Below are positions 1 to 64,000 of a stretch of DNA of 64,000 nt, piece after piece. The notes under the pieces are model-generated. The model had not been told where the DNA came from. It ran no database searches and saw only the letters and a list, made by a program, of their open reading frames with translations. Source of the stretch: Streptomyces sp. WAC 04229 (GTDB lineage Bacteria; Actinomycetota; Actinomycetes; Streptomycetales; Streptomycetaceae). The stretch spans positions 1 through 64,000 of the forward strand of contig NZ_QHJH01000018.1 of NCBI RefSeq assembly GCF_003947455.1, in the 5' to 3' direction. Numbering within the stretch: position 1 is the stretch's first letter; each line of letters opens with the position of its first letter. The position numbers and the translations under genes were made by a program.

Positions 1-27
1 CCCCCGCACTCTCCCGGAGAGGTCCCC

Positions 28-1176
28 ATGCGAACGCCACCGCCCCAAGTCCGCGCCTTACGCAGCCTCTTGTCGGCCCTGATCGCGACGATCGTGAGCT
101 TCGCGGCCGTCGCGGCCCTGGTGGCCGCGGCGCCGCCGGCCCAGGCGGACACCACGATCTGCGAACCCTTCGGAACGACGACGATCCAGGGACGGTACGT
201 CGTCCAGAACAACCGCTGGGGCTCCAGCGCCACCCAGTGCGTCACCGCGACCGACAGCGGTTTCCGGGTCGCCCAGGCCGACGGCTCGGTGCCGACCAAC
301 GGGGCACCGAAGTCGTACCCGTCGGTCTTCAACGGGTGCCACTACACCACCTGTTCGCCGGGCACCAGCCTGCCCGCCCGGCTGAACACCGTGTCCAGCG
401 CGCCGTCCAGCATCTCGTACGGCTTCGTCGGCGACGCCGTCTACAACGCCTCCTACGACATATGGCTGGACCCCACGCCCCGGACCGACGGCGTCAACCA
501 GACCGAGATCATGATCTGGTTCAACCGGGTGGGACCGATCCAGCCCATCGGCTCCCCGGTCGGCACGGCCACCGTGGGTGGCCGGACCTGGGAAGTGTGG
601 AGCGGCGGCAACGGCTCCAACGACGTGCTGTCCTTCGTTGCCCCGTCGGCGATCAGCAGCTGGAGCTTCGACGTCATGGACTTCGTCCGGGCGACCGTCG
701 CACGCGGTCTCGCCGGGAACGACTGGTACCTGACGAGCGTTCAGGCGGGCTTCGAGCCCTGGCAGAACGGCGCGGGCCTGGCCGTGAACTCCTTCTCCTC
801 CACCGTGCAGACCGGTACCGGCCCCGGCCCGGACCCCGACCCCGGCGAGCCGGGCGAGGCGGCCTGCGAGGTGTCGTACGGCACGAACGTCTGGCAGAAC
901 GGCTTCACCGCGGACGTCACCGTCACCAACACCGGAACGGCGCCCGTCGACGGCTGGCGGCTCGCCTTCACCCTGCCCTCCGGCCAGCGGATCACCAACG
1001 CCTGGAACGCCTCGGTCACCCCGTCCTCGGGCACGGTCACGGCCACCGGCGTGGCACACAACGCCCGGATCGCTCCCGGCGGCAGCCTGTCGTTCGGCTT
1101 CCAGGGCGCACACGGCGGGACGTTCGCCGAGCCGGACGACTTCCGCCTGAACGACGCCGCCTGCACCACGGCGTAA
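28..1176 (+). CDS. Secreted GH12 endo-beta-1,4-glucanase with CBM2
   Basis: Extracellular endoglucanase predicted to hydrolyse internal beta-1,4 bonds of cellulose. A signal peptide spans residues 1-40 (hydrophobic core, AQA cleavage site), followed by a GH12 catalytic domain (about 41-260). The catalytic pair is visible: nucleophile Glu160 in TEIMIWF and acid/base Glu243 in GFEPW. These are mature positions 120 and 203, the numbering I recall for Streptomyces CelB2. A Gly/Pro/Asp linker (261-278) leads to a C-terminal CBM2 cellulose-binding module (about 280-378). The ATG is preceded by GGAGAGG at 16-22. The promoter lies outside the window. The LPMO gene follows on the same strand after a terminator. 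Confidence 0.95.
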   Translation: MRTPPPQVRALRSLLSALIATIVSFAAVAALVAAAPPAQADTTICEPFGTTTIQGRYVVQNNRWGSSATQCVTATDSGFRVAQADGSVPTNGAPKSYPSVFNGCHYTTCSPGTSLPARLNTVSSAPSSISYGFVGDAVYNASYDIWLDPTPRTDGVNQTEIMIWFNRVGPIQPIGSPVGTATVGGRTWEVWSGGNGSNDVLSFVAPSAISSWSFDVMDFVRATVARGLAGNDWYLTSVQAGFEPWQNGAGLAVNSFSSTVQTGTGPGPDPDPGEPGEAACEVSYGTNVWQNGFTADVTVTNTGTAPVDGWRLAFTLPSGQRITNAWNASVTPSSGTVTATGVAHNARIAPGGSLSFGFQGAHGGTFAEPDDFRLNDAACTTA

Positions 1177-1181
1177 GCACT

Positions 1182-1224
1182 CCCCCGCCCGTCCGGTCGA
1201 AGCCCGCCCCCGGACGGGCGGGGG
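1182..1224 (+). terminator. Terminator hairpin after the cellulase gene
   Basis: A perfect 15-bp GC stem (1182-1196 pairing with 1210-1224, arm CCCCCGCCCGTCCGG) with a 13-nt loop starts 5 nt after the stop codon. There is no U tract, which is usual for Streptomyces. It suggests the LPMO gene has its own promoter. Confidence 0.8.
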
Positions 1225-1312
1225 CTCCACCTTCCCGCCTCCTCTCCCCCAGACCTCGCTCGCTTGATTGTCATGAACTGATCATGAAAACCCGGTGGAA
1301 TCAGGAGACCCC

Positions 1313-2404
1313 ATGGCTCGACGCAGCAGACTCCTCTCCCTCGCGGCGGTGCTGGCCACCCTGCTCAGCGCGCTCGGCGTGACCCTCCTGCTCGGGCAGG
1401 GACGCGCCGAGGCGCACGGCGTGGCGATGATGCCCGGCTCCCGCACCTACCTCTGCCAACTGGACGCCAAGACCGGCACGGGCGCCCTCGACCCGACGAA
1501 CCCGGCCTGCCGGGCCGCCCTCGACGAGAGTGGCGGGACGGCGCTGTACAACTGGTTCGCCGTACTCGACTCCAACGCGGGCGGACGCGGCGCGGGTTAC
1601 GTGCCGGACGGCACCCTGTGCAGCGCCGGTGACCGTTCCCCGTACGACTTCTCCGCCTACAACGCGGCCCGCGCGGACTGGCCCCGGACGCACCTGACGT
1701 CCGGCAAGACGATCAAGGTGCAGTACAGCAACTGGGCGGCCCACCCCGGTGACTTCCGGGTCTACCTGACCAAGCCGGGCTGGTCACCCACGTCCGAGCT
1801 GGGCTGGGACGACCTGGAGCTGATCGAGACGGTGACCAATCCGCCGCAGCAGGGCTCGCCGGGTACCGACGGCGGCCACTACTTCTGGGATCTCGCGCTG
1901 CCCTCGGGCCGCTCGGGCGACGCGCTGATCTTCATGCAGTGGGTGCGTTCGGACAGCCAGGAGAACTTCTTCTCCTGCTCGGACGTCGTCTTCGACGGCG
2001 GCAACGGCGAGGTGACCGGCATCCGCGGTTCGGGCAGCACCCCGGGCCCGGACCCGACGCCCACACCGACCCCGACGACACCGCCCACGCACTCCGGTTC
2101 CTGCATGGCGGTCTACACCGTGGAGAACTCCTGGAGCGGGGGCTTCCAAGGCTCCGTGGAGGTGATGAACCACAGCAGCGAGCCCCTCAACGGCTGGGCG
2201 GTGCAGTGGCGGCCGGGCAGCGGGACGACGCTGGGCGGGGTGTGGAACGGTTCGGTGTCCAGGGGCGGCGACGGCACGGTGACGGTCCGGAACGTGGACC
2301 ACAACCGCGTCATCCCACCGGATTCCAGCGTGACCTTCGGCTTCACGGCCACGTCCACGGGCAACGACTTCCCCGCGGGGACGATCGGCTGCGTCGCGCC
2401 CTGA
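1313..2404 (+). CDS. AA10 lytic polysaccharide monooxygenase with CBM2 (CelS2-like)
   Basis: Secreted copper monooxygenase that oxidatively cleaves crystalline cellulose. The signal peptide ends at AEA, so the mature protein begins with the His35 needed for the histidine brace; the second copper ligand is His144 in NWAAHPGDF. Both positions match what I recall for S. coelicolor CelS2/LPMO10C. The AA10 domain (35 to about 235) is joined by a Thr/Pro linker to a C-terminal CBM2. I chose the ATG at 1313 (AGGAG at 1303-1307, 5-nt spacer) over an upstream in-frame GTG at 1295 that lacks a ribosome site. It follows a GH12 cellulase with the same binding module, so the two probably act together. Confidence 0.95.
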   Translation: MARRSRLLSLAAVLATLLSALGVTLLLGQGRAEAHGVAMMPGSRTYLCQLDAKTGTGALDPTNPACRAALDESGGTALYNWFAVLDSNAGGRGAGYVPDGTLCSAGDRSPYDFSAYNAARADWPRTHLTSGKTIKVQYSNWAAHPGDFRVYLTKPGWSPTSELGWDDLELIETVTNPPQQGSPGTDGGHYFWDLALPSGRSGDALIFMQWVRSDSQENFFSCSDVVFDGGNGEVTGIRGSGSTPGPDPTPTPTPTTPPTHSGSCMAVYTVENSWSGGFQGSVEVMNHSSEPLNGWAVQWRPGSGTTLGGVWNGSVSRGGDGTVTVRNVDHNRVIPPDSSVTFGFTATSTGNDFPAGTIGCVAP

Positions 2405-2414
2405 CCCCTTTCGA

Positions 2415-2456
2415 GTGAGGCCGGCGGCGCCCCGCCCCGGGCCCCGCCGACCTCAC
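2415..2456 (+). terminator. Terminator hairpin after the LPMO gene
   Basis: A 13-bp stem with one mismatch (GTGAGGCCGGCGG at 2415-2427 against 2444-2456) begins 10 nt after the LPMO stop codon. Confidence 0.75.
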
Positions 2457-2517
2457 GTACCGGTTACGAATCGCTCAACCTCTGGTTGCGAAGCGGTGAT
2501 CGGGCGACGATGGGGGC

Positions 2518-2907
2518 ATGACTCCGGCCCAGCACGCCTTTGAGCGGCTGCAAGCCTGGCCCGACCTCACCGCGGGTTCGGCCAGTTGTGGAACCGGACG
2601 GGCACTGTGCTCCGTCCGCTCCGAGATCGTCCACTTCCATTCGGACCGGGACGTGGACCTCCACCTCACCCACCGGGCCATCCAGCGCTTCCAGTACGAC
2701 CTCAGCGGCTCCAGCGCCATCCGGCTGGTCGCCGGCTCACGCTGGGTGACCGTGCACCTGGACTGCGACGCCGACGTCGACCTGTTGCTGAGCCTGGTGA
2801 GCATCGCGCTCAAGGCCCACCAGTCCCGTCCGGCCGGCGACCCGCCCTCGGGGTGCAACTTCCGCCGGGTCACGGTACTGCCCCGCACGGTGGCCGGAGA
2901 GGTCTGA
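2518..2907 (+). CDS. DUF5519-like (luciferase-domain) small protein
   Basis: A 129-residue cytoplasmic protein without signal peptide or membrane segment. Its pattern (charged SEIVHFHSDRDVDLHLT near residue 40, then a WVTVHLDCDADVDLLL strand) resembles the small proteins annotated as luciferase domain/DUF5519, whose function is not known. The ATG at 2518 follows a weak GGGGG stretch. It is convergent with the MFS gene that ends at 2959, so it is probably monocistronic. Assignment to the family is from memory of the pattern and is moderate; the reading frame itself is well supported by third-position GC bias. Confidence 0.7.
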   Translation: MTPAQHAFERLQAWPDLTAGSASCGTGRALCSVRSEIVHFHSDRDVDLHLTHRAIQRFQYDLSGSSAIRLVAGSRWVTVHLDCDADVDLLLSLVSIALKAHQSRPAGDPPSGCNFRRVTVLPRTVAGEV

Positions 2908-2958
2908 CGGACGCCGACGGCGGTGCGCCCGCCGTGGGGACACCGCCGTGACCCGATG

Positions 2959-4551
2959 TCAGTGGTCCGCCGGGCCCTCCTGGGCGCGCCGGACACCGAC
3001 CGCGGCGAGCACCGCGCCGAGCACGCACAGGACGCCGGTGACGGCCACGGCCAGGTGGACGCCGTTCATGAACGCCTGCCCGCTGCCCTCCACCACGGCG
3101 GCCCGCAGACCGGCCGGCAGGTCGCCGGAGACGGGTGCCACACCCATCGCCACGGCGTCCTCGGCCTCCCGCAACCCGTGGGCCACGGCGGCCGGCACGC
3201 CCGCGCCGGTCAGCTCCCCGGTGAGCGTGGCGCCGACCCTCGCGCTGATCAGCGAGACCAGGACGGACGTACCGAGCGCCCCGCCGATCTGCAGGGTGGT
3301 CGCCTGGAGGCCGCCGGCCACACCGGCGTACCGGACGGGGGCGTTGCCCACGATGGCGTCCGAGGAGGCCGACATCACCATGCCGACGCCGAGGCCGAGC
3401 GCGATGAACGGCGGCCACATCGTGGCGTAGGCGGAGTCGGTCTGCCAGGTGAGCATGCCGAAGCAGGATGCCGCCTGGAGCAGCATGCCCGCCGGCATGG
3501 TCAGCCGCGGTCCGAAGCGCTGGGTCAGGGCGGCGCCCAGCGGTGAGGCGACCAGCGAGGCGAGACTGAGCGGAAGTGTGCGCACGCCCGCCTCGACGGG
3601 GGTGAAGCCGCGCACGTTCTGGAGGTACAGCATCACGAAGAAGATCACTCCGAGCATGACGAAGAAGTTCAGCGCGGTGATGACCGCGCCGATCGTCAGG
3701 GCACGGCTGCGGAACAGGCTCATCGGCAGCAACGGGTGCGCGGTCCGGGTCTCGTGCCGCCCGAACACGAGCAGCAGGACCAGTCCGGCGGCGACGGCGC
3801 CCAGCGTTCCGGCGGAGGTCCAGCCCCAGGTCTCGCCCTTGACGACACCGAAGACCACGGCCAGCAGACCGAGGGCGAGCAGGACGAGACCGGGAAGGTC
3901 GAAGCGCTCCCGGCCGGCGGCCCCGCGGCTCTCCGGGAGGACGAGGACGCCGAAGACGATGGCGGCGACGCCTATGGGGGCGTTGATGTAGAAGACGGAC
4001 TCCCAGTCGACGTGTTCCACGAGGAGTCCGCCGACGATGGGTCCGAGGGCGGTCGCCACGGCGGAGACCATGGCCCAGATGCCCACGGCCATGCCGAACT
4101 TCCTCGGCGGGAAGACGGAGCGCAGCAGGCCGAGGGTGTTGGGCATCAGCAGTCCGCCGAAGGCGCCCTGGAGGGCGCGGAAGGCGACCACGCCCTCGAC
4201 CGAGCCGGAGAGGCCGATGGCGACGGAGGAGAGGGTGAAGCCGGCGACGCCCGCGAGGTAGTAGGTGCGCCGCCCGAACCGGTCGCCGAGCTTGCCGCCC
4301 AGGATGAGGGTGGCGGCCAGGGCGAGCAGGTAGGCGTTGGTGACCCACTGGAGTTGGGCGGTCGACGCGTGCAGGTCGCTGCCGATCGCGGGGTTGGCGA
4401 TGGCGACGACGGAGCCGTCGAGCTGGACCATGAAGAGTCCGAACGCGACGGCGAGCAGGGTCAGCCAGGGGTTGGACCGCCGACGGCCGGCCGCCGGTGG
4501 GGCGGTCTCGGCCGCGGGCGCGGTGGGGTCGGCCACGGGGGTGGAGGGCAT
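2959..4551 (-). CDS. DHA2-family MFS drug:H+ antiporter (14 TM)
   Basis: Integral membrane exporter of the EmrB/QacA type, expected to pump drugs or metabolites against a proton gradient. The roughly 530-residue length, about 14 hydrophobic segments, the LDGSVVAIANPAI motif in TM1 and the GGKLGDRFGRR loop (motif A) are diagnostic. I chose the ATG at 4551 because GAAGG lies about 7 nt upstream; an in-frame ATG at 4593 would add 14 hydrophilic residues with no better ribosome site. It lies 129 bp downstream of a same-strand MarR gene, the usual regulator-exporter arrangement, so its inducer is probably a MarR ligand and possibly also a substrate. Confidence 0.9.
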   Translation of the reverse strand: MPSTPVADPTAPAAETAPPAAGRRRSNPWLTLLAVAFGLFMVQLDGSVVAIANPAIGSDLHASTAQLQWVTNAYLLALAATLILGGKLGDRFGRRTYYLAGVAGFTLSSVAIGLSGSVEGVVAFRALQGAFGGLLMPNTLGLLRSVFPPRKFGMAVGIWAMVSAVATALGPIVGGLLVEHVDWESVFYINAPIGVAAIVFGVLVLPESRGAAGRERFDLPGLVLLALGLLAVVFGVVKGETWGWTSAGTLGAVAAGLVLLLVFGRHETRTAHPLLPMSLFRSRALTIGAVITALNFFVMLGVIFFVMLYLQNVRGFTPVEAGVRTLPLSLASLVASPLGAALTQRFGPRLTMPAGMLLQAASCFGMLTWQTDSAYATMWPPFIALGLGVGMVMSASSDAIVGNAPVRYAGVAGGLQATTLQIGGALGTSVLVSLISARVGATLTGELTGAGVPAAVAHGLREAEDAVAMGVAPVSGDLPAGLRAAVVEGSGQAFMNGVHLAVAVTGVLCVLGAVLAAVGVRRAQEGPADH

Positions 4552-4680
4552 GAACGAGCCTTCGCTTCCAGGTTCGGGAGGGTGGTGCGCCAAGACATGG
4601 CGGTCCGCGGGAGCACGGCGGACCGGCCGCGGGCACGACGGTGCGCCGGCGGCCGGCGAGAGCGCGCGGGTTCCGCGCGG

Positions 4681-5154
4681 TCAGCGGGCGGCGGGGTGGA
4701 GGTGGCGCGCCAACGCGTCGAGCGCGTCCAGGGCGGAGCCGAGCGCGCCCTGCTGCCCCTCGGTGAGGGAGGTCAGGGCGTGGCGGATGAACGCGGTCTC
4801 GAGTTCCCGCACCTCAAAGACCCGCTGACGGGCCATGGCCGTGAGGTGGAGGTGGGCGACCCGCTTGTCCGCGCTGTCCTGCCGGCGCTCCAGATCACCC
4901 CGCTCGGTGAGCTGGGAGACCAGGGCGCTGACGTTGTTCGGCTTCATCAGCAGGGCCTCGGCGGCCTCGCGCACCGTGGCGCCCTCGCGCTGCGCGACGA
5001 AGCGCAGCAGGGCGAGCTGGCCCTCCGGGGGCTTGGGGTGCGGGTATGCGGCCGCGACCTGCCGGTCCAGCGCCCGGTGCAGCGCGGGAAGGCACGCCGC
5101 GAGCCCGGAGGCCACGCGGTCGATGTCCCGGCGAGGGGTGCTGGAGTCGGTCAC
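4681..5154 (-). CDS. MarR-family transcriptional regulator
   Basis: A 157-residue winged-helix repressor. The HTH (about residues 45-95) contains the segment EAAEALLMKPNNVSALVSQL and the wing ERRQDSADKRVAHLHLT, which holds the conserved D-x-R of MarR proteins. It lies upstream of the DHA2 exporter on the same strand and probably represses it. The start codon is a GTG at 5154 with no Shine-Dalgarno sequence. A consensus promoter places transcription initiation essentially at this GTG, so the mRNA is predicted to be leaderless. An inverted repeat sits inside the promoter spacer, consistent with autorepression. Confidence 0.92.
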   Translation of the reverse strand: MTDSSTPRRDIDRVASGLAACLPALHRALDRQVAAAYPHPKPPEGQLALLRFVAQREGATVREAAEALLMKPNNVSALVSQLTERGDLERRQDSADKRVAHLHLTAMARQRVFEVRELETAFIRHALTSLTEGQQGALGSALDALDALARHLHPAAR

Positions 5155-5160
5155 CCGCGG

Positions 5161-5190
5161 ATAATAGGTATAGCTCTATAGGTATGTCAA
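5161..5190 (-). promoter_or_regulatory. marR promoter with embedded operator
   Basis: Reading the minus strand, a perfect -35 TTGACA (5190-5185), an 18-nt spacer and a -10 TATTAT (5166-5161) precede the GTG start at 5154 by 6 nt. The spacer contains the inverted repeat TATAG-CT-CTATA (5169-5180), and the octamer ATAGGTAT occurs twice (5164-5171, 5178-5185). A dimer bound here would occlude RNA polymerase. Confidence 0.8.
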
Positions 5191-5265
5191 AGGACAGAAG
5201 TGTCCGAGCCCCCGGCTCCACCTGCGCAACGCACTCGCAACCTTCCCCGTGCTGGGATGCGCCCC

Positions 5266-5634
5266 ATGGGCGACACACACGAGGAAACCCCCCGCGTCGA
5301 GCTGACCGCCGAGGCCGCCGTGCTGCTGCGGCGGCTCCGCGAGGCGCACGGCCCGCTGATGTTCCACCAGTCCGGCGGCTGCTGCGACGGCAGCGCCCCC
5401 ATGTGCTACCCCGCGGGCGAATTCCGCACCGGCGGTTCGGACGTCCTGCTCGGTGAACTGGAGGTCGACGGTGTCGGGGAGCCGGTGGAGTTCTGGATGT
5501 CGCGCAGCCAGTACGAGGTCTGGAGCCACACCCGGCTGACCGTGGACGTCGTCGCGGGCCGCGGCAGCGGCTTCTCCCTGGAGGCGCCCGAGGGGGTGCG
5601 CTTCCTCATCCGCTCACGGGTCGTCGACGCCTAG
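5266..5634 (+). CDS. DUF779 protein
   Basis: A roughly 122-residue cytoplasmic protein of the DUF779 type, recognised by the Cys-rich segment MFHQSGGCCDGSAPMCYP and the downstream EFWMSRSQYEVW. DUF779 genes often accompany aldehyde dehydrogenases; here the neighbours are a divergent MarR gene and a small membrane protein, and the nearest aldehyde dehydrogenase is about 9 kb away. The start is uncertain: ATG at 5266 fits the start of homology, while 5257 and an upstream GTG (5200) are also in frame. The conserved cysteines suggest metal or redox chemistry, which is inference. Confidence 0.8.
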   Translation: MGDTHEETPRVELTAEAAVLLRRLREAHGPLMFHQSGGCCDGSAPMCYPAGEFRTGGSDVLLGELEVDGVGEPVEFWMSRSQYEVWSHTRLTVDVVAGRGSGFSLEAPEGVRFLIRSRVVDA

Positions 5635-5658
5635 CCCGCCCGCGGCCCGGTCCGGGGC

Positions 5659-5853
5659 CTACGGCCTGAGGCTGCTCACGATGTCCGCCGTCGCGGTCAG
5701 GCCGCTGTTGATGGTCGGGGCGATGCTCGTGCTCGCCAGGTAGAAGCCGAGCAGCAGGCACACCAGCGCGTGCGAGATCTTGAGCCCGCCGTTGCGCAGG
5801 AAGATCACCGCGAGGACGGACAGCAACAGCACCACAGAGATGGAAACGGCCAT
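5659..5853 (-). CDS. Small two-helix membrane protein
   Basis: A 64-residue hydrophobic protein. One membrane helix spans about residues 3-19 (SISVVLLLSVLAVIFL) and a second about 27-45 (SHALVCLLLGFYLAS), followed by a short polar tail. The ATG at 5853 has an excellent ribosome site (GGAGGAGG about 5 nt upstream), which supports a real gene. I recall similar small hydrophobic proteins in many Streptomyces, but I do not know a function. It lies downstream of the GDPD-like gene on the same strand with a 116-bp gap. Confidence 0.75.
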   Translation of the reverse strand: MAVSISVVLLLSVLAVIFLRNGGLKISHALVCLLLGFYLASTSIAPTINSGLTATADIVSSLRP

Positions 5854-5969
5854 GGTCAACCTCCTCCGCCACGTCCACTTCGCGGCGTTCGGCCGCAAGT
5901 GTGGCGTAGCGGAGGGTTCGTCCGGGCGGCTGACCTGTCCTCCGAACGAGTGGTGTTGCCGCCGGAGTC

Positions 5970-6833
5970 CTACGCGCCCCGGTGGGCGTCGAGGAACGCC
6001 TCCAGGCCCGCGAGGTCGTCGGTGTTGAGGTGGTCGACACCGGCGGCGACCAGTTCGGTCCACACGGCGTCCCGCGCGGGGCCCGCGATGTCGGGCGTTG
6101 CCCAGAACCGGACCCGCTGTCCGCGGGCGTGGGCCGCGCCGACGATGCCCCGCAGCCTGCTCCGTTCGGCGGGCGGGAAGGCGCCCACGCCCTGCCAGGT
6201 GAAGTTGAGCGTCCAGTTGTCGCTGATCAGCGGGACGAAGGAGGCGGGTGCGGTGGTGCCGAGGTCGGTGAGCCGGCCGTCGTAGAAGGCGTGGCGGGTG
6301 CGCTGGGCCTCCATGGGGGCGCGGGCCGCCCGGTCGCCGGAGACCACCGCGGTGACCGCGCCGGGCAGGACCCGCCCGTGGGTGTAGGTGGTGAACAGGT
6401 GCCGGTGGCGGCGCAGTTGCCGGTCGAGTTCGAGGTACGTCGACGCACCCTCGGTCTTGATGTCGACGAGGAGTTGCAGGGCGCGGCGGTCCTGCCGGTA
6501 GACACGGCCGTGGTTGGCGCGGATCCGGGCGGCGAGGGGGGCGAGGTACAGGGATTCCAGGGTGCGGGCCGGATCGAGGTCCTCGGGGTCGTGGGCGACG
6601 AGGAGTTGGCCGTCGACCAGGTAGATGTCGGCCTCGACGCTGCCGAAGCGGTGGTCGAGGGCGTCGAGGAGCGGGCGGGGGTGCTCGTAGTCGTTGTGGG
6701 CGTGCGCGCGCCACAACGGGCGCTGCCCGCGCCCGCCTTCGCTCGCCAGCGCGTTGGCTGCGGGCAGGGCGACCGCGCCGGCGAAGGCGGCGCCGAGGGT
6801 GGTGAGGGCTCTGCGTCGGGTGGTGAGGGCCAT
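5970..6833 (-). CDS. Tat-exported GDPD/PI-PLC-like phosphodiesterase
   Basis: A 287-residue secreted protein of the glycerophosphodiester phosphodiesterase/PI-PLC superfamily. The N-terminus carries a twin-arginine signal (TTRRRALTTLGAAFAGA, ending ANALA near residue 30). The mature part opens with HAHNDYEHPRPLLDAL, the signature of the AIM6-like subgroup, followed by SVEADIYLVDGQLLVAHD, which supplies the acidic and histidine residues expected at the metal site. The C-terminus (GVDHLNTDDLAGLEAFL) matches the last barrel strand of GDPDs. The ATG at 6833 has GGGAGG upstream. The substrate is unknown; a glycerophosphodiester from lipids or teichoic acid is plausible. Confidence 0.85.
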   Translation of the reverse strand: MALTTRRRALTTLGAAFAGAVALPAANALASEGGRGQRPLWRAHAHNDYEHPRPLLDALDHRFGSVEADIYLVDGQLLVAHDPEDLDPARTLESLYLAPLAARIRANHGRVYRQDRRALQLLVDIKTEGASTYLELDRQLRRHRHLFTTYTHGRVLPGAVTAVVSGDRAARAPMEAQRTRHAFYDGRLTDLGTTAPASFVPLISDNWTLNFTWQGVGAFPPAERSRLRGIVGAAHARGQRVRFWATPDIAGPARDAVWTELVAAGVDHLNTDDLAGLEAFLDAHRGA

Positions 6834-6968
6834 GCTCTGCCTCCCTGGATGTGCCGTACGGGACGCCTGTGAGTATGCGGTCCCGGTGCCCTCAGGGAGC
6901 AGAGCCGTGCGGGGAGTTGGCCGGACCGACCCTGGTCGTTCACCTCGACGGAGCCGGTCGTACGGAAC

Positions 6969-6996
6969 GTGCCCGCCCCCCGGAGGGGACGGGCAC
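6969..6996. terminator. Intergenic hairpin downstream of the acyl-CoA dehydrogenase operon
   Basis: A 12-bp stem with one mismatch (6969-6980 with 6985-6996, arms GTGCCCGC.../...CGGGCAC) and a 4-nt loop lies just past the stop of the minus-strand acyl-CoA dehydrogenase operon. Confidence 0.7.
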
Positions 6997-7018
6997 GCAC
7001 GGGCGGGACGGAGAGCCG

Positions 7019-8107
7019 TCAGGGGGCTCGCAGGTCGACCAGCTCGGCCAGGGCCGCCCGATGGGTGCCCGCCGCGCCGTAGGCGATCGAGTCGGCCTTG
7101 GTCCGCTTCAGGTACAGGTGGACCGGGTGCTCCCAGGTCATGCCGATGCCGCCGTGCAGTTGCAGCGCCTCCTCGGCGGCGTGGACGGCCACCCGGGCCG
7201 CGTACGCCTGGGCCACGGCGACGGCCACGTCGGTGTCGTCGCCGGTGGCCAGGGCGTCGGCCGCGTTGCGGGCCGCGGCGCGCAGCCCGGCCACCTCCAG
7301 CCACAGCCCGGCGAGCCGGTGCTTGAGCGCCTGGAAGCCGCCGACCTGGCGGTTGAACTGCTTGCGTTCCTTCAGGTAGCGGACGGTCTCGGTGAGCAGC
7401 CAGTCGGCCAGGCCCAGTTGCTCGGAGGCGAGCAGCCCCGCACCGGCCCGCAGGGCGCGCCGCACGGCGGGCCCGGAGTCGCCGAGCCGGCGCCCGGGGG
7501 CACCGTCGAGGGTGACGCGGGCGAGGGGCCGGGTGAGGTCCAGGGAGGTCTGCGGGGTGACGGTCGCGTCGGCGGCCCGGACGGCGTACAACCCCCCGTC
7601 GTCCGCGGGCACCAGCAGGACGTCGGCCACGGCCGCGTCGGCGATGCCGGTCAGTTCACCGTGCAGGGTGCCCGCTTCGAGCCGCACGTCGGGGGCGGGG
7701 CCGCCCGGTGCGACGTGCAGTCCGACGGCGAGAGCGGCGACGGAGGTCGCGGACGCCAGCTCGGTGAGCAGGTCGTCGGCCGCGCAGGCCAGCAGCGCCT
7801 CGGTGGCGACGACGGCGCTCGTCAGGTAGGGCACCGGCGCGACCGCGCGCCCCAACTCCTCCAGCACCACGGCGGTTTCCCGGTGAGTGGCGCCCTGGCC
7901 GCCCAGTTCCTCCGGGATCAGCAGGCCGGCGAGGCCCATGGAGTCGGCGAGCGCCTTCCACAGCGACAGATCCTGCGGGGTGGCCGATTCGGTGCGGGTG
8001 ATGACGCCCGCCGGGTCGCAGTGGTCGGTGAGCAGGTCCCGGACGGCGGCGCGCAGCGCCTCTTCCTCCTCCGAGTAGAGCAGAGCGGGTTCCGGCTGTG
8101 CGCTCAT
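7019..8107 (-). CDS. Acyl-CoA dehydrogenase, small-subunit type
   Basis: A 362-residue flavoprotein of the acyl-CoA dehydrogenase family. The N-terminal helical domain contains LLIPEELGGQGATHRE, and the C-terminal domain contains RKQFNRQVGGFQALKHRLA and LQLHGGIGMTWEHPVHLYLKR. The usual catalytic glutamate motif (EGT/EGG near the C-terminus) is absent: the protein ends shortly after YLKRTKADS. Its start overlaps the stop of the upstream larger acyl-CoA dehydrogenase (ATGA), so the two are translationally coupled and probably form a heteromer, as known for actinobacterial alpha2beta2 enzymes. The substrate is not evident. Confidence 0.9.
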   Translation of the reverse strand: MSAQPEPALLYSEEEEALRAAVRDLLTDHCDPAGVITRTESATPQDLSLWKALADSMGLAGLLIPEELGGQGATHRETAVVLEELGRAVAPVPYLTSAVVATEALLACAADDLLTELASATSVAALAVGLHVAPGGPAPDVRLEAGTLHGELTGIADAAVADVLLVPADDGGLYAVRAADATVTPQTSLDLTRPLARVTLDGAPGRRLGDSGPAVRRALRAGAGLLASEQLGLADWLLTETVRYLKERKQFNRQVGGFQALKHRLAGLWLEVAGLRAAARNAADALATGDDTDVAVAVAQAYAARVAVHAAEEALQLHGGIGMTWEHPVHLYLKRTKADSIAYGAAGTHRAALAELVDLRAP

Positions 8108-9285
8108 CGGGCGAGGTCCTTCCATGCGACGTCCTTGTCGGTGCGCGGCTCGGCGGGCAGGCCCAGGACGCGTTCGGCGACGATGTTGAGCAGGACCTCG
8201 CTGGTCCCGCCCTCGATGCTGTTGCCCTTGGAGCGCAGGTAGCGGTATCCGGCTTCGCGACCGGTGAAGTCCACCAGCTCGGGGCGGCGCATCGTCCAGT
8301 CGTCGTACAGCAGGCCCTCCTCGCCGAGGAGTTCGACCTCCAGGCCGCTGATCTCCTGGTTGAGCCGGGCGAAGTTCAGCTTCACGCCGGCGCCCTCGGG
8401 TCCGGGCTGGCCGGCCACCAGCTGCTGTCGAAGCCGTACGCCGGTGAGCCGGGCGACCTCGGCCTCGACCCACAGGCCGAGCAGCCGCTGGTGCAGGTCG
8501 TGGGTGCGCAGGTCCGGGCGTTCGCGCCAGGTGCCGGCGATCTTGCCGATCATCCCGCCCTCGCGGGGGATCGGGGTACCGCCGATGGCGACGCGCTCGT
8601 TGTTCAGAGTGGTCTGCGCGACCCGCCAGCCGTCGCCGATCTCGCCGAGGCGCCGGGAGTCGGGGATGCGGACGCCGGTGAGGAACACCTCGTTGAACTC
8701 GGCCTCGCCGGTGATCTGGCGCAGCGGCCGGACCTCGACGCCGGGGTCGGTCATGTCGCAGACGAAGTAGGTGATGCCCCGGTGCTTGGGCAGGTCCGGG
8801 TCGGTGCGGGCGATGAGGATGGCCCAGCGGGCGAGGTGCGCGCTGGAGGTCCACACCTTCTGCCCGTCGACGACCCAGCCCTCGCCCTCCCGGACGGCCC
8901 GGGTGCCGAGCGCGGCGAGGTCGGACCCGGCGCCCGGTTCGCTGAACAGCTGGCACCACACCTCCTCGCCGGTCCACAGCGGGCGCAGCAGCCGGCGCTT
9001 CTGCTCCTCGGTGCCGTACTGGAGGATCGTCGGGGCGGCCATGCCGAGGCCGATGCCGATCCGCCGGGGGTCGTTGTCGGGAGCGCCCGCCGCCGCCAAC
9101 TCGGCGTCCACGACGGCCTGGAGGGAGCGGGAGACGCCGAGTCCGCCGAGGCCCTGCGGGTAGTGCACCCAGGCGAGTCCGGCGTCGAAGCGGGCCCTCA
9201 GGAAGTCCAGGCGCTCCGTGGTGGCCGGCGGATGCGCCGCCAGCAACTCCTTCGTACGGGTGCGCAGTTCGGTCGCGTCGGTCAT
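8104..9285 (-). CDS. Acyl-CoA dehydrogenase, catalytic-subunit type
   Basis: A 393-residue acyl-CoA dehydrogenase. FAD-binding signatures are present: CQLFSEPGAGSDLAAL in the middle domain, KVWTSSAHLARWAIL, and the C-terminal SIEGGTSEVLLNIVAERVLG with the acidic residue that some family members use as base. It overlaps the small acyl-CoA dehydrogenase downstream (ATGA at 8104-8107) and the quinone-oxidoreductase-like gene upstream (ATGA at 9282-9285). This gives a three-gene, tightly coupled operon transcribed leftwards from about 10.3 kb. It probably catalyses alpha-beta dehydrogenation of an unknown, perhaps bulky, acyl-CoA. Confidence 0.92.
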   Translation of the reverse strand: MTDATELRTRTKELLAAHPPATTERLDFLRARFDAGLAWVHYPQGLGGLGVSRSLQAVVDAELAAAGAPDNDPRRIGIGLGMAAPTILQYGTEEQKRRLLRPLWTGEEVWCQLFSEPGAGSDLAALGTRAVREGEGWVVDGQKVWTSSAHLARWAILIARTDPDLPKHRGITYFVCDMTDPGVEVRPLRQITGEAEFNEVFLTGVRIPDSRRLGEIGDGWRVAQTTLNNERVAIGGTPIPREGGMIGKIAGTWRERPDLRTHDLHQRLLGLWVEAEVARLTGVRLRQQLVAGQPGPEGAGVKLNFARLNQEISGLEVELLGEEGLLYDDWTMRRPELVDFTGREAGYRYLRSKGNSIEGGTSEVLLNIVAERVLGLPAEPRTDKDVAWKDLAR

Positions 9286-10262
9286 GCGATGGCTCCCTTC
9301 TCCAGCGTCCGGGGTACGACGGCCACCCGGCCGGTCGTCCTGCCGTCGGCGACGCGCTGTACGGCGTCCGCCGCCCCGCCGAGCGGGACCCGTTCGCTCA
9401 CCAGCGGCTTGATCGCGCCCCGCGCGGCGAGGCCGGTGAGCTGTTCGTGGCAGTGCTGGACCAGCTTGGGGTCCTTGGTGTTGTAGAGGCCCCAGTGCAG
9501 GCCGAGGATCGCGTAGTTCTTCACCAGGGCGTGGTTGAGCGCGGGGCTGGGGATGGTGCCGCTCGCGAAGCCGACGACGACGATCCGGCCCTCGAAGGCG
9601 ACGGTCTTGGCGGACTGGGTGTAGGCCTGGCCGCCCACCGGGTCGTAGACCACGTCCGCGCCCCGGCCGCCGGTGGCCTCCTTGACGGCGGCGACGACGT
9701 CCTCGGCGTGCCGGTCGACGACCACGTCGCAGCCCTGTTCCCGGGCGACGGCCGCCTTCTCGGGGCCGCCCACGACACCGATGACGGTGGCGCCGGCGGC
9801 CTTGCCGAGCTGTACGGCCGCGCTGCCGACCCCTCCGGCGGCGGCGTGCACCAGCAGGGTCTCGCCGGCCTCCAGCCGCGCGCGGCGGTGCAGGCCGAAC
9901 CAGCCGGTCTGGTAGCCGATGTGCAGGGCCGCGGCCTCGGCGTCGTCCAGCGCGTCCGGCGCGGGCAGCAGGGCCCGGGCGTCCGCGAGGGCGTACTCGG
10001 CGAAGCCGCCGTGCGGCAGCGCGGGGTTGGCGATGACGCGGCGCCCGTCCTCGGTCTCGCCGCAGATCTCCACGCCCGGCGTGAAGGGCAGCGGCGGCCT
10101 GATCTGGTACTGGCCCCGGCAGAGCAGGGCGTCCGGGAAGTTGATGTTGGCGGCGCGGACCCTCAGCAGGACCTGGCCGTCGCCGGGCGTGGGCGACGCC
10201 ACGTCCTCGAGGCGCATCACCTCGCCCGGCTCGCCGTTCTCGTGCACCTGCCATGCCTGCAT
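9282..10262 (-). CDS. Zinc-binding-type NADPH:quinone oxidoreductase (MDR family)
   Basis: A 326-residue medium-chain dehydrogenase/reductase. The GroES-like half contains ANINFPDALLCRGQYQIRPP and LPFTPGVEICGE; the Rossmann half carries HAAAGGVGSAAVQLGKAAGA, the quinone-oxidoreductase version of the NADPH-binding motif. No structural zinc Cys cluster is visible, so despite the family name it is probably zinc-free. The ATG at 10262 follows GGAGG. It is the first gene of an operon with two acyl-CoA dehydrogenases and may act as an enoyl-CoA or quinone reductase in the same pathway (inference). Confidence 0.9.
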   Translation of the reverse strand: MQAWQVHENGEPGEVMRLEDVASPTPGDGQVLLRVRAANINFPDALLCRGQYQIRPPLPFTPGVEICGETEDGRRVIANPALPHGGFAEYALADARALLPAPDALDDAEAAALHIGYQTGWFGLHRRARLEAGETLLVHAAAGGVGSAAVQLGKAAGATVIGVVGGPEKAAVAREQGCDVVVDRHAEDVVAAVKEATGGRGADVVYDPVGGQAYTQSAKTVAFEGRIVVVGFASGTIPSPALNHALVKNYAILGLHWGLYNTKDPKLVQHCHEQLTGLAARGAIKPLVSERVPLGGAADAVQRVADGRTTGRVAVVPRTLEKGAIA

Positions 10263-10309
10263 GCGGGGCCTCCACCGACTGCGTCGTCCGACCGGGTCAC
10301 TCGCATACT

Positions 10310-10321
10310 AAGCGGTCGCTT
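10310..10321. promoter_or_regulatory. Candidate TetR-type operator upstream of the acyl-CoA dehydrogenase operon
   Basis: The inverted repeat AAGCG-GT-CGCTT lies 48 bp upstream of the first operon start codon and overlaps a -10-like TAGTAT on the minus strand (10310-10305). TetR regulators of fatty-acid genes often use such short palindromes. No TetR gene lies next to this operon. Confidence 0.5.
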
Positions 10322-10387
10322 GCCGATCGGGGAACAGCCCGGGCACGGTCGTGCGTCACGTACCGCCGCCGCGCGCCGGGCGGGCCC

Positions 10388-10963
10388 TCACGTGCGGGCG
10401 GCGGGCCGCGCCCGTACGTGCATGCGCTCGCCCTGCGGGCCGAAGAGGCTGAGGAACTCGGCGGGGCCCTCCCCCGTCGACCCGAACCAGTGCGGCACCC
10501 GGGTGTCGAACTCGGCGGCCTCCCCCGCCGACAGCACCACGTCGTGGTCCCCCAGCACGAGCCGGAGCCGGCCCGAGAGGACGTAGAGCCACTCGTACCC
10601 CTCGTGCGTGCGCGGGTCCGGTTCCTCCTTGCGCGCGGGCTCCAGCACCTTGAACGCCTGGAGGCCGCCCGGCTGCCGGGTGAGGGGCCAGTGCGTGCGG
10701 CCGTGGCGCACGATCGGCTCGGACCGCACGCGGGGGTCGCCCACCGGCGGGGCACCGACGAGTTCGTCCAGCGGCACCTGATGGGCCTGGGCGATCGGCA
10801 GCAGCAGTTCGAGGCTCGGTTTGCGCAGGCCCGACTCCAGCCGCGACAGGGTGCTGACGGAGATCCCGGTGGTCTCGGACAGGGCCGCCAGGGTCACCTC
10901 GCGTTCCTTGCGGACCTGGCGGAGCCGGGGGCCGACACCGGCGAGGACGTCGTCTGCAGTCAT
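10388..10963 (-). CDS. XRE-family regulator with C-terminal cupin
   Basis: A 191-residue transcription factor. The N-terminal HTH (about residues 12-66) reads VRKEREVTLAALSETTGISVSTLSRLESG; the C-terminal cupin domain (about 105-180) includes HEGYEWLYVLSGRLRLVLGD and GEAAEFDTRVPHWFG with metal-binding-type histidines. Proteins of this architecture sense a small ligand in the cupin barrel. It is divergent from the thioredoxin-reductase-like flavoprotein gene, with a 77-bp shared control region containing an imperfect palindrome, so it probably represses itself and that neighbour. Confidence 0.92.
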   Translation of the reverse strand: MTADDVLAGVGPRLRQVRKEREVTLAALSETTGISVSTLSRLESGLRKPSLELLLPIAQAHQVPLDELVGAPPVGDPRVRSEPIVRHGRTHWPLTRQPGGLQAFKVLEPARKEEPDPRTHEGYEWLYVLSGRLRLVLGDHDVVLSAGEAAEFDTRVPHWFGSTGEGPAEFLSLFGPQGERMHVRARPAART

Positions 10964-10966
10964 GTG

Positions 10967-10998
10967 AATATTGCAAATTCGGCAACAAGATTTGTCAA
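10967..10998. promoter_or_regulatory. Divergent control region with imperfect palindrome
   Basis: On the minus strand TTGACAAAT (10998-10990) is mirrored by ATTTGCAA (10978-10971), an inverted repeat with one inserted base. TTGACA also fits a -35 box, with CAATAT (10973-10968) as a possible -10 after a long 19-nt spacer. This would place initiation near the regulator's ATG (10963). Confidence 0.5.
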
Positions 10999-11040
10999 TA
11001 CCGGGGCGAACGGGCGACCTTCTGGGTGGAGGTGGTCACC

Positions 11041-12018
11041 ATGACCCAGAACGTCACCCCTACCCAGACCCCTGCCCAGAGCGAGGACCCCGCCGGGGCC
11101 TACGACGTGGTCGTCGTGGGCGGCGGTGCCGCCGGGCTGTCCGCCGCACTCGTCCTCGGCCGGTCGCGGCTGCGCACGCTGGTCGTCGACGCCGGGGAGC
11201 CCCGCAACACGCCCTCGGACCACATGCAGGGCTACCTGACGCGGGACGGCATGCCGCCCGCCGAGTTCCTGGCGCTCGGCCGGGAGGAGATCGCGCGCTA
11301 CGGCGTGGAGCTGGTCCGCGACCGGGCGGTCGACGTGTCCCGGGACGGGGACTTCGCCGTGCGGCTGGCCGGTGGCGACACCGTGCGGGCCCGCCGGCTG
11401 ATCGTCACCACCGGGCTCAAGGACGAACTGCCGGCCGTGCCGGGGGTCGCCGAGCGGTTCGGCCGGGACGTGCTGCACTGCCCGTTCTGCCACGGCTGGG
11501 AGGTGCGCGACGGACACTTCGGCGTGCTCGCCACCAGCCCGCTCAGCGTGCACCAGGCGCTGATGGTGTCCGGCTGGTCGGACGACGTGACGCTCTTCCT
11601 GCACACCGTCGCCGAGGAGGAGCTGAGCGACGACGACCTGCGCCGCCTGGCCGCGGCCGGGGTCAAGGTGGTCCCCGGCGAGGTCGCCGCCCTGCGGATC
11701 GAGGACGACCGGCTCACCGGGGTCCGCCTGGCGGACGGCTCGGCCCACGACCGCTCGGTCGTGTTCGTCGCCCCGCGGGCCGTCCCGCAGACCGGCCTGA
11801 TGGAGCGGCTGGGCGCGGACCTCCAGGAGACCCCGTTCGGCGCGTACCCGGTGGTCGACCCGACGGGCCGCACCTCCGTCCCCGGCGTGTGGACGGCCGG
11901 CAACGCGATGGGCTTCGGCGAGCAGGTCGTCCACGCGGCCAGCGGCGGCTACCGCGCGGCGGCGGCGATCGCCGGGGACCTGATCATGTCGAAGCTGGAC
12001 GCGACCCTGGCGGAGTGA
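11041..12018 (+). CDS. Thioredoxin-reductase-like FAD/NAD(P) oxidoreductase
   Basis: A 325-residue flavoprotein disulfide reductase. The FAD-binding Rossmann motif VVVVGGGAAGLSAALVLGRS is at about residues 24-43, a redox-active CPFCHGWE (CxxC) lies in the middle domain as in thioredoxin reductase, and the C-terminal VPGVWTAGNAMG segment binds FAD. The second NADPH-binding glycine motif is poorly conserved (GVLATSPLS instead of GxGxxA), so use of NADPH is uncertain. The ATG at 11041 follows GGAGGTGG (11030-11037 region). The gene is divergent from a cupin-type regulator, suggesting ligand- or stress-controlled expression. Confidence 0.88.
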   Translation: MTQNVTPTQTPAQSEDPAGAYDVVVVGGGAAGLSAALVLGRSRLRTLVVDAGEPRNTPSDHMQGYLTRDGMPPAEFLALGREEIARYGVELVRDRAVDVSRDGDFAVRLAGGDTVRARRLIVTTGLKDELPAVPGVAERFGRDVLHCPFCHGWEVRDGHFGVLATSPLSVHQALMVSGWSDDVTLFLHTVAEEELSDDDLRRLAAAGVKVVPGEVAALRIEDDRLTGVRLADGSAHDRSVVFVAPRAVPQTGLMERLGADLQETPFGAYPVVDPTGRTSVPGVWTAGNAMGFGEQVVHAASGGYRAAAAIAGDLIMSKLDATLAE

Positions 12019-12144
12019 GGGGGCGCAAGCGGGGGACGCCGTCCGGCGGGTGCGGATCGCCCGGGACCCGCCGCGCGGCCCCGCCCGCCGAACCCGTCCC
12101 TCCCGCCAGGTGTGCCCCCGCCCTCTCCGGTGCACCATGACTGC

Positions 12145-13683
12145 ATGCTGCTTGCCCGGTTGGCCCAGGTGTCCCGGGAGGTCGCCGAGACGTCGGCGCG
12201 GTCCCGCAAGACCGCCCTGCTCGCGGAGTTGTTCCGGGAGGCGGAGGCGGCGGACGTGCCGGTCGTCATCCCCTACCTGGCGGGACGCCTCCCGCAGGGC
12301 AGGATCGGCGTCGGCTGGAAGGTGCTGGGCCGCGAGGTGACGCCGGCCGCCGAGCCGTCGCTCACCGTGCGCGACGTGGACGCCCGGCTCACCCACCTCG
12401 CCTCGGTGACCGGCACCGGTTCGCAGGCCGAGCGGGCGCGGCTGGTCGGCGAGCTGATGGGCGCGGCCACCGGGGACGAGCAGCGCTTCCTGATCGGGCT
12501 GCTGACCGGCGAGGTCCGGCAGGGTGCCCTGGACGCGGCCGCGGTCGAGGGCCTGGCCGCGGCGACGGACGCGCCCCCGGCGGACGTACGCCGGGCGGTG
12601 ATGCTCGCGGGCTCCCTGCAGACGGTGGCCGAGGCCCTGCTCGCGGAGGGGCCCGGCGCCCTGGAGGGGTTCCGGCTCACCGTGGGCCGGCCCGTGCTGC
12701 CGATGCTGGCGCACAGCGCCTCCTCGGTCGCCGAGGCGGTCGGCAAGCTGGGCACGTGCGCGGTCGAGGAGAAACTGGACGGCATCCGCGTCCAGGTGCA
12801 CCGCGACGGCGACACCGTCCGCCTCTACACCCGCACCCTGGACGACATCACCGACCGGCTCCCCGAGGTCACAGGGGCGGCCCTCGCGCTGCCGGGCGAG
12901 CGGTTCGTCCTGGACGGCGAGGTGATCTCCCTGGACGCGAGCGGACGTCCCCGGTCGTTCCAGGAGACCGCCGGGCGGGTCGGCTCCCGCACGGACGTGG
13001 CGACGGCGTCGCGGGCGGTACCCGTCTCCGTGGTGTTCTTCGACGCGCTGTCCGTCGACGGCCGCGACCTGCTCGACCTGCCGCTGACCGAGCGGCACGC
13101 CGCGCTGGCCCGGCTGGTCCCCGAGCCCGCGCGGGTGCGGCGCGCGCTGGTGGGCGGGCCGGAGGACACGCCGGCCGCCGAGGAGTTCCTCGCCGAGACG
13201 CTGCGGCGCGGCCACGAGGGCGTCGTCGTCAAGGGACTCGACGCCGGCTACAGCGCGGGCCGCCGCGGCGCGTCCTGGCTGAAGGTCAAGCCCGTCCACA
13301 CGCTCGACCTGGTCGTGCTGGCCGCCGAGTGGGGCCACGGCCGCCGCACCGGCAGGCTGTCCAACCTCCACCTGGGCGCCCGCACGGCCGACGGCTCCTT
13401 CGCGATGCTCGGCAAGACCTTCAAGGGCATGACGGACGCGCTGCTGGCCTGGCAGACCGAGCGCCTCGGGCAGCTGGCCGTCGAGGAACACCCCTGGGGC
13501 GTTACCGTACGCCCCGAACTCGTCGTCGAGATCGCCTACGACGGCCTCCAGCGCTCCACCCGCTACCCGGCCGGCGTCACCCTCCGCTTCGCCCGCGTGG
13601 TCCGCTACCGCGAGGACAAACGCCCCGAGGACGCGGACACCGTGGACACCCTGCTCGCCGCCCACCCGGGCGTCGCCCCGTGA
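12145..13683 (+). CDS. ligB: ATP-dependent DNA ligase, LigB type
   Basis: A 512-residue DNA ligase closely resembling mycobacterial LigB over its full length. The N-terminal DNA-binding domain (about 1-200) includes GRLPQGRIGVGWKVL; motif I with the AMP-accepting lysine is EEKLDGIRVQ (Lys near residue 213); motif III is FFDALSVDG, motif IV HEGVVVKG and motif V ASWLKVKPVHTLD. An OB-fold tail follows. It is an accessory ligase beside the essential NAD-dependent LigA, with a role in repair likely but unproven. The ATG at 12145 has no clear ribosome site. It overlaps the Nudix gene (GTGA). Confidence 0.93.
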   Translation: MLLARLAQVSREVAETSARSRKTALLAELFREAEAADVPVVIPYLAGRLPQGRIGVGWKVLGREVTPAAEPSLTVRDVDARLTHLASVTGTGSQAERARLVGELMGAATGDEQRFLIGLLTGEVRQGALDAAAVEGLAAATDAPPADVRRAVMLAGSLQTVAEALLAEGPGALEGFRLTVGRPVLPMLAHSASSVAEAVGKLGTCAVEEKLDGIRVQVHRDGDTVRLYTRTLDDITDRLPEVTGAALALPGERFVLDGEVISLDASGRPRSFQETAGRVGSRTDVATASRAVPVSVVFFDALSVDGRDLLDLPLTERHAALARLVPEPARVRRALVGGPEDTPAAEEFLAETLRRGHEGVVVKGLDAGYSAGRRGASWLKVKPVHTLDLVVLAAEWGHGRRTGRLSNLHLGARTADGSFAMLGKTFKGMTDALLAWQTERLGQLAVEEHPWGVTVRPELVVEIAYDGLQRSTRYPAGVTLRFARVVRYREDKRPEDADTVDTLLAAHPGVAP

Positions 13684-14141
13684 GGCGCAGCGCGGGCCTG
13701 CTGCTGCACCGCCGCGGCCCCGGAGCGGAACTCGAGGTGCTCCTCGGGCACATGGGCGGCCCGTTCTACGCCCGCCGCGAGGCCGGCGCGTGGACGGTCC
13801 CCAAGGGCGAGTACGACCCCGCGGAACCGGCCTGGGACGCGGCCCGGCGGGAGTTCCGGGAGGAGCTGGGGCTGCCGCCGCCCGAAGGCGCCGCCGTCCC
13901 GCTGGGCGAGGTGCGGCAGGCGGGCGGGAAGGTCGTCACGGTCTGGGCCGTCGAGGCCGACCTCGACCCGGCGACGGTCGTACCCGGCACCTTCCGCATG
14001 GAGTGGCCGCCGCGGTCGGGCCGGACCCAGGAGTTCCCCGAGCTGGACCGGGTCGCCTGGTTCCCGGTGGAGCGGGCGCGCGAGGTGATCGTGACGGCAC
14101 AGGCCGCGTTTCTCGACCGGCTGGCTGAGCACTCGCACTGA
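13680..14141 (+). CDS. Nudix hydrolase
   Basis: A 153-residue Nudix protein whose GTG start overlaps the ligase stop (GTGA at 13680-13683). The Nudix box is complete: Gly, five residues, Glu, seven residues, then REFREELGL (roughly residues 44-66). The upstream VPKGEYDPAEPAWDAARRE and the aromatic FRMEWPPRSGRTQEFPELDR loop place it with the predicted NTP pyrophosphohydrolase group. Translational coupling to a LigB-type ligase suggests sanitising a nucleotide relevant to DNA or RNA repair, for example a damaged or adenylylated end (inference). Confidence 0.9.
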   Translation: MRRSAGLLLHRRGPGAELEVLLGHMGGPFYARREAGAWTVPKGEYDPAEPAWDAARREFREELGLPPPEGAAVPLGEVRQAGGKVVTVWAVEADLDPATVVPGTFRMEWPPRSGRTQEFPELDRVAWFPVERAREVIVTAQAAFLDRLAEHSH

Positions 14142-14248
14142 CAAGAGGCGACGCGGTGCGGAAAGCCCGCACCGGACCCGTCCGCGTTGCGGCACCCCGC
14201 ACCACGCGCCAGGGTCGAAGCACGAGCCACCACCCAGGGAGGTCGGTC

Positions 14249-15634
14249 ATGCCCATCGCGACGGTGAATCCGGCGAACGGCGAGACGCTCAGGACGTACG
14301 AGGCCATGGGCGAGGAGGAGATCGAGCGCCGGATCCAGCTCGCGGAGGCCACCTTCCGCACGTACCGGACGACGGCGCTCGACGAGCGCGCCCGGCTCAT
14401 GCACCGGGCCGCCGATCTCCTGGAGGCGGACCAGGAGGAGATCGGCAGGGTCATCACGACCGAGATGGGCAAGCCGGTCAAGCAGGCCCGCGCGGAGGCC
14501 GCCAAGTGCGCCAAGACGATGCGCTGGTACGCCGAACACGCGGCCTCCCTGCTCGCCGACGAGGAGCCCGCGGAGTCCGACGTGAAGGACTCCGGCGCAT
14601 CCCGGGCCCTGGTCCGCTACCGGCCGCTGGGCCCGGTGCTGGCGGTGATGCCGTGGAACTTCCCGCTCTGGCAGGTGATCCGGTTCGCGGCGCCCGCGCT
14701 GATGGCGGGCAACGTGGGGCTGCTCAAGCACGCCTCGAACGTGCCGCAGACCGCCCTGTACCTGGAGGAGCTGTTCCACCGGGCGGGCTTCCCCGAGGGC
14801 TGCTTCCAGACCCTGCTCATCGGCTCGGCGGAGGTGGACGGCATCCTGCGCGACGAGCGGGTGCGGGCCGCCACCCTCACCGGCAGCGAGCCGGCCGGGC
14901 GCGCCGTCGCCGCCACGTCCGGGGAGATGATCAAGAAGACGGTGCTGGAGCTGGGCGGCAGCGACCCCTTCGTCGTCATGCCGTCCGCCGACGTGGACCG
15001 GGCCGCCGAGGTCGCCGTCACCGCGCGCACACAGAACGCCGGGCAGTCCTGCATCGCCGCCAAGCGGTTCATCGTGCACACGGACGTGTACGACGCGTTC
15101 GTGGAACGCTTCACCGCGGGCATGAGGGCGCTGAAGGTCGGCGACCCGCTGGACGAGGAGACCGAGGTCGGGCCGCTCTCCAGCGAGCAGGGCCTGAACG
15201 ACGTGATGGAACTGGTCGACGACGCGAAGCGGGCCGGCGCGACGGTGCTGTGCGGTGGCGAACGCCCCGAGGGCCCTGGCTGGTACTACCCGCCGACCGT
15301 GCTGGCCGACGTGACGCGCGAGATGCGCATCCACCGCGAGGAGGCCTTCGGCCCCGTAGCCACGCTGTACCGGGTGGCGGACCTGGACGAGGCGGTGCTG
15401 ATCGCCAACGACTCGGACTTCGGGCTCAGTTCCAACGTGTGGACCCGCGACGACGCCGACGTGGACCGCTTCGTACGGGATCTGGAGGCGGGCGGCGTGT
15501 ACGTCAACGGGATGACCGCGTCCCATCCGGCGTTCCCGTTCGGCGGGGTCAAGCGGTCGGGCTACGGGCGTGAGCTGTCCGGGCACGGAATCCGGGAGTT
15601 CTGCAACATCACCACGGTATGGCACGGAGCGTGA
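14249..15634 (+). CDS. NAD(P)-dependent succinate-semialdehyde-type aldehyde dehydrogenase
   Basis: A 461-residue aldehyde dehydrogenase. Family motifs are intact: VMPWNFPLWQVIRF, the general-base glutamate in KTVLELGGSDPF, the nucleophile cysteine in NAGQSCIAAKRFIV, and the C-terminal FPFGGVKRSGYGREL. The short N-terminus and NAGQSCIAAKR match the succinate-semialdehyde dehydrogenase (GabD) group, but no GABA genes lie nearby and the physiological aldehyde is unknown. The ATG at 14249 has GGGAGG 6 nt upstream. Confidence 0.92.
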   Translation: MPIATVNPANGETLRTYEAMGEEEIERRIQLAEATFRTYRTTALDERARLMHRAADLLEADQEEIGRVITTEMGKPVKQARAEAAKCAKTMRWYAEHAASLLADEEPAESDVKDSGASRALVRYRPLGPVLAVMPWNFPLWQVIRFAAPALMAGNVGLLKHASNVPQTALYLEELFHRAGFPEGCFQTLLIGSAEVDGILRDERVRAATLTGSEPAGRAVAATSGEMIKKTVLELGGSDPFVVMPSADVDRAAEVAVTARTQNAGQSCIAAKRFIVHTDVYDAFVERFTAGMRALKVGDPLDEETEVGPLSSEQGLNDVMELVDDAKRAGATVLCGGERPEGPGWYYPPTVLADVTREMRIHREEAFGPVATLYRVADLDEAVLIANDSDFGLSSNVWTRDDADVDRFVRDLEAGGVYVNGMTASHPAFPFGGVKRSGYGRELSGHGIREFCNITTVWHGA

Positions 15635-15659
15635 GCCTTCCGCGACTACGATCCCCTTT

Positions 15660-15896
15660 GTGAACCGCGAAGTGACCCTGCCTCTGATCGTCGACGACCG
15701 CGGCACCCTGCAGGTCGCCGCGTCCGACGTGAGCAAGCTGCTGCGCACGGTGGGTGGGCGGTGGCTGCGGCTGGTGGAGGCGGGCGAGGTGACTCTGGAC
15801 GAGGACACGGTCGCGGCGCTCACCATCGAGCTGGCCAAGCTGGCCGACCGGATCGACGTGGCGTGCATCGCCCACAGCAGCGGCCCGTCCTCCTGA
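15660..15896 (+). CDS. Small conserved hypothetical, leaderless
   Basis: A 78-residue acidic cytoplasmic protein with no recognisable domain; the C-terminus is a predicted helix (AALTIELAKLADRIDVACI). The GTG at 15660 lacks a ribosome site, but a -10-like TACGAT (15647-15652) stands 7 nt before it, so the message is probably leaderless. A longer reading from 15570 would overlap the aldehyde dehydrogenase and is less likely. It is convergent with the acyl-CoA dehydrogenase at 15961, with a hairpin between them. Confidence 0.7.
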   Translation: MNREVTLPLIVDDRGTLQVAASDVSKLLRTVGGRWLRLVEAGEVTLDEDTVAALTIELAKLADRIDVACIAHSSGPSS

Positions 15897-15918
15897 CGGC
15901 GCTCCCCGGAGCGGACCG

Positions 15919-15940
15919 GCCCGGCGGGAGATCGCCGGGC
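15919..15940. terminator. Convergent terminator hairpin
   Basis: The perfect 8-bp stem GCCCGGCG/CGCCGGGC (15919-15926 and 15933-15940) with a 6-nt loop lies between the small hypothetical gene and the convergent acyl-CoA dehydrogenase gene. Confidence 0.65.
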
Positions 15941-15960
15941 TCCGGCCCGCCCCGCGGGCA

Positions 15961-17187
15961 CTACCGGATCGGCACCCCCGCCAGCGTCCGCGCGATGACG
16001 AGCCGCTGGATCTCGCTCGTCCCCTCGAAGATGGTGTAGATCGCGGCGTCCCGGTGCATCCGCTCCACGGGGTACTCGCGCGTGTACCCGTTGCCGCCCA
16101 GGATCTGGACCGCCTGCGCGGTCACCTTCTTCGCCGTCTCGCTCGCGAACAGCTTGGACATCGACCCCTCGGCCGCCGTGAACGGCTTGCCGTTGATCGC
16201 CATCCAGGAGGCCCGCCACACCAGCAGCCGGGCCGCGTCGATGGAGGTCCGCATGTCGGCGAGCTGGAAGGCGACGCCCTGGTTGTCGATGATCGGCCGT
16301 CCGAACTGCTCACGGGTGCGGGCGTACTCCAGCGCCTCCTCGTACGCCGCGCGGGCGGTGCCCACCGCCATGGCGCCGACGGCCGGACGCGAGGCCTCGA
16401 AGGTGGCCATCGCCGCGTTCTTGACGCGCTCGCCGCCCTTCTTGGCCTTCTCCCGGGCCCGGGCCAGGCGCGCGTCCAGCTTCTCCTTGCCGCCGAGCAG
16501 GCAGGACCCGGGGACGCGGACGTTCTCCAGGACGACCTCGGCCGTGTGCGAGGCACGGATGCCGTGCTTCTTGAACTTCTGGCCCTGGGACAGACCGGGG
16601 GTGGCCGGCGGCACGATGAAGGAGGCATGGCCCTTGGAGCCCAGTTCCGGGTCCACGACCGCGACGACGACGTGGACGTTGGCGATGCCGCCGTTGGTCG
16701 CCCAGGTCTTGGTGCCGTTGAGGACCCACTCGTCCTTGGCCTCGTCGTACACGGCGCGGGTGCGCATGGCGGCCACGTCGGAGCCCGCGTCCGGCTCGGA
16801 GGAGCAGAAGGCGGCGACCTTCACGTCGTTCGCGTCGCCGTACATCTGGGGGATCCAGGTGCCGATCTGCTCCTCGGTGCCGTTGGCGAGGACACCGACG
16901 GCGGCGAGGCCGGTCCCGACGATGGACAGGGCGATGCCGGCGTCGCCCCAGAACAGCTCCTCCATGGCCATGGGGATGCCGAGGCCGGTGGAGTCGAAGT
17001 ACTGCTGGGCGTAGAAGTCGAGGGAGTAGATGCCGACCTTGGCGGCCTCCTGGATGACCGGCCAGGGAGTCTCCTCACGCTCGTCCCATTCGGCGGCCGC
17101 GGGGCGGATGACGTCGGCCGCGAAGCCGTGCAGCCAGTCCCGGACCTCCTTCTGTTCGTCGCTCAGCTCCATGGTGAACTCGGCCAT
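15961..17187 (-). CDS. Acyl-CoA dehydrogenase
   Basis: A 408-residue acyl-CoA dehydrogenase with complete signatures: [19 protein letters not shown] and the catalytic-glutamate segment [18 protein letters not shown] at the C-terminus. An insertion of charged residues ([18 protein letters not shown], around residue 225) extends the usual middle-domain loop. The ATG at 17187 follows GGAGG. The gene is divergent from a TetR regulator, with two palindromes in the shared upstream region, suggesting acyl-CoA-responsive control of a fatty-acid or branched-chain acyl-CoA oxidation step. The substrate is not predictable from sequence alone. Confidence 0.93.
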
Positions 17188-17212
17188 GTCCCCTCCAGTG
17201 ACCCACGTGCGT

Positions 17213-17227
17213 GTTACTTGCGGTAAC
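17213..17227. promoter_or_regulatory. TetR operator candidate 1
   Basis: The inverted repeat GTTAC-TTGCG-GTAAC sits 26 bp upstream of the acyl-CoA dehydrogenase start and within the divergent region shared with the TetR gene. Confidence 0.55.
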
Positions 17228-17237
17228 CCGAGTCTGT

Positions 17238-17249
17238 TACCGGTCGGTA
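17238..17249. promoter_or_regulatory. TetR operator candidate 2
   Basis: TACCG-GT-CGGTA is a perfect inverted repeat, extended on the left as TTACCG. It lies 11 bp from candidate 1 and shares the TTAC half-site core, so both may bind the adjacent TetR protein. Confidence 0.6.
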
Positions 17250-17356
17250 GGAAAAGTCAACTCCCGAGGCCCCGTCGCCCTCCCGTTCGATGCCGGGCGC
17301 CCCGTGGGTGTTAGTTTGCGACGGCGTCACCGAAACAGCACGGGTGGGGAGAGCAC

Positions 17357-18013
17357 ATGGACACCACACAGCGGACCGACCAGCAGCGGTCCGCCGACCG
17401 CAGACGGCGCGAGCTGCTCGAGGCCGCCGACCGGGTGGTGCTGCGCGACGGTCCACAGGCCTCGATGAACGCCATCGCCGCCGAGGCCGGCATCACCAAG
17501 CCGATCCTCTACCGCCACTTCGGGGACAAGGGCGGACTGTACGCCGCCCTCGCCGTCCGGCACACCGACGCCCTCCTCGCCTCGCTGCGCGCCGCCCTGG
17601 ACGCCCCGGCGGAGCGGCGGCAACGCGTCGAGGCCACCCTGGACACCTATCTGGCGGCCATCGAGGCACGCCCGCAGGTGTACCGCTTCCTGATGCATCC
17701 GGCGGAGGGCATCGCCACCCCGGCCGACCAGGGCGACCAGGGTTTCGACGTCGGCAAGCACTCGGCCCCGCTGCTGCGCCGGATGGGCGAGGAACTGGCC
17801 CAGGTCATCGAGGAACGCCTCGACGTCGGCCCCGGCACCCAGCAGTTGGCCCGGGTGTGGGGGCACGGCATCGTCGGCATGATGCACGCCGCGGGCGACT
17901 GGTGGCTGGGCGAACGCCCCTGCTCCCGGGCGGAGTTGGTGAGCACCCTGGCCGACCTGCTGTGGGGCCGGCTGGCGGCCGCCGGGGACAAGGCGGGCGG
18001 GCCCGGCTTCTGA
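17357..18013 (+). CDS. TetR-family transcriptional regulator
   Basis: A 218-residue repressor. The N-terminal HTH (about residues 20-66) reads LEAADRVVLRDGPQASMNAIAAEAGITKPILYRHFGDKGGLY in outline, the classic TetR fold; the C-terminal ligand domain (70-210) is helical and contains HGIVGMMHAAGDWWL, seen in TetR_C domains of actinobacterial fatty-acid regulators. The ATG at 17357 follows GGGGAGA. It is divergent from the acyl-CoA dehydrogenase gene and probably controls it through the two palindromes at 17213-17249. Confidence 0.92.
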   Translation: MDTTQRTDQQRSADRRRRELLEAADRVVLRDGPQASMNAIAAEAGITKPILYRHFGDKGGLYAALAVRHTDALLASLRAALDAPAERRQRVEATLDTYLAAIEARPQVYRFLMHPAEGIATPADQGDQGFDVGKHSAPLLRRMGEELAQVIEERLDVGPGTQQLARVWGHGIVGMMHAAGDWWLGERPCSRAELVSTLADLLWGRLAAAGDKAGGPGF

Positions 18014-18053
18014 CGGCCCCCCGGCCCGCGCGCTCCGCCGGCCCCGCGCGCGC

Positions 18054-18593
18054 TCAGCGGTGCCAGGTGGCGCGCGCCACCTGCCGCGCGAGCCGCCGGT
18101 GCCGCCATCCCGACAGGCGCTCGGAGTACACCCTCCCCTCCAGGTGATCGCACTCGTGCTGGAGACACCGCGCGAAGAACCCGGTGCCGCGCACGCTGAC
18201 GGGCTCTCCGGTCACCGTGACTCCCGTCACGACGGCCTCGTCGTACCGCTCGGTCCCGGCCTCCAGACCCGGCAGCGACAGACAGCCCTCCGGCCCGCGC
18301 ACCACCACCCCGCCGGTCTCGACGAGCCGCGGGTTCACCAGGTGGCCGAGGTGGCGCTCGCCCTCGTCGTCCGGGCAGTCGTAGACGAAGACGCGCAGCC
18401 CGGTGCCGGTCTGGTTCGCGGCCAGGCCCACGCCGTGGGCGGCGTACATGGTCGCGAACAAGTCCTCCACGAGCCCCGAGAGTTCCGGACCGAAGTCCGT
18501 CACCTCCTCGCACGGGGTGTGCAGGACGGGATCGCCGAGGAGGCCGAGGGGACGGACGCGCCCGTGGGCGCCCGGGATGGAGCCGTGTCGCAT
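18054..18593 (-). CDS. def: Peptide deformylase
   Basis: A 179-residue metalloenzyme that removes the N-formyl group from nascent proteins. All three conserved motifs are present: GVGLAANQ (motif 1, about residue 54), EGCLSLPG (motif 2, supplying the Cys metal ligand) and QHECDHLEG (motif 3, the two His ligands and catalytic Glu). Streptomyces usually carry several def paralogues, so this one may not be the only housekeeping copy. The gene is divergent from murT. No strong ribosome site is visible at the ATG (18593). Confidence 0.95.
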   Translation of the reverse strand: MRHGSIPGAHGRVRPLGLLGDPVLHTPCEEVTDFGPELSGLVEDLFATMYAAHGVGLAANQTGTGLRVFVYDCPDDEGERHLGHLVNPRLVETGGVVVRGPEGCLSLPGLEAGTERYDEAVVTGVTVTGEPVSVRGTGFFARCLQHECDHLEGRVYSERLSGWRHRRLARQVARATWHR

Positions 18594-18762
18594 GGCGGCA
18601 AGAGTAAGGTCCCTGTGTCCCCCGGCGGGTCGCGCCCACCGCCGGAGCCCCGTGGCCGGTGCCGCGATTCGGGAGTGCGAACGGATCTCGATAGGCTGAG
18701 GTCCACACCACGTGGCCGTCAGGCTTCAGGCGCGGCGCGTACGCAAGGAGGATCGAGAACTG

Positions 18763-20001
18763 ATGGCAGGCAACTCGGACCCGCTCTCGCCCCGGGCCAA
18801 GATCGCCGTGACCGCGGGCAAGGCGGTCGCGGCGGCTTCGCGCGCCGCGGGGCGCGGCAGTGGTTCGGTGATCGGCGGCAAGGTCGCGCTGAGACTCGAT
18901 CCGGACCTCCTCGCCCGGCTCGCCCAGCACCTGGACGTGACCCTGGTCTCGGCGACCAACGGCAAGACCACCACCACCCGGCTGATCGCCGAGGCCCTGC
19001 GCGCGGCGGGACCGGTCGTGTCCAACGCGCTCGGCGCCAACATGCCGGCCGGCATCACCTCGGCCCTCGCGGCCGGCGCGGACGCCCGCTACGGCGTCAT
19101 CGAGGTCGACGAGAAATACCTCGTCGGCGTCGCCCAGGCCACCGAGCCGAAGTGCATCGCGCTCCTCAACCTCTCCCGCGACCAGCTCGACCGCGCCGCG
19201 GAGACCCGCATGCTCGCCGAGAACTGGCGCGAGGGCCTGACCGGCTCGAAGGCCGTGGTCGTCGCCAACGCCGACGACCCGCTGGTGGTGTGGGCGGCGT
19301 CCTCCTCCCCCAACGTGATCTGGGTCGCCGCCGGCCAGATGTGGAAGGACGACGCCTGGTCCTGCCCGGCGTGCGGCGGCGTGATGCAGCGTCCCGGCGA
19401 CGACTGGTTCTGCGGCGAGTGCGGCTTCCGCCGCCCCACGCCGAGCTGGGCGCTCTCCGGCGACCACGTCCTCGACCCGCACGGCTCCGCCTGGCCGATC
19501 CACCTCCAGCTGCCGGGCCGCGCCAACAAGGCCAACGCCGCCTCCTCGGCCGCCGTCGCCGCCGTCTTCGGCGTGCCGCCGCAGGTCGCCCTGGAGCGCA
19601 TGTACCAGGTGCAGGCGGTCGCCGGACGCTACGACGTGGTGCAGTTCCAGGGCCGCGACCTGCGTCTGCTGCTCGCCAAGAACCCGGCGGGCTGGCTGGA
19701 GACCTTCTCCCTGATCGACCCGCCGCCCACGCCGGTGATCCTCTCGGTGAACGCACGCGGGGCCGACGGCACCGACACCTCCTGGCTGTGGGACGTGGAC
19801 TACACCCGGCTGACCGGCCACCCGATCTGCGTGATCGGCGACCGCAAGCTGGACCTCGCGGTGCGCCTTGAGGTCGCCAACCAGCAGTTCCAGGTGTGCG
19901 AGGACCTCGACCAGGCGGTGCAGATGTGCCCGCCCGGCCGCATCGAGGTCATCGCCAACTACACCGCCTTCCAGGACCTGCGCCGCCGCGTCGGCAACTG
20001 A
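18763..20001 (+). CDS. murT: Lipid II isoglutaminyl synthase, MurT subunit
   Basis: The Mur-ligase-like subunit that, with GatD, amidates D-glutamate of lipid II to isoglutamine in the cytoplasm. The P-loop ATNGKTTTTR (about residues 64-73) and the central Mur-ligase domain are present. A four-cysteine zinc ribbon (CPACGG ... CGECG, about residues 205-225) interrupts it, as in known MurT proteins. The C-terminal DUF1727 domain ends in IEVIANYTAFQDLRRRV. AAGGAGG lies 11 nt before the ATG at 18763. The gatD gene starts 23 nt downstream, the standard murT-gatD operon. Confidence 0.96.
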   Translation: MAGNSDPLSPRAKIAVTAGKAVAAASRAAGRGSGSVIGGKVALRLDPDLLARLAQHLDVTLVSATNGKTTTTRLIAEALRAAGPVVSNALGANMPAGITSALAAGADARYGVIEVDEKYLVGVAQATEPKCIALLNLSRDQLDRAAETRMLAENWREGLTGSKAVVVANADDPLVVWAASSSPNVIWVAAGQMWKDDAWSCPACGGVMQRPGDDWFCGECGFRRPTPSWALSGDHVLDPHGSAWPIHLQLPGRANKANAASSAAVAAVFGVPPQVALERMYQVQAVAGRYDVVQFQGRDLRLLLAKNPAGWLETFSLIDPPPTPVILSVNARGADGTDTSWLWDVDYTRLTGHPICVIGDRKLDLAVRLEVANQQFQVCEDLDQAVQMCPPGRIEVIANYTAFQDLRRRVGN

Positions 20002-20024
20002 CCGCGAGACTTCAGGGGACTTTC

Positions 20025-20753
20025 GTGAGCGACAACCAACTGCGGATCGTCTGGATCTACCCGGACCTGCTCAGCACGTACGGCGACCAGGGCAACGCCC
20101 TCGTGGTGGAGCGCCGGGCCCGCCAGCGCGGCCTCGACGTGGCCCGGCTCGACGTACGCAGCGACCAGCAGATCCCGACCTCCGGCGACATCTACCTGAT
20201 CGGCGGCGGCGAGGACCGTCCGCAGCGGCTCGCCGCCGAGCGGCTGCGCCGCGACGGCGGCCTGCACCGGGCCGTGGAGAACGGCGCGATCGTGTTCTCC
20301 GTCTGCGCCGGCTACCAGATCCTGGGCCACGAGTTCATCAACGACCTGGGCCAGCGGGAGCCGGGCCTCGGACTGCTCGACGTGGTCTCGACGCGCGGCG
20401 AGGGCGCCCGCTGCGTCGGCGACGTCCTCGCCGACATCGACCCGCGCCTCGGGCTGCCGCCCCTGACCGGCTTCGAGAACCACCAGGGCGTCACCCACCT
20501 CGGCCCCACCGCGCGCCCGCTCTCCCAGGTCCGCTTCGGCAACGGCAACGGCACGGGCGACGGCACCGAGGGCGCGTACAACGACACGGTCTTCGGTACG
20601 TACATGCACGGCCCGGTGCTGGCGCGCAACCCGCAGATCGCGGACCTGCTGCTCAAGCTGGCCCTCGACGTGAACGCGCTGCCGCCGACGGACGACCGCT
20701 GGTACGAGGCGCTCCGCAACGAGCGCATCGCCGCGGCGCAGCAGCCTGCCTGA
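20025..20753 (+). CDS. gatD: Lipid II isoglutaminyl synthase, glutamine amidotransferase subunit GatD
   Basis: A 242-residue class I (CobB/CobQ-type) glutamine amidotransferase that supplies ammonia to MurT. The nucleophile cysteine is in FSVCAGYQILGHE (about residue 93) and the catalytic histidine in FGTYMHGPVLARNP (about residue 189). The GTG at 20025 has AGGGGA upstream. It is immediately downstream of murT and completes the amidation complex. Confidence 0.96.
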   Translation: MSDNQLRIVWIYPDLLSTYGDQGNALVVERRARQRGLDVARLDVRSDQQIPTSGDIYLIGGGEDRPQRLAAERLRRDGGLHRAVENGAIVFSVCAGYQILGHEFINDLGQREPGLGLLDVVSTRGEGARCVGDVLADIDPRLGLPPLTGFENHQGVTHLGPTARPLSQVRFGNGNGTGDGTEGAYNDTVFGTYMHGPVLARNPQIADLLLKLALDVNALPPTDDRWYEALRNERIAAAQQPA

Positions 20754-20919
20754 CCCTCCTCGGCAGGCCCGTCTGATGGGTCATCCGCACAGGTGAGCGG
20801 AGAGGTCCAGTAGGCGGACGCGTGGTTCGGTCCCGGCCCCCGATGCCGCTAGGGTGGCGGGGATCGAGCCGGACAGCGCGGTCCGGACCCGTGCCACGTT
20901 TGAGAAGGTATTTCGGGCT

Positions 20920-21945
20920 ATGCGCATTGGTGTCCTCACGTCCGGCGGCGACTGCCCCGGCCTGAACGCCGTCATCCGGTCCGTCGTGCACCGCGCCGTC
21001 GTCGACCACGGCGACGAGGTCATCGGCTTCCGGGACGGCTGGAAGGGCCTCCTGGAGTGCGACTACCTGAAGCTCGACCTCGACGCGGTGGGCGGCATCC
21101 TGGCCCGCGGCGGCACCATCCTCGGCTCCTCCCGGGTCCGCCCCGAGCACCTGCGGGACGGCGTGGAGCGCGCCCGCGGCCACGTCGAGGAACTCGGCCT
21201 GGACGCGATCATCCCGATCGGCGGCGAGGGCACCCTGAAGGCGGCCCGCCTGCTGTCGGACAACGGCCTGCCCATCGTCGGCGTGCCCAAGACCATCGAC
21301 AACGACATAGCGGTCACCGATGTGACGTTCGGCTTCGACACCGCCGTGACCGTGGCGACCGAGGCCCTGGACCGGCTGAAGACCACCGCCGAGTCCCATC
21401 AGCGGGTGCTGATCGTGGAGGTCATGGGCCGTCACACCGGCTGGATCGCGCTGCACTCGGGCATGGCGGCCGGCGCCCACGCCGTGGTCGTCCCGGAGCG
21501 GCCCTTCGACATCGACGAGTTGACCGCGAAGGTCGGCGAGCGTTTCTCGGCGGGCAAGCGGTTCGCGATCGTGGTGGCCGCGGAGGGTGCCAAGCCGAAG
21601 GCGGGCACCATGGACTTCGACGAGGGCGGCAAGGACGTCTACGGGCACGAGCGCTTCGCCGGGATCGCCCGTCAGCTCTCCATCGAGCTGGAGGAGCGGC
21701 TCGGCAAGGAGGCCCGGCCCGTGATCCTCGGACACGTCCAGCGCGGGGGGACACCGACGGCGTACGACCGGGTGCTGGCGACGCGGTTCGGGTGGCACGC
21801 GGTGGAGGCCGTGCACCGCGGGGAGTTCGGCATGATGACGGCCCTGCGCGGGACGGACATCGCGATGGTGCCGCTCGCCGACGCGGTCGAGGCGTTGAAG
21901 ACGGTGCCGGACGAGCGGTACGCGGAGGCGGAGTGCGTGCTCTGA
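20920..21945 (+). CDS. pfkA: 6-phosphofructokinase
   Basis: A 341-residue phosphofructokinase phosphorylating fructose 6-phosphate in glycolysis. Signatures are TSGGDCPGLNAVIR at the N-terminus, the phosphoryl-donor loop IGGEGTLKAA, VPKTIDNDI with the catalytic Asp, and EVMGRHTGWIA for substrate binding. A Gly rather than Asp in GGEGT (the position that separates ATP- from PPi-enzymes) predicts ATP as donor, as shown for a Streptomyces PFK paralogue. GAAGG lies 11 nt before the ATG at 20920. A terminator and a repeat follow. Confidence 0.95.
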   Translation: MRIGVLTSGGDCPGLNAVIRSVVHRAVVDHGDEVIGFRDGWKGLLECDYLKLDLDAVGGILARGGTILGSSRVRPEHLRDGVERARGHVEELGLDAIIPIGGEGTLKAARLLSDNGLPIVGVPKTIDNDIAVTDVTFGFDTAVTVATEALDRLKTTAESHQRVLIVEVMGRHTGWIALHSGMAAGAHAVVVPERPFDIDELTAKVGERFSAGKRFAIVVAAEGAKPKAGTMDFDEGGKDVYGHERFAGIARQLSIELEERLGKEARPVILGHVQRGGTPTAYDRVLATRFGWHAVEAVHRGEFGMMTALRGTDIAMVPLADAVEALKTVPDERYAEAECVL

Positions 21946-21979
21946 TTGCCGGGCGCCGCTGAGAGCTCGGGTCCGTCGG

Positions 21980-22044
21980 TTCGTCGCGGGCTGCGGGTCG
22001 TGTGTGGTTGCTCGCGCAGTTCCCCGCGCCCCTGAAGGGCGCTC
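21980..22044. repeat. Streptomyces interspersed intergenic repeat
   Basis: The segment containing GGTTGCTCGCGCAGTTCCCC and GCGCCCCTGAAGGGCGC (22006-22043) is a sequence I recognise as recurring in intergenic regions of many Streptomyces genomes, often ending in a CCCCTGAAGGGG-like hairpin. Only one copy is in this window. Its role is unknown; it lies between pfkA and the terminator. Confidence 0.6.
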
Positions 22045-22046
22045 AA

Positions 22047-22076
22047 CGCCCCCGGTGACTTGAGTCGCCGGGGGCG
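22047..22076 (+). terminator. Terminator hairpin after pfkA
   Basis: Arms CGCCCCCGGTGACT (22047-22060) and AGTCGCCGGGGGCG (22063-22076) form a long GC-rich stem with one wobble pair, followed by TTCTAG. It separates pfkA from the CtaG-like gene. Confidence 0.8.
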
Positions 22077-22133
22077 GTTCTAGTCTTGCTTCGGACAGAC
22101 GGCGTTCAACCCCCACGAATCAGGAGCCGGCGG

Positions 22134-23084
22134 ATGGATCACAGCGGGCACGGCATGACGATGGATCTGCCGCCGTTCACGCTGGGGCGAGGGCTCGCCT
22201 GGTCGGCGGACCCGTTCTTCCTGATCGCCTGCCTGCTGGGACTGGCGCTGTACGGCTGGGGTGTGGCACGGCTGGTGCGGCGCGGTGACAAGTGGCCGGT
22301 CGGCCGGACCGTGGCCTTCGTCACCGGCGTGCTGAGCATCGTGCTCATGATGTGCACCAAGCTCAACGACTACGGCATGGTCATGTTCAGCGTGCACATG
22401 GTGCAGCACATGATCATCAGCATGGTCTCGCCGATCCTGATCCTGCTCGGCGCCCCGATCACGCTGGCCCTGCGCGCGCTGCCGCCGGCGGCCCGCGGCA
22501 GCAAGGGCCCCCGCGAGCTGCTGCTGATGCTGCTGCACAGCCGCTACATGCGGATCGTCACGCACGCCGCGTTCACCATCCCGCTGTTCATCGCCAGCCT
22601 GTACGCCCTGTACTTCACGCCTCTCTTCGACTTCCTGATGGGCTCCCGGACCGGGCACATCGCGATGATGGTGCACTTCCTCGCCGTCGGGCTGGTGTTC
22701 TTCTGGCCGATCATGGGCGTGGATCCGGGCCCGCACCGGCCCGGCTACCTGATGCGCATGCTGGAGCTGTTCGCGGGCATGCCGTTCCACGCGTTCTTCG
22801 GCATCGCGCTGATGATGGGATCGTCGCCGATGGTGAAGACGTTCGAGAACCCGCCCGCGTCGCTCGGCATCGACGCGCTCTCCGACCAGAACGCGGCGGG
22901 CGGCATCGCCTGGGCCTTCAGCGAGGTCCCGTCCGTGCTGGTCCTGCTCGCCCTGGTCTTCCAGTGGTACGCCTCCGAGCAGCGCCAGGCCCGCCGTACC
23001 GACCGGGCCGCCGAACGGGACGGCGACAAGGAGCTGGCGGCCTACAACGCCTACCTGGCCTCGCTGAACGCACGCGGCGGCTGA
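22134..23084 (+). CDS. CtaG-family cytochrome c oxidase assembly membrane protein
   Basis: A 316-residue polytopic membrane protein with about seven hydrophobic helices (PF09678-type CtaG). Conserved features are the His-Met-rich N-terminus (MDHSGHGMTMD), the HMVQHMIISMVSPILILLGAP helix with paired histidines, and GVDPGPHRPGY. The His/Met residues fit copper handling during assembly of the CuB site of cytochrome oxidase. No oxidase subunits are nearby. The ATG at 22134 follows AGGAG. Confidence 0.85.
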   Translation: MDHSGHGMTMDLPPFTLGRGLAWSADPFFLIACLLGLALYGWGVARLVRRGDKWPVGRTVAFVTGVLSIVLMMCTKLNDYGMVMFSVHMVQHMIISMVSPILILLGAPITLALRALPPAARGSKGPRELLLMLLHSRYMRIVTHAAFTIPLFIASLYALYFTPLFDFLMGSRTGHIAMMVHFLAVGLVFFWPIMGVDPGPHRPGYLMRMLELFAGMPFHAFFGIALMMGSSPMVKTFENPPASLGIDALSDQNAAGGIAWAFSEVPSVLVLLALVFQWYASEQRQARRTDRAAERDGDKELAAYNAYLASLNARGG

Positions 23085-23175
23085 CACGGATCCGGTCCGT
23101 ATCCGGCCTTCCGTGCCCTGTCCGGGCGGAACCGGGGCACCATGGAAGGCAACGGACCACGAGGAGGGTGTTGCG

Positions 23176-23346
23176 ATGCCCGGTTCCACGGACAGTTCGA
23201 CGAAGACCATGGGGGCGCTCACCATCGGCGGCCTCGTCGCGGTGACGGCCTACACGGTGGCGCTCGGCAGCAACGGCTGGCTGTGGTTCGGCTGGGTCGT
23301 GCTGGGACTCATCACCCTGGGGATGGTGGCCACCCGCAGCGCCTGA
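23176..23346 (+). CDS. Small two-helix membrane protein
   Basis: A 56-residue protein with two hydrophobic stretches (MGALTIGGLVAVTAYTVAL and WLWFGWVVLGLITLGMVA) separated by a short polar turn. GAGGAGGG at 23161-23168 is an excellent ribosome site for the ATG at 23176, so I consider it a real gene; an upstream in-frame start at 23113 is not supported. It follows the CtaG-like gene by 91 bp and may be co-transcribed. Its function is unknown. Confidence 0.75.
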   Translation: MPGSTDSSTKTMGALTIGGLVAVTAYTVALGSNGWLWFGWVVLGLITLGMVATRSA

Positions 23347-23363
23347 GCGGGCGGAGCGCCCCC

Positions 23364-24581
23364 TCACTCGCGGCCCAGCCGGCCCGCCGAGTGCACGCCC
23401 GGCTGGTACTTCGGCAGCCGGACGGTGATCTTCATGCCCGCGCCGACGGCCGTCTCGATGACGAGGCCGTGGTCGTCTCCGTAGACCTGGCGGAGGCGGT
23501 CGTCGACGTTGGACAGCCCGATGCCGCCCGACGGGCTGACCTCGCGCGCGAGGATGCGGCGCAGCAGGCCCGGGTCCATGCCGGCGCCGTCGTCCTCGAT
23601 GACGACCAGGGCCTCGGCGCCCGCGTCCTGAGCGGTGATCTGGATGCGGCAGCGGTCCGCCTTGCCCTCCAGACCGTGCTTGACGGCGTTCTCGACGAGC
23701 GGCTGGAGGCACAGGAAGGGCAGGGCGACCGGCAGCACCTCGGGGGCGACCTGGAGGGTGACGGCGAGGCGGTCGCCGAAGCGGGCCCGCACCAGCGCCA
23801 GGTAGTGGTCGATGGCGTGCAGCTCGTCGGCGAGGGTGGTGAAGTCGCCGTGCCGCCGGAACGAGTAGCGGGTGAAGTCGGCGAACTCCAGCAGCAGCTC
23901 CCGGGCCCGCTCGGGATCGGTGCGGACGAAGGACGCGATCACCGCGAGCGAGTTGAAGATGAAGTGCGGGGAGATCTGCGCCCGCAGCGCCTTGATCTCG
24001 GCCTCGATGAGCCGGGTGCGGGACTGGTCGAGGTCGGCCAGCTCCAGCTGGACGGAGACCCAGCGGGCGACCTCCCCGGCGGCCCGGACCAGGACGGCGG
24101 ACTCGCGGGGCGCGCAGGCGACCAGGGCGCCGTGCACCCGGTCGTCGACGGTGAGCGGGGCGACCACCGCCCAGCGCACCGAACAGTCGGGGATGTCGCA
24201 GGTCAGCGGGAACGCCTCGCCGCGGCCGGTCTCCAGCGGCCCGGCGAGGCGTTCCATGATCTCCGTGCGGTGATGGCCGCCCACACCCTCCCAGACCAGG
24301 ACCTCCTTGAGGTCGGTCAGGCACAGCGCGTCCGTGCCGAGCAGGGAGCGCAGCTTGCGGGCGGACTTGCCGGCGGTCTCCTCGGTCAGGCCCGCCCGCA
24401 GCGGGGGCGTGGCCAGGGACGCGGTGTGCAGGGTCTGGAAGGTGGCGTGCTCGACCGGGGTGCCCAGACCGCCGAGGCTCTGCGGGCGGGCGGTGCGCCG
24501 CCCCAGCCAGAAGCCCGCCGCCAGCAGGGGCAGCAGGGCCACGGCGAGGCCCGCCAGGAACCCGCCCAGGGAGCCGCTCAC
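23364..24581 (-). CDS. LytS-type sensor histidine kinase
   Basis: A 405-residue membrane-anchored kinase with one N-terminal helix (FLAGLAVALLPLLAAGFWLG). A GAF-like sensory region (about 60-200) includes FPLTCDIPDCSVRWAVVAPL with two cysteines. The His_kinase domain holds the phosphoacceptor in ALRAQISPHFIFNSL, followed by the N box PLVENAVKHG and G box GGIGLSNVDDRLRQVYG. The GTG start overlaps the symporter stop (GTGA), with GGGGAGG upstream. It is the last gene of an operon begun by a LytTR response regulator, its probable partner. The stimulus is unknown; the transported solute is a reasonable guess. Confidence 0.93.
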   Translation of the reverse strand: MSGSLGGFLAGLAVALLPLLAAGFWLGRRTARPQSLGGLGTPVEHATFQTLHTASLATPPLRAGLTEETAGKSARKLRSLLGTDALCLTDLKEVLVWEGVGGHHRTEIMERLAGPLETGRGEAFPLTCDIPDCSVRWAVVAPLTVDDRVHGALVACAPRESAVLVRAAGEVARWVSVQLELADLDQSRTRLIEAEIKALRAQISPHFIFNSLAVIASFVRTDPERARELLLEFADFTRYSFRRHGDFTTLADELHAIDHYLALVRARFGDRLAVTLQVAPEVLPVALPFLCLQPLVENAVKHGLEGKADRCRIQITAQDAGAEALVVIEDDGAGMDPGLLRRILAREVSPSGGIGLSNVDDRLRQVYGDDHGLVIETAVGAGMKITVRLPKYQPGVHSAGRLGRE

Positions 24582-26374
24582 GGCGTCACCTCCCCGCGCG
24601 GCGCCTGATGACCGCCCGAGGGCGGACCGCCGGTCAGTGCGTCCGCCGGGCGGCCCTCCCCGCGCAGCTCCTGGGCGCCCAGCTCCTCCGGCAGGTGGAA
24701 GCGGGCCAGGATCGCCGCCGTCCCGGCCGGTACCCGGCCCGGCGTGGCCAGGGAGACCAGCACCATGGTGAGGAAGCCCAGCGGCACCGACCAGAGCGCC
24801 GGCCAGGCCAGCAGGGCGTGCAGCGCCCCGCCGCCGCCCGGGAAGCCGCCCATGGTGGCGGCGACGGCGAGCAGGGCGGAGCCGCCGCCCACCAGCATCC
24901 CCGCCGCGGCGCCGGGCGGGGTCAGCCGGCGCCACCAGATGCCGAGGACGAGCAGCGGGCAGAAGGACGAGGCCGACACGGCGAAGGCGAGGCCCACGGC
25001 GTCGGCGACGGGCAGTCCGCCGACCAGCGCGCTCGCCGCCAGCGGCACGGCCATGGCGAGGAGGGTGCCGAGACGGAAGTGCGGCACGCCCCGGGACGGC
25101 AGCACGTCCTGGGTGAGGACACCCGCGACGGCCATGGTCAGCCCCGAGGCGGTGGACAGGAACGCGGCGAAGGCGCCGCCCGCGACCAGCGCGCCGAGCA
25201 GGTCGCCGCCCACTCCCCCGACGACCCGGTCGGGCAGCAGCAGGACGGCTGCGTCGGCGTCGCCGGTGAGGGTCAGCTCGGGGGCGTAGAGGCGGCCCAG
25301 GGCGCCGTAGACGGGCGGCAGCAGGTAGAAGGCGCCGATCAGGCCGAGCACGGCGACGGTGGTGCGGCGGGCGGCGACGCCGTGCGGGCTGGTGTAGAAG
25401 CGCACCACGACGTGCGGCAGGCCCATGGTGCCCAGGAAGGTGGCGAGGATCAGGCCGTACGTGGCGTACAGCGGGCGTTCCGTGCGGCTCTCGGCGCGGG
25501 AGGGCGACAGGGCGTCGTCGGCGCCGCGTCCGGCGGCCGGGACCGGGGTGTCCTTGGCGAAGGTGAGGCGGGTGCCGGCCTCGATGCGGTGGGTGCCGGT
25601 GGGCAGGCCCAGCCGGGTGCCGTCGTGGGCGCGGCCGTCCACGGTGCCGTCGACGGTGACGGTCAGCGGGCCGTCGAGCTTGAGGGTGAGGCTGTCGTCG
25701 ACCCGCACGGAGCGCTGCTCGCGGAAGGTGGCCGGTTCCTCGAAGGCGCGGCCGGGCGCGCCGTCGCCCTGCCAGGCGAGCACCAGGAAGAGGGCGGGGA
25801 CGAGCAGGGCGGTGAGTTTCAGCCAGTACTGGAAGGCCTGGACGAAGGTGATGCTGCGCATGCCGCCGGCGGCGACCACTCCGGTGACGACGACGGCGAC
25901 GATCACCCCGCCGAGCCAGTCGGGGGCGCCGCTGAGCACGGTGAGGGTCAGCCCGGCGCCCTGGAGCTGGGGCAGCAGGTACAGCCAGCCGACACCGACC
26001 ACGAAGGCGCCCGCGAGCCGCCGCACCCCCTGGGAGGCGAGCCGCGCCTCGGCGAAGTCGGGCAGCGTGTAGGCGCCGGAGCGGCGCAGCGGGGCCGCGA
26101 CGAAGAGCAGCAGGACCAGGTAGCCGGCGGTGTAGCCGACCGGGTACCAGAGCATGTCGGGGCCCTGGACGAGGACCAGGCCGGCGATGCCGAGGAAGGA
26201 GGCGGCGGAGAGGTACTCACCGCTGATGGCGGCGGCGTTCAGGCGCGGGCCGACGGTGCGGGAGGCGACGTAGAAGTCGGAGGTGGTGCGGGAGATGCGC
26301 AGGCCGAAGGCGCCGACCAGGACGGTGGCCACGACGACCAGGGCGACCGCGGGTATGGCGTAGCTGGAGTTCAT
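24578..26374 (-). CDS. Sodium:solute symporter (SSS family)
   Basis: A 598-residue transporter with about 13 hydrophobic helices. SSS features include RTTSDFYVASRTVGPRLNAAA, SGEYLSAASFLGIAG and GLPHVVVRFYTSPHGVAARR, which resemble acetate/cation symporter ActP and pyruvate/monocarboxylate carriers. An unusually long hydrophilic loop (about residues 215-320, beta-rich with TLKLDGPLTVTVDGTVDG) is inserted between helices. Start and stop overlap its neighbours (ATGA at 26371-26374; GTGA at 24578-24581), so translation is coupled with the small membrane protein and the kinase. Confidence 0.92.
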   Translation of the reverse strand: MNSSYAIPAVALVVVATVLVGAFGLRISRTTSDFYVASRTVGPRLNAAAISGEYLSAASFLGIAGLVLVQGPDMLWYPVGYTAGYLVLLLFVAAPLRRSGAYTLPDFAEARLASQGVRRLAGAFVVGVGWLYLLPQLQGAGLTLTVLSGAPDWLGGVIVAVVVTGVVAAGGMRSITFVQAFQYWLKLTALLVPALFLVLAWQGDGAPGRAFEEPATFREQRSVRVDDSLTLKLDGPLTVTVDGTVDGRAHDGTRLGLPTGTHRIEAGTRLTFAKDTPVPAAGRGADDALSPSRAESRTERPLYATYGLILATFLGTMGLPHVVVRFYTSPHGVAARRTTVAVLGLIGAFYLLPPVYGALGRLYAPELTLTGDADAAVLLLPDRVVGGVGGDLLGALVAGGAFAAFLSTASGLTMAVAGVLTQDVLPSRGVPHFRLGTLLAMAVPLAASALVGGLPVADAVGLAFAVSASSFCPLLVLGIWWRRLTPPGAAAGMLVGGGSALLAVAATMGGFPGGGGALHALLAWPALWSVPLGFLTMVLVSLATPGRVPAGTAAILARFHLPEELGAQELRGEGRPADALTGGPPSGGHQAPRGEVTP

Positions 26375-26736
26375 CGGTCCTCGACGAGGCGCACGAAGTC
26401 CCGTTCGTTGCGCTCGGCGCGGCGCACGTACCAGCGGGCGAGGAGGACCAGCGGGGCGTACAGGCCGAAGCCGAGGACGGCCCATTCCAGCCGGCGGGCG
26501 TCGGGCAGTGCCGCGAAGAGCAGGGGCAGCGGTCCGACGAGGAGGCCGAGGACCGCGAGGGCGGTGAGGCCGGCCCGCAGCTGGCTGCGCATGAGGGAGC
26601 GGACGTAGGTGTGGCCGAGGGTGGTCTGCTCGTCGATCTCGGTGCGCGGGCGGTAGTAGCCGGAGGCCCGTCGGCTGCGCCTGGGCGGGCCGGTGACGGT
26701 GACGCGGCGCTCGCCGGGGTCCTGGGGCACGGTCAC
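26371..26736 (-). CDS. Small membrane protein paired with the symporter (DUF485-like)
   Basis: A 121-residue protein with an Arg-rich cytoplasmic N-terminus and two membrane helices (LTALAVLGLLVGPLPLLFA and LEWAVLGFGLYAPLVLLARWY). Its size, topology and position directly before an SSS symporter mimic the YjcH (DUF485)-ActP pair of E. coli, so I call it DUF485-like, mainly on context. The GTG at 26736 overlaps the response-regulator stop (GTGA) and is preceded by CGGAGG; its stop overlaps the symporter start (ATGA). Confidence 0.8.
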   Translation of the reverse strand: MTVPQDPGERRVTVTGPPRRSRRASGYYRPRTEIDEQTTLGHTYVRSLMRSQLRAGLTALAVLGLLVGPLPLLFAALPDARRLEWAVLGFGLYAPLVLLARWYVRRAERNERDFVRLVEDR

Positions 26737-27491
26737 GGCCTCCGCATGAGCAGGTCCCGCAGCTCGCGGGCGTGGCGGCGGCTGACCTGGAGTTCCTCGG
26801 TGCCGACCAGGACGCTGACGGTGCCGGCGTCCAGGCGGAGTTCGCCGATGTGGCGCAGGGCGACGAGGTGACGGCGGTGGATGCGGACGAAGCCGCGGGC
26901 CCGCCAGCGTTCCTCCAGTGTGGACAGCGGGATGCGGACGAGGTGGCTGCCCCTGTCTGTGTGCAGGCGGGCGTAGTCGCCCTGGGCCTCGGCGTGGGTG
27001 ATGTCGTCGACGGGGACGAAGCGGGCGACGCCGCCGAGTTCCACGGTGATGTGGTCGGGGTCGGGTTCGTGGACGGGTATCCGCGGTGAGGGGGGCGTCG
27101 CGCCGCGCTGCTCGACGGCGCGGCGCACCGCCTCGGCGAGCCGTTCCCGGCGCACGGGCTTGAGGACGTAGTCGACCGCCTCCAGGTCGAAGGCCTGCAC
27201 GGCGAAGTCCTCGTGCGCGGTGACGAACACGATCAGCGGAGGCCGCGCGAACCCGGTCAGCAGCCGGGCGAGGTCCAGTCCGTCGAGGCCGGGCATCTGG
27301 ATGTCGAGGAAGACGACGTCGATGGCGTCCGGCCCGTCGGGGCCCGACTCCAGCGCCCGGTTGATGCGGCGCAGCGCCTCGGTCGCGTCGCTCGCGCCCT
27401 CCGCCGCGCCGATGCGGGGATCGGCGTTGAGGAGGTACACGAGTTCTTCGAGCGTGGGGCGTTCGTCGTCGACAGCGAGGGCGCGCAGCAT
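26733..27491 (-). CDS. LytTR-type response regulator
   Basis: A 252-residue response regulator. The receiver domain (1-120) has the phosphoacceptor Asp63 in VVFLDIQMPGLDG, a threonine in FVTAHED and the lysine in YVLKPVRR; the C-terminal LytTR DNA-binding domain (about 150-248) contains RFVPVDDITHAEAQGDYARLHT and FVRIHRRHLVAL. It is the first gene of the operon with the small membrane protein, symporter and LytS kinase. A -10-like TACACT (27505-27500) lies so near the ATG that the mRNA may be leaderless. It is divergent from the AsnC regulator. Confidence 0.94.
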   Translation of the reverse strand: MLRALAVDDERPTLEELVYLLNADPRIGAAEGASDATEALRRINRALESGPDGPDAIDVVFLDIQMPGLDGLDLARLLTGFARPPLIVFVTAHEDFAVQAFDLEAVDYVLKPVRRERLAEAVRRAVEQRGATPPSPRIPVHEPDPDHITVELGGVARFVPVDDITHAEAQGDYARLHTDRGSHLVRIPLSTLEERWRARGFVRIHRRHLVALRHIGELRLDAGTVSVLVGTEELQVSRRHARELRDLLMRRP

Positions 27492-27544
27492 GAGGCTGGA
27501 GTGTAGGAGTAATCCGTACGCCTGCACACGGGCCGGGCGTGGAC

Positions 27545-27559
27545 GTATCCGCTGGATAC
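27545..27559. promoter_or_regulatory. Palindromic AsnC/Lrp operator candidate
   Basis: The perfect inverted repeat GTATCC-GCT-GGATAC (15 bp) lies 9 bp upstream of the AsnC-family ATG and overlaps a -10-like TACAGT (27557-27562). The size and symmetry suit Lrp/AsnC sites, and its position suits autorepression. Confidence 0.65.
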
Positions 27560-27568
27560 AGTGCCCGC

Positions 27569-28072
27569 ATGAACAGCAGGCCCACTCCGTTCGACGAACT
27601 CGACCGCAAGATCGTCACCGCCCTGATGACGAACGCCAGGACGTCCTTCGCCGAGATCGGCGCGGAGATCGGGCTCTCCTCGACGGCGGTCAAGCGCCGG
27701 GTGGACCGGCTGCGCGAGACCGGTGTGATCACCGGGTTCACGGCGACGGTGCGGCCCGCCGCCCTGGGCTGGCGCACGGAGGCGTACGTGGAGGTGTACT
27801 GCGAGGGGGCGGCGCCGCCGCGGCGGCTGGCGGAGGTCGTGCGGGGCTATCCGGAGATCAGGGCGGCGATGACGGTGACCGGCGGCGCGGACGCCCTGCT
27901 GCACGTGCGGGCGCGGGACGTGGAGCACTTCGAGGAGGTGCTGGAGCGGATCCGTGCGGAGCCGTTCATCCGGAAGACGATCAGCGTGATGGTGCTGTCC
28001 CACCTGATCCCGGACAGTCCGGAGGCGGGCGCGGGCCTGCTGGCTCCGGAGGGCGCAGCAGACGTGCGCTGA
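27569..28072 (+). CDS. Lrp/AsnC-family transcriptional regulator
   Basis: A 167-residue amino-acid-responsive regulator. The N-terminal HTH (about 8-60) reads FDELDRKIVTALMTNARTSF in outline, then GLSSTAVKRRVDRLRETGVI; the C-terminal RAM ligand-binding domain (about 70-145) follows. The ATG at 27569 lacks a ribosome site and stands 7 nt after a -10-like element, so it is probably leaderless. It precedes the DDAH-like and ornithine aminotransferase genes on the same strand by 123 bp and probably controls arginine/ornithine use. Confidence 0.93.
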   Translation: MNSRPTPFDELDRKIVTALMTNARTSFAEIGAEIGLSSTAVKRRVDRLRETGVITGFTATVRPAALGWRTEAYVEVYCEGAAPPRRLAEVVRGYPEIRAAMTVTGGADALLHVRARDVEHFEEVLERIRAEPFIRKTISVMVLSHLIPDSPEAGAGLLAPEGAADVR

Positions 28073-28195
28073 CCTGGTGGAGGACGCAGCGATCGTGCGG
28101 CAACACGCAGCCTTTGTCGCTTGTCGGGCGTGGCCGTCGGTTTCTACCGTGGTGTCAACCCAGTTACACACCGTGAGGAGCGGAGGTACCCCTCT

Positions 28196-29035
28196 GTGCC
28201 CGAGTCCCGTGTGCCGCGCCGACGGCGCTTCCTGGTCTGCGAACCCAGGCACTTCGCCGTGCAGTACGCGATCAATCCGTGGATGAGCACCGACCGACCG
28301 GTCGATGTCATACGCGCTCTCGACCAGTGGCAGGCGCTGGTCGACGCCTACCGTGCCCACGGCCACACCGTGGACGGCGTCGACCCGGTCCCGGGCCTGC
28401 CCGACATGGTGTTCGCCGCGAACTGCGCGGTCGTGGTCGAGGGGCGGGTCTTCGGCTCGCTCTTCCACGCGCCCGAGCGACGCCCCGAGTCGCTGCCGTT
28501 CATGGCGTGGTTCAAGACGCGGGGCTTCGAGGTCCAGCTTCCCGAGTCGGTCTGCGAGGGCGAGGGCGACCTGGTTCCGGCCGGCCGCTGGATCCTGGCG
28601 GGCACCGGGTTCCGCACCACCCGTGAGGCGCACCGCGAGGTGCAGGAGTTCTTCGGCGTGCCGGTGGTCTCGCTGACGCTGGTGGACCCGTACTTCTACC
28701 ACCTGGACACGGCGCTGTTCGTGCTCGACGACGGGGCGGACGGCACCGAGGCGAACATCGCCTACTACCCCGAGGCGTTCTCGCCGGGCAGCCGCGAGGT
28801 TCTGGAGCGGCTCTACCCGGACGCGGTGCTCGCCACCCGCGAGGACGCCATGGCGTTCGGGCTGAACTCCGTCTCCGACGGGCGGCACGTGTTCCTCGCG
28901 CCAAAGGCCCGTGCCCTGGCCGACCGGCTCGCCGGCCGCGGCTACGTGCCCGTCCCCGTCGATCTGTCCGAGTTCCACAAGGCCGGTGGCGGCATCAAGT
29001 GCTGCACCCAGGAGATCCGGGAGACCCGCTCATGA
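28196..29035 (+). CDS. Dimethylarginine dimethylaminohydrolase (DDAH)-like amidinohydrolase
   Basis: A 279-residue pentein-fold enzyme. DDAH-type motifs include FLVCEPRHFAV, the acidic PGLPDMVFAANCAVVV, RGxGxxGD-like EGEGDLVPAG, the catalytic-His region YFYHLDTALFVL, and the C-terminal GGGIKCCTQE with the nucleophile cysteine (Cys269 or Cys270). The expected reaction converts methylated arginine to citrulline plus methylamine, although related penteins act on arginine itself. The GTG at 28196 follows GGAGG. It overlaps rocD (ATGA), so its product should feed ornithine/citrulline metabolism. Confidence 0.9.
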   Translation: MPESRVPRRRRFLVCEPRHFAVQYAINPWMSTDRPVDVIRALDQWQALVDAYRAHGHTVDGVDPVPGLPDMVFAANCAVVVEGRVFGSLFHAPERRPESLPFMAWFKTRGFEVQLPESVCEGEGDLVPAGRWILAGTGFRTTREAHREVQEFFGVPVVSLTLVDPYFYHLDTALFVLDDGADGTEANIAYYPEAFSPGSREVLERLYPDAVLATREDAMAFGLNSVSDGRHVFLAPKARALADRLAGRGYVPVPVDLSEFHKAGGGIKCCTQEIRETRS

Positions 29036-30252
29036 CCGCACCCGCCCCCGCCCGCGGCTCCGCGGAGCTGATCCGCGCGGAGGAGCCCGTCCTCGCGCAC
29101 AACTACCATCCGCTGCCCGTGGTCGTGGCCCGCGCGGAGGGTGCCTGGGTCGAGGACGTGGAGGGCCGCCGCTATCTGGACATGCTGGCCGGCTACTCGG
29201 CGCTCAACTTCGGGCACCGCCACCCGGCGCTGATCGAGGCCGCCCACCGCCAGCTGGACCGGCTCACCCTCACCTCACGCGCCTTCCACAACGACCGGCT
29301 CGCGGGCTTCGCCGAGCGGCTGGCCGCGCTGACCGGCACGGACATGGTGCTGCCGATGAACACCGGCGCGGAGGCGGTGGAGAGCGGCATCAAGGTGGCC
29401 CGCAAGTGGGCCTACGACGTGAAGGGCGTCCCGGCGGACCGGGCGACGATCGTGGTCGCGGCGGACAACTTCCACGGCCGTACGACGACGATCGTCAGCT
29501 TCTCCACGGACGAGACGGCGCGCGCGGGCTTCGGCCCGTTCACGCCGGGTTTCCGGGTGGTGCCGTACAACGACCTGGCGGCCATGGAGGCGGCCGTCGA
29601 CGAGACGACGGCGGCCGTGCTGATCGAGCCGATCCAGGGCGAGGCGGGGGTGCTGATCCCGGACGACGGCTATCTGGCCGGGGTGCGGGAGCTGACCCGC
29701 CGGGCGGGCTGTCTGTTCGTCGCGGACGAGATCCAGTCGGGTCTCGGCCGCACCGGGCACACCCTCGCCGTCGCGCACGAGTCGGTCGTGCCGGACGTGG
29801 TGCTGCTCGGCAAGGCGCTGGGCGGCGGCATCGTCCCGGTGTCGGCGGTGGTCGGCCGCCGGGACGTGCTGGGCGTGCTGCACCCGGGCGAGCACGGTTC
29901 GACGTTCGGCGGCAACCCGCTGGCGGCCGCGGTCGGCACGGCGGTGGTGGAGCTGCTGGAGACCGGCGAGTTCCAGCGCCGCGCGGCGGAGCTGGGCGCG
30001 GTGCTGCGCGAGGGTCTGGCCGCGCTGGTGGGCAGGGGTGTCGTCGGCTTCCGCGCGCGGGGGCTGTGGGCGGGGGTCGACGTGGACCCGGCGCTGGGCA
30101 CCGGCCGTGAGATCAGCGAGCGGCTGATGCGCGAGGGCGTCCTCGTGAAGGACACGCACGGCTCGACGATCCGGCTGGCGCCGCCGCTGACGGTCACCGC
30201 CGCGGAGCTGGAGGGGGCGCTCGGGACGCTGGAGAAGGTCCTGACGTCCTGA
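29032..30252 (+). CDS. rocD: Ornithine aminotransferase
   Basis: A 406-residue PLP-dependent class III aminotransferase converting ornithine and 2-oxoglutarate to glutamate semialdehyde and glutamate. Typical ornithine aminotransferase segments are LAHNYHPLPVVV, YSALNFGHRHPALIEAA, LPMNTGAEAVESGIKVARKW, the FVADEIQSGLGRTG Asp that contacts PLP, and the Schiff-base lysine in LLGKALGGGIVPVSA. The ATG at 29032 overlaps the DDAH stop (ATGA), implying coupled translation and a shared pathway of arginine or ornithine degradation. Confidence 0.96.
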   Translation: MTAPAPARGSAELIRAEEPVLAHNYHPLPVVVARAEGAWVEDVEGRRYLDMLAGYSALNFGHRHPALIEAAHRQLDRLTLTSRAFHNDRLAGFAERLAALTGTDMVLPMNTGAEAVESGIKVARKWAYDVKGVPADRATIVVAADNFHGRTTTIVSFSTDETARAGFGPFTPGFRVVPYNDLAAMEAAVDETTAAVLIEPIQGEAGVLIPDDGYLAGVRELTRRAGCLFVADEIQSGLGRTGHTLAVAHESVVPDVVLLGKALGGGIVPVSAVVGRRDVLGVLHPGEHGSTFGGNPLAAAVGTAVVELLETGEFQRRAAELGAVLREGLAALVGRGVVGFRARGLWAGVDVDPALGTGREISERLMREGVLVKDTHGSTIRLAPPLTVTAAELEGALGTLEKVLTS

Positions 30253-30269
30253 CCCGGGCGCGGCGCGTC

Positions 30270-30725
30270 CTACGGAGCGGTTCGGCCCCGGTCGAACCGC
30301 TCCACCCGCGTGACGTTCTCGCGGTCCTCGGCGTCCTCGCTCGGCCCGCCCGCGAACCAGGCGTCGAGGATCTCCCGCAGCAGCGGCGCCGACGTCAGGC
30401 GCAGGCTGAGGGCGAGCACGTTCGCGTCGTTCCACCGGCGGGCCCCGTCCGCCGTGTACGCGTCGGCGCACAGGGCCGCGCGGACGCCCGGCACCTTGTT
30501 GGCGGCGATCGACGCGCCGGTGCCGGTCCAGCAGCACACCACGGCCTGGTCGGCCCGCCCGTCGGCGACCTCGCGGGCGGCCCGCTCCGAGCACACGGCC
30601 CACCGGTCGTCCGCCCCGGCACTCAGCGCGCCGTGCGCGAGCACCTCGTGTCCGCGTCCGCGCAGCTCCTCCACGAGGAGCCGGGCCACGGGTTCGTCCA
30701 TGTCGGAGGAGACGGCGATGCGCAT
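30270..30725 (-). CDS. RpiB/LacAB-family sugar-phosphate isomerase
   Basis: A 151-residue isomerase of the RpiB/LacA/LacB fold. The N-terminal MRIAVSSDMDEPVARLLVEEL and the loop VVCCWTGTGASIAANKVPGV match the family; the canonical motif is CGTGxGMSIAANK, so the Gly after the active-site Cys is replaced by Trp. It could isomerise ribose/ribulose 5-phosphate or another aldose phosphate; the altered loop makes the housekeeping RpiB role uncertain. It is convergent with rocD, with only 17 bp between the stops. Confidence 0.85.
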   Translation of the reverse strand: MRIAVSSDMDEPVARLLVEELRGRGHEVLAHGALSAGADDRWAVCSERAAREVADGRADQAVVCCWTGTGASIAANKVPGVRAALCADAYTADGARRWNDANVLALSLRLTSAPLLREILDAWFAGGPSEDAEDRENVTRVERFDRGRTAP

Positions 30726-30866
30726 GTGCGCAGGGTACCCACGCGGCCGCTCACCTCATCGGCTCAACCGCATGACCGAAGTCACGACCATACCCAGCAT
30801 GATCGGGGGAACGGTACGACCTGAGACTCGTACGACCGAGCAGCGCTCCGCCAGGAGTGACTGCGC

Positions 30867-32381
30867 GTGGAAAGGAAGGCCGCCACGTCCCCCACCGACA
30901 ACGGCCAGGAACCCGACGCCGCGGCGGTGCGCCGCCACCGGACCCTGTTCCGGGCCATCAAGCGCCGGCAGAACCCCCGGCTGCGCCGGTCGGACATCAC
31001 CGTCACGGACGAGGCCGCGGTCAAGCGTGCCGTGAAGGCGGCGTCCCTCGGCAACGCCATGGAGTGGTTCGACTTCGGCATCTACGCCTATCTGGCCGGC
31101 ACCATCGGCCGGGTGTTCTTCCCGTCCGGGAGCGACACGGCGCAGCTGCTCTCCTCGTTCGCCACGTTCGCCGTGGCGTTCCTGGTGCGTCCGCTGGGCG
31201 GCATGTTCTTCGGCCCGATGGGCGACAAGATCGGCCGCAAGAAGGTGCTCGCGCTGACGATGATCCTGATGGCGATCGGTACCGCCGCCATCGGACTCAT
31301 CCCCAGCTACGCCTCGATCGGCTTCTGGGCCCCGGTCCTGCTGATCGTGTTCCGTCTGCTCCAGGGCTTCTCGACCGGCGGCGAGTACGGCGGTGCCTCC
31401 ACGTTCATCGCCGAGTACGCGCCCGACAAGCGGCGCGGTTTCTTCGGCAGCTTCCTGGAGCTGGGCACGCTCGCCGGGTACACCGGCGCGGCGAGTCTGG
31501 TCACCGGCCTCACGGCCTGGCTCGGCAGCGACACGATGGACGCCTGGGGCTGGCGCATCCCGTTCCTGGTCGCGGCGCCGCTCGGCATCGTCGGTATCTA
31601 CCTGCGGCTGAGGCTGGACGACACGCCCGCGTTCCTGAAGCTGGAGGACTCCAACGTCCACATCTCGGAGGCGGCGACGGCGGTGGAGACCACCGCCCGC
31701 GGCGACCTCGCCAAGATCTTCCGGACCCACTGGCGGTCGCTGGTGCTGTGCATCGCGCTGGTCGGCGCGTACAACATCACCGACTACATGCTGCTGTCGT
31801 ACATGCCGACGTACCTGTCGGACGAGCTGGACTACAGCGAGAGCCACGGTCTGATGATCCTGGTGGCCACGATGGTGCTGCTGATGCTGATCATCAACCA
31901 GGTCGGCAGGCTGTCCGACCGCTTCGGCCGCAAGCCCCTGCTGATGACCGGCATGATCAGCTTCTTCGTCCTGTCCGCACCGGCCTTCGTGCTGGTCCAG
32001 GAGGGCAGTCTGCTCGCCGTCTCCGCGGGCATGCTGATGCTCGGACTGTCCCTGGTGTGCCTGCTGGGCACGATGTCGGCGGCGCTCCCCGCGATGTTCC
32101 CCACCAACGTCCGGTACGGGTCCCTGTCGGTCGGCTACAACCTCTCGGCGTCCCTGTTCGGCGGCACCACGCCGCTGGTCATCACCGCACTGATCAGCGT
32201 GACCGGCTCCGACATGATGCCCGCCTACTACGCGATGGCCGCGGCCCTGATCGGTGTCGTGGCGGTGGCCTGCATGAAGGAGACGGCCCAGCAGCCTCTC
32301 GAAGGCTCCCCGCCGTCGGTGCAGAGCGACGAGGAGGCCGCGGAGATGGTGGAGGCGCAGGCGCCGACGCCGAAGTTCTGA
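30867..32381 (+). CDS. MFS metabolite:H+ symporter (ProP-like)
   Basis: A 504-residue major-facilitator protein of the metabolite:H+ symporter group. Signatures are GNAMEWFDFGIYAYLAG in TM1, GDKIGRKKVLALTMILMA (motif A) and LLQGFSTGGEYGGASTFIAEYAP in TM4-5; twelve helices are predicted. This group carries compatible solutes, citrate or other organic acids; the substrate here is not predictable. The GTG at 30867 follows AGGAG with a 9-nt spacer. The octamer GTACGACC occurs twice upstream (30814-30821 and 30830-30837). A strong hairpin follows the stop. Confidence 0.92.
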   Translation: MERKAATSPTDNGQEPDAAAVRRHRTLFRAIKRRQNPRLRRSDITVTDEAAVKRAVKAASLGNAMEWFDFGIYAYLAGTIGRVFFPSGSDTAQLLSSFATFAVAFLVRPLGGMFFGPMGDKIGRKKVLALTMILMAIGTAAIGLIPSYASIGFWAPVLLIVFRLLQGFSTGGEYGGASTFIAEYAPDKRRGFFGSFLELGTLAGYTGAASLVTGLTAWLGSDTMDAWGWRIPFLVAAPLGIVGIYLRLRLDDTPAFLKLEDSNVHISEAATAVETTARGDLAKIFRTHWRSLVLCIALVGAYNITDYMLLSYMPTYLSDELDYSESHGLMILVATMVLLMLIINQVGRLSDRFGRKPLLMTGMISFFVLSAPAFVLVQEGSLLAVSAGMLMLGLSLVCLLGTMSAALPAMFPTNVRYGSLSVGYNLSASLFGGTTPLVITALISVTGSDMMPAYYAMAAALIGVVAVACMKETAQQPLEGSPPSVQSDEEAAEMVEAQAPTPKF

Positions 32382-32395
32382 CGGGAGTACGGCCG

Positions 32396-32435
32396 GCGGG
32401 CCGGGCACGTCCGGTTCCGGGCGGGCCCGGCCCGC
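32396..32435 (+). terminator. Terminator hairpin after the MFS symporter gene
   Basis: A perfect 11-bp stem (GCGGGCCGGGC at 32396-32406 with 32425-32435) starts 14 nt after the MFS stop. A -10-like TACACT for the next gene follows at 32439-32444. Confidence 0.75.
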
Positions 32436-32519
32436 ACCTACACTGGCAGCCCGGCAGACGCCGGTCGACCAGTGAGAACACGGCGATCGTGCCGTCCCAC
32501 CGGGCTGAGGAGCGACGCC

Positions 32520-33242
32520 TTGTTCTACTACGTCCTCAAATACGTGCTGTTGGGCCCGCTGCTGAGGCTGGTCTTCCGGCCGCGGATCGAGGGCCTGGAC
32601 CACGTACCGGCGTCGGGGGCGGCCATCGTGGCGGGCAATCACCTCTCCTTCTCGGACCACTTCCTGATGCCCGCGGTGCTCAGACGCCGCATCACCTTCC
32701 TCGCCAAGGCCGAGTACTTCACCGGGCCGGGCCTGAAGGGCAGGCTGACGGCGTTCTTCTTCCGCAGCGCCGGGCAGATCCCCGTCGACCGCTCCGGCAA
32801 GGAGGCGGGGCAGGCCGCGATCCGCGAGGGCCTGGGCGTGCTGGGCAAGGACGAGCTGCTGGGCATCTACCCGGAGGGCACCCGCTCGCACGACGGACGG
32901 CTGTACAAGGGCAAGGTCGGCGTCGCGGTGATGGCGCTGCGGGCGGGGGTGCCCGTCGTGCCCTGCGCGATGATCGGCACGTTCGAGGCGCAGCCGCCGG
33001 GCCGGAAGATCCCCAAGGTGCACCCGGTGGTGATCCGCTTCGGCGAGCCCCTGGACTTCTCCCGCTACGCGGGAATGGAGGGCGAGAAGGCCGTGCTGCG
33101 CGCCGCCACCGACGAGATCATGTACGCCATCCTGTCGCTGTCCGGTCAGGAGTACGTCGACCGGTACGCCGCGGACGTGAAGGCCGAGGAGGCGGAGAAG
33201 GCGGCGCAGGGCCGCCGGTTCCCCCGCCTGCCGCACCGCTAG
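32520..33242 (+). CDS. 1-acyl-sn-glycerol-3-phosphate acyltransferase (PlsC family)
   Basis: A 240-residue membrane-associated acyltransferase of phospholipid synthesis. Motif 1 is NHLSFSDHFLMP (the HX4D catalytic pair), motif 3 is YPEGTRSHDG and motif 4 follows in VPVVPCAMIGTFE; an N-terminal hydrophobic helix anchors it. The start is a TTG at 32520, strongly supported by GAGGAG at 32507-32512 with a 7-nt spacer and by the usual family N-terminus (FYYVLKYVLLGPLLRLVFRP). Streptomyces have several paralogues, so the exact acceptor is uncertain. Confidence 0.92.
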   Translation: MFYYVLKYVLLGPLLRLVFRPRIEGLDHVPASGAAIVAGNHLSFSDHFLMPAVLRRRITFLAKAEYFTGPGLKGRLTAFFFRSAGQIPVDRSGKEAGQAAIREGLGVLGKDELLGIYPEGTRSHDGRLYKGKVGVAVMALRAGVPVVPCAMIGTFEAQPPGRKIPKVHPVVIRFGEPLDFSRYAGMEGEKAVLRAATDEIMYAILSLSGQEYVDRYAADVKAEEAEKAAQGRRFPRLPHR

Positions 33243-33330
33243 GGCCCGTTGACGACAGGGCCCGGGGCACGTCGTCTGCCGTCGGCAGAAGGCCGTGGCC
33301 GGTGCCGGGAGACACGCCTACGGTCGGCGT

Positions 33331-34365
33331 ATGACACGTGCAGTGGTGATCGGGGCGACGGGACAGATCGGACGCGTGGCCGTGGGGGCACTGGCCCGGG
33401 ACGGCTGGGAGGTGACGGCCGTCTCGCGGGGCGGCGGCCGGGACGCGCGGTGGCCGCGGGACGTACGGGTGGTACGGGCCGACCGGGAGGACGACGCGGC
33501 GCTGTCGGCCGCGGTCGGCGAGGGTTGCGACGTCCTGGTGGACACGGTGGCCTTCGACGCGGGGCACGCACGGCAGTTGACCGCGCTCGCCGGGCGGGTC
33601 GGCTCGGCCGTGGTCGTCTCCAGCGTCTCGGTCTACGAGGACGACGAGGGCCGGAACTTCGACACCCAGTCCGAGCCCGACGGCTTCCCGCACTACCCGG
33701 TGCCGCTCACGGAGGCGCAGCGCACCGTCGAGCCGGGCGATCACTCGTACAGCACCCGGAAGGTGGCGCTGGAACGTGAACTGCTCGCGTCGGGCGACCG
33801 GTTGCCGGCGACCCTGCTGCGCGCGGGCGCGGTGCACGGTCCGTACTGCCGGACCCCGCGCGAGCTGTACTTCGTCAAGCGCAATCTCGACGGCAGGCGC
33901 CGGCGTGTCCTCGCGTACGGGGGCGGGAGCCGCTTCCACCCGGCGAGTGTGCACACCGTCGCCGAGCTGATCCGGCTGGCCGCGCCCCGGCCGGGCAGCC
34001 GCGTCCTGAACGCGGTCGACCCGGACGCGCCGACGGTGGCGGAGATCGCGGCGGCCGTCGACGGGGTGATGGGCGTGGCGGCCGAGGACGTCCTGGTGGA
34101 CGGGGAGCCGCCCGCGGAGACGGTGGGCGACACGCCGTGGTCGGTGTCCGCGCCCGTCGTGTGCGACATGAGCGAGGCGGAACGCCAGTTGGGCTACCGC
34201 CCGGTGGGCCGGTACGCCGACCACCTGGCGGAGACGGTCGCCTTCATCGAGGAGCGGCTGGCCGGACGGGACTGGCGGGAGGCGTACCCCAAGATGTTCC
34301 AGGCGTACGGCGACCTCTTCGACTACGCGGCGGAGGACGCCTGGTTCGCGGCGCGCCGGGGCTGA
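33331..34365 (+). CDS. NAD-dependent epimerase/dehydratase
   Basis: A 344-residue SDR-type protein. The Rossmann motif VIGATGQIGRVA is at residues 6-17 and the catalytic YSTRK (Tyr-x-x-x-Lys) is near residue 145. The C-terminal half, with TPWSVSAPVVCDMSEAERQLGY, matches substrate-binding regions of nucleotide-sugar epimerase relatives. The ATG at 33331 lacks a ribosome site and follows a -10-like TACGGT (33319-33324), suggesting a leaderless mRNA. It is not in a sugar-biosynthesis cluster, so its substrate is unknown. Confidence 0.88.
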   Translation: MTRAVVIGATGQIGRVAVGALARDGWEVTAVSRGGGRDARWPRDVRVVRADREDDAALSAAVGEGCDVLVDTVAFDAGHARQLTALAGRVGSAVVVSSVSVYEDDEGRNFDTQSEPDGFPHYPVPLTEAQRTVEPGDHSYSTRKVALERELLASGDRLPATLLRAGAVHGPYCRTPRELYFVKRNLDGRRRRVLAYGGGSRFHPASVHTVAELIRLAAPRPGSRVLNAVDPDAPTVAEIAAAVDGVMGVAAEDVLVDGEPPAETVGDTPWSVSAPVVCDMSEAERQLGYRPVGRYADHLAETVAFIEERLAGRDWREAYPKMFQAYGDLFDYAAEDAWFAARRG

Positions 34366-34375
34366 GCACGGCGAA

Positions 34376-34402
34376 GGGGCGGCCGGTCGGACCGGCCGCC
34401 CC
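34376..34402. terminator. Bidirectional terminator between convergent genes
   Basis: The nearly perfect palindrome GGGGCGGCCGGTC/GACCGGCCGCCCC (34376-34388 and 34390-34402) sits between the epimerase and tap stops and can terminate from both sides. Confidence 0.85.
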
Positions 34403-34421
34403 CATGTGGTTGCCGCGATGG

Positions 34422-36035
34422 TCAGGGCTTGGGCGTGGCGTGCGGGGCGCAGGTCACGTCCTTGGGGTCCACCTTCCCGGTGAGCAGATAGGTGTCGACC
34501 CGGTCGTTGACGCACGGGTTGACCAGCCCGGTGACGCCGTGCGAGCCGGCGTCCCGCTCGGTGATGAGCCGGGATCCCTTGAACCGCTTGTGCAGTTCGA
34601 CGGCGCCGCCGTACGGGGTGGCCGCGTCCCGTTCGGACTGGACGATCAGCACCGGCGGCAGGCCCTTGCCGGTCTTCACGTTCACCGGGGTGCGCTGCTT
34701 GACCGGCCAGGTGGCACAGGGCAGGTTCATCCAGGCGTTGGCCCAGGTCATGAACGGGTGGTCGCGGTGCAGCTTGGTGTTGTCGGCATCCCAGGTGCGC
34801 CAGTCGGTGGGCCACCGGGCGTCGGCGCACTCGACGGCCGTGTAGACGGCGTTGCCGTTCTCCGACGAGGCATTGCCCGCGGTGTCGGAGAGGTCCGGCG
34901 CGGCGGCGTCGACGAGGGCCTGGGTGTCACCGGCGACGTACTTGCCGAAGATGTCCGCGGTGGGCACCCACGCGGAGTCGTAGTACGGGGCGCTCTGGAA
35001 GAAGGAGATCAGCTCTGCCGGGCCCACGACGCCGCCGAGGGGTTCCTTCGCGGCGGTGGCGCGCAGCTTCAGCCACTGCTCCTGGACCTCGGCACGGGTG
35101 TCACCCAGGTGGAAGGTGGCGTCGTTCTTCGCGACCCAGTCCTGCCAGTCCTTCCAGCGCTGCTCGAAGGCGACGTCCTGGTCCAGGTTGGCCTGGTACC
35201 AGATCTTCTCGCGGGACGGGTTGACGACGCTGTCGACGACCATGCGGCGCACGTGGCCGGGGAAGAGGGTGCCGTAGACGGCGCCGAGGTAGGTGCCGTA
35301 GGAGACGCCGAGGAAGTTGAGCTTCTTCTCGCCGAGGGCGGCCCGGACGACGTCGAGGTCGCGGGCGGTGTTCGGCGTGGTCATGTGCGGGAGCATCTCG
35401 CCGCTGCGCTCGAAGCAGCCGTCGGCGTACTCCCGGGCGAGCTTGCGCTGGGCACGCTTGTCGGCCTCGGAGCCGGGCACGGGGTCCATCTTGGGTGCCT
35501 TGACGAACTCCTGCGGGTCGACGCAGGAGATGGGCGCGGACTTGCCGACGCCGCGCGGATCGAAGCCCACGAAGTCGTACGCCTCGGCCGTCTTGGCCCA
35601 CACCGCGCTCTTGCCGGTGACGCGGGCCGGGAAGCGCAGTCCGGAGCCGCCCGGGCCGCCGGGGTTGTAGAGGAGGGCGCCCTGGCGCTGGCTCTTGGTG
35701 CCGGTGTTGCCGATGCGGTCGACGGCGATCTTGATCTGCCTGCCGAACGGCTTGGCGTAGTCGAGCGGCACCGTGACGTAGCCGCACTGGATCGGCTTGG
35801 GGAGGTTCCAGTCGGCGGGGCAGTCCTGCCAGTCGACCCCGGCGCGGGCGGCGCGGGCGGCGGCGATGACGGCACCGCGGGCCTCGTGGTCCCAGCCTTG
35901 CGCGGAGGGCTGCCCGGACGCGGGTGCGGCGCTCGCGGTGGGTGCCGTGACGGCACCGGCTATCAGCGTGGCGGTGACCAGCGCTCCGGCCGTGCCGAAC
36001 GCCGTCGCCCTCCGCCGCACTCTGCTCTTGCTCAA
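34422..36035 (-). CDS. tap: Secreted tripeptidyl aminopeptidase
   Basis: A 537-residue secreted serine exopeptidase that releases tripeptides from protein N-termini; the length equals that of S. lividans Tap as I recall it. The signal peptide ends at TASA|A (about residue 36). The alpha/beta-hydrolase catalytic Ser245 is in GVSYGTYLG; the Asp is in QSERDAATPY and the His in AGSHGVTG near the C-terminus; the oxyanion-region YNPGGPGGSG is at about 123. The start is the TTG at 36035 (GGGGAGG about 6 nt upstream); no ATG/GTG with a ribosome site fits. A hairpin in the leader may cover that site. Confidence 0.95.
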   Translation of the reverse strand: MSKSRVRRRATAFGTAGALVTATLIAGAVTAPTASAAPASGQPSAQGWDHEARGAVIAAARAARAGVDWQDCPADWNLPKPIQCGYVTVPLDYAKPFGRQIKIAVDRIGNTGTKSQRQGALLYNPGGPGGSGLRFPARVTGKSAVWAKTAEAYDFVGFDPRGVGKSAPISCVDPQEFVKAPKMDPVPGSEADKRAQRKLAREYADGCFERSGEMLPHMTTPNTARDLDVVRAALGEKKLNFLGVSYGTYLGAVYGTLFPGHVRRMVVDSVVNPSREKIWYQANLDQDVAFEQRWKDWQDWVAKNDATFHLGDTRAEVQEQWLKLRATAAKEPLGGVVGPAELISFFQSAPYYDSAWVPTADIFGKYVAGDTQALVDAAAPDLSDTAGNASSENGNAVYTAVECADARWPTDWRTWDADNTKLHRDHPFMTWANAWMNLPCATWPVKQRTPVNVKTGKGLPPVLIVQSERDAATPYGGAVELHKRFKGSRLITERDAGSHGVTGLVNPCVNDRVDTYLLTGKVDPKDVTCAPHATPKP

Positions 36036-36043
36036 GTGGCCCT

Positions 36044-36072
36044 CCCCGTACGTGTTCGTGACAAGTACGGGG
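36044..36072 (-). promoter_or_regulatory. Inverted repeat overlapping the tap ribosome-binding site
   Basis: CCCCGTAC (minus strand 36072-36065) can pair with GTACGGGG (36051-36044) across a 13-nt loop. The 3' arm includes the GGGG of the GGGGAGG ribosome site for the TTG start, so folding would hide part of it. Confidence 0.5.
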
Positions 36073-36151
36073 ATCCTCGCGGCTGTGCGTCGGCTGAGAA
36101 CAGACCAAGTGCTACTTCTTTGCCAATCCGATAAACGGAGAAAGGCGTTCG

Positions 36152-36915
36152 CTAGTCGCGCCCCAGTGAGGCCAACGCCCCGTCCAGCAGCCGCCGCAGC
36201 CGCAACGCGTCCGGCGCCACCGCCGTCACCAGCGCGGCGGGGCCGGCCAGCGGCATGACGGCCGCGCCCTCCTCGAACACCCGGGCGGCCGGCGGCTCCG
36301 TCGCGAACCCGGGCCGTACGACGACCAGCTGGCCCACGGCACGGTGTCCGGCGAGCCCCGCGGGCCCGTCCCAGCCGCCCGGGGCGCCGGGCCCGCAGGC
36401 CAGTTCCTGGTCGAGGACGCCGCGGCCCTCGATCCGTACCGTCAGACGGCTGGTGAGGCGTCCCGGTTCCTCCCCGGCCCGGCCGAGCACCTGCTCCTCG
36501 CGCAGCAGCAGCCGGGCTCCGGCCGCGAGGTCGACGCGCGTGGCGACGTACAGGTCGCTGCCGTGCGCGGAGATCAGCTGCTCGGGCAGCCAGTGCAGTT
36601 CGGCGTCGTCGCCGACGGTGAGCCGGACGTCGTAGTGGGAGCCCGCCTTCTCCTGCCCCGGCAGGGCGAGGGTGGCGGCGGCCGAGCCGACCCGCAGCCG
36701 GGCGCCCCGGGCCGCCTCGGCCGTCACCGTGAAGTGGTCGCCACCGAGCGGCCCGCTCATCGCCCCGACCAGCATCACCCGGGCCTCGGCACCGCTCCCC
36801 CGCGTCCGGCGCACCGCGAGCGGCCCCTCGCCCTCCAGCACGGGCAGGGCGGTGCCGCCGCGCCCGTCGCCGCGGGCGAGAATCCGGGCCCTCGCCCGCA
36901 CGCCGCCCGGACTGG

Positions 36916-36919
<4 letters not shown>
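36152..36919 (-). CDS. ureD: Urease accessory protein UreD
   Basis: A 255-residue UreD/UreH-family scaffold that, with UreF and UreG, delivers nickel into apo-urease. Typical features are [44 protein letters not shown] and [16 protein letters not shown]. The GTG at 36919 overlaps the ureG stop (GTGA), so ureG-ureD are coupled. It is the last urease gene, followed by tap after about 116 bp. UreD sequences diverge strongly, so the assignment rests on both motif pattern and cluster position. Confidence 0.93.
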
Positions 36920-37593
<674 letters not shown>

Positions 37594-37623
37594 GAGGCGG
37601 CTCCTTGGCAACCGGATTGCGTT

Positions 37624-37765
37624 GTCAGCCCGTCCGGCGCTTGAGGACGAGGCCGTCCAGGCCGAAGGGGGTCCAGGCCGAAGGGGGTCCAGGGGGCGAA
37701 GCCCCCTTGGCGGGGTCGAAGGGGCAGAGCCCCTGGGGTCGGGAATGGGAAGGGGCGGCGGGGGC
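37624..37765. repeat. Streptomyces interspersed repeat inside the urease operon
   Basis: The segment beginning CAGCCCGTCCGGCGCTTGAG is one I recognise from intergenic regions of many Streptomyces. Here it contains a tandem duplication of a 16-bp unit (37657-37672 and 37673-37688), then two hairpins: GGGGGC-GAA-GCCCCC (37692-37706) and AGGGGC-AGA-GCCCCT (37720-37734). It separates ureF from ureG and could act as an attenuator or processing site in the polycistronic mRNA (inference). Confidence 0.75.
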
Positions 37766-37775
37766 GGACAACGCC

Positions 37776-38450
37776 CTACGAGGCGAACAACCGAACCGCC
37801 CACCCCGCATGCGCCTCCGCCGCGATCTCCAGCAACGGCGCCGACCGCGCGGGCAGCGCATCGACCCCGTCGGTCATGACGCGCGCCGCCGCCTCCACCG
37901 CGTCCCGCGCCACCAGATCCACGTCGTCCGCGAGCCGCGCCAGCGCCCCCGTCGCGTCGAAGGGGTCGAGGCTGAGCAGCCGCACGACCGCGGTGGCCGG
38001 CCCGCTCACCCCCTCGTAGGCGGAGCAGTACGCCGCGTCCAGCGCCCCCAGCCCGGCGGCGCGGGCGGCGACCCCCAGTACGACGGGCTGATGCGCGCCC
38101 TTGGGGAACCTCCCCGCCAGCGCGTCGAGTTCGGGATGCGGCCAGGTCGCCCGCGCGGCCCGCATCAGCTGCCGCCCGAGTCTGCGCGCCACCCCCCGCA
38201 GGGCGGGCGACGGGGTACGGGCGTCGGCTGCCCGGTCGAGCCCGACGGGGTCCGCGCCGAGGGCCGCGGCCGCCGCGAGGGACGCCGCGACGGCGCCGCT
38301 CGTGTGCAGCCGCCCCCGGCAGAACTCCTCCAGGCTCGCGGCGTCGGTCACGCGTCCCGCCCGGACGGCGGCCTCCGCCCCGCCGGAGTGGGCGTGCCCT
38401 CCGGCGGGGAAGCGGCCGTCCGCGAGGACGAGCAGTGCTGCGCGGCTCAT
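37776..38450 (-). CDS. ureF: Urease accessory protein UreF
   Basis: A 224-residue all-helical accessory protein that activates UreG in the urease maturation complex. The family pattern is seen in [21 protein letters not shown] at the N-terminus, [15 protein letters not shown] in the middle and a C-terminal [17 protein letters not shown]. It begins 8 bp after the ureC stop. The ribosome site is weak, so translation may depend on coupling with ureC. Confidence 0.93.
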
Positions 38451-38458
38451 CCCGGCGC

Positions 38459-40180
38459 TCAGAAGAGGAAGTACCGCTGGGCCAGCGGCAGTTCGGCGAC
38501 GGGTGCGGGCTCGACGAGTTCGCCGTCGATGGTCACCGCGAAGGAGTCCGCGGCGACCTCCACGCGGGGCAGTGCGTCGTTCTCCCGCATGTCGGCCTTG
38601 GTACGGCCGCGCGTGGACCGGATCGGCACCAGCTCCCGCCCGAGTCCCAGCCGTTCCGCCAGTCCGTCCTCGACGGCCCGCTCGGCCACGAAGGCGACCG
38701 AGTTGGCGGCCGGCGCCGTCCCGTGGGCACCGAACATCGGGCGCGGCAGGACCGGCTGCGGGGTCGGGATGGAGGCGTTCGCGTCGCCCATCTGCGCGTA
38801 CGCGATCTGGCCGCCCTTGAGGACGAGCTGCGGCTTCACCCCGAAGAACCGCGGCTCCCAGAGCACGAGGTCGGCGAGCTTGCCGCTCTCGACGGAGCCG
38901 ACCTCGTGCTCGATGCCCTGCGCCACGGCGGGGTTGATCGTGTACTTGGCGACATAGCGACGGGCGCGCCGGTTGTCGGCCCGCGTGTCGCCGGGCAGGA
39001 AGCCGCGGCGCCGCTTCATCACGTGCGCGGTCTGCCAGGTCCGCATGATCACCTCGCCGATGCGGCCCATGGCCTGGGCGTCCGACGCCATGATGGAGAT
39101 CGCCCCCATGTCGTGCAGGACGTCCTCGGCGGCGATGGTGCTGGGCCGGATACGGGACTCGGCGAAGGCCAGGTCCTCGGGGACGGCCGGGTTCAGGTGG
39201 TGGCAGACCATCAGCATGTCGAGGTGTTCCTCGACGGTGTTGACGGTGTGCGGCCGGGTCGGGTTGGTGGAGGCCGGCAGCATGTTGGGCAGTGACACCG
39301 CGGTGATCATGTCGGGTGCGTGGCCTCCGCCCGCGCCCTCGACGTGGAAGGCGTGCAGGGTGCGGCCCGCGACCGCGTCGAAGGTGTCGCCGACGAAGCC
39401 CGCCTCGTTCAGGGTGTCGGTGTGGACGGCGAGCTGGACGCCGGACTCCTCGCAGACGTCCAGGCAGGCGGAGATGACGGCGGGGGTGGCGCCCCAGTCC
39501 TCGTGGATCTTGAAGCCGAGCACTCCGGCGCGGAGCTGGTCGCGCATCGACTCCTTGGACATGGTGCTGCCCTTGCCCAGGAAGCCGATGTTGACGGGGC
39601 TCGACTCCAGGGCGGCGAACATCCGCGCCAGGTGCCACGAACCCGGGGTGACGGTGGTCGCCTTGCTGCCCTCGGCCGGCCCCGTGCCGCCGCCGATGAG
39701 GGTGGTGACGCCCGACGCCAGGGCCTCGTCGACCGCGGTCGGCGCGATGAAGTGCACGTGGGTGTCGATGCCGCCCGCGGTGAGGATCTTGCCGTTGCCC
39801 GCGATGACCTCCGTCTCGGGCCCGATGACGAGGTCGGGGTGGACGCCGTCCATCGTGTCCGGGTTGCCGGACTTGCCGATGCCGGTGATCCGGCCGTCCC
39901 GGATGCCGACGTCGGCCTTGACGATGCCCCAGTGGTCGATGATCACGGCACCCGTGACAACGGTGTCGGGGGCGCCTTCGGCGCGCGTGGCGCGCGACTG
40001 GCCCATGGATTCGCGCAGCACCTTGCCGCCGCCGAAGACGGCCTCGTCCCCGGAGCGGCCCGGGCCGCCCGCGCGGTCCTCCTCGATCTCGACGAAGAGG
40101 TCGGTGTCGGCGAGGCGGACCCGGTCGCCGGTGGTCGGGCCGAACAGGTCGGCGTAGGCGCCGCGGGACAGCTCAGGCAT
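38459..40180 (-). CDS. ureC: Urease alpha subunit UreC
   Basis: The 573-residue catalytic subunit hydrolysing urea to ammonia and carbamate. Visible nickel-site elements are [12 protein letters not shown] (two His), the carbamylated Lys in [12 protein letters not shown] (Lys and His ligands), [15 protein letters not shown], and the mobile-flap MVCHHLNP with the catalytic His. The C-terminal YFLF is the usual urease end. I chose the ATG at 40180 (GGAGGT upstream) over an in-frame ATG at 40228 that lies within ureB. It overlaps the ureB end by 8 bp. Confidence 0.98.
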
Positions 40181-40484
40181 CGAGGGCACCTCCGGTGGCG
40201 CCGCGCAGGCCCATGACGACGCGGGCACCCGCGAGGGGGACCAGTTCGACGTCGACGGGGATGCCGGGCTCGAACCGGACGGCGGTGCCGGCGGCGATGT
40301 TCAGCCGGGTGCCGTGCGCGGCGGTGCGGTCGAACTCGAGACCGGGGTTGGCCTCGGCGAAGTGGTAGTGGGAGCCGACCTGGACGGGCCGGTCGGCGGT
40401 GTTGAGAACGGTCAGACGGGTGACCGGGCGCCCCTCGTTGAAGGGGACCGGCGCGTCGGCGAAGAGGATCTCTCCGGGAATCAT
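40173..40484 (-). CDS. ureB: Urease beta subunit UreB
   Basis: The 103-residue structural beta subunit of urease. The start [20 protein letters not shown] and the conserved [18 protein letters not shown] and GTAVRFEPG segments identify it. It lies 13 bp after ureA and overlaps ureC by 8 bp. The subunits are separate, as in most bacteria, rather than fused. Confidence 0.97.
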
Positions 40485-40497
40485 GGCCGCCGCCCCG

Positions 40498-40800
40498 TCA
40501 GACGATCGGTTCGTGGACGGTGACCAGCTTGGTGCCGTCCGGGAAGGTGGCCTCGACCTGCACGTCGTGGATCATCTCGGGGACTCCCTCCATGACCTCG
40601 TCGCGCTGGAGCACCTTGCGTCCGGAGGACATGAGTTCACCCACGGTCCGCCCGTCCCGGGCGCCTTCGAGGATGTGCGCGGTGATCAGCGCGACGACCT
40701 CGGGGTGGTTGAGCTTCACGCCTCGCGCGCGACGCTTCTCCGCCACGTCCGCGGCCACATGGATGAGCAGTCTCTCCTGCTCGTGCGGGGTCAGTTGCAT
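40498..40800 (-). CDS. ureA: Urease gamma subunit UreA
   Basis: The 100-residue gamma subunit. [37 protein letters not shown] and [24 protein letters not shown] are hallmark stretches. The ATG at 40800 follows GAGGTG. It is the first gene of the operon; the 259 bp upstream carry a candidate promoter and an array of GlnR/PhoP-like half-sites, consistent with nitrogen control. Confidence 0.97.
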
Positions 40801-40869
40801 GTAGCACCTCACAGGACATGACGCCGGGACCGGACGGTCCGGGCTGCCGCGGCCACCACGGCGGCTCAA

Positions 40870-40897
40870 GATGTAACACACACGGATGGACCGCCAA
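40870..40897 (-). promoter_or_regulatory. Candidate ureA promoter
   Basis: On the minus strand, a -35-like TTGGCG (40897-40892), a 16-nt spacer and a -10-like TACATC (40875-40870) would start transcription about 62 nt upstream of the ureA ATG. Confidence 0.5.
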
Positions 40898-40953
40898 GCA
40901 CCTGCCGTTCCACGAAAACCGCAGGTGGATAGGGTGGAGGCTACGGCTGGCGT

Positions 40954-40991
40954 GTTTCCGTCGCATGACCGGGTTTTGACCGACTGATTAC
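40954..40991 (-). promoter_or_regulatory. Candidate GlnR/PhoP-type operator array upstream of ureA
   Basis: Minus-strand half-sites GTAAT (40991-40987), GTCAA (40980-40976), GTCAT (40969-40965) and GAAAC (40958-40954) are each separated by exactly 6 nt, an 11-bp period. The last two approximate the GlnR box gTnAC-n6-GaAAC with one mismatch. The array lies about 90-130 bp upstream of the predicted start site, a normal position for an OmpR-family activator. Confidence 0.6.
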
Positions 40992-41059
40992 CGGTGGTGT
41001 CGACGCGTTGACGCCTGCCCGCACGCGGACGCCGCCGACCAGCGGCCGTCCGCCGGGCG

Positions 41060-41344
41060 CTAGGCCGGGTTCGGCCCGCGGTGCTCCGCGGCGATGCCGA
41101 AGCGGTGGGGTTCGCGGGGCGGGGCGGCGGCCGTGTCCTGGACGCCGGCGACCGAGGTGATCACCTGTCCCTCCGACGGTTCCCCGGCCTCCTGCTCCAG
41201 GCGCTCCAGGTCGGCGGCGGAGACGAGGGCGACGAGAGGCTTGCCGTGCCGCGTGACGACGACGCGTTCACCGCCGTACACCACCCGGTTGATCAGGTCG
41301 GCGAGCTCAGCCCTGGCTTGCGTCACCGGAATCTCGTAGGCCAT
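41060..41344 (-). CDS. Phd/YefM-family antitoxin (orphan)
   Basis: A 94-residue protein. The N-terminal [19 protein letters not shown] and [24 protein letters not shown] (residues 3-50) are the Phd/YefM DNA-binding antitoxin fold; the C-terminal half is a low-complexity Pro/Ala tail instead of a clear toxin-neutralising helix. No RelE/Doc toxin gene adjoins it on either side, so it is an orphan or a transcription factor. A -10-like TAAGCT (41356-41351) lies 7 nt before the ATG, suggesting a leaderless mRNA. Confidence 0.88.
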
Positions 41345-41458
41345 GCACCCAGCTTACGGTTCACCCCGCGCCGACCGGCTGCGCCGCCGCCGGGCCGGGT
41401 GGACGATGGGAGCGGAGGCACCCCCTCGCCCCATGGCCACGCCCCGCGGGAGGTACCC

Positions 41459-41827
41459 ATGACCGGCGAACCGTCGTTCTTCGAGCTCGGCGTGGCGGAC
41501 CCCGAGCGCGGGCGGGTCTTCTACGGCACCCTGTTCGGCTGGGCCCTCGAGGCGGGCCCCACGGGGGACGGGTTCTCCATCGGCACCGCCGGGCTGCCGG
41601 GCGGCATGCACGGCGGTGACCCGGGCGCCTCCCCGTACCTGTTCTTCCGGGTCGACGACCTGGACGCCGCCGTGGCCCGGGTGCGTGAGCTGGGCGGCTC
41701 CGTCGAGGAGCTGGGCGAGGAGGGCGGGGAGGAGGCGGGGTCGGCGGCCCGCTTCGGGCGGTTCAAGCTCTGCCGGGACGACCAGGGCTCCGTCTTCGGC
41801 CTGCACGAGCCACCGCACGGGAACTGA
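41459..41827 (+). CDS. VOC-family (glyoxalase/bleomycin-resistance-like) protein
   Basis: A 122-residue vicinal-oxygen-chelate fold protein. The paired beta-alpha-beta-beta-beta pattern is visible in [23 protein letters not shown] and later [23 protein letters not shown], ending in [17 protein letters not shown]. Metal ligands are incomplete, as in many single-domain VOC proteins of unknown role. GGGAGG precedes the ATG at 41459. Confidence 0.88.
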
Positions 41828-41858
41828 TCGCGGGGTTACGCGATTTCCCACCCCTCGC

Positions 41859-41877
41859 AATGTACGTCCTGTACATT
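41859..41877. promoter_or_regulatory. Perfect palindrome upstream of the ClpP-like gene
   Basis: AATGTAC-GTCCT-GTACATT is a perfect 7+5+7 inverted repeat. TACATT (41872-41877) doubles as a -10-like element, so a bound repressor would block transcription of the ClpP-like gene that starts at 41931. Confidence 0.65.
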
Positions 41878-41930
41878 TTATGCGGAGCCAGTGCAGCCGA
41901 AGAGGGTTCCGCCACGAGGAGGGGTTCGCC

Positions 41931-42566
41931 ATGACCCGACCGCCCGCCCGACATGTCCTGCCCGAGTTCACCGAGCGCACTAGTGCCGGCTCCCGGACGT
42001 CGGACCCGTACTCGAAGCTGCTGGAGGAGCGGATCGTCTTCCTCGGGACGCCGGTCGACGAGACCTCCGCGAACGATGTGACGGCGCAGTTCATGCACCT
42101 GGAGCACCGGGCCCCGGACCGGGACATCGCCCTCTGCATCAACTCCCCCGGCGGCTCGTTCACGGCCATGACGGCGATCTACGACACGATGCGCCACGTC
42201 GCCTGCGACGTGGAGACGACCTGCCTGGGACAGGCCGGCGCCTCCGCCGCCCTGCTGCTGGCGGCGGGCACGCCGGGCAAGCGCGCGATGCTGCCCGGGG
42301 CGCGGGTGGTGCTGCGTCAGCCGTTGCTCGCCGATCCGGTGGAGGGGCAGGCGAGCGACCTGGCCATCCAAGCCGAGGAGTTGACCCGGATCCGCGCCCG
42401 CCTGGAGGAGATCCTTGTACGGCACACGGGCCGCACTCCGGCGCAGGTGACCGAGGACATCGAGCGGAGCACCGTCCTGGACGCCCAACAGGCCCTGGAG
42501 TACGGGCTGGTGGACCGGATCGTGTCCGACCGCTCGGCCGTGGCCGGCGCACCCGGCACCCGGTGA
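41931..42566 (+). CDS. ClpP-like protein lacking the catalytic triad
   Basis: A 211-residue homologue of the Clp protease proteolytic subunit. The fold is well conserved ([66 protein letters not shown]). Aligning by motif, however, the nucleophile Ser position is Ala104 (GQAGAS instead of GQAAS), the catalytic His is Arg129 (VVLRQP instead of VxIHQP) and the Asp is Ser180 (DIERS instead of DIERD). It is therefore probably inactive, perhaps a regulatory ring subunit or adaptor. GAGGAGGGG precedes the ATG. A 102-residue gene follows by 7 nt. Confidence 0.9.
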
Positions 42567-42573
42567 ACGGCCG

Positions 42574-42882
42574 ATGCTGCCACCGGAACTGCCGCCCCTG
42601 CCCGCCCTGACCCGCGCCGAGGCGCAGCTGATCGACCGCTACCTGGACGTCGTCGACCTGCTCGGGCGCATCAACCCCGCGCGGGACGGCGACACCTACC
42701 GGGGACTGCGGGCCGCCCAGGCGCTGGTCGGGAAGGCCGCGGCCCTGCGCGACGCGCTGGAGCTGATGCACGCGCGAGGTGAGACCGAACTGCACGCGCC
42801 CACCCTCGCCCGGGCCCTGCGCGTGCTGGACGGCGAGCGGCGGACGGGACGCCTCAGCCTTCCGCCGCGTTCCGAGAGTTGA
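42574..42882 (+). CDS. Hypothetical protein downstream of the ClpP-like gene
   Basis: A 102-residue, mostly helical, soluble protein with no domain I recognise; it has a Pro-rich N-terminus (LPPELPPLPALT) and a charged C-terminus. It starts 7 nt after the stop of the triad-less ClpP homologue and has only a poor ribosome site, so translation is probably coupled. A functional link with the ClpP-like protein (for example as an interaction partner) is inference from position only. Confidence 0.7.
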   Translation: MLPPELPPLPALTRAEAQLIDRYLDVVDLLGRINPARDGDTYRGLRAAQALVGKAAALRDALELMHARGETELHAPTLARALRVLDGERRTGRLSLPPRSES

Positions 42883-43104
42883 GCGGGCGGGGTTCGAAAC
42901 GGACCAAAAGACGTACCTCCTTTCGGCGTAGGAACACACCCGGTTGACGACCGGTCCGAGTTGCGCGGCCGCCCTCTCCCGACGTCCGCACCCACCGCTG
43001 CGCCGCTGGTCCCGGGGTCGTCACCGCCTACCGCCCCGGCTCGAACACGGGGGTGTCCACCCGAACGGGTGGGTGGTGAGTAACAACACAAAAGCCACGT
43101 TCCG
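42883..43104. other. Intergenic stretch upstream of the riboswitch promoter
   Basis: No gene is supported here. It holds one compact hairpin, CCACCCG-AA-CGGGTGG (43057-43072), which may terminate the upstream operon. I see no good start codon with a ribosome site on either strand. Confidence 0.5.
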
Positions 43105-43134
43105 TTGGGAATTCCCCATCCGGCGAGACAAGAT
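43105..43134 (+). promoter_or_regulatory. Candidate promoter of the nlpC leader
   Basis: TTGGGA (43105-43110), an 18-nt spacer and CAAGAT (43129-43134) form a plausible promoter. Transcription from about 43141 would give a leader of about 260 nt containing two hairpins and the c-di-AMP riboswitch. Confidence 0.45.
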
Positions 43135-43152
43135 CCGTGACTGACGACAAGC

Positions 43153-43209
43153 CCCCGCCACAGCGGCGGGGCGGTCCGGGCGGACGCCGAATCCTGCCGC
43201 CGCCCGGAC
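43153..43209 (+). other. Two leader hairpins 5' of the riboswitch
   Basis: CCCCGCC/GGCGGGG (43153-43159 with 43165-43171) and GTCCGGGCGG/CCGCCCGGAC (43174-43183 with 43200-43209) are perfect stems directly before the riboswitch. They could be part of the leader or a terminator for upstream transcription. Confidence 0.5.
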
Positions 43210-43234
43210 GACCGGTCGCGAGGGAAGTGGATCG

Positions 43235-43400
43235 GCAGGAGTGGAGGACCCGAGCACGACGGGTCGCAGGAGCGGTCGCCCTCCGTGGGAGAGGCGCCGG
43301 ACCGAGCAGCCCTTGGGGTGAAGCCGCATGCGTGCGGCCGGGCAACTTCGCCAGCCCGAATCCGACAGGTCATCCTTCACAGGCGGCTGACGAAGGGTTG
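43235..43400 (+). ncRNA. c-di-AMP riboswitch (ydaO/yuaA type)
   Basis: The untranslated leader before the NlpC/P60 gene matches the ydaO consensus as I know it from actinobacterial leaders: GGGGTGAA at 43315-43322, the hairpin GCCGCATGCGTGCGGC right after it, then CCCGAATCCGACAGGTCATC (43355-43374) and the closing CACAGGCGGCTGACGAAGGG before the start codon. c-di-AMP binding usually turns such genes off. The family is typically found upstream of cell-wall hydrolase and osmolyte genes, which fits the downstream gene. The boundaries are approximate. Confidence 0.85.
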
Positions 43401-43403
43401 CGC

Positions 43404-43877
43404 ATGTTCGCGCTCAATCGTGTCCCGTCCCTGATGGCTCGTGCCGGTACGGCCTCGGCCCTCACTCTCGCCGCGGTGGGCGGCTCCGTCGTGGTCCCCG
43501 GTTTCTCCTCGGAGGCGGCCGCGGCGAGCCATGCGACGAAGGCCCTCAAGATCGCGGCCTCCAAGAAGGGCTCCCCCTACAGGTGGGGCGCCGTCGGGCC
43601 CCGCAGGTTCGACTGCTCCGGCCTGACGCTGTACTCGTTCAAGAAGGCCGGCAAGAAACTGCCGCGCACGGCCGCCCAGCAGTACAACAAGACCCGCCAC
43701 GTCTCGGCCAAGAAGCGCAAGGCCGGAGACCTGGTCTTCTTCCACTCGGGCCGCAGCGTCTACCACGTCGGCATCTACGCCGGTAAGGGCAAGCTCTGGC
43801 ACGCCCCGAAGACCGGGGACGTGGTGCGCCTGCAGAAGATCTGGACCGGGAGCGTCTCCTACGGCCGGGTCAAGTAG
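43404..43877 (+). CDS. Secreted NlpC/P60 cell-wall hydrolase
   Basis: A 157-residue secreted endopeptidase consisting of little more than the catalytic domain. The signal peptide ends near AAAAS (about residue 42). The NlpC/P60 triad is present: Cys in RRFDCSGLTLYSFKKAGK (about residue 70), His in VYHVGIYAGKGK (about 120) and a polar residue in LWHAPKTGDVV. It should cleave peptide stems of peptidoglycan. Expression is probably controlled by the c-di-AMP riboswitch in its leader, linking hydrolysis to turgor or envelope signals. Confidence 0.93.
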   Translation: MFALNRVPSLMARAGTASALTLAAVGGSVVVPGFSSEAAAASHATKALKIAASKKGSPYRWGAVGPRRFDCSGLTLYSFKKAGKKLPRTAAQQYNKTRHVSAKKRKAGDLVFFHSGRSVYHVGIYAGKGKLWHAPKTGDVVRLQKIWTGSVSYGRVK

Positions 43878-43914
43878 CCCCCTGGGGGTCAAGCAGCCCC
43901 TGGAGGGTCGAGTG

Positions 43915-43937
43915 CCCCGTGATCGAGCGACACGGGG
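43915..43937. terminator. Convergent terminator hairpin
   Basis: CCCCGTG/CACGGGG (43915-43921 with 43931-43937) with a 9-nt loop lies between the NlpC/P60 gene and the convergent ATP-binding protein gene. Confidence 0.6.
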
Positions 43938-44444
43938 TCAAACGGCCCGGGGGCGCGTAGCTCTCCCGAGGGGGATGACGGCGTTCTGCCCCGCCGTCAC
44001 CCCCTCCACGGGGGCCGGCCGGCCGGGGGCGCTCCAGGGCAGTTCGATGAAGACGGTCTTGCCGCCCTCCCGCGTCGGGCGGACCCGCAGCTTGCCGCCG
44101 CATTCGGCCGTCAGCCAGCGGATGATCACCATCCCGCGGCCGTTGTCCTGCTGCACGGCGGCGGGCAGCCGCTTGGGGAATCGCGGATGGCTGTCGGTGA
44201 CGCCGATGCGCAGCCGCTCGTCACGGTCGAGGACGAGGTCCACCGTGAAGGTGGGCGACTGCCCGAGCGTGTGCTGGACCGCGTTGGTCGCCAGTTCGGA
44301 GACGATGAGCCGGACCGTGTCGGACACGTCGGCGTCCGCCGGCAGGCCCCACTCCACCAGCGTGTCGACCACATAGGTGCGCGCGGCTGCCACCGAGGCG
44401 GGATCGCTCGGCAGAGTGACGGATGCTTCCAGGTGATCGGCCAT
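43938..44444 (-). CDS. Anti-sigma-like ATP-binding protein (HATPase_c_2)
   Basis: A 168-residue cytoplasmic protein of the SpoIIAB/RsbW-like ATPase fold. The N box is IVSELATNAVQHT, and G-box-like segments are RIGVTDSHPRFPKR and QDNGRGMVIIRWL. Streptomyces have dozens of these, many next to WhiJ-type HTH and DUF397 genes. This one is divergent from exactly such a pair, so it probably belongs to that regulatory module. Whether it phosphorylates an anti-sigma antagonist or binds a sigma factor is unknown. Confidence 0.9.
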   Translation of the reverse strand: MADHLEASVTLPSDPASVAAARTYVVDTLVEWGLPADADVSDTVRLIVSELATNAVQHTLGQSPTFTVDLVLDRDERLRIGVTDSHPRFPKRLPAAVQQDNGRGMVIIRWLTAECGGKLRVRPTREGGKTVFIELPWSAPGRPAPVEGVTAGQNAVIPLGRATRPRAV

Positions 44445-44570
44445 GGCGACGTCGCCCCTTTCTCACGGGACCGTGGTCCGACACGAAGCGGATGGTTCGA
44501 GTACGGTCCCGGACTGGTGCTTCGCCGTCAGACTGCCATCACCCGGCCCGTGAAGGACGGCGATCCACCA

Positions 44571-44586
44571 AGATATGCATATATCT
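44571..44586. promoter_or_regulatory. AT-rich palindrome in the divergent HTH/ATPase region
   Basis: AGATAT-GCAT-ATATCT, centred on the perfect decamer ATATGCATAT, stands out in very GC-rich DNA. It lies 73 bp before the HTH gene and 127 bp before the ATP-binding gene, a likely operator for the WhiJ-type protein. Confidence 0.55.
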
Positions 44587-44658
44587 GTCGCTCGAAGCGG
44601 TGAACTCTGCGACGGCAGAGCGGATTTGGGCGGCCCATAAGGAGTAAGGGAGTGGCCC

Positions 44659-45519
44659 ATGCAGCACGGTCCGGTGGTGCGCCGCAGGAAGCTGGGCGCG
44701 GAACTGCGCGCCCTGCGCACGACGGCGGGCATCACCAGCGGGGAGGCGGCCCGGCTGGTGGGCTGGCACCAGTCGAAGGTCAGCCGCATCGAGACCGGGA
44801 CGAGCGGGGCGAAACCGGCCGACGTGCGGTTACTGCTCGACGCCTACGGCGTGGACGACGACCAGCTGCGCGGGCTGCTGGTCATGCTGGCGCGCTCCGA
44901 CGACGCGGGCGGCCGGCACCACTGGTGGCACGCCTACCGCGGGGTGCTGCCGCCCACCTACCGCGACTTCATCAGCCTGGAGTCCCAGGCCGGCGCCATG
45001 CGCACACTGGAGACCACGGTGGTCCCCGGACTCCTCCAGACACCGGAGTACGCCCGCGAGGTGACGCGGGCCGCCGTGGACGGGATGCCGGAGGAACGAC
45101 TGGACGCGCTGGTGGAGGTCAGGCTGGCCCGGCAGGACGTGCTGCGCGGCGAACCGCCGCTGGAGCTGAGCGCGGTGCTGGACGAGGCGGTGTTGCGCCG
45201 GCAGGTGGGCGGCCCGGGGGTGATGGCCCGTCAGCTGGAGCGGCTGGTGGAGGCGGCGCGTCTGCCCCATGTCCGGCTCCAGGTACTGCCCTTTGCCGCC
45301 GGGGCGCACATCGGTGTCACCGGCCCTTTCGTAATCTTCTCTTTTTCGAGCACTTCTGATCTGGACGTGGTTGTTCTCGACCACTTGACGAGTAGCCTGC
45401 ACCTCGAACGGAAAGAAGACCTAGAGGCCTATACCGAGGCCTTCAACGCCCTTCTGATCCATGCCCTTTCGCCCGAGGACTCGTTGGACTTCATCGCCGC
45501 GACCGCGGCAGGCGCGTAA
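44659..45519 (+). CDS. WhiJ-type XRE regulator (HTH plus DUF5753) with a TTA codon
   Basis: A 286-residue regulator. The N-terminal XRE HTH (about 10-65) contains LRTTAGITSGEAARLVGWHQ and SKVSRIETG; the C-terminal DUF5753 region (about 90-280) contains WWHAYRGVLPPTYRDFISLE and TTVVPGLLQTPEYA. Codon 58 is TTA (44830-44832), the rare leucine codon read by bldA tRNA, so translation should depend on development. A T-rich patch (45327-45360) has unusual codons. A 9-bp gap separates it from the DUF397 gene. These pairs are known from whiJ and abaA loci. Confidence 0.93.
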   Translation: MQHGPVVRRRKLGAELRALRTTAGITSGEAARLVGWHQSKVSRIETGTSGAKPADVRLLLDAYGVDDDQLRGLLVMLARSDDAGGRHHWWHAYRGVLPPTYRDFISLESQAGAMRTLETTVVPGLLQTPEYAREVTRAAVDGMPEERLDALVEVRLARQDVLRGEPPLELSAVLDEAVLRRQVGGPGVMARQLERLVEAARLPHVRLQVLPFAAGAHIGVTGPFVIFSFSSTSDLDVVVLDHLTSSLHLERKEDLEAYTEAFNALLIHALSPEDSLDFIAATAAGA

Positions 45520-45528
45520 GGAGGCACC

Positions 45529-45771
45529 ATGTCAGGCTCCATGTCCGAACTTCCCCGGAACATCCCTGCCGGCACCGATCTGACCGGCGTCCGGTGGCTG
45601 CGCAGCAGCTACAGCACGGGCGCGAACAACTGCGTGGAGACGGCCCGGCCGTCGGCCGGCCGCTGGGCCGGACTGCTCGCGGTGCGCGACTCCAAGAACC
45701 CCGCCGGGGCCGCCCTGCTCTTCTCCCCCGAGAGCTGGACGTCCTTCACCGCCGGGATCCACCAGGACTGA
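45529..45771 (+). CDS. DUF397 protein
   Basis: An 80-residue DUF397 protein: GVRWLRSSYSTGANNCVETA, LLAVRDSKNPAGAALLFSPE and SWTSFTAGI are the family core. AAGGAGG overlaps the stop codon of the preceding HTH gene, giving efficient translation. DUF397 proteins partner with WhiJ-type HTH regulators and relieve or modulate their DNA binding; the biochemical mechanism is not settled. Confidence 0.93.
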   Translation: MSGSMSELPRNIPAGTDLTGVRWLRSSYSTGANNCVETARPSAGRWAGLLAVRDSKNPAGAALLFSPESWTSFTAGIHQD

Positions 45772-45816
45772 CCACCCCACGAGAGGTCGGACGACGCACG
45801 GCCATGCCACGCCGAC

Positions 45817-46944
45817 TCATGGTCGCGTCTCGCCGATCACCCGCACCGCGCGTTCGATCTGTTCCCCGGAGAGGTCCGCCCGAGCGGTCAGCCTGAGCCG
45901 TGACACACCGTCCGGCACGGAAGGAGGACGGAAACAGCCCACGGACAGGCCGGCCGCACGGCAGTCGGCGGCCCACCGCACCGCCCCCTCCGGGGAGGGC
46001 GCGCGCACCGAGACCACCGCGGCGTCCGGACGTACCGCCGCCAGGCCCGAGGCGGTCAGGCGCGCGTGCAGTTCGGCGGCGACGGAACGGGCCCGCGCCG
46101 CGCGTTCCGGCTCGCGGCGCAGCAGGGTCAGCGCGGCCAGCGCCGCGCCCGTCGCGGCGGGGGCGAGACCGGTGTCGAAGATGAACGTCCGGGCGGCGTT
46201 GACCAGGTGGCCGATCACCCGGGCCGGACCCAGTACCGCACCTCCCTGGCTGCCCAGCGACTTGGACAGCGTGACCGTGGCGACGACGTCGTCCCGGCCC
46301 GCCAGACCCGCCGCGTACGGGGCGCCCCGGCCGCCGTCGCCGAGCACCCCCAGTCCGTGCGCGTCGTCCACGACCAGACCGGCGCCGTGCTCCCGGCACA
46401 CGTCGGCGAGGGCGGGCAGCGGCGCGGCGTCGCCGTCGACCGAGAAGACCGTGTCGGAGACGGCGACCGCGGGCCCGTCGTGCGTCGCCAGCGCCTTGCG
46501 CACGGCGTCCGGTTCGGCGTGCGCCACCACCTGGGTCGCGCCCCGGGCCAGTCGGCAGCCGTCGATCAGCGAGGCGTGGTTGCCCGCGTCGGAGACGACC
46601 AGGCTGCCGTGCGGCGCCAGGGCGGTGACCGCCGCGAGGTTGGCCGCGTAGCCGGAGGAGAACACGAGCGCGGCCTCGAATCCGCAGAACGCGGCCAGTT
46701 CGCGTTCGAGTGCGGCGTGCAGTTCGGTCGTGCCGGTCACGAGCCGGGAACCGGTCGCGCCGCCGCCCCAGGTGCGCGCCGCCCGCGCCGCGCCCTCGGT
46801 GATCTCCGGGTGCCGGGCCAGTCCGAGGTAGTCGTTGCTCGCCAGGTCCAGCAGCGGCGAGTCGGCCGGGCGGGGGCGCAGAACCCGTACGAGTCCCGCC
46901 TCGTGGCGCGCCCGGGCCTGTTCGTCGATCCAGCCGAACGCCAT
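45817..46944 (-). CDS. bioF: 8-amino-7-oxononanoate synthase
   Basis: A 375-residue PLP enzyme condensing pimeloyl-thioester with alanine in biotin synthesis. Family motifs are [62 protein letters not shown] and the Schiff-base lysine in [23 protein letters not shown] precedes the ATG at 46944. It is divergent from bioB, and the 150-bp intergenic region contains a palindrome. No bioC/bioH-type pimeloyl genes are in the window. Confidence 0.96.
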
Positions 46945-47008
46945 GAGCCGTCCCTCCGGGAATTTGTAGGCAATGGACAGACACTAGCGGCATCGCCACC
47001 CCCGCGAG

Positions 47009-47026
47009 GTGTGGCAATACCCACAC
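47009..47026. promoter_or_regulatory. Palindrome between bioF and bioB
   Basis: GTGTGG-CAATAC-CCACAC is a perfect 6+6+6 inverted repeat midway between the divergent starts, upstream of -10-like TAGTGT (46986-46981) for bioF and of TTGGCC-N18-CAGGAT (47057-47086) for bioB. It is the best candidate for a shared biotin operator. Confidence 0.5.
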
Positions 47027-47094
47027 GTCGATCTGTCAGTGTTGTGCAAACTCTCCTTGGCCCCGGGCGGGCCCTTAGGACAGGATCGGCTCTC

Positions 47095-48303
47095 ATGGAC
47101 CTGCTGAACACGCTGGTGGACAAGGGGCTTCGGCGCGAGTCGCCGACCCGCGAGGAGGCGCTCGCCGTCCTCGCCACTTCCGACGACGACCTGCTCGATG
47201 TGGTGGCCGCGGCCGGCAAGGTGCGCCGGCACTGGTTCGGCCGGCGGGTGAAACTCAACTACCTCGTCAACCTCAAGTCGGGCCTGTGCCCCGAGGACTG
47301 CTCCTACTGCTCGCAGCGGCTGGGCTCCAAGGCGGAGATCCTCAAGTACACCTGGCTCAAGCCCGAGCAGGCCACCGCGGCCGCCGCCGCCGGGGTGTCC
47401 GGGGGCGCCAAGCGGGTGTGCCTGGTGGCCAGCGGACGCGGCCCGACCGACCGGGACGTGGACCGGGTCTCGGACACCATCAAGGCCATCAAGGAGCAGG
47501 ACGGGTCCGTCGAGGTGTGCGCCTGCCTGGGGCTGCTCTCCGACGGTCAGGCGGAGCGGCTGCGCGAGGCGGGCGCCGACGCCTACAACCACAACCTCAA
47601 CACGTCCGAGGCGACGTACGGGGACATCACGACCACGCACACGTACGCCGACCGGGTGGACACGGTGCGCAAGGCGCACGCGGCCGGGCTTTCCGCCTGT
47701 TCGGGCCTCATCGCGGGCATGGGCGAGAGCGACGAGGACCTGGTCGACGTGGTCTTCTCGCTGCGCGAACTGGACCCGGACTCGGTGCCGGTCAACTTCC
47801 TGATCCCGATGGAGGGCACGCCGCTGGCCAAGGAGTGGCACCTCACCCCGCAGCGCTGCCTGCGCATCCTGGCGATGACCCGGTTCGTCTGCCCGGACGT
47901 CGAGGTGCGCATCGCCGGCGGGCGCGAGGTCCACCTGCGCACCATGCAGCCGCTGGCCCTGAACCTGGCCAACTCCATCTTCCTGGGCGACTACCTCACC
48001 AGTGAGGGCCAGGCCGGCCACGCCGACCTGGAGATGATCGCGGACGCCGGCTTCGAGGTGGAGGGCGCCGACCGGGTGACCCTGCCGGAGCACCGGGTCA
48101 CGGCCGCCGGTGGCGGCTGCGGATCGCACGCGGGCGGCGGCTGCGGGTCGCACGGGGACGGCGAGGAGGGCGGGGGCTGCGGGTCGCACGCCGACGGCGG
48201 GGTCTGCGCTCCGGCGCCGGCCGCCCGGACCGAGGAGCCCCGGACGGATCTGGTGGCCGTGCGCCGCCGCGGTGCCGGGACGGATCTCGCGCCCAATGCC
48301 TGA
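47095..48303 (+). CDS. bioB: Biotin synthase with Cys/His-repeat C-terminal tail
   Basis: A 402-residue radical-SAM enzyme inserting sulfur into dethiobiotin. The [4Fe-4S] cysteines are Cys65, Cys69 and Cys72 in [22 protein letters not shown] and the auxiliary-cluster region [11 protein letters not shown] are intact. After the normal end (about residue 336) it carries a tail with three GGGCGSH units plus one more Cys (residues 337-371), then a basic end. This tail is absent from E. coli BioB and could bind iron or another metal. The ATG at 47095 may be nearly leaderless. It overlaps bioA by 8 nt. Confidence 0.96.
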
Positions 48304-49582
48304 GCCCGCGCTGACGGTGGACGAGCTGCTGGCGCTCGACCGGCGGCACGTCTGGCACCCGTACGGCCCCATGCCGGGCCGGCAGGACCCGCTCGTCGTG
48401 GAGTCGGCGAGCGGGGTGCGGCTGCGTCCCGCGGACGGCTCGGCGGAGCTGGTGGACGGGATGTCGTCCTGGTGGTCGGCGATCCACGGCTACAACCACC
48501 CGGTGCTGAACGAGGCCGCCCGCGAGCAGTTGGGGCGGATGAGCCACGTGATGTTCGGCGGGCTCACCCACGAGCCCGCCGTCCGGCTGGCGAAGCTCCT
48601 TGTCGACATGTCGCCGGACGGACTCGAGCACGTCTTCCTCGCCGACTCCGGTTCGGTCTCCGTCGAGGTCGCGGTCAAGATGTGCCTCCAGTACTGGCGT
48701 TCGCTGGGCCGCCCCGCCAAGCGCCGCCTGCTGACCTGGCGCGGCGGCTACCACGGCGACACCTGGCAGCCCATGTCGGTGTGCGACCCGGAGGGCGGGA
48801 TGCACGAGCTGTGGTCGGGCGCCCTGCCGCGCCAGGTCTTCGCCGACGCGCCGCCCGCCGAGTACGACGAGACGTACGCCGACCATCTGCGGTCGACGAT
48901 CGAGCGGCACGCCGACGAACTGGCCGCGGTGATCGTCGAGCCGGTCGTGCAGGGCGCCGGTGGCATGCGGTTCCACTCCCCCGCGTACCTGCGGGTGCTG
49001 CGGGAGGCGTGCGACGCGCACGGCGTGCTGCTGGTGTTCGACGAGATCGCGACCGGCTTCGGACGGACCGGCGCGCTGTTCGCGGCGGAGCACGCGGCGG
49101 TGGCGCCGGACGTGATGTGCGTCGGCAAGGCGCTGACCGGCGGCTATCTGACGATGGCGGCGACCCTGTGCACGTCGGAGGTGGCCGACGGCATCTCGCG
49201 CGGCGAGGTGCCGGTCCTGGCCCACGGGCCGACGTTCATGGGCAATCCGCTGGCCTCGGCCGTGGCCTGCGCGTCGATCGGGCTGCTGCTCGGCCAGGAC
49301 TGGCTCGCGGAGGTCAAGCGGATCGAGTCCGGCCTGCGCGACGGTCTGGCCCCCGCGGCCGGGCTGCCGGGCGTCACGGACGTACGGGTGCTGGGCGCGA
49401 TCGGTGTGGTGCAGCTCGACCACGCCGTCGACATGCGGGCGGCGACCGCGGCGGCCGTCCGCGAGGGTGTGTGGCTGCGGCCGTTCCGCGACCTGATCTA
49501 CACCATGCCGCCGTACGTCACGGGCGACGCGGACGTGGCACGCATCGCCCGCGCGGTGTGCGCGGCGGCAGGAAAGGGATGA
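48296..49582 (+). CDS. bioA: Adenosylmethionine-8-amino-7-oxononanoate aminotransferase
   Basis: A 428-residue class III PLP aminotransferase making 7,8-diaminopelargonate with SAM as amino donor. Motifs: HVWHPYGPM near the N-terminus, [50 protein letters not shown], the PLP lysine in [15 protein letters not shown] and [12 protein letters not shown]. The ATG overlaps the bioB end by 8 nt, and bioD starts 1 nt downstream, so the three genes form a tight operon. Confidence 0.97.
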
Positions 49583-49583
49583 C

Positions 49584-50300
49584 ATGCCGGTACTGGTGAT
49601 CACGGGCACGGGCACGGAGATCGGCAAGACGGTCGTGACGGCCGCCGTCGCCGCGACGGCGCTGGCGGGCGGCCGGTCGGTGGCGGTGCTGAAGGCCGCG
49701 CAGACGGGCGTGGGGCCGGACGAGCCGGGGGACGCGAGAGAGGTGGCGCGCCTCGCGGGGGCCGTGACGGCGGCCGAGGTGGCCCGCTTTCCGGAGCCGT
49801 TGGCGCCCGGCACGGCCGCGCGCCGGGCCGGACGGGCGCCGGTGCGCCCGGCGGAGGTGGCCGAGGCCGCGGACAAGCTGGCCACCGAGCACGATCTGGT
49901 GCTGGTCGAGGGGGCGGGCGGACTGCTGGTCCGCTTCGACGCGGACGGCGGGACGCTGGCGGACGTCGCCGCGCTGCTGGGCGCCCCGGTGCTGCTGGTG
50001 ACGGCGGCGGGCCTCGGCACGCTCAACACCACGGAGCTGACGGCACGTGAACTGCGCTCCCGCGGTCTCGACCTGCCCGGTGTGGTGATCGGCAGCTGGC
50101 CCGGGGGCCCGGACCTCGCCGCGCGCTGCAACCTCGCGGACCTCCCGGAGGTGTCCGGCGCTCCGCTGCTCGGCGCCGTCCCCGCCGGGGCGGCTGCCCT
50201 GCCGCCGGCCGCCTTCCGGTCGGCGGCGCCGGGATGGCTGGCGCCCCGGCTGGACGGCACGTGGGACGCGGCGGCCTTCGGGGCGCGGGAGGCGCCCTGA
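49584..50300 (+). CDS. bioD: Dethiobiotin synthetase
   Basis: A 238-residue ATP-dependent carboxylase closing the ureido ring of dethiobiotin. The P-loop is ITGTGTEIGKTVVTA (about residues 6-20), the substrate-binding segment is LKAAQTGV, and VLVEGAGGLLVRF is the conserved second motif. It is the last gene of bioBAD; a hairpin overlaps its stop codon. Confidence 0.96.
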   Translation: MPVLVITGTGTEIGKTVVTAAVAATALAGGRSVAVLKAAQTGVGPDEPGDAREVARLAGAVTAAEVARFPEPLAPGTAARRAGRAPVRPAEVAEAADKLATEHDLVLVEGAGGLLVRFDADGGTLADVAALLGAPVLLVTAAGLGTLNTTELTARELRSRGLDLPGVVIGSWPGGPDLAARCNLADLPEVSGAPLLGAVPAGAAALPPAAFRSAAPGWLAPRLDGTWDAAAFGAREAP

Positions 50301-50312
50301 GCGGCAGGGCGC
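50292..50312 (+). terminator. Terminator hairpin overlapping the bioD stop
   Basis: GCGCCCTG/CAGGGCGC (50292-50299 with 50305-50312) with a 5-nt loop includes the bioD stop codon region. Confidence 0.65.
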
Positions 50313-50393
50313 ATCCGGCCGCCGGTGCGGTGGGTGCGGAGCGGTCGTACGGGGGACAATCGCGGTAAGGCACCACCTCGTGAGGGAGGGCCC

Positions 50394-51092
50394 ATGCCGC
50401 TGCGATCCGCCCGTGGGGTGCCGCGGGACGCCGTGCACCATCCGCTCTTCGCCCGCTACTACGCCCGGGCCAGTGTGGGCGCCGAGACCCGGATGGGCGT
50501 GGGGCGCGTCCGCGAGCGGCTGCTGTCCGGGCTGTCCGGGCGGGTGATCGAGGTCGGCGCGGGCAACGGGCTGAACTTCTCGCACTATCCGGGCGCCGTC
50601 TCGGAGGTCGTCGCCATCGAACCGGAGCGGCTGCTGCGGCGGTTGGCGGTGGAGGCGGCGCTGCGCGCCCGGGTGCCGGTGGACGTGGCGCCGGGTGCGG
50701 CCGAGGCGCTGCCGGTCAAGAGCGAGGCCTTCGACGCGGTCGTGGTCTCGCTCGTCCTGTGCAGCGTCCGCGACGTGCCGCGGGCGCTCGGGGAGGCGCG
50801 GCGGGTGCTGCGGCCCGGCGGCCAGCTGCGGTTCTTCGAGCACGGCCGGGGCGGTGGGCGGATGATGACTTTCACCCAGCGCGCCCTGGACCGGACGCTG
50901 TGGCCGCCGCTGTCCGGCGGCTGCCACCTGTCCCGCGATCCCGTCGCCGCGCTGCGCGACGCGGGGTTCGCGCTCGGCCCCTACCGGCGGATGATGATCC
51001 CGGAACACGGTCCGGCACTGCCCAGTTCGTACTGCGTCCTCGGCACGGCCTGGCGCCCACCGGAGACGGGGTCCGGGACGGGCCGGCTCTAG
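50394..51092 (+). CDS. Class I SAM-dependent methyltransferase
   Basis: A 232-residue methyltransferase. Motif I is RVIEVGAGNGLNFSHYP (about residues 50-66), the acidic motif II is VVAIEPERLL, and motif III/IV are DAVVVSLVLCSVRD and LGEARRVLRPGGQLRFFEH. The pattern SLVLCSV...FFEHGRG resembles METTL7- and phosphatidylethanolamine-methyltransferase-like proteins, so a lipid substrate is possible. GAGGGAGGG precedes the ATG. The bioD terminator lies upstream, so it is probably expressed independently of biotin genes. Confidence 0.88.
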   Translation: MPLRSARGVPRDAVHHPLFARYYARASVGAETRMGVGRVRERLLSGLSGRVIEVGAGNGLNFSHYPGAVSEVVAIEPERLLRRLAVEAALRARVPVDVAPGAAEALPVKSEAFDAVVVSLVLCSVRDVPRALGEARRVLRPGGQLRFFEHGRGGGRMMTFTQRALDRTLWPPLSGGCHLSRDPVAALRDAGFALGPYRRMMIPEHGPALPSSYCVLGTAWRPPETGSGTGRL

Positions 51093-51173
51093 GGACGGTC
51101 GCGTGCTGGCGGCCGGCGCCCGCGGGTGATTGACTCCCGTGTCACCGAAAGCCCCGGTGTGCGAGGAGAGTTC

Positions 51174-52058
51174 ATGTCGCGTCCGTTCCGGTTCGGCGTC
51201 AGCCTGGTGGTCTCGGCCCCGGCCGACGAGTGGAGTGCGAAGTGCCGGCGGGCCGAGGAGCTGGGGTACGACGTGATCCTGGTCCCGGACCATCTGGGCA
51301 TGGTGGCGCCGTTCCCGGCGCTGGTGGCGGCGGCGCGGGCCACCGAGCGGCCCCGGCTCGGCACGTTCGTGCTCAACGCGGGCCTCTGGAACCCGGCGCT
51401 GCTGGCCCGGGAGGTGGCGACCACGGACGCCCTCACCGGCGGACGGCTGGAACTGGGGCTGGGCACCGGGTACGTGCGGGAGGAGCACGACAGGGCCGGG
51501 CTGCCCTTCGGCTCACCCGGCGAACGGGTGGACCGTCTGCGGCACACCGTCGAGGAGCTGGAGCGGCTGCTCGGCGACCCGGAGCACCTGCCGCGCCCGG
51601 CGCAGCGGCCCGGGGTGCCGCTGCTGATCGGCGCGAACGGCGACCGGATGCTGGAGCTGACGGCCCGGCACGCCGACGTCGCCGCGTTCACCGGCGGGCG
51701 CACGCTGCAGCGGACAGGACGGCTCGCGCCGATCACCGCAGAGGAGCTGGACGAGCGCGTCGCCCGGTACCGGGAGCTGGCGGCGGGCCGCGCGGAGCCT
51801 GCGGAGCTGAACCTGCTCATCCAGATGGTCGTCGTCACCGGGGACCGTGAGGCGGCCGTCCGGCCCTTCCTGGAACACGTACCGCATCTGACCGCCGGAC
51901 AGGTGCTGGACCTGCCCATCTTCCTGACCGGGACGCTGGAGCAGATCACCGCGCAGCTCCGGGCGCAGCGCGAGCGGTACGGGTTCACCTACCTCACCGT
52001 GCTGGAGCCGTACATGGAGGCGTTCGCGCCGGTGATGCGCGCCCTGCGGGAGGACTGA
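51174..52058 (+). CDS. LLM-class F420-dependent oxidoreductase
   Basis: A 294-residue luciferase-like monooxygenase fold protein of the actinobacterial F420-binding group (TIGR03621-like). Indicators are FRFGVSLVVSAPADEW, ELGYDVILVPDHLGMVAPFPAL, TERPRLGTFVLNAGLWNPALLAREVATTD in outline and GGRLELGLGTGYVREEH. It should use reduced F420 rather than FMN; the substrate is unknown. GAGGAGAG precedes the ATG. Confidence 0.9.
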   Translation: MSRPFRFGVSLVVSAPADEWSAKCRRAEELGYDVILVPDHLGMVAPFPALVAAARATERPRLGTFVLNAGLWNPALLAREVATTDALTGGRLELGLGTGYVREEHDRAGLPFGSPGERVDRLRHTVEELERLLGDPEHLPRPAQRPGVPLLIGANGDRMLELTARHADVAAFTGGRTLQRTGRLAPITAEELDERVARYRELAAGRAEPAELNLLIQMVVVTGDREAAVRPFLEHVPHLTAGQVLDLPIFLTGTLEQITAQLRAQRERYGFTYLTVLEPYMEAFAPVMRALRED

Positions 52059-52124
52059 GCCGGGCCGGCGTCCGCATGCCGGAATTCCCGTACCGGTGTG
52101 CGTCCGGCGTGCTGGGATCGCGGC

Positions 52125-52550
52125 ATGACCGATCTGCGCATACGGGCCGCCGGGCCCGAGGACCTGGACACCGTGCTGGCCTTCTGGAAGGTGGCCGCCG
52201 AGGGCACGAGCATCAGCGACGACCGGGAGGGCGTGGAGCGGCTGGTCGCCCGCGACCCGGAGGCGCTGGTCCTGGCCGAGCGCGACGGGGAGCTGGTGGG
52301 CACGGTCGTCGCGGGGTTCGACGGCTGGCGCTGCCATCTGTACCGGCTGGCGGTGCACCCGGAGCAGCGGCGCCGGGGCATCGGCACCGCCCTGCTCGCG
52401 GCGGCCGAGGAGCGGTTCGTACGGCTCGGGGGGCGCCGCGGGGACGCGATGGTGCTGCGGCGCAACGAGCGGGCGCAGCATGCCTGGCGGGCGGCCGGGT
52501 ACGCGCCCGAGGAGCAGTGGCGACGCTGGGTGAAGCCGCTCACGGAGTGA
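52125..52550 (+). CDS. GNAT-family acetyltransferase
   Basis: A 141-residue N-acetyltransferase. The acetyl-CoA pyrophosphate loop is AVHPEQRRRGIGTALL (about residues 76-91, the R/Q-x-x-G-x-G/A motif), followed by MVLRRNERAQHAWRAAGYAP typical of the C-terminal strand-helix. No ribosome site is visible at the ATG (52125). The acceptor is unknown. Confidence 0.88.
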   Translation: MTDLRIRAAGPEDLDTVLAFWKVAAEGTSISDDREGVERLVARDPEALVLAERDGELVGTVVAGFDGWRCHLYRLAVHPEQRRRGIGTALLAAAEERFVRLGGRRGDAMVLRRNERAQHAWRAAGYAPEEQWRRWVKPLTE

Positions 52551-52685
52551 ACAGCGAACGGACTGAAAGGTTGAGCGCCGGCGCATGAGCGAGTCCCTCC
52601 ACGGCAAGACTCCCGGCGCCTCCCCCGGCGCACGACATCGCGCGAACCACCGGTTCCTGGCCGATCATGGATCCGAGGTGACCCG

Positions 52686-54059
52686 ATGACGGAAGTGCTC
52701 CTGCTGCTGGTGGCGGTCCTGCTCTCGCTCATGTGCGGCGCGTTCGTCGCGGCCGAGTTCTCGCTGACCACCGTGGAGCGCGGCGAGCTGGAGCGGGCGG
52801 CGGAGCGGGGCGAACGGGGCGCGGCAAGCGCGCTGAAGGGCGTACGGAGCCTGACGTTCCAGCTCTCCGGCGCGCAGCTGGGCATCACGGTCACCAACCT
52901 GGTGGTCGGCATGCTCGCCGAGCCCTCGGTCGCGGCACTGATCGCGGGCCCGCTGGAGGCCGTGGGGGTGTCGCGTTCGGCGGCCTCCTCGCTGGCGCTG
53001 GTGCTGGGCACGGCCCTGTCGACGGTCTTCCTGATGATCGTCGGCGAGCTGGTGCCGAAGAACTGGGCGATCTCCTCGCCGCTGGCGGTGGCCAAACGGG
53101 TGGGCGGCCCGCAGCGCTGGTTCAGCGCGGCCTTCCGGCCCTTCATCACCCACCTGAACAACACGGCCAACCGGATCGTGCGCCTCTTCGGCGTGGAGCC
53201 CGCCGAGGAGCTGGCGTCCGCGCGGGGGCCGCAGGAGCTGGCGGCGCTGGCCCGGCACTCGGCGAAGGAGGGCGCGCTGGAGGCCGACACCGCCGAGTTG
53301 TTCGTCCGGACCCTCAACCTCGCCGATCTGACGGCCCAGCACGTGATGACCCCGCGCGTCCAGGTCATCGCCCTCGACTCCCGCGCGACGTGCGAGGACG
53401 TGGCCAACGCGACGCGCGCGACCGGGCTGTCCCGGTTCCCGGTCTTCCAGGAGACCCTCGACGCCGTGGTCGGCACCGCCCACGTCAAGGACGTGCTGGC
53501 GGTGCCCGCCGAGCGGCGGCCCCTGATGCCGGTGTCCGAGCTGATGCGCGAGCCGCTGCTGGTCCCGGAGACGCTGACCGTGGACCGGCTGCTCGACCGG
53601 CTCTCCGGGCGGCGCACGATGGCCGTGGTCATCGACGAGTACGGCGGGACGGCGGGCGTGGCCACACTGGAGGACATCGTCGAGGAGGTCGTCGGCGAGG
53701 TGCGCGACGAGCACGACCCGCACGAAACGCCCGAGCTGGACCCGGCCGGCACCGACGCGCGGGGACACGCGCTGTACTGGGCCGACGGCTCGGCCCGCGT
53801 GGACCGGCTGGCGCGGCTCGGCCTGCGGGTGCCCGAGGGGCCGTACGAGACCGTCGCCGGACTGGTCGCGGCCGGGCTGGGACGCATCCCGGCCGTCGGC
53901 GACACGTTCGAGGTCGCCGGCTGGCGGCTGGACGTCGTGGACGCCACGGGGCGCCGGGCGGCGCGGGTGCTGCTGCACGCGCCGCTGGACGACGCGGACG
54001 CGGCCGGGGGCCCGCACGGCGGGCGCGGCACGCGCGAGGACGGGGAGGGCGGCCGGTGA
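52686..54059 (+). CDS. CNNM/CorC-type membrane protein with CBS and CorC_HlyC domains
   Basis: A 457-residue membrane protein of the HlyC/CorC (DUF21/CNNM) family. Domains in order are an N-terminal DUF21 membrane domain (about 1-200, with FVAAEFSLTTVERGELE and GELVPKNWAISSP), a CBS pair (about 215-335, with HVMTPRVQVIALDS and VVIDEYGGTAGVATLEDIVEE) and a C-terminal CorC_HlyC domain (about 360-440). Members export Mg2+/Co2+ or sense Mg-ATP. It overlaps a shorter paralogue (GTGA), suggesting a heteromeric complex. Confidence 0.92.
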   Translation: MTEVLLLLVAVLLSLMCGAFVAAEFSLTTVERGELERAAERGERGAASALKGVRSLTFQLSGAQLGITVTNLVVGMLAEPSVAALIAGPLEAVGVSRSAASSLALVLGTALSTVFLMIVGELVPKNWAISSPLAVAKRVGGPQRWFSAAFRPFITHLNNTANRIVRLFGVEPAEELASARGPQELAALARHSAKEGALEADTAELFVRTLNLADLTAQHVMTPRVQVIALDSRATCEDVANATRATGLSRFPVFQETLDAVVGTAHVKDVLAVPAERRPLMPVSELMREPLLVPETLTVDRLLDRLSGRRTMAVVIDEYGGTAGVATLEDIVEEVVGEVRDEHDPHETPELDPAGTDARGHALYWADGSARVDRLARLGLRVPEGPYETVAGLVAAGLGRIPAVGDTFEVAGWRLDVVDATGRRAARVLLHAPLDDADAAGGPHGGRGTREDGEGGR

Positions 54060-55078
54060 TCGCCGTACAGCTGCTGATCGGTCTGGCGACGCTCGTCGTC
54101 AACGCGTTCTTCGTGGGGGCCGAGTTCGCGCTGATCTCCGTGCGCCGCAGCCAGGTGGAGCAGCACGTGGAGGCGGGGGCGGAGGGCGACCGGCGGGCCA
54201 GGAGCGTGCTGTGGGGTCTGGAGCACGTGTCGGCGCTGATGGCGGCGGCGCAGCTCGGCATCACGCTGTGCACGCTGGTCCTGGGCGTGGTCGCGGAGCC
54301 GGCGATCGCGCACCTGCTGGAGCCGGTGTTCCACGCGGTGGGCGTGCCGTCCGGGGTGGGGCACGCGGTCTCCTTCGCCATCGCCCTGACGCTGGCGACG
54401 TATCTGCACATGCTGCTCGGCGAGATGGTGCCGAAGAACATCGCGCTGGCGGAGCCGGTGCGCAGCGCCCTGCTGCTGGGGCCGCCGCTGGTCGCGCTGT
54501 CCCGGGCGCTGCGGCCGGTGATCTTCACCATCAACGCCTTCGCGAACACGCTGCTCAAGCTGCTCAGGGTCGAGACGAAGGACGAGGTGGCGGCGACCTT
54601 CACCGACGCGGAGCTGGCCGAGATCGTGAAGGACGCCGGCGACGCCGGGCTGATCGACGACCGGGCCCAGGAGCGGCTGCACGACGCCCTGGAGCTGGGC
54701 CGGCGGCCGGTGCGGGACGTGGTGCTGCCGCTGGAACGGGTCGTCCACGCGCGCGTGGGCATCACGCCCGAGCAGTTGGAGCGGCTGTCGGCGCAGTCGG
54801 GGTTCTCCCGGTTCCCGGTGGTGGACGACGGGCGGCGGATCGTGGGCTACCTGCACGTGAAGGACGCCCTTGACGCCTCCCCGCGGGACCTGCCGTTCCG
54901 GCTGCGGGACATGCGGGCCATCGCGCGGGTGCGGGAGAGCACCCCGCTGGACGACGTGCTCACCGCGCTGCGCCGCAGCCGCACGCATCTGGCCGCCGTC
55001 CTCGGGTCCGACGGCCGGCTCGCGGGCCTGGTGACCATGGAGGACGTGCTGCGGGAGCTGTTCGGTCAGCGGACCTGA
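54056..55078 (+). CDS. CNNM/CorC-type membrane protein, short paralogue
   Basis: A 340-residue second member of the DUF21-CBS family. The membrane domain contains FFVGAEFALISVRRSQVEQHV and LLGEMVPKNIALAEPVRSAL; the CBS pair includes RDVVLPLERVVHARVGITPE and AAVLGSDGRLAGLVTMEDVL. The C-terminal CorC_HlyC domain of its partner is missing. The GTG start overlaps the upstream stop (GTGA). Paired long and short paralogues are common in actinobacteria and fit a heterodimer of one regulated and one plain subunit. Confidence 0.92.
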   Translation: MIAVQLLIGLATLVVNAFFVGAEFALISVRRSQVEQHVEAGAEGDRRARSVLWGLEHVSALMAAAQLGITLCTLVLGVVAEPAIAHLLEPVFHAVGVPSGVGHAVSFAIALTLATYLHMLLGEMVPKNIALAEPVRSALLLGPPLVALSRALRPVIFTINAFANTLLKLLRVETKDEVAATFTDAELAEIVKDAGDAGLIDDRAQERLHDALELGRRPVRDVVLPLERVVHARVGITPEQLERLSAQSGFSRFPVVDDGRRIVGYLHVKDALDASPRDLPFRLRDMRAIARVRESTPLDDVLTALRRSRTHLAAVLGSDGRLAGLVTMEDVLRELFGQRT

Positions 55079-55209
55079 GCCCGGAGGGCGGGGTCGGCAG
55101 ACCGGGCGGGGGCGGGCCGGGCAGGACGTCACGGACCGGGAAGCCAGGCGCGGCGGGCCGTGGGCCGACCGACCGTCGGGTATGTGCACGCGCTACCCTT
55201 TCTGTCGCC

Positions 55210-55992
55210 ATGCAGACGAACCCCACTCACAGCAGCCTCGTCGCCGTGGGCGACTCCTTCACCGAGGGCATGTCGGACCTGCTGCCCGACGGCACCTACC
55301 GGGGCTGGGCCGACCTCCTCGCCGCGCGGATGGCCGCCCGCTCCCCCGGCTTCCGGTACGCCAACCTGGCCGTGCGCGGGAAGCTGATCGGGCAGATCGT
55401 CGACGAGCAGGTCGGGCCGGCCGCGGCCATGGGAGCCGACGTGATCACACTGGTGGGCGGGCTCAACGACACGCTGCGGCCCAAGTGCGACATGGCGCTG
55501 GTGCGGGATCTGCTGACCCAGGCGGTGGAGCGGCTCGCGCCCAGTTGCAAGCAGCTGGTGCTGATGCGCAGCCCCGGCCGCCAGGGTCCGGTGCTGGACC
55601 GGTTCCGGCCCCGCATGGAGGCCCTCTTCGCGATCATCGACGACCTGGCCTCGCTCCACGGCGCCGTGGTGGTCGACCTGTACGGGGCGCGCTCCCTGGC
55701 CGACCCGCGGCTGTGGGACGTGGACCGGCTGCACCTGACGGCGGACGGGCACCGCCGGGTCGCGGAGGCCGTGTGGCAGGCGCTGGGCCACCAGGCCGAG
55801 GACCCCGACTGGCACGCGCCGATCCCGGCCACACCGCCACCGGGGTGGATCACCCGCCGGACCACCGACGTCCGGTTCGCCCGGCAGTACCTGCTGCCCT
55901 GGATAGGCCGCAGGCTGACCGGCCGCTCGTCCGGCGACGGCCTGCCGCCCAAGCGCCCCGACCTGCTGCCGTACGAGGACACCGCGCCCTGA
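55210..55992 (+). CDS. SGNH/GDSL-type hydrolase
   Basis: A 260-residue esterase-like protein without a signal peptide. SGNH blocks: I, VAVGDSFTEGMSD (nucleophile Ser about residue 16); II, Gly in YANLAVRGKLIG; III, LVGGLNDTLR (Asn); V, DRLHLTADGHRRVAEAV (Asp/His pair). The substrate is unknown; GDSL family members cleave esters in lipids or polysaccharides. A -10-like TACCCT (55194-55199) only 10 nt before the ATG suggests a leaderless or very short leader. Confidence 0.9.
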   Translation: MQTNPTHSSLVAVGDSFTEGMSDLLPDGTYRGWADLLAARMAARSPGFRYANLAVRGKLIGQIVDEQVGPAAAMGADVITLVGGLNDTLRPKCDMALVRDLLTQAVERLAPSCKQLVLMRSPGRQGPVLDRFRPRMEALFAIIDDLASLHGAVVVDLYGARSLADPRLWDVDRLHLTADGHRRVAEAVWQALGHQAEDPDWHAPIPATPPPGWITRRTTDVRFARQYLLPWIGRRLTGRSSGDGLPPKRPDLLPYEDTAP

Positions 55993-56073
55993 TCCCGGGG
56001 GCGCGCCCCTGGCCCCGTGGCTTCGTAGCTTCCGACGAACAACCCCGCGGCGCTGGCCTGCACGAATCGCCAG

Positions 56074-56079
56074 TAGAAT
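56074..56079 (+). promoter_or_regulatory. -10 element giving leaderless purB
   Basis: TAGAAT ends 8 nt before the GTG start codon of purB, so transcription should begin at or within 2 nt of the start codon. No ribosome site is present. Confidence 0.6.
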
Positions 56080-56087
56080 CCGTTTAC

Positions 56088-57530
56088 GTGACTTCCGCTC
56101 CCGCCAAGCCCCGCATCCCGAACGTCCTCGCCGGACGCTACGCCTCCGTCGACCTCGCCACGCTCTGGTCGCCCGAGCAGAAGGTGAAGCTGGAGCGCCG
56201 GCTCTGGCTCGCCGTACTGCGGGCCCAGAAGGACCTCGGCATCGAGGTGCCCGACGCCGCGATCGCCGACTACGAGCGCGTCCTCGACCAGGTCGACCTG
56301 GCCTCGATCGCCGAGCGCGAGAAGGTCACCCGGCACGACGTGAAGGCTCGGATCGAGGAGTTCAACGACCTCGCCGGGCACGAGCACGTGCACAAGGGCA
56401 TGACCTCCCGCGACCTCACGGAGAACGTCGAGCAGCTGCAGATCCGGCTCTCGCTGGAGCTGATCCGCGACCGCTCGGTGGCCGTCCTGGCCCGCCTCGG
56501 CAAGCTGGCCGGCGAGTACGGCGAGCTGGTCATGGCCGGCCGCTCCCACAACGTCGCCGCGCAGGCCACCACGCTGGGCAAGCGGTTCGCCACCGCCGCC
56601 GACGAGCTGCTCGTCGCGTACGGCCGGGTGGAGGAGCTGCTCGGCCGCTACCCGCTGCGCGGCATCAAGGGCCCGGTCGGCACCGCCCAGGACATGCTGG
56701 ACCTGCTCGGCGGGGACGCCGGCAAGCTCGCGGAGCTGGAGCGGCGGATCGCCGGGCACCTGGGCTTCTCGCAGGCCTTCACCTCGGTCGGCCAGGTCTA
56801 CCCGCGCTCACTGGACTACGAGGTGGTCACCTCCCTCGTGCAGCTCGCGGCGGCGCCCTCGTCGCTGGCCAAGACCATCCGGCTGATGGCAGGGCACGAG
56901 CTGGTCACCGAGGGCTTCAAGCCGGGCCAGGTCGGCTCGTCCGCGATGCCGCACAAGATGAACACCCGCTCCTGCGAGCGCGTCAACGGCCTGATGGTGA
57001 TCCTGCGCGGCTACGCCTCGATGACCGGCGAGCTGGCGGGCGACCAGTGGAACGAGGGCGACGTCTCCTGCTCGGTGGTGCGCCGGGTGGCCCTGCCCGA
57101 CGCGTTCTTCGCCCTGGACGGCCTGCTGGAGACCTTCCTGACCGTGCTCGACGAGTTCGGCGCCTTCCCGGCCGTCGTGGCCCGTGAGCTGGACCGCTAC
57201 CTGCCGTTCCTGGCCACCACCAAGGTGCTGATGGGCGCGGTGCGGGCCGGGGTGGGGCGCGAGCTGGCGCACGAGGCGATCAAGGAGAACGCCGTCGCCT
57301 CCGCCCTGGCGATGCGCGAACAGGGCGCCGAGCGCAACGAACTCCTCGACAAGCTGGCCGCCGACGAACGCATCCCGCTCGACCGGGCTGGTCTTGACGC
57401 GCTGATGGCGGACAAGCTCTCCTTCACGGGCGCCGCGGCCGACCAGGTCGGGATGGTCGTGGGCCGGATCGAGGAGATCGTCAAGCAGCACCCGTCGGCC
57501 GCCGCGTACACCCCCGGGGCCATCCTCTGA
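56088..57530 (+). CDS. purB: Adenylosuccinate lyase
   Basis: A 480-residue fumarase/aspartase-superfamily enzyme that splits SAICAR and adenylosuccinate in purine synthesis. Signatures are RHDVKARIEEFNDLAGHEHVHKG in outline (conserved His), GMTSRDLTENVEQLQIR, and the superfamily loop GSSAMPHKMNTRSCE with the catalytic serine. The length and opening segment (IPNVLAGRYAS...LWSPEQKVKLERRLWLAVL) match the actinobacterial type. The GTG at 56088 is predicted leaderless. A Mug-like glycosylase gene overlaps its stop. Confidence 0.97.
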   Translation: MTSAPAKPRIPNVLAGRYASVDLATLWSPEQKVKLERRLWLAVLRAQKDLGIEVPDAAIADYERVLDQVDLASIAEREKVTRHDVKARIEEFNDLAGHEHVHKGMTSRDLTENVEQLQIRLSLELIRDRSVAVLARLGKLAGEYGELVMAGRSHNVAAQATTLGKRFATAADELLVAYGRVEELLGRYPLRGIKGPVGTAQDMLDLLGGDAGKLAELERRIAGHLGFSQAFTSVGQVYPRSLDYEVVTSLVQLAAAPSSLAKTIRLMAGHELVTEGFKPGQVGSSAMPHKMNTRSCERVNGLMVILRGYASMTGELAGDQWNEGDVSCSVVRRVALPDAFFALDGLLETFLTVLDEFGAFPAVVARELDRYLPFLATTKVLMGAVRAGVGRELAHEAIKENAVASALAMREQGAERNELLDKLAADERIPLDRAGLDALMADKLSFTGAAADQVGMVVGRIEEIVKQHPSAAAYTPGAIL

Positions 57531-58078
57531 CCCGCTTCACCCGGGCCGAACTGGAGGCCGCCCGCGACCGTCTCGTACCGGACGTCGTCGCGGACGGCCT
57601 CCGGGTGCTGTTCTGCGGGATCAATCCCGGTCTGATGACGGCGGTGACGGGCCACCACTTCGCCCGGCCGGGCAACCGCTTCTGGCCGGTGCTGCACCTG
57701 TCCGGGTTCACGCCGCGGCGGCTGGCGCCCTCGGAGCAGGACCTGCTGCCGTCGTACGGGCTCGGGATCACCAACGTCGTGGCGCGGGCCAGCGCGCGGG
57801 CCGACGAGCTGACCGCCGAGGAGTACCGGGAGGGCGGGCTGCTGCTGACGCGGAAGGTGGCGCGGCTGCGGCCCGACTGGCTCGCCGTGGTGGGGGTCAC
57901 CGCCTACCGGGCGGCGTTCGACGACCGGCACGCGCGGGTGGGGCCGCAGGAGCGGACCTTCGGGAGCACACGCGTGTGGGTGCTGCCCAATCCCAGCGGA
58001 CTCAACGCGCACTGGACGACGGAGACGATGGCCGAGGAGTTCGCACGGCTGCGGGTCACGGCGGAGCCTTCTCCGTGA
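57527..58078 (+). CDS. mug: Mug/TDG-type mismatch-specific uracil/thymine-DNA glycosylase
   Basis: A base-excision repair glycosylase removing U or T opposite G. The active-site motif VLFCGINPGLM (with the Asn that activates water), HHFARPGNRFWPVLHLSGF, YGLGITNVVAR and the intercalation motif VLPNPSGLNAHW are all present. The usual N-terminus (VADGLRVLFCGINPG) lies upstream of the first conventional start, GTG 57605, which begins right at VLFCG. The only in-frame candidates further up are CTG codons; CTG 57527 overlaps the purB stop as CTGA, like the ATGA/GTGA overlaps elsewhere. I chose it (183 residues) with low certainty. Confidence 0.85.
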   Translation: MTRFTRAELEAARDRLVPDVVADGLRVLFCGINPGLMTAVTGHHFARPGNRFWPVLHLSGFTPRRLAPSEQDLLPSYGLGITNVVARASARADELTAEEYREGGLLLTRKVARLRPDWLAVVGVTAYRAAFDDRHARVGPQERTFGSTRVWVLPNPSGLNAHWTTETMAEEFARLRVTAEPSP

Positions 58079-58499
58079 CCACCGCCAGCAGTCGCACCTC
58101 GTCCGTCTCGTCCCGGTCGGCGACGGCCAGCGCGATCCAGCGGCCGGTGCCCCCGGCCTCCCAGAGGTACGCCACGCGCGCGCTCGCGCTCAGCTGGGCC
58201 CACGGCTCGGGTATCTCCTCCCGGTCGGTCCGCAGCAGGATCGTCTGAAGGTTCAGGGGGTCCCCCTCCTCACCCCAGCGGGCGGCGAGCCGCTCGTGGA
58301 GGGCGTCCCGGTCCTTCTCGTACTGCTCGACCGTCACCGCCCGCTTGGCCGGGCACCCGCCGCCCAGGCCGTGGCTGGTCTCCAGCACCGCCGTGAACTG
58401 GCCGGGGGTCCCGGCGCCCACGTCCGACGGGCCGTGCCCCGCCGGGAAGGGGCGGTGGCACAGCTCGTCGATGAGGGCGATGTGCCGTGCGATGTCCAT
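58056..58499 (-). CDS. Hypothetical protein
   Basis: A 147-residue acidic soluble protein with no domain I recognise. Notable segments are DIARHIALIDELCHRPFPAGH and a central GLGGGCPAKRAVTVEQYEKD. Its 3' end overlaps the convergent glycosylase gene by 23 bp. I prefer the ATG at 58499, preceded by a TTTACT -10-like element; an in-frame ATG at 58529 would add ten residues including a TTA codon and so bldA dependence. Function unknown. Confidence 0.7.
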   Translation of the reverse strand: MDIARHIALIDELCHRPFPAGHGPSDVGAGTPGQFTAVLETSHGLGGGCPAKRAVTVEQYEKDRDALHERLAARWGEEGDPLNLQTILLRTDREEIPEPWAQLSASARVAYLWEAGGTGRWIALAVADRDETDEVRLLAVVTEKAPP

Positions 58500-58557
58500 G
58501 CCGTCCAGTAAACCGTTCGGCACTGACATTTGGCGGCCCGTCAGCCGGCCCCCGCGC

Positions 58558-59283
58558 TCAGGCGTCCCGGCGGCGCAGCCGCCACGCCCCCGCGAGCAGC
58601 GCGGCCGCCGCCCACAACGCGGTCACCGCGAGCCCCGTCCAGGGGCCCAGGTGCCCGTCGTACGTCTGATGGACGACGACTTGCCCCGCCCTGTCCGGCA
58701 GGAAGTCGGTGACGCCGCCCGCCACGTCGCCGATCACGAAGGAGACGATGAGGATGAACGGGATCAGGGTGGACAGGGTGGCCACGCCGCTGCGGAACAG
58801 GGCGGTGAGGCCCGCCGCGAACAGGGCCATCAGCGTGAGGTAGAACGCCAGGCCCACGACGCCGCGCAACTGCTGGCCCGCCGTGAGCCCGTCCGCCGCC
58901 GAGCCCAGGCCCGCTCGGGCCGCGAAGAGAGCGGCGGACGCGGTGAGCAACCCCGTCACGAAGGTCGGTACGGCGACCACCACCAGCTTCGCCGCGAACC
59001 ACCGCCCGCGCCGCGGGACGGCGGCCAGGGAGAGCCGGATCCCGTTGCCGTGGTACTCGGAGGACACGACCATGGCACCGAACGCGACGGCGGCGATCTG
59101 ACCGGGCGCGACGCCCGAAAGGGCCATGAAGAGCGGATCGAAGTCCGGGTCCGAGGTGTCGGAGACACCCGCCAGCGCGGAGAAGGCCGTGGTGACCGCG
59201 AAGACGGCCAGCAGCGTGCCGCACAGCGAGCGCAGGCTGAGCACCTTGAGCGCCTCGGAGCGGAGTACAGGCGTGAAGGGCAT
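58558..59283 (-). CDS. ABC transporter permease
   Basis: A 241-residue membrane protein with about six hydrophobic helices and the ABC2-type permease pattern: an N-terminal amphipathic SEALKVLSLRSL, GQIAAVAFGAMVVSSEYHGNGIR after the second helix, and a C-terminal WAAAALLAGAWRLRRRDA. AGGAGG inside the ATPase gene precedes its ATG; the two genes are 2 nt apart. Two-gene ABC exporters next to NarL-type two-component systems often export peptides or drugs. Confidence 0.88.
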   Translation of the reverse strand: MPFTPVLRSEALKVLSLRSLCGTLLAVFAVTTAFSALAGVSDTSDPDFDPLFMALSGVAPGQIAAVAFGAMVVSSEYHGNGIRLSLAAVPRRGRWFAAKLVVVAVPTFVTGLLTASAALFAARAGLGSAADGLTAGQQLRGVVGLAFYLTLMALFAAGLTALFRSGVATLSTLIPFILIVSFVIGDVAGGVTDFLPDRAGQVVVHQTYDGHLGPWTGLAVTALWAAAALLAGAWRLRRRDA

Positions 59284-59285
59284 GG

Positions 59286-60206
59286 TCAGGCCTCCTGGGG
59301 CTGTGCGGTGAACTCGGTCTCGGTGGCCGTCAGGTCGAGGTAGGCCTGCTCCAACGTGCCCTCGTCCGGAGTCAGTTCCAGAACGGGAACGCCCGCGCCG
59401 GAGAGCGCACGGCCGATGTCGTCCACGCGCGCGTCGGACACGGTCCAGTACCCGTCGACGTGCTGCACGGCGGCGTGCCCGTGCCGGGCGAGCGCGGCCT
59501 TCAGGGCGGTGGCGTCCGACGTGCGGACACGCACGCGTGGTTGGACGCGCGCGTCGATGAACTCCCGCATCGGCAGGTCGGCGAGCAGGCGCCCCCGGCC
59601 GAGGACGACCAGGTGGTCGGCGAACGACGCGGTCTCGTTCATCAGGTGGCTGGACACCAGGACCGTGCGGCCCTCGGCCGCCAGGCCGCGCAGCAGTTCG
59701 CGGATCCAGATGATGCCCTCGGGGTCCAGTCCGTTGGAGGGTTCGTCCAGCATGACCACGTCGGGCTCCCCCAGCAGCGCGGCGGCGATGCCCAGCCGCT
59801 GCCGCATGCCCAGTGAGTACGTCCGTACCCGGCGGCGCGCGACCGACGCTATGCCCGTCTCCTCCAGCACCTCGTCGACCCGGCGCGCGGGGACGCGGTT
59901 GCTCGCCGCGAGCACCCGCAGGTGGTCCCGGGCGGTGCGCGAACCGTGGGCGGCGCCCCCGTCGAGCAGGGCGCCGACGTGCCGCAGGGGTTCGGGGAGG
60001 GTGGCATAGAGGCGGCCGCCGACGGTCGCCGTCCCCGAGGTCGGCCGGTCGAGGCCGAGGACGAGCCGCATGGTGGTGGACTTGCCGGCCCCGTTGGGGC
60101 CCAGGAAGCCGGTGACCCGACCGGGGCGCACGGTGAAGGTGAGGTCGTCCACGGCTCGTCGGGTGCCGTACTCCTTGGTGAGGTTCTGGACGTCGATGCT
60201 GGTCAT
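59286..60206 (-). CDS. ABC transporter ATP-binding protein
   Basis: A 306-residue ATPase of the drug/bacteriocin-export (CcmA/DrrA-like) group. Walker A is GFLGPNGAGKSTTMRL (about residue 38), the signature is TYSLGMRQRLGIAAAL, Walker B is VVMLDEPSNGLDPEG and the switch His is in VLVSSHLMNE. A C-terminal extension (about 215-306) is present as in DrrA. It forms a transporter with the adjacent permease. It is divergent from a sensor kinase, with nested inverted repeats between. Confidence 0.94.
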   Translation of the reverse strand: MTSIDVQNLTKEYGTRRAVDDLTFTVRPGRVTGFLGPNGAGKSTTMRLVLGLDRPTSGTATVGGRLYATLPEPLRHVGALLDGGAAHGSRTARDHLRVLAASNRVPARRVDEVLEETGIASVARRRVRTYSLGMRQRLGIAAALLGEPDVVMLDEPSNGLDPEGIIWIRELLRGLAAEGRTVLVSSHLMNETASFADHLVVLGRGRLLADLPMREFIDARVQPRVRVRTSDATALKAALARHGHAAVQHVDGYWTVSDARVDDIGRALSGAGVPVLELTPDEGTLEQAYLDLTATETEFTAQPQEA

Positions 60207-60236
60207 AACAGCAGCTTGGCGGCATGTCAGGGGGCG

Positions 60237-60284
60237 GGGCCTCCCCCGCGGGTGGAGATCGTCTCCCCCGGGCGGGGGAGGCCC
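60237..60284. promoter_or_regulatory. Nested inverted repeats between the ABC and kinase genes
   Basis: An outer perfect 13-bp inverted repeat (GGGCCTCCCCCGC at 60237-60249 with 60272-60284) encloses an inner one, GGAGA-TCG-TCTCC (60254-60266). It lies in the 108-bp divergent region and could be an operator for the NarL-type regulator or an RNA structure. Confidence 0.55.
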
Positions 60285-60314
60285 GCCGTCAGTGGCGGCT
60301 GGCACGATGAGCCA

Positions 60315-61469
60315 ATGGTCCGCTTTCTGCACCCCCTGGTCTGGGGGGTCACGTACACACGGCTGCTGCACCTGTGGCTGCCCATGCTGGTGGTGAGCTT
60401 GTGGGCGCTCATCGACGACACCAAGCTGTGGGTCCCCGCGGCGGTGCTGGTGCCGGTCGGGCTCATCCCGGCGGTGCGGACCGGCGAGGGCGTGCAGGCC
60501 CGCCTGCTGCTCACGCCCGGCCATGAGGACTCCGCCTTCTCGGTCGCGCCGTCGGCGACCTGGCGCGACCGGCTGCGCACGGTGGTGTGGCTGGAACTGC
60601 GCATGCTGTTGGGCGCCTCGACCACGGCCGCCTGCGTCTGGCTGCCGATCCTCGTCGTCGTCCTGGCCCGGCTCTCCCTCGGGCACCGGGCCGACGACAT
60701 CCCCGTGCTGCGGGACGCCGCGCCGCACTGGGCGTACGCGCTCCTGATCCCGCTCCCGCTCCTCGCGCTGTACGGCGCGGTGGTGGCTCTCGGTGTCCTG
60801 GCGACGGCGGGCGCCCGCGCGCTGCTCGGCCCGTCCGCCGCCGAGCGGCTCACCGCCCTGGAGGAGCGCACCGAACAACTCCTGGAGCGCAATCGCATCG
60901 CCCGTGAGCTGCACGACTCCATCGGCCACGCCCTGACGGTCGCGGTCGTGCAGGCGGGTGCGGCCCGCGCGGCGAACAGTCCGGAGTTCACCGAGCGGGC
61001 CCTCACCGCGATCGAGGAGACCGGCCGGACGGCCCTGGAGGATCTGGAGCGGGTGCTCGGCGTCCTGCGCGAGACGCGGAAGCCGGTCAGCTCCCGACCG
61101 ACCCTGGCGGACGCCGACCGGCTCCTGGAGTCCGCGCGCGTCTCGGGGGCCGAGATCGATGCCGAGGTCACCGGCCCGCTCGAGACGCTGCCGGGCCCGG
61201 TCTCCCGCGAGGGATACCGCATCCTCCAGGAGTCGCTGACCAATGTGCTGCGGCACGCGGGTGCGGTGCCGACCCGGGTCCGCGTGGCGGTGGCGGAGGG
61301 CGCGCTCACCCTGGAGGTGCGCAATCCGCTGCCGGACACCTGGGCCTCGGCCGCCCGCGGCAGCGGGCTGCGCGGCATCCGCGAGCGGGCCGCGCTGCTG
61401 GGCGGGTTGGCGCACACGGGCCCCGACGCCGGCGAGTGGCGGGTCCGCGTCGAGCTGCCGCCGGGCTGA
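60315..61469 (+). CDS. NarL-partner sensor histidine kinase (HisKA_3)
   Basis: A 384-residue membrane kinase. The N-terminal half has about four hydrophobic helices; the HisKA_3 dimerisation motif with the phosphoacceptor is [20 protein letters not shown] (about residue 200); the ATPase contains the N box [14 protein letters not shown] and G box [16 protein letters not shown]. It is followed by a NarL-type response regulator and is divergent from an ABC exporter, the common arrangement for detection of and resistance to membrane-active compounds. Confidence 0.93.
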
Positions 61470-61483
61470 TCTACGCTGGGCGG

Positions 61484-62146
61484 ATGCCGGTCAGAGTGCT
61501 CCTCGTCGACGACGAACCCCTCGTACGCGCGGGTCTGCGGGCCGTGCTGGAGGCGCAGCCGGACATCGAGGTCGTCGGTGAGGCGGCGGACGGGGCGGCG
61601 GTCGTCCCGCTGGTGCGCCGGCTGCGGCCGGACGTGGTCGCCATGGACGTCCGGATGCCGCTGCTCGACGGCATCGAGGCGACGCGCGCGCTGCTGCGGA
61701 CGGTGGCCGACCCGCCGAAGATCCTCGTGGTGACGACCTTCGAGAACGACGAGTACGTGTACGAGGCGCTGCGCGCGGGTGCGGACGGGTTTCTGCTCAA
61801 GCGCGCCCGGCCGGCCGAGATCGTGCACGCGGTCCGGCTGATCGCCGAGGGCGAGTCGCTGCTGTTCCCCGCCTCGGTGCGGCAACTGGCCACCGAGTAC
61901 GGCGACGACGGCGGCAATCGGGCGGCCCGCGCCACGGTGGAGCGGGCCCGGCTGACCGAGCGGGAGGGCGAGGTGCTGCGGCTGATGGCGCGCGGACTGT
62001 CGAACGCGGAGATCGCCGCCCGGCTGGTCGTCGGCACGGAGACGGTGAAGTCGCATGTGAGCGCGGTGCTGGCGAAGCTGGGGGCCCGGGACCGCACACA
62101 GGCGGTGATCACGGCGTACGAGTCGGGATTCGTGGCGCCGGGATGA
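61484..62146 (+). CDS. NarL/FixJ-family response regulator
   Basis: A 220-residue response regulator. The receiver (1-120) has acidic DDE at residues 9-11 and phosphoacceptor Asp55 in [13 protein letters not shown]; the C-terminal LuxR-type HTH (about 150-215) reads [20 protein letters not shown] then [21 protein letters not shown] -10-like TACGCT (61472-61477) lies 7 nt before the ATG (61484), so a separate leaderless transcript is possible in addition to read-through from the kinase gene 14 bp upstream. Confidence 0.95.
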
Positions 62147-62246
62147 GGCGCGCGCACGGGCCGGGAAGGCGAGGACCGGCACTCGCCGGGGCGGAGCGGG
62201 CCGAGTACCATCCGGCCCACACGCGCACGAGCTGGGAGGACGGACC

Positions 62247-63401
62247 TTGGGAGGCCTGACCGGCGGGGATCCGTCGCTGTTGCGGAGGATCAACTCCGCG
62301 GTGGTGCTGCACGCGTTGCGTGCGACGGACTGTGCGACGCTGACCGAGATCACCCGGGTGACGGGCCTGTCCCGGCCGACCGTCGAGGGCGTCGTCGAGG
62401 ACCTGATAGAGGCGGGCCTGGTGGTCGAGGCGGCCGCCGACGAGGGCACCGCCCGGCGGCAGGGGCGGCCGGCGAGGCGTTTCCGGTTCCGGGCGGAGGC
62501 GGGGCATCTGCTCGGTCTGGAGATCGGGCCGCACCGCGTCGCCGCGCTCCTGGCCGACCTGGACGGCCGGGTGATCGGCGCCCAGGCCAAGGACGTGGAC
62601 GAGGGTGCCTCGGCCGACGAGCGGCTGGAGCGGCTGCGTACGGCCGTCGCCGAGCTGCTGCGCCGGGCCGGGGTGGCGCGCGGCTCGCTGCGGGCCGTGG
62701 GCGCGGCCACGCCGGGGATCGTCGAGGCGGACGGCACGGTGCGGCTGGGAACCGCGCTGCCGGGGTGGACGGGGCTGAGTCTGGGCGAGCGGCTGAGCCG
62801 CTCCTTCAAGTGCCCGGTGCTGGTCGAGAACGACGCGAACGCGGCGGCGGTCGCCGAGCACTGGAAGGGCGCCGCGACGGAGTCCGACGACGTCGTGTTC
62901 GTACTGGCCGGGCTGAGCCCCGGGGCCGGGGCGCTGATCGGCGGGCGGCTGCACCGGGGGTACGGCGGCGCGGCCGGGGAGATCGGCGCGCTGCACCTGA
63001 TGGGCCAGGACGTGACGCCCGAGACCCTGCTGTCCACGACCGACGAGCCGCTGCATCCGCTGGACGAGCAGGCGGTCGCCAAGGTCTTCGCTCAGGCCCG
63101 GGAGGGCGATCAGCGGGCCCGCGCGGCGGTGGAGCGTTTCACCCAGCGGCTGGTGCACGACGTGACGGCGCTGGTGCTGGCCCTGGACCCGGAGCTGGTC
63201 GTGGTCGGCGGCTGGGCGGCGGGACTGGACGGCGTACTGGAGCCGCTGCGGCGGGAGCTGGCCCGCTACTGCCTGCGCCCGCCCCGGGTGGCGCTGTCGC
63301 TGCTCGGTGAGGCCGCGGTGGCGACGGGCGCGCTGCGGCTGGCCCTCGACCACGTGGAGGAGCAGCTGTTCGCGGTGGAGGGCGCGACGGCACGCCGCTG
63401 A
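62247..63401 (+). CDS. ROK-family transcriptional regulator with degenerate kinase domain
   Basis: A 384-residue ROK protein. The N-terminal winged helix (about 10-75) reads LLRRINSAVVLHALRATDCA then ITRVTGLSRPTVEGVVEDL; the C-terminal sugar-kinase-like domain retains VENDANAAAVAEHW (catalytic-Asp region) and GYGGAAGEIGALHL. The zinc-binding Gly-His and CxCGxxGCxE cluster of ROK proteins is missing and the N-terminal phosphate loop (DxGGT) is replaced by EIGPHRV, so kinase activity is unlikely. The start is TTG at 62247 with GGGAGG upstream. Confidence 0.9.
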   Translation: MGGLTGGDPSLLRRINSAVVLHALRATDCATLTEITRVTGLSRPTVEGVVEDLIEAGLVVEAAADEGTARRQGRPARRFRFRAEAGHLLGLEIGPHRVAALLADLDGRVIGAQAKDVDEGASADERLERLRTAVAELLRRAGVARGSLRAVGAATPGIVEADGTVRLGTALPGWTGLSLGERLSRSFKCPVLVENDANAAAVAEHWKGAATESDDVVFVLAGLSPGAGALIGGRLHRGYGGAAGEIGALHLMGQDVTPETLLSTTDEPLHPLDEQAVAKVFAQAREGDQRARAAVERFTQRLVHDVTALVLALDPELVVVGGWAAGLDGVLEPLRRELARYCLRPPRVALSLLGEAAVATGALRLALDHVEEQLFAVEGATARR

Positions 63402-63431
63402 CCCGCCGGGGGCTGCGGGCGGCGGGGTCGG

Positions 63432-64000
63432 TCAGGAGGCGCGGGTCTGCGGGCCGTGGTGGATCTCCACGTCGCCGAAGTCCCCGAACGTCAGGCGGCA
63501 GGTGTCCGCGCGGTAGGTGGCGACGGAGAGGGCGGCGGTGCGGCCACCGGCGAGGTAGCGGGTGGTGACCACGAGGACCGGTGCGCCCGGGAGGCGGTCC
63601 AGTTCCTTCGCGTCGTCGGCGCCGGCCGAGCCCAGCTCGACGGCGCTCTCCCGGCGCTCCAGTTCGCCGCGCTGGAGTTCGCGCAGTACGGCACGCGCGC
63701 GGGCGGCGCCGGAGGGCGACTCGATGGCGGTGAGCTCGGGGACCGAGGCCGGCGGGACGTAGAGCAGCTCCGCCGCGACGGGCTGGCCGTGTGTCACGCG
63801 GGAGCGGCGGACGGTGTGGACGGGCTCCTCGCGGCCGGTCCCGAGGGCGTCGGCGACGGCCGCGGGCGGGGCCGCCGGCGCGCAGTCGACGGGCTCCCAG
63901 GCATCGTCGGCCGCGCCCGGCCAGGCGTGCTGTCCGGTGCCGACGGCGACGCCGACGCGTGGCGGGGCGACGGTCGTGCCGACGCCCCGGCGGCGCTGGA
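63432..64000 (-). CDS. GntR-family regulator, UTRA domain (partial)
   Basis: The C-terminal part of a HutC-subfamily GntR regulator; the gene enters from beyond position 64000. The segment after the HTH wing (RRRGVGTTVAPPRVGV) is followed by the UTRA ligand-binding domain (REEPVHTVRRSRVTHGQPVA and LPGAPVLVVTTRYLAGGRTAAL). An internal GTG at 63797 is not the true start. The ligand is unknown. It is convergent with the ROK gene, with 30 bp between stops. Confidence 0.88.
   Translation of the reverse strand, partial: QRRRGVGTTVAPPRVGVAVGTGQHAWPGAADDAWEPVDCAPAAPPAAVADALGTGREEPVHTVRRSRVTHGQPVAAELLYVPPASVPELTAIESPSGAARARAVLRELQRGELERRESAVELGSAGADDAKELDRLPGAPVLVVTTRYLAGGRTAALSVATYRADTCRLTFGDFGDVEIHHGPQTRAS

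Follow-up and report, generated by a model that had tools for sequence, protein, structure and literature searches.

How does a ClpP subunit that lacks every residue of its catalytic triad persist in a genome, and what could it do there? The question is raised by a gene in a 64,000-nt stretch of DNA from Streptomyces sp. WAC 04229 (the window, here always at its full length). The host genome comprises 8.17 Mb in 464 contigs, and the closest named matches at the locus of interest are from Streptomyces. A sequence-only reading of the window had described the gene product as a ClpP homolog deprived of Ser, His and Asp, had suggested selection for a non-proteolytic role, and had proposed the small gene downstream as a candidate partner. 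According to our analysis, the protein is, by gene count, the ClpP5 of this streptomycete, and it probably serves in the cell's protein-disposal machinery as a component that does not cut. The explanation we favour, and to which we give an even chance of being right, is that ClpP5 is a catalysis-optional docking or scaffold subunit of an alternative Clp core, accompanied by a small accessory protein and gated by an antitoxin-type repressor.

Locus and paralogue type

The two open reading frames of clpP5 and its partner have the limits and the spacing given in the sequence-only reading (Table 1). Of the best 80 named loci, which we used for comparison, 71 are from Streptomycetaceae and contain the partner; the remaining 9 are ClpP2-like genes of other actinobacteria and lack it. 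The gap between the two genes measures 3 to 9 nt in the remaining loci of the set of 71, L009 excepted.

Table 1. Features of the clpP5 locus, with positions counted from the first nucleotide of the window.
Feature	Position	Strand	Description
Phd/YefM-family (antitoxin-type) gene	41060..41344	-	divergent to clpP5; PF02604 2.8e-13, TIGR01552 8.7e-17
Glyoxalase/VOC-like gene	41459..41827	+	here between the Phd-type gene and the operator-like site
Operator-like site	41861..41879	+	TGTACGTCCTGTACATTTT; two TGTAC cores; hexamer centres 9 bp apart
clpP5	41931..42566	+	211 aa; ClpP-fold, ClpP2-type subunit; almost no propeptide; triad positions A104/R129/S180; Clp-ATPase docking pocket A67/C69/H89
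clpP5 stop to partner start	42567..42573	+	7 nt
Partner gene	42574..42882	+	102 aa, helical; without family match; co-inherited with clpP5
NlpC/P60 protein gene	43137..43877	+	
HATPase_c_2 protein gene	43938..44444	-	

Some neighbors deserve a brief comment. Because the VOC-like gene has no match in any of the 71 named Streptomycetaceae loci, we left it out of the clpP5 module, to which it probably does not belong; it also stands between phd and clpP5 in the conspecific genome and, by reading, in L099. The NlpC/P60 gene is a neighbor of the module in 68 of the 71 loci; its frame as listed is 82.8% identical between conspecifics, and the listed start may be too far upstream. The HATPase_c_2 protein is, by position and family, perhaps a candidate for an antibiotic regulator of the SspH/SCO1241 type (PMC9137472). 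Searches of the clpP5 region for sigma-70-type promoters, terminators and Rfam families returned none. Neither the ClgR motif nor the first half of the PopR motif, both in the form given in PMC9775585, is present in any of the 150 clpP5 upstream regions, and we accordingly rejected these known ClpP regulon boxes as the control of clpP5.

A genome search with the Pfam cut-off yielded five ClpP genes, namely two adjacent pairs and the lone clpP5. This is the arrangement published for S. lividans, for which the available text of PMC9765437 gives clpP1P2, clpP3P4 and a single clpP5 that is reported to be monocistronic; on gene count and arrangement we therefore call the window gene clpP5. In the paralogue tree, ClpP5 falls on the ClpP2 side, away from ClpP1 (split 100/100; ClpP5 with ClpP2 98/95), and an assignment to the ClpP1 type, to whose motifs the sequence-only reading had aligned the protein, is ruled out by this split. 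The ClpP2 of the same genome (L002) retains Ser-His-Asp. A long branch on the ClpP2 side carries its ClpP4 (contig C22, L003/L004), in which the triad positions read Ser-Gly-Asp. This is common to Streptomyces ClpP4: in a sample formed by the best 30 matches among 121 genomes searched (including L224-L253), Gly occupies the catalytic His position in 30/30, and the pocket Tyr is kept in 30/30. Judged by these residues, loss of cutting with retention of the docking residue appears to occur in Streptomyces on the ClpP2 side of the Clp family. One S. coelicolor clpP allele is likewise described, in the part of PMC9067928 available, as lacking residues predicted to be critical for protease activity.

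Fold, active site and docking pocket of the window protein

The fold motifs that the sequence-only reading had found intact are indeed those of ClpP: residues 20-200 match Pfam CLP_protease (E 6.7e-64), and the predicted fold is that of ClpP. The best 50 Foldseek matches listed for the model are all Clp protease entries, headed by M. tuberculosis ClpP1P2 chains (best E 1e-26). Structural alignment with ClpP, which had been proposed as a check, gives a TMt of 0.94 against the S. hawaiiensis chain 8xn4_H (ClpP2 by similarity). Furthermore, residues 3-202 align without gaps to residues 9-208 of M. tuberculosis ClpP2. The Pfam match, this ungapped alignment and the predicted fold together rule out a chance reading frame or a misalignment.

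In the alignment with M. tuberculosis ClpP2, A104 stands opposite S110, the catalytic serine according to the available text of PMC9067928; R129 occupies the His position and S180 the Asp position, and a Ser (S105) follows the nucleophile position. All four residues had been correctly read from the sequence. Because A104, R129 and S180 replace the Ser-His-Asp triad, we do not file the window protein as an active ClpP, and by its sequence it should be non-proteolytic.

The docking pocket is altered as well. C69 and H89 are aligned with Y75 and Y95 of M. tuberculosis ClpP2, patch residues whose mutation stops growth (PMC9067928, available sections). By motif, A67, C69 and H89 can be matched to S94, Y96 and Y116 of S. 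hawaiiensis ClpP2, for which the accessible text of PMC9765437 reports that S94A, Y96V and Y116V abolished substrate turnover. The pocket tyrosines corresponding to Y75 and Y95 are thus replaced in the window protein, whereas the family has kept a Tyr at the first position and mostly an aromatic residue at the second. With C69 and H89 at these positions, the window allele is predicted to have lost docking, probably, besides cutting.

Repeated loss of the triad among ClpP5 homologs

Further loci were added to the named ones from additional genomes. Copies that were broken or truncated (15) were set aside, as were 7 duplicates, paralogues and loci that lacked a usable ClpP5, which left 150 distinct intact ClpP5 sequences, including two from a different family of the phylum. 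The set is non-random: the named sequences are those closest to the window's own, and the rest mostly stood high in the partner ranking. Within it, 55/150 sequences retain Ser-His-Asp, and 95/150 have lost at least one triad residue, i.e. one in 44, two in 43 and three in 8. The loss of all three residues, as seen in the window, is therefore rare. By position, Ser is lost in 54 sequences, His in 74 and Asp in 26. The replacements are diverse – A, G, P or T for Ser; R, Q, E, S, G, D or T for His; E, L, T and others for Asp.

On a protein tree of the 150 ClpP5 and 8 ClpP2-like rows, inferred with the triad columns omitted, the minimum number of changes is 26 at the Ser position, 18 at His and 17 at Asp; for any loss it is 23. 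These parsimony counts do not by themselves separate loss from gain. The well-supported branches require at least 9 changes for the triad-lost group, and a model of irreversible loss assigns 25 loss branches. We infer that the triad was lost in about 25 events among ClpP5 homologs.

The docking residue has a different history. A Tyr at the position of M. tuberculosis ClpP2 Y75 is present in 149/150 sequences, the window being the exception, and an aromatic residue at the Y95 position in 136/150. Among the triad-lost sequences, 94/95 have the docking Tyr, and R179 is found in 94/95 as well. The start codon lies 6 residues ahead of the mature-type N-terminus in 108/150. We therefore prefer to regard catalysis as dispensable in ClpP5 and as repeatedly lost; the pattern across the family, in which cutting was lost while the docking residue, the fold and the companion genes were kept, fits a catalysis-optional docking ring, a role that experiments support for ClpP2 elsewhere. 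In mycobacteria, the cutting activity of ClpP2 proved dispensable when it was mutated by hand, and streptomycete evolution appears to have repeated this about 25 times. With so many natural losses, the division of labour between docking and cutting can be tested from natural ClpP5 variants.

The partner protein and its co-inheritance with ClpP5

The partner has no matches in Pfam, NCBIfam and PADLOC. Its predicted model is a confident four-helix structure (pLDDT 86.8), but we assigned it to no fold family, because the best PDB match has an E of 1.0 and the Z scores of a second aligner (7.4 at most) are scattered over unrelated helical proteins.

As the sequence-only reading had supposed, the 102-residue gene is a real and conserved neighbor. 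It was found in 327 out of 392 genomes of the genus and in 286 out of the 287 genomes with a clear ClpP5, defined as a profile match at E of about 1e-99 or better, a cut-off set by hand; 64 genomes have neither gene. In 41 of the 327 partner-bearing genomes, the ClpP5 match is weak or absent: 23 lack ClpP5 judging by match count, and the other 18 match it weakly, with intact but divergent ClpP5 copies among them (L127, L144). ClpP5 without the partner does exist in one genome, G225, whose intact ClpP5 frame has Gln in the position of the His and which also contains the phd-type gene and the operator. Hence, the partner can outlive ClpP5, and ClpP5 rarely occurs without the partner. Of the two genes, clpP5 is the more easily lost, which suggests some role of the partner without ClpP5. 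In L009 (3001-3948), clpP5 and the partner form one fused frame with one G missing in a G run, which may be a sequencing error. L099 (genome G717) is a decaying module; at the same syntenic spot it has no clpP5 match and the partner in fragments, with the phd-type gene still present.

Across the phylum, the partner has matches in 14 of 396 genomes, of which 10 belong to the same genus, two form the pair L096/L098, and two are very weak. L096 and L098, from another family of the phylum, combine a triad-intact ClpP and the partner with different neighbors (by reading of the open reading frames, a gene for a response regulator and one that resembles a membrane sensor); the phd-type gene and the operator were not found at these two loci. 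Because the pair also occurs in another family and in other surroundings, the link between clpP5 and the partner is more than shared position. In a mirror-tree analysis, the partial correlation of ClpP5 and the partner, given one or two neighbor genes, is 0.35-0.45 (label permutations up to 0.26), that of ClpP5 and a neighbor given the partner 0.16-0.19, and that of the partner and a neighbor given ClpP5 0.50-0.60, which we take as weak support for coevolution of ClpP5 and the partner.

Selection after triad loss and the possibility of decay

Selection was estimated with an M0 codon model with branch classes, without site variation and under deep synonymous saturation. For ClpP5 it yields an omega of 0.072 on triad-intact, 0.100 on transition and 0.092 on post-loss branches (one omega versus two classes: 2dlnL 23). 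Given a post-loss omega of about 0.09 as against 0.07, the constraint on ClpP5 after triad loss is slightly relaxed yet strong, and purifying selection persists. For 67 near-invariant columns, defined on all 150 sequences, the departures per sequence are 0.98 in triad-intact and 1.03 in triad-lost ClpP5; when only one half of the intact sequences served to define the columns, the departures are 0.043 in triad-lost versus 0.012 in intact sequences. A plain pseudogene as the family-wide reading is rejected on the omega and near-invariant-column results. The partner has an omega of 0.065 over the tree (148 sequences), independent of the triad state of ClpP5.

The window itself is more ambiguous. 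The omega at its tip is 0.19, a non-significant rise (gain of about 0.5 log units), and the protein departs from the 67 near-invariant columns at one only, by Y69C. L103, a close relative with 79% identity, has kept Ser-His-Asp, and the conspecific genome G277 (L100) has A-R-D at the triad with Y69 and Y89 intact. Between the window and the conspecific, the 198 codons of clpP5 that were aligned contain 14 amino-acid and 12 synonymous changes (19 and 12 over all 211 codons), including Y69C, Y89H and D180S. This comparison decides little, because the omegas of neighbor genes in the same pair also vary widely on few changes, the partner with 4 versus 1 among them. Of the selected triple loss postulated in the sequence-only reading, the predicted non-proteolytic state, the conserved fold and the low omega after loss hold up, but the triple loss is not fixed. 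The reading had also named close relatives with a restored triad, combined with relaxed selection here, as evidence to the contrary; the intact triad does exist in L103, whereas the rise at the window tip is not significant.

These data bear on the first rival explanation, which we consider possible but unlikely: ClpP5 is an unneeded accessory paralogue in slow decay, which would lose the triad first, then the pocket and then the frame, with the window at a late stage and the partner as the gene that is truly selected. This is consistent with several genomes in which the partner frame is intact but the adjacent ClpP5 is broken or missing, with the changes between window and conspecific, with the mild relaxation after triad loss, and with the lower omega of the partner. 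It agrees less well with a post-loss omega that stays far below 1 over long branches, with the retention of docking Tyr and R179 in nearly all triad-lost sequences, and with the small gain at the window tip and the single departure at Y69. ClpP4, moreover, has fixed a triad loss and yet keeps its pocket Tyr throughout the sample. For the window allele, predicted to be non-cutting and poor at docking, the choice would be between a degraded allele and one whose only retained use is assembly or binding of the partner. Because C69 and H89 replace the docking residues, the scaffold model fits the ClpP5 family better than this allele, and a decaying or purely structural allele is likely in this strain.

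A divergent Phd/YefM-type gene and an operator-like site

A new observation is that clpP5 and its partner are accompanied by a Phd/YefM-type gene in divergent orientation and by an operator-like site, TGTAC/TGTACA, that is near-invariant. In the named Streptomycetaceae loci, the Phd-type gene is present and divergent in 69/71, and a GTAC pair lies within 450 nt upstream of clpP5 in 71/71. The first 50 residues of the Phd-type protein, its DNA-binding half, are nearly constant, and the C-terminal RFGIAAEHR motif is kept. The consensus of the site between the two genes is GTAC(G/A)TCCTGTACATTTTTTAC. GTAC-N3-9-GTAC occurs in 147 out of 150 clpP5 upstream regions, and the site of the window is the sole perfect match in its own genome.

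The following counts are non-independent, since the genomes are related. With up to 2 mismatches, operator matches anywhere in the genome were found for 283/287 clear-ClpP5 genomes, 19/41 genomes with the partner and a weak or absent ClpP5, and 15/64 genomes with neither; the reversed control pattern also matches some genomes, and part of the matches in the last group is therefore likely due to chance. A Phd orthologue (E 1e-20 or better; 246 genomes) is present in 179/179, 14/23 and 2/44 genomes of the same three groups. TGTACA is the core of YefM operators, where the cores are 12 bp apart (PMC7730913, PMC4803016 and PMC3303803, in the parts available); the paired TGTACA-type cores at clpP5 are near-invariant, with a spacing of 9 bp. 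No known toxin gene adjoins the Phd-type gene, whose neighbors are urease gamma and the VOC-like gene, and we accordingly rejected a filing as toxin-antitoxin system. Among the matches listed from the open-licence literature, we found no report that links ClpP5 to the partner or to a Phd-type gene. These constant companions, i.e. a helical partner and an antitoxin-type gene, offer a concrete way into the function of a ClpP that has been little studied in Streptomyces.

A model of ClpP5 function and its rivals

The scaffold model is based on the fold, the paralogue type, the triad losses, the docking residue, purifying selection, linkage and the operator-like site. From these we infer the ring partner, the docking of the ATPase, the repression and the role of the 102-residue protein, as follows. 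ClpP5 would be a ClpP2-type ring subunit with a dispensable active site and a structural job. It would join a Clp core, most likely opposite or together with a catalytic ClpP1-type ring, and would present a docking face for the Clp-ATPase; the cutting would be done by the other ring. The partner would be a co-translated accessory or adaptor of this alternative core, and an adaptor role, which the sequence-only reading had considered for ClpP5, fits the partner better. The Phd/YefM-type repressor, on its TGTAC/TGTACA site, would hold the regulator and the operon low until it is removed, plausibly by Clp proteolysis.

Several points count against the scaffold and repressor reading, namely the relaxation after triad loss, visible in both the codon model and the comparison with columns taken from half of the intact sequences, and the 9-bp spacing of the cores. 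A further one is a result from S. cattleya: ClpX together with any of four ClpPs, including a lone chromosomal one that is named ClpP3 there, shortened the half-life of an antitoxin in E. coli, as the available text of PMC4989188 states.

One may go further and regard phd, clpP5 and the partner as a three-gene, antitoxin-like switch on the cell's own protease, a proposal that we hold to be quite unlikely. Here the Phd-type protein would repress a catalysis-optional ClpP ring subunit and its helical partner through a dedicated operator; housekeeping Clp would degrade the Phd-type protein, whereupon ClpP5 would be made and would rewire or poison the core. In the manner of an antitoxin tail that binds its toxin, the RFGIAAEHR motif would contact ClpP5 or the partner. 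If this were true, the Clp protease would control its own replacement ring.

It appears improbable to us that ClpP5 is a poison or competitor, one of the roles suggested earlier, which would co-assemble with ClpP1 or ClpP2 and lower Clp activity once the Phd-type repressor is gone, with the partner tuning or relieving the effect. ClpP-ADEP provides a precedent, as an extra ClpP that disturbs the assembly of ClpP1P2 and inhibits ClpP1 (PMC12607617), and the constant linkage of the Phd-type gene and the near-constant presence of the partner would suit such a role; however, a pure poison would not need the docking Tyr that 149/150 ClpP5 have kept, and G225 has an intact ClpP5 frame without the partner. 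Finally, it is extremely improbable that ClpP5 remains a peptidase in mixed rings by means of another residue such as S105: a Ser follows the nucleophile position in 15 of the 54 Ser-lost ClpP5, but 39/54 have none there, on which ground the nucleophile shift is rejected, S105 lies off the aligned nucleophile position, and His and Asp are themselves often lost.

Comparison with known systems

Nearest to ClpP5 in sequence and fold is ClpP2 of M. tuberculosis and S. hawaiiensis. Its own catalytic serine is experimentally dispensable and its pocket is required, as reported for both species in the available parts of PMC9067928 and PMC9765437, and its pocket Tyr is the one kept in ClpP5. ClpP2 has a propeptide and, in the genome studied here, a full triad, whereas ClpP5 has almost no propeptide and many triad losses; unlike ClpP2, ClpP5 adjoins the partner and the Phd-type gene, and the window allele is without pocket tyrosines.

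ClpP4, which belongs to the back-up core ClpP3P4 of Streptomyces, shares with ClpP5 the position on the ClpP2 side, the incomplete triad and the conserved pocket Tyr. It differs in having one uniform triad loss and ClpP3 as its mate, whereas ClpP5 has many different losses and stands with the 102-residue partner. ClpP-ADEP of S. hawaiiensis is, like ClpP5, an extra Streptomyces ClpP, and it remodels the housekeeping Clp core; in contrast to ClpP5, it is ClpP1-like, takes the place of ClpP1 in an active core and is encoded near an antibiotic cluster (PMC12607617).

With yefM-yoeB and phd-doc loci, the clpP5 module has in common a Phd/YefM-family gene and an operator-like site with TGTACA core. 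It departs from them in having no known toxin, in the divergent operon of clpP5 and partner, and in cores that are 9 instead of 12 bp apart.

ClpR of cyanobacteria, plastids and apicoplasts resembles triad-lost ClpP5 as a ClpP-fold protein without the triad. Plastid Clp cores also contain small accessory ClpT proteins; to our knowledge, ClpR systems have no Phd-type regulator and no relative of the 102-residue partner. ClpR belongs to a different lineage, and the likeness is an analogy drawn from triad loss, our trees having been built without ClpR. Non-cutting ClpP subunits are established in plastids and cyanobacteria, with ClpR as a triad-less, ClpP-fold member of the core (PMC7966870, PMC6508832, available sections). 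By analogy, then, ClpP5 may be related both to ClpR and to mycobacterial ClpP2.
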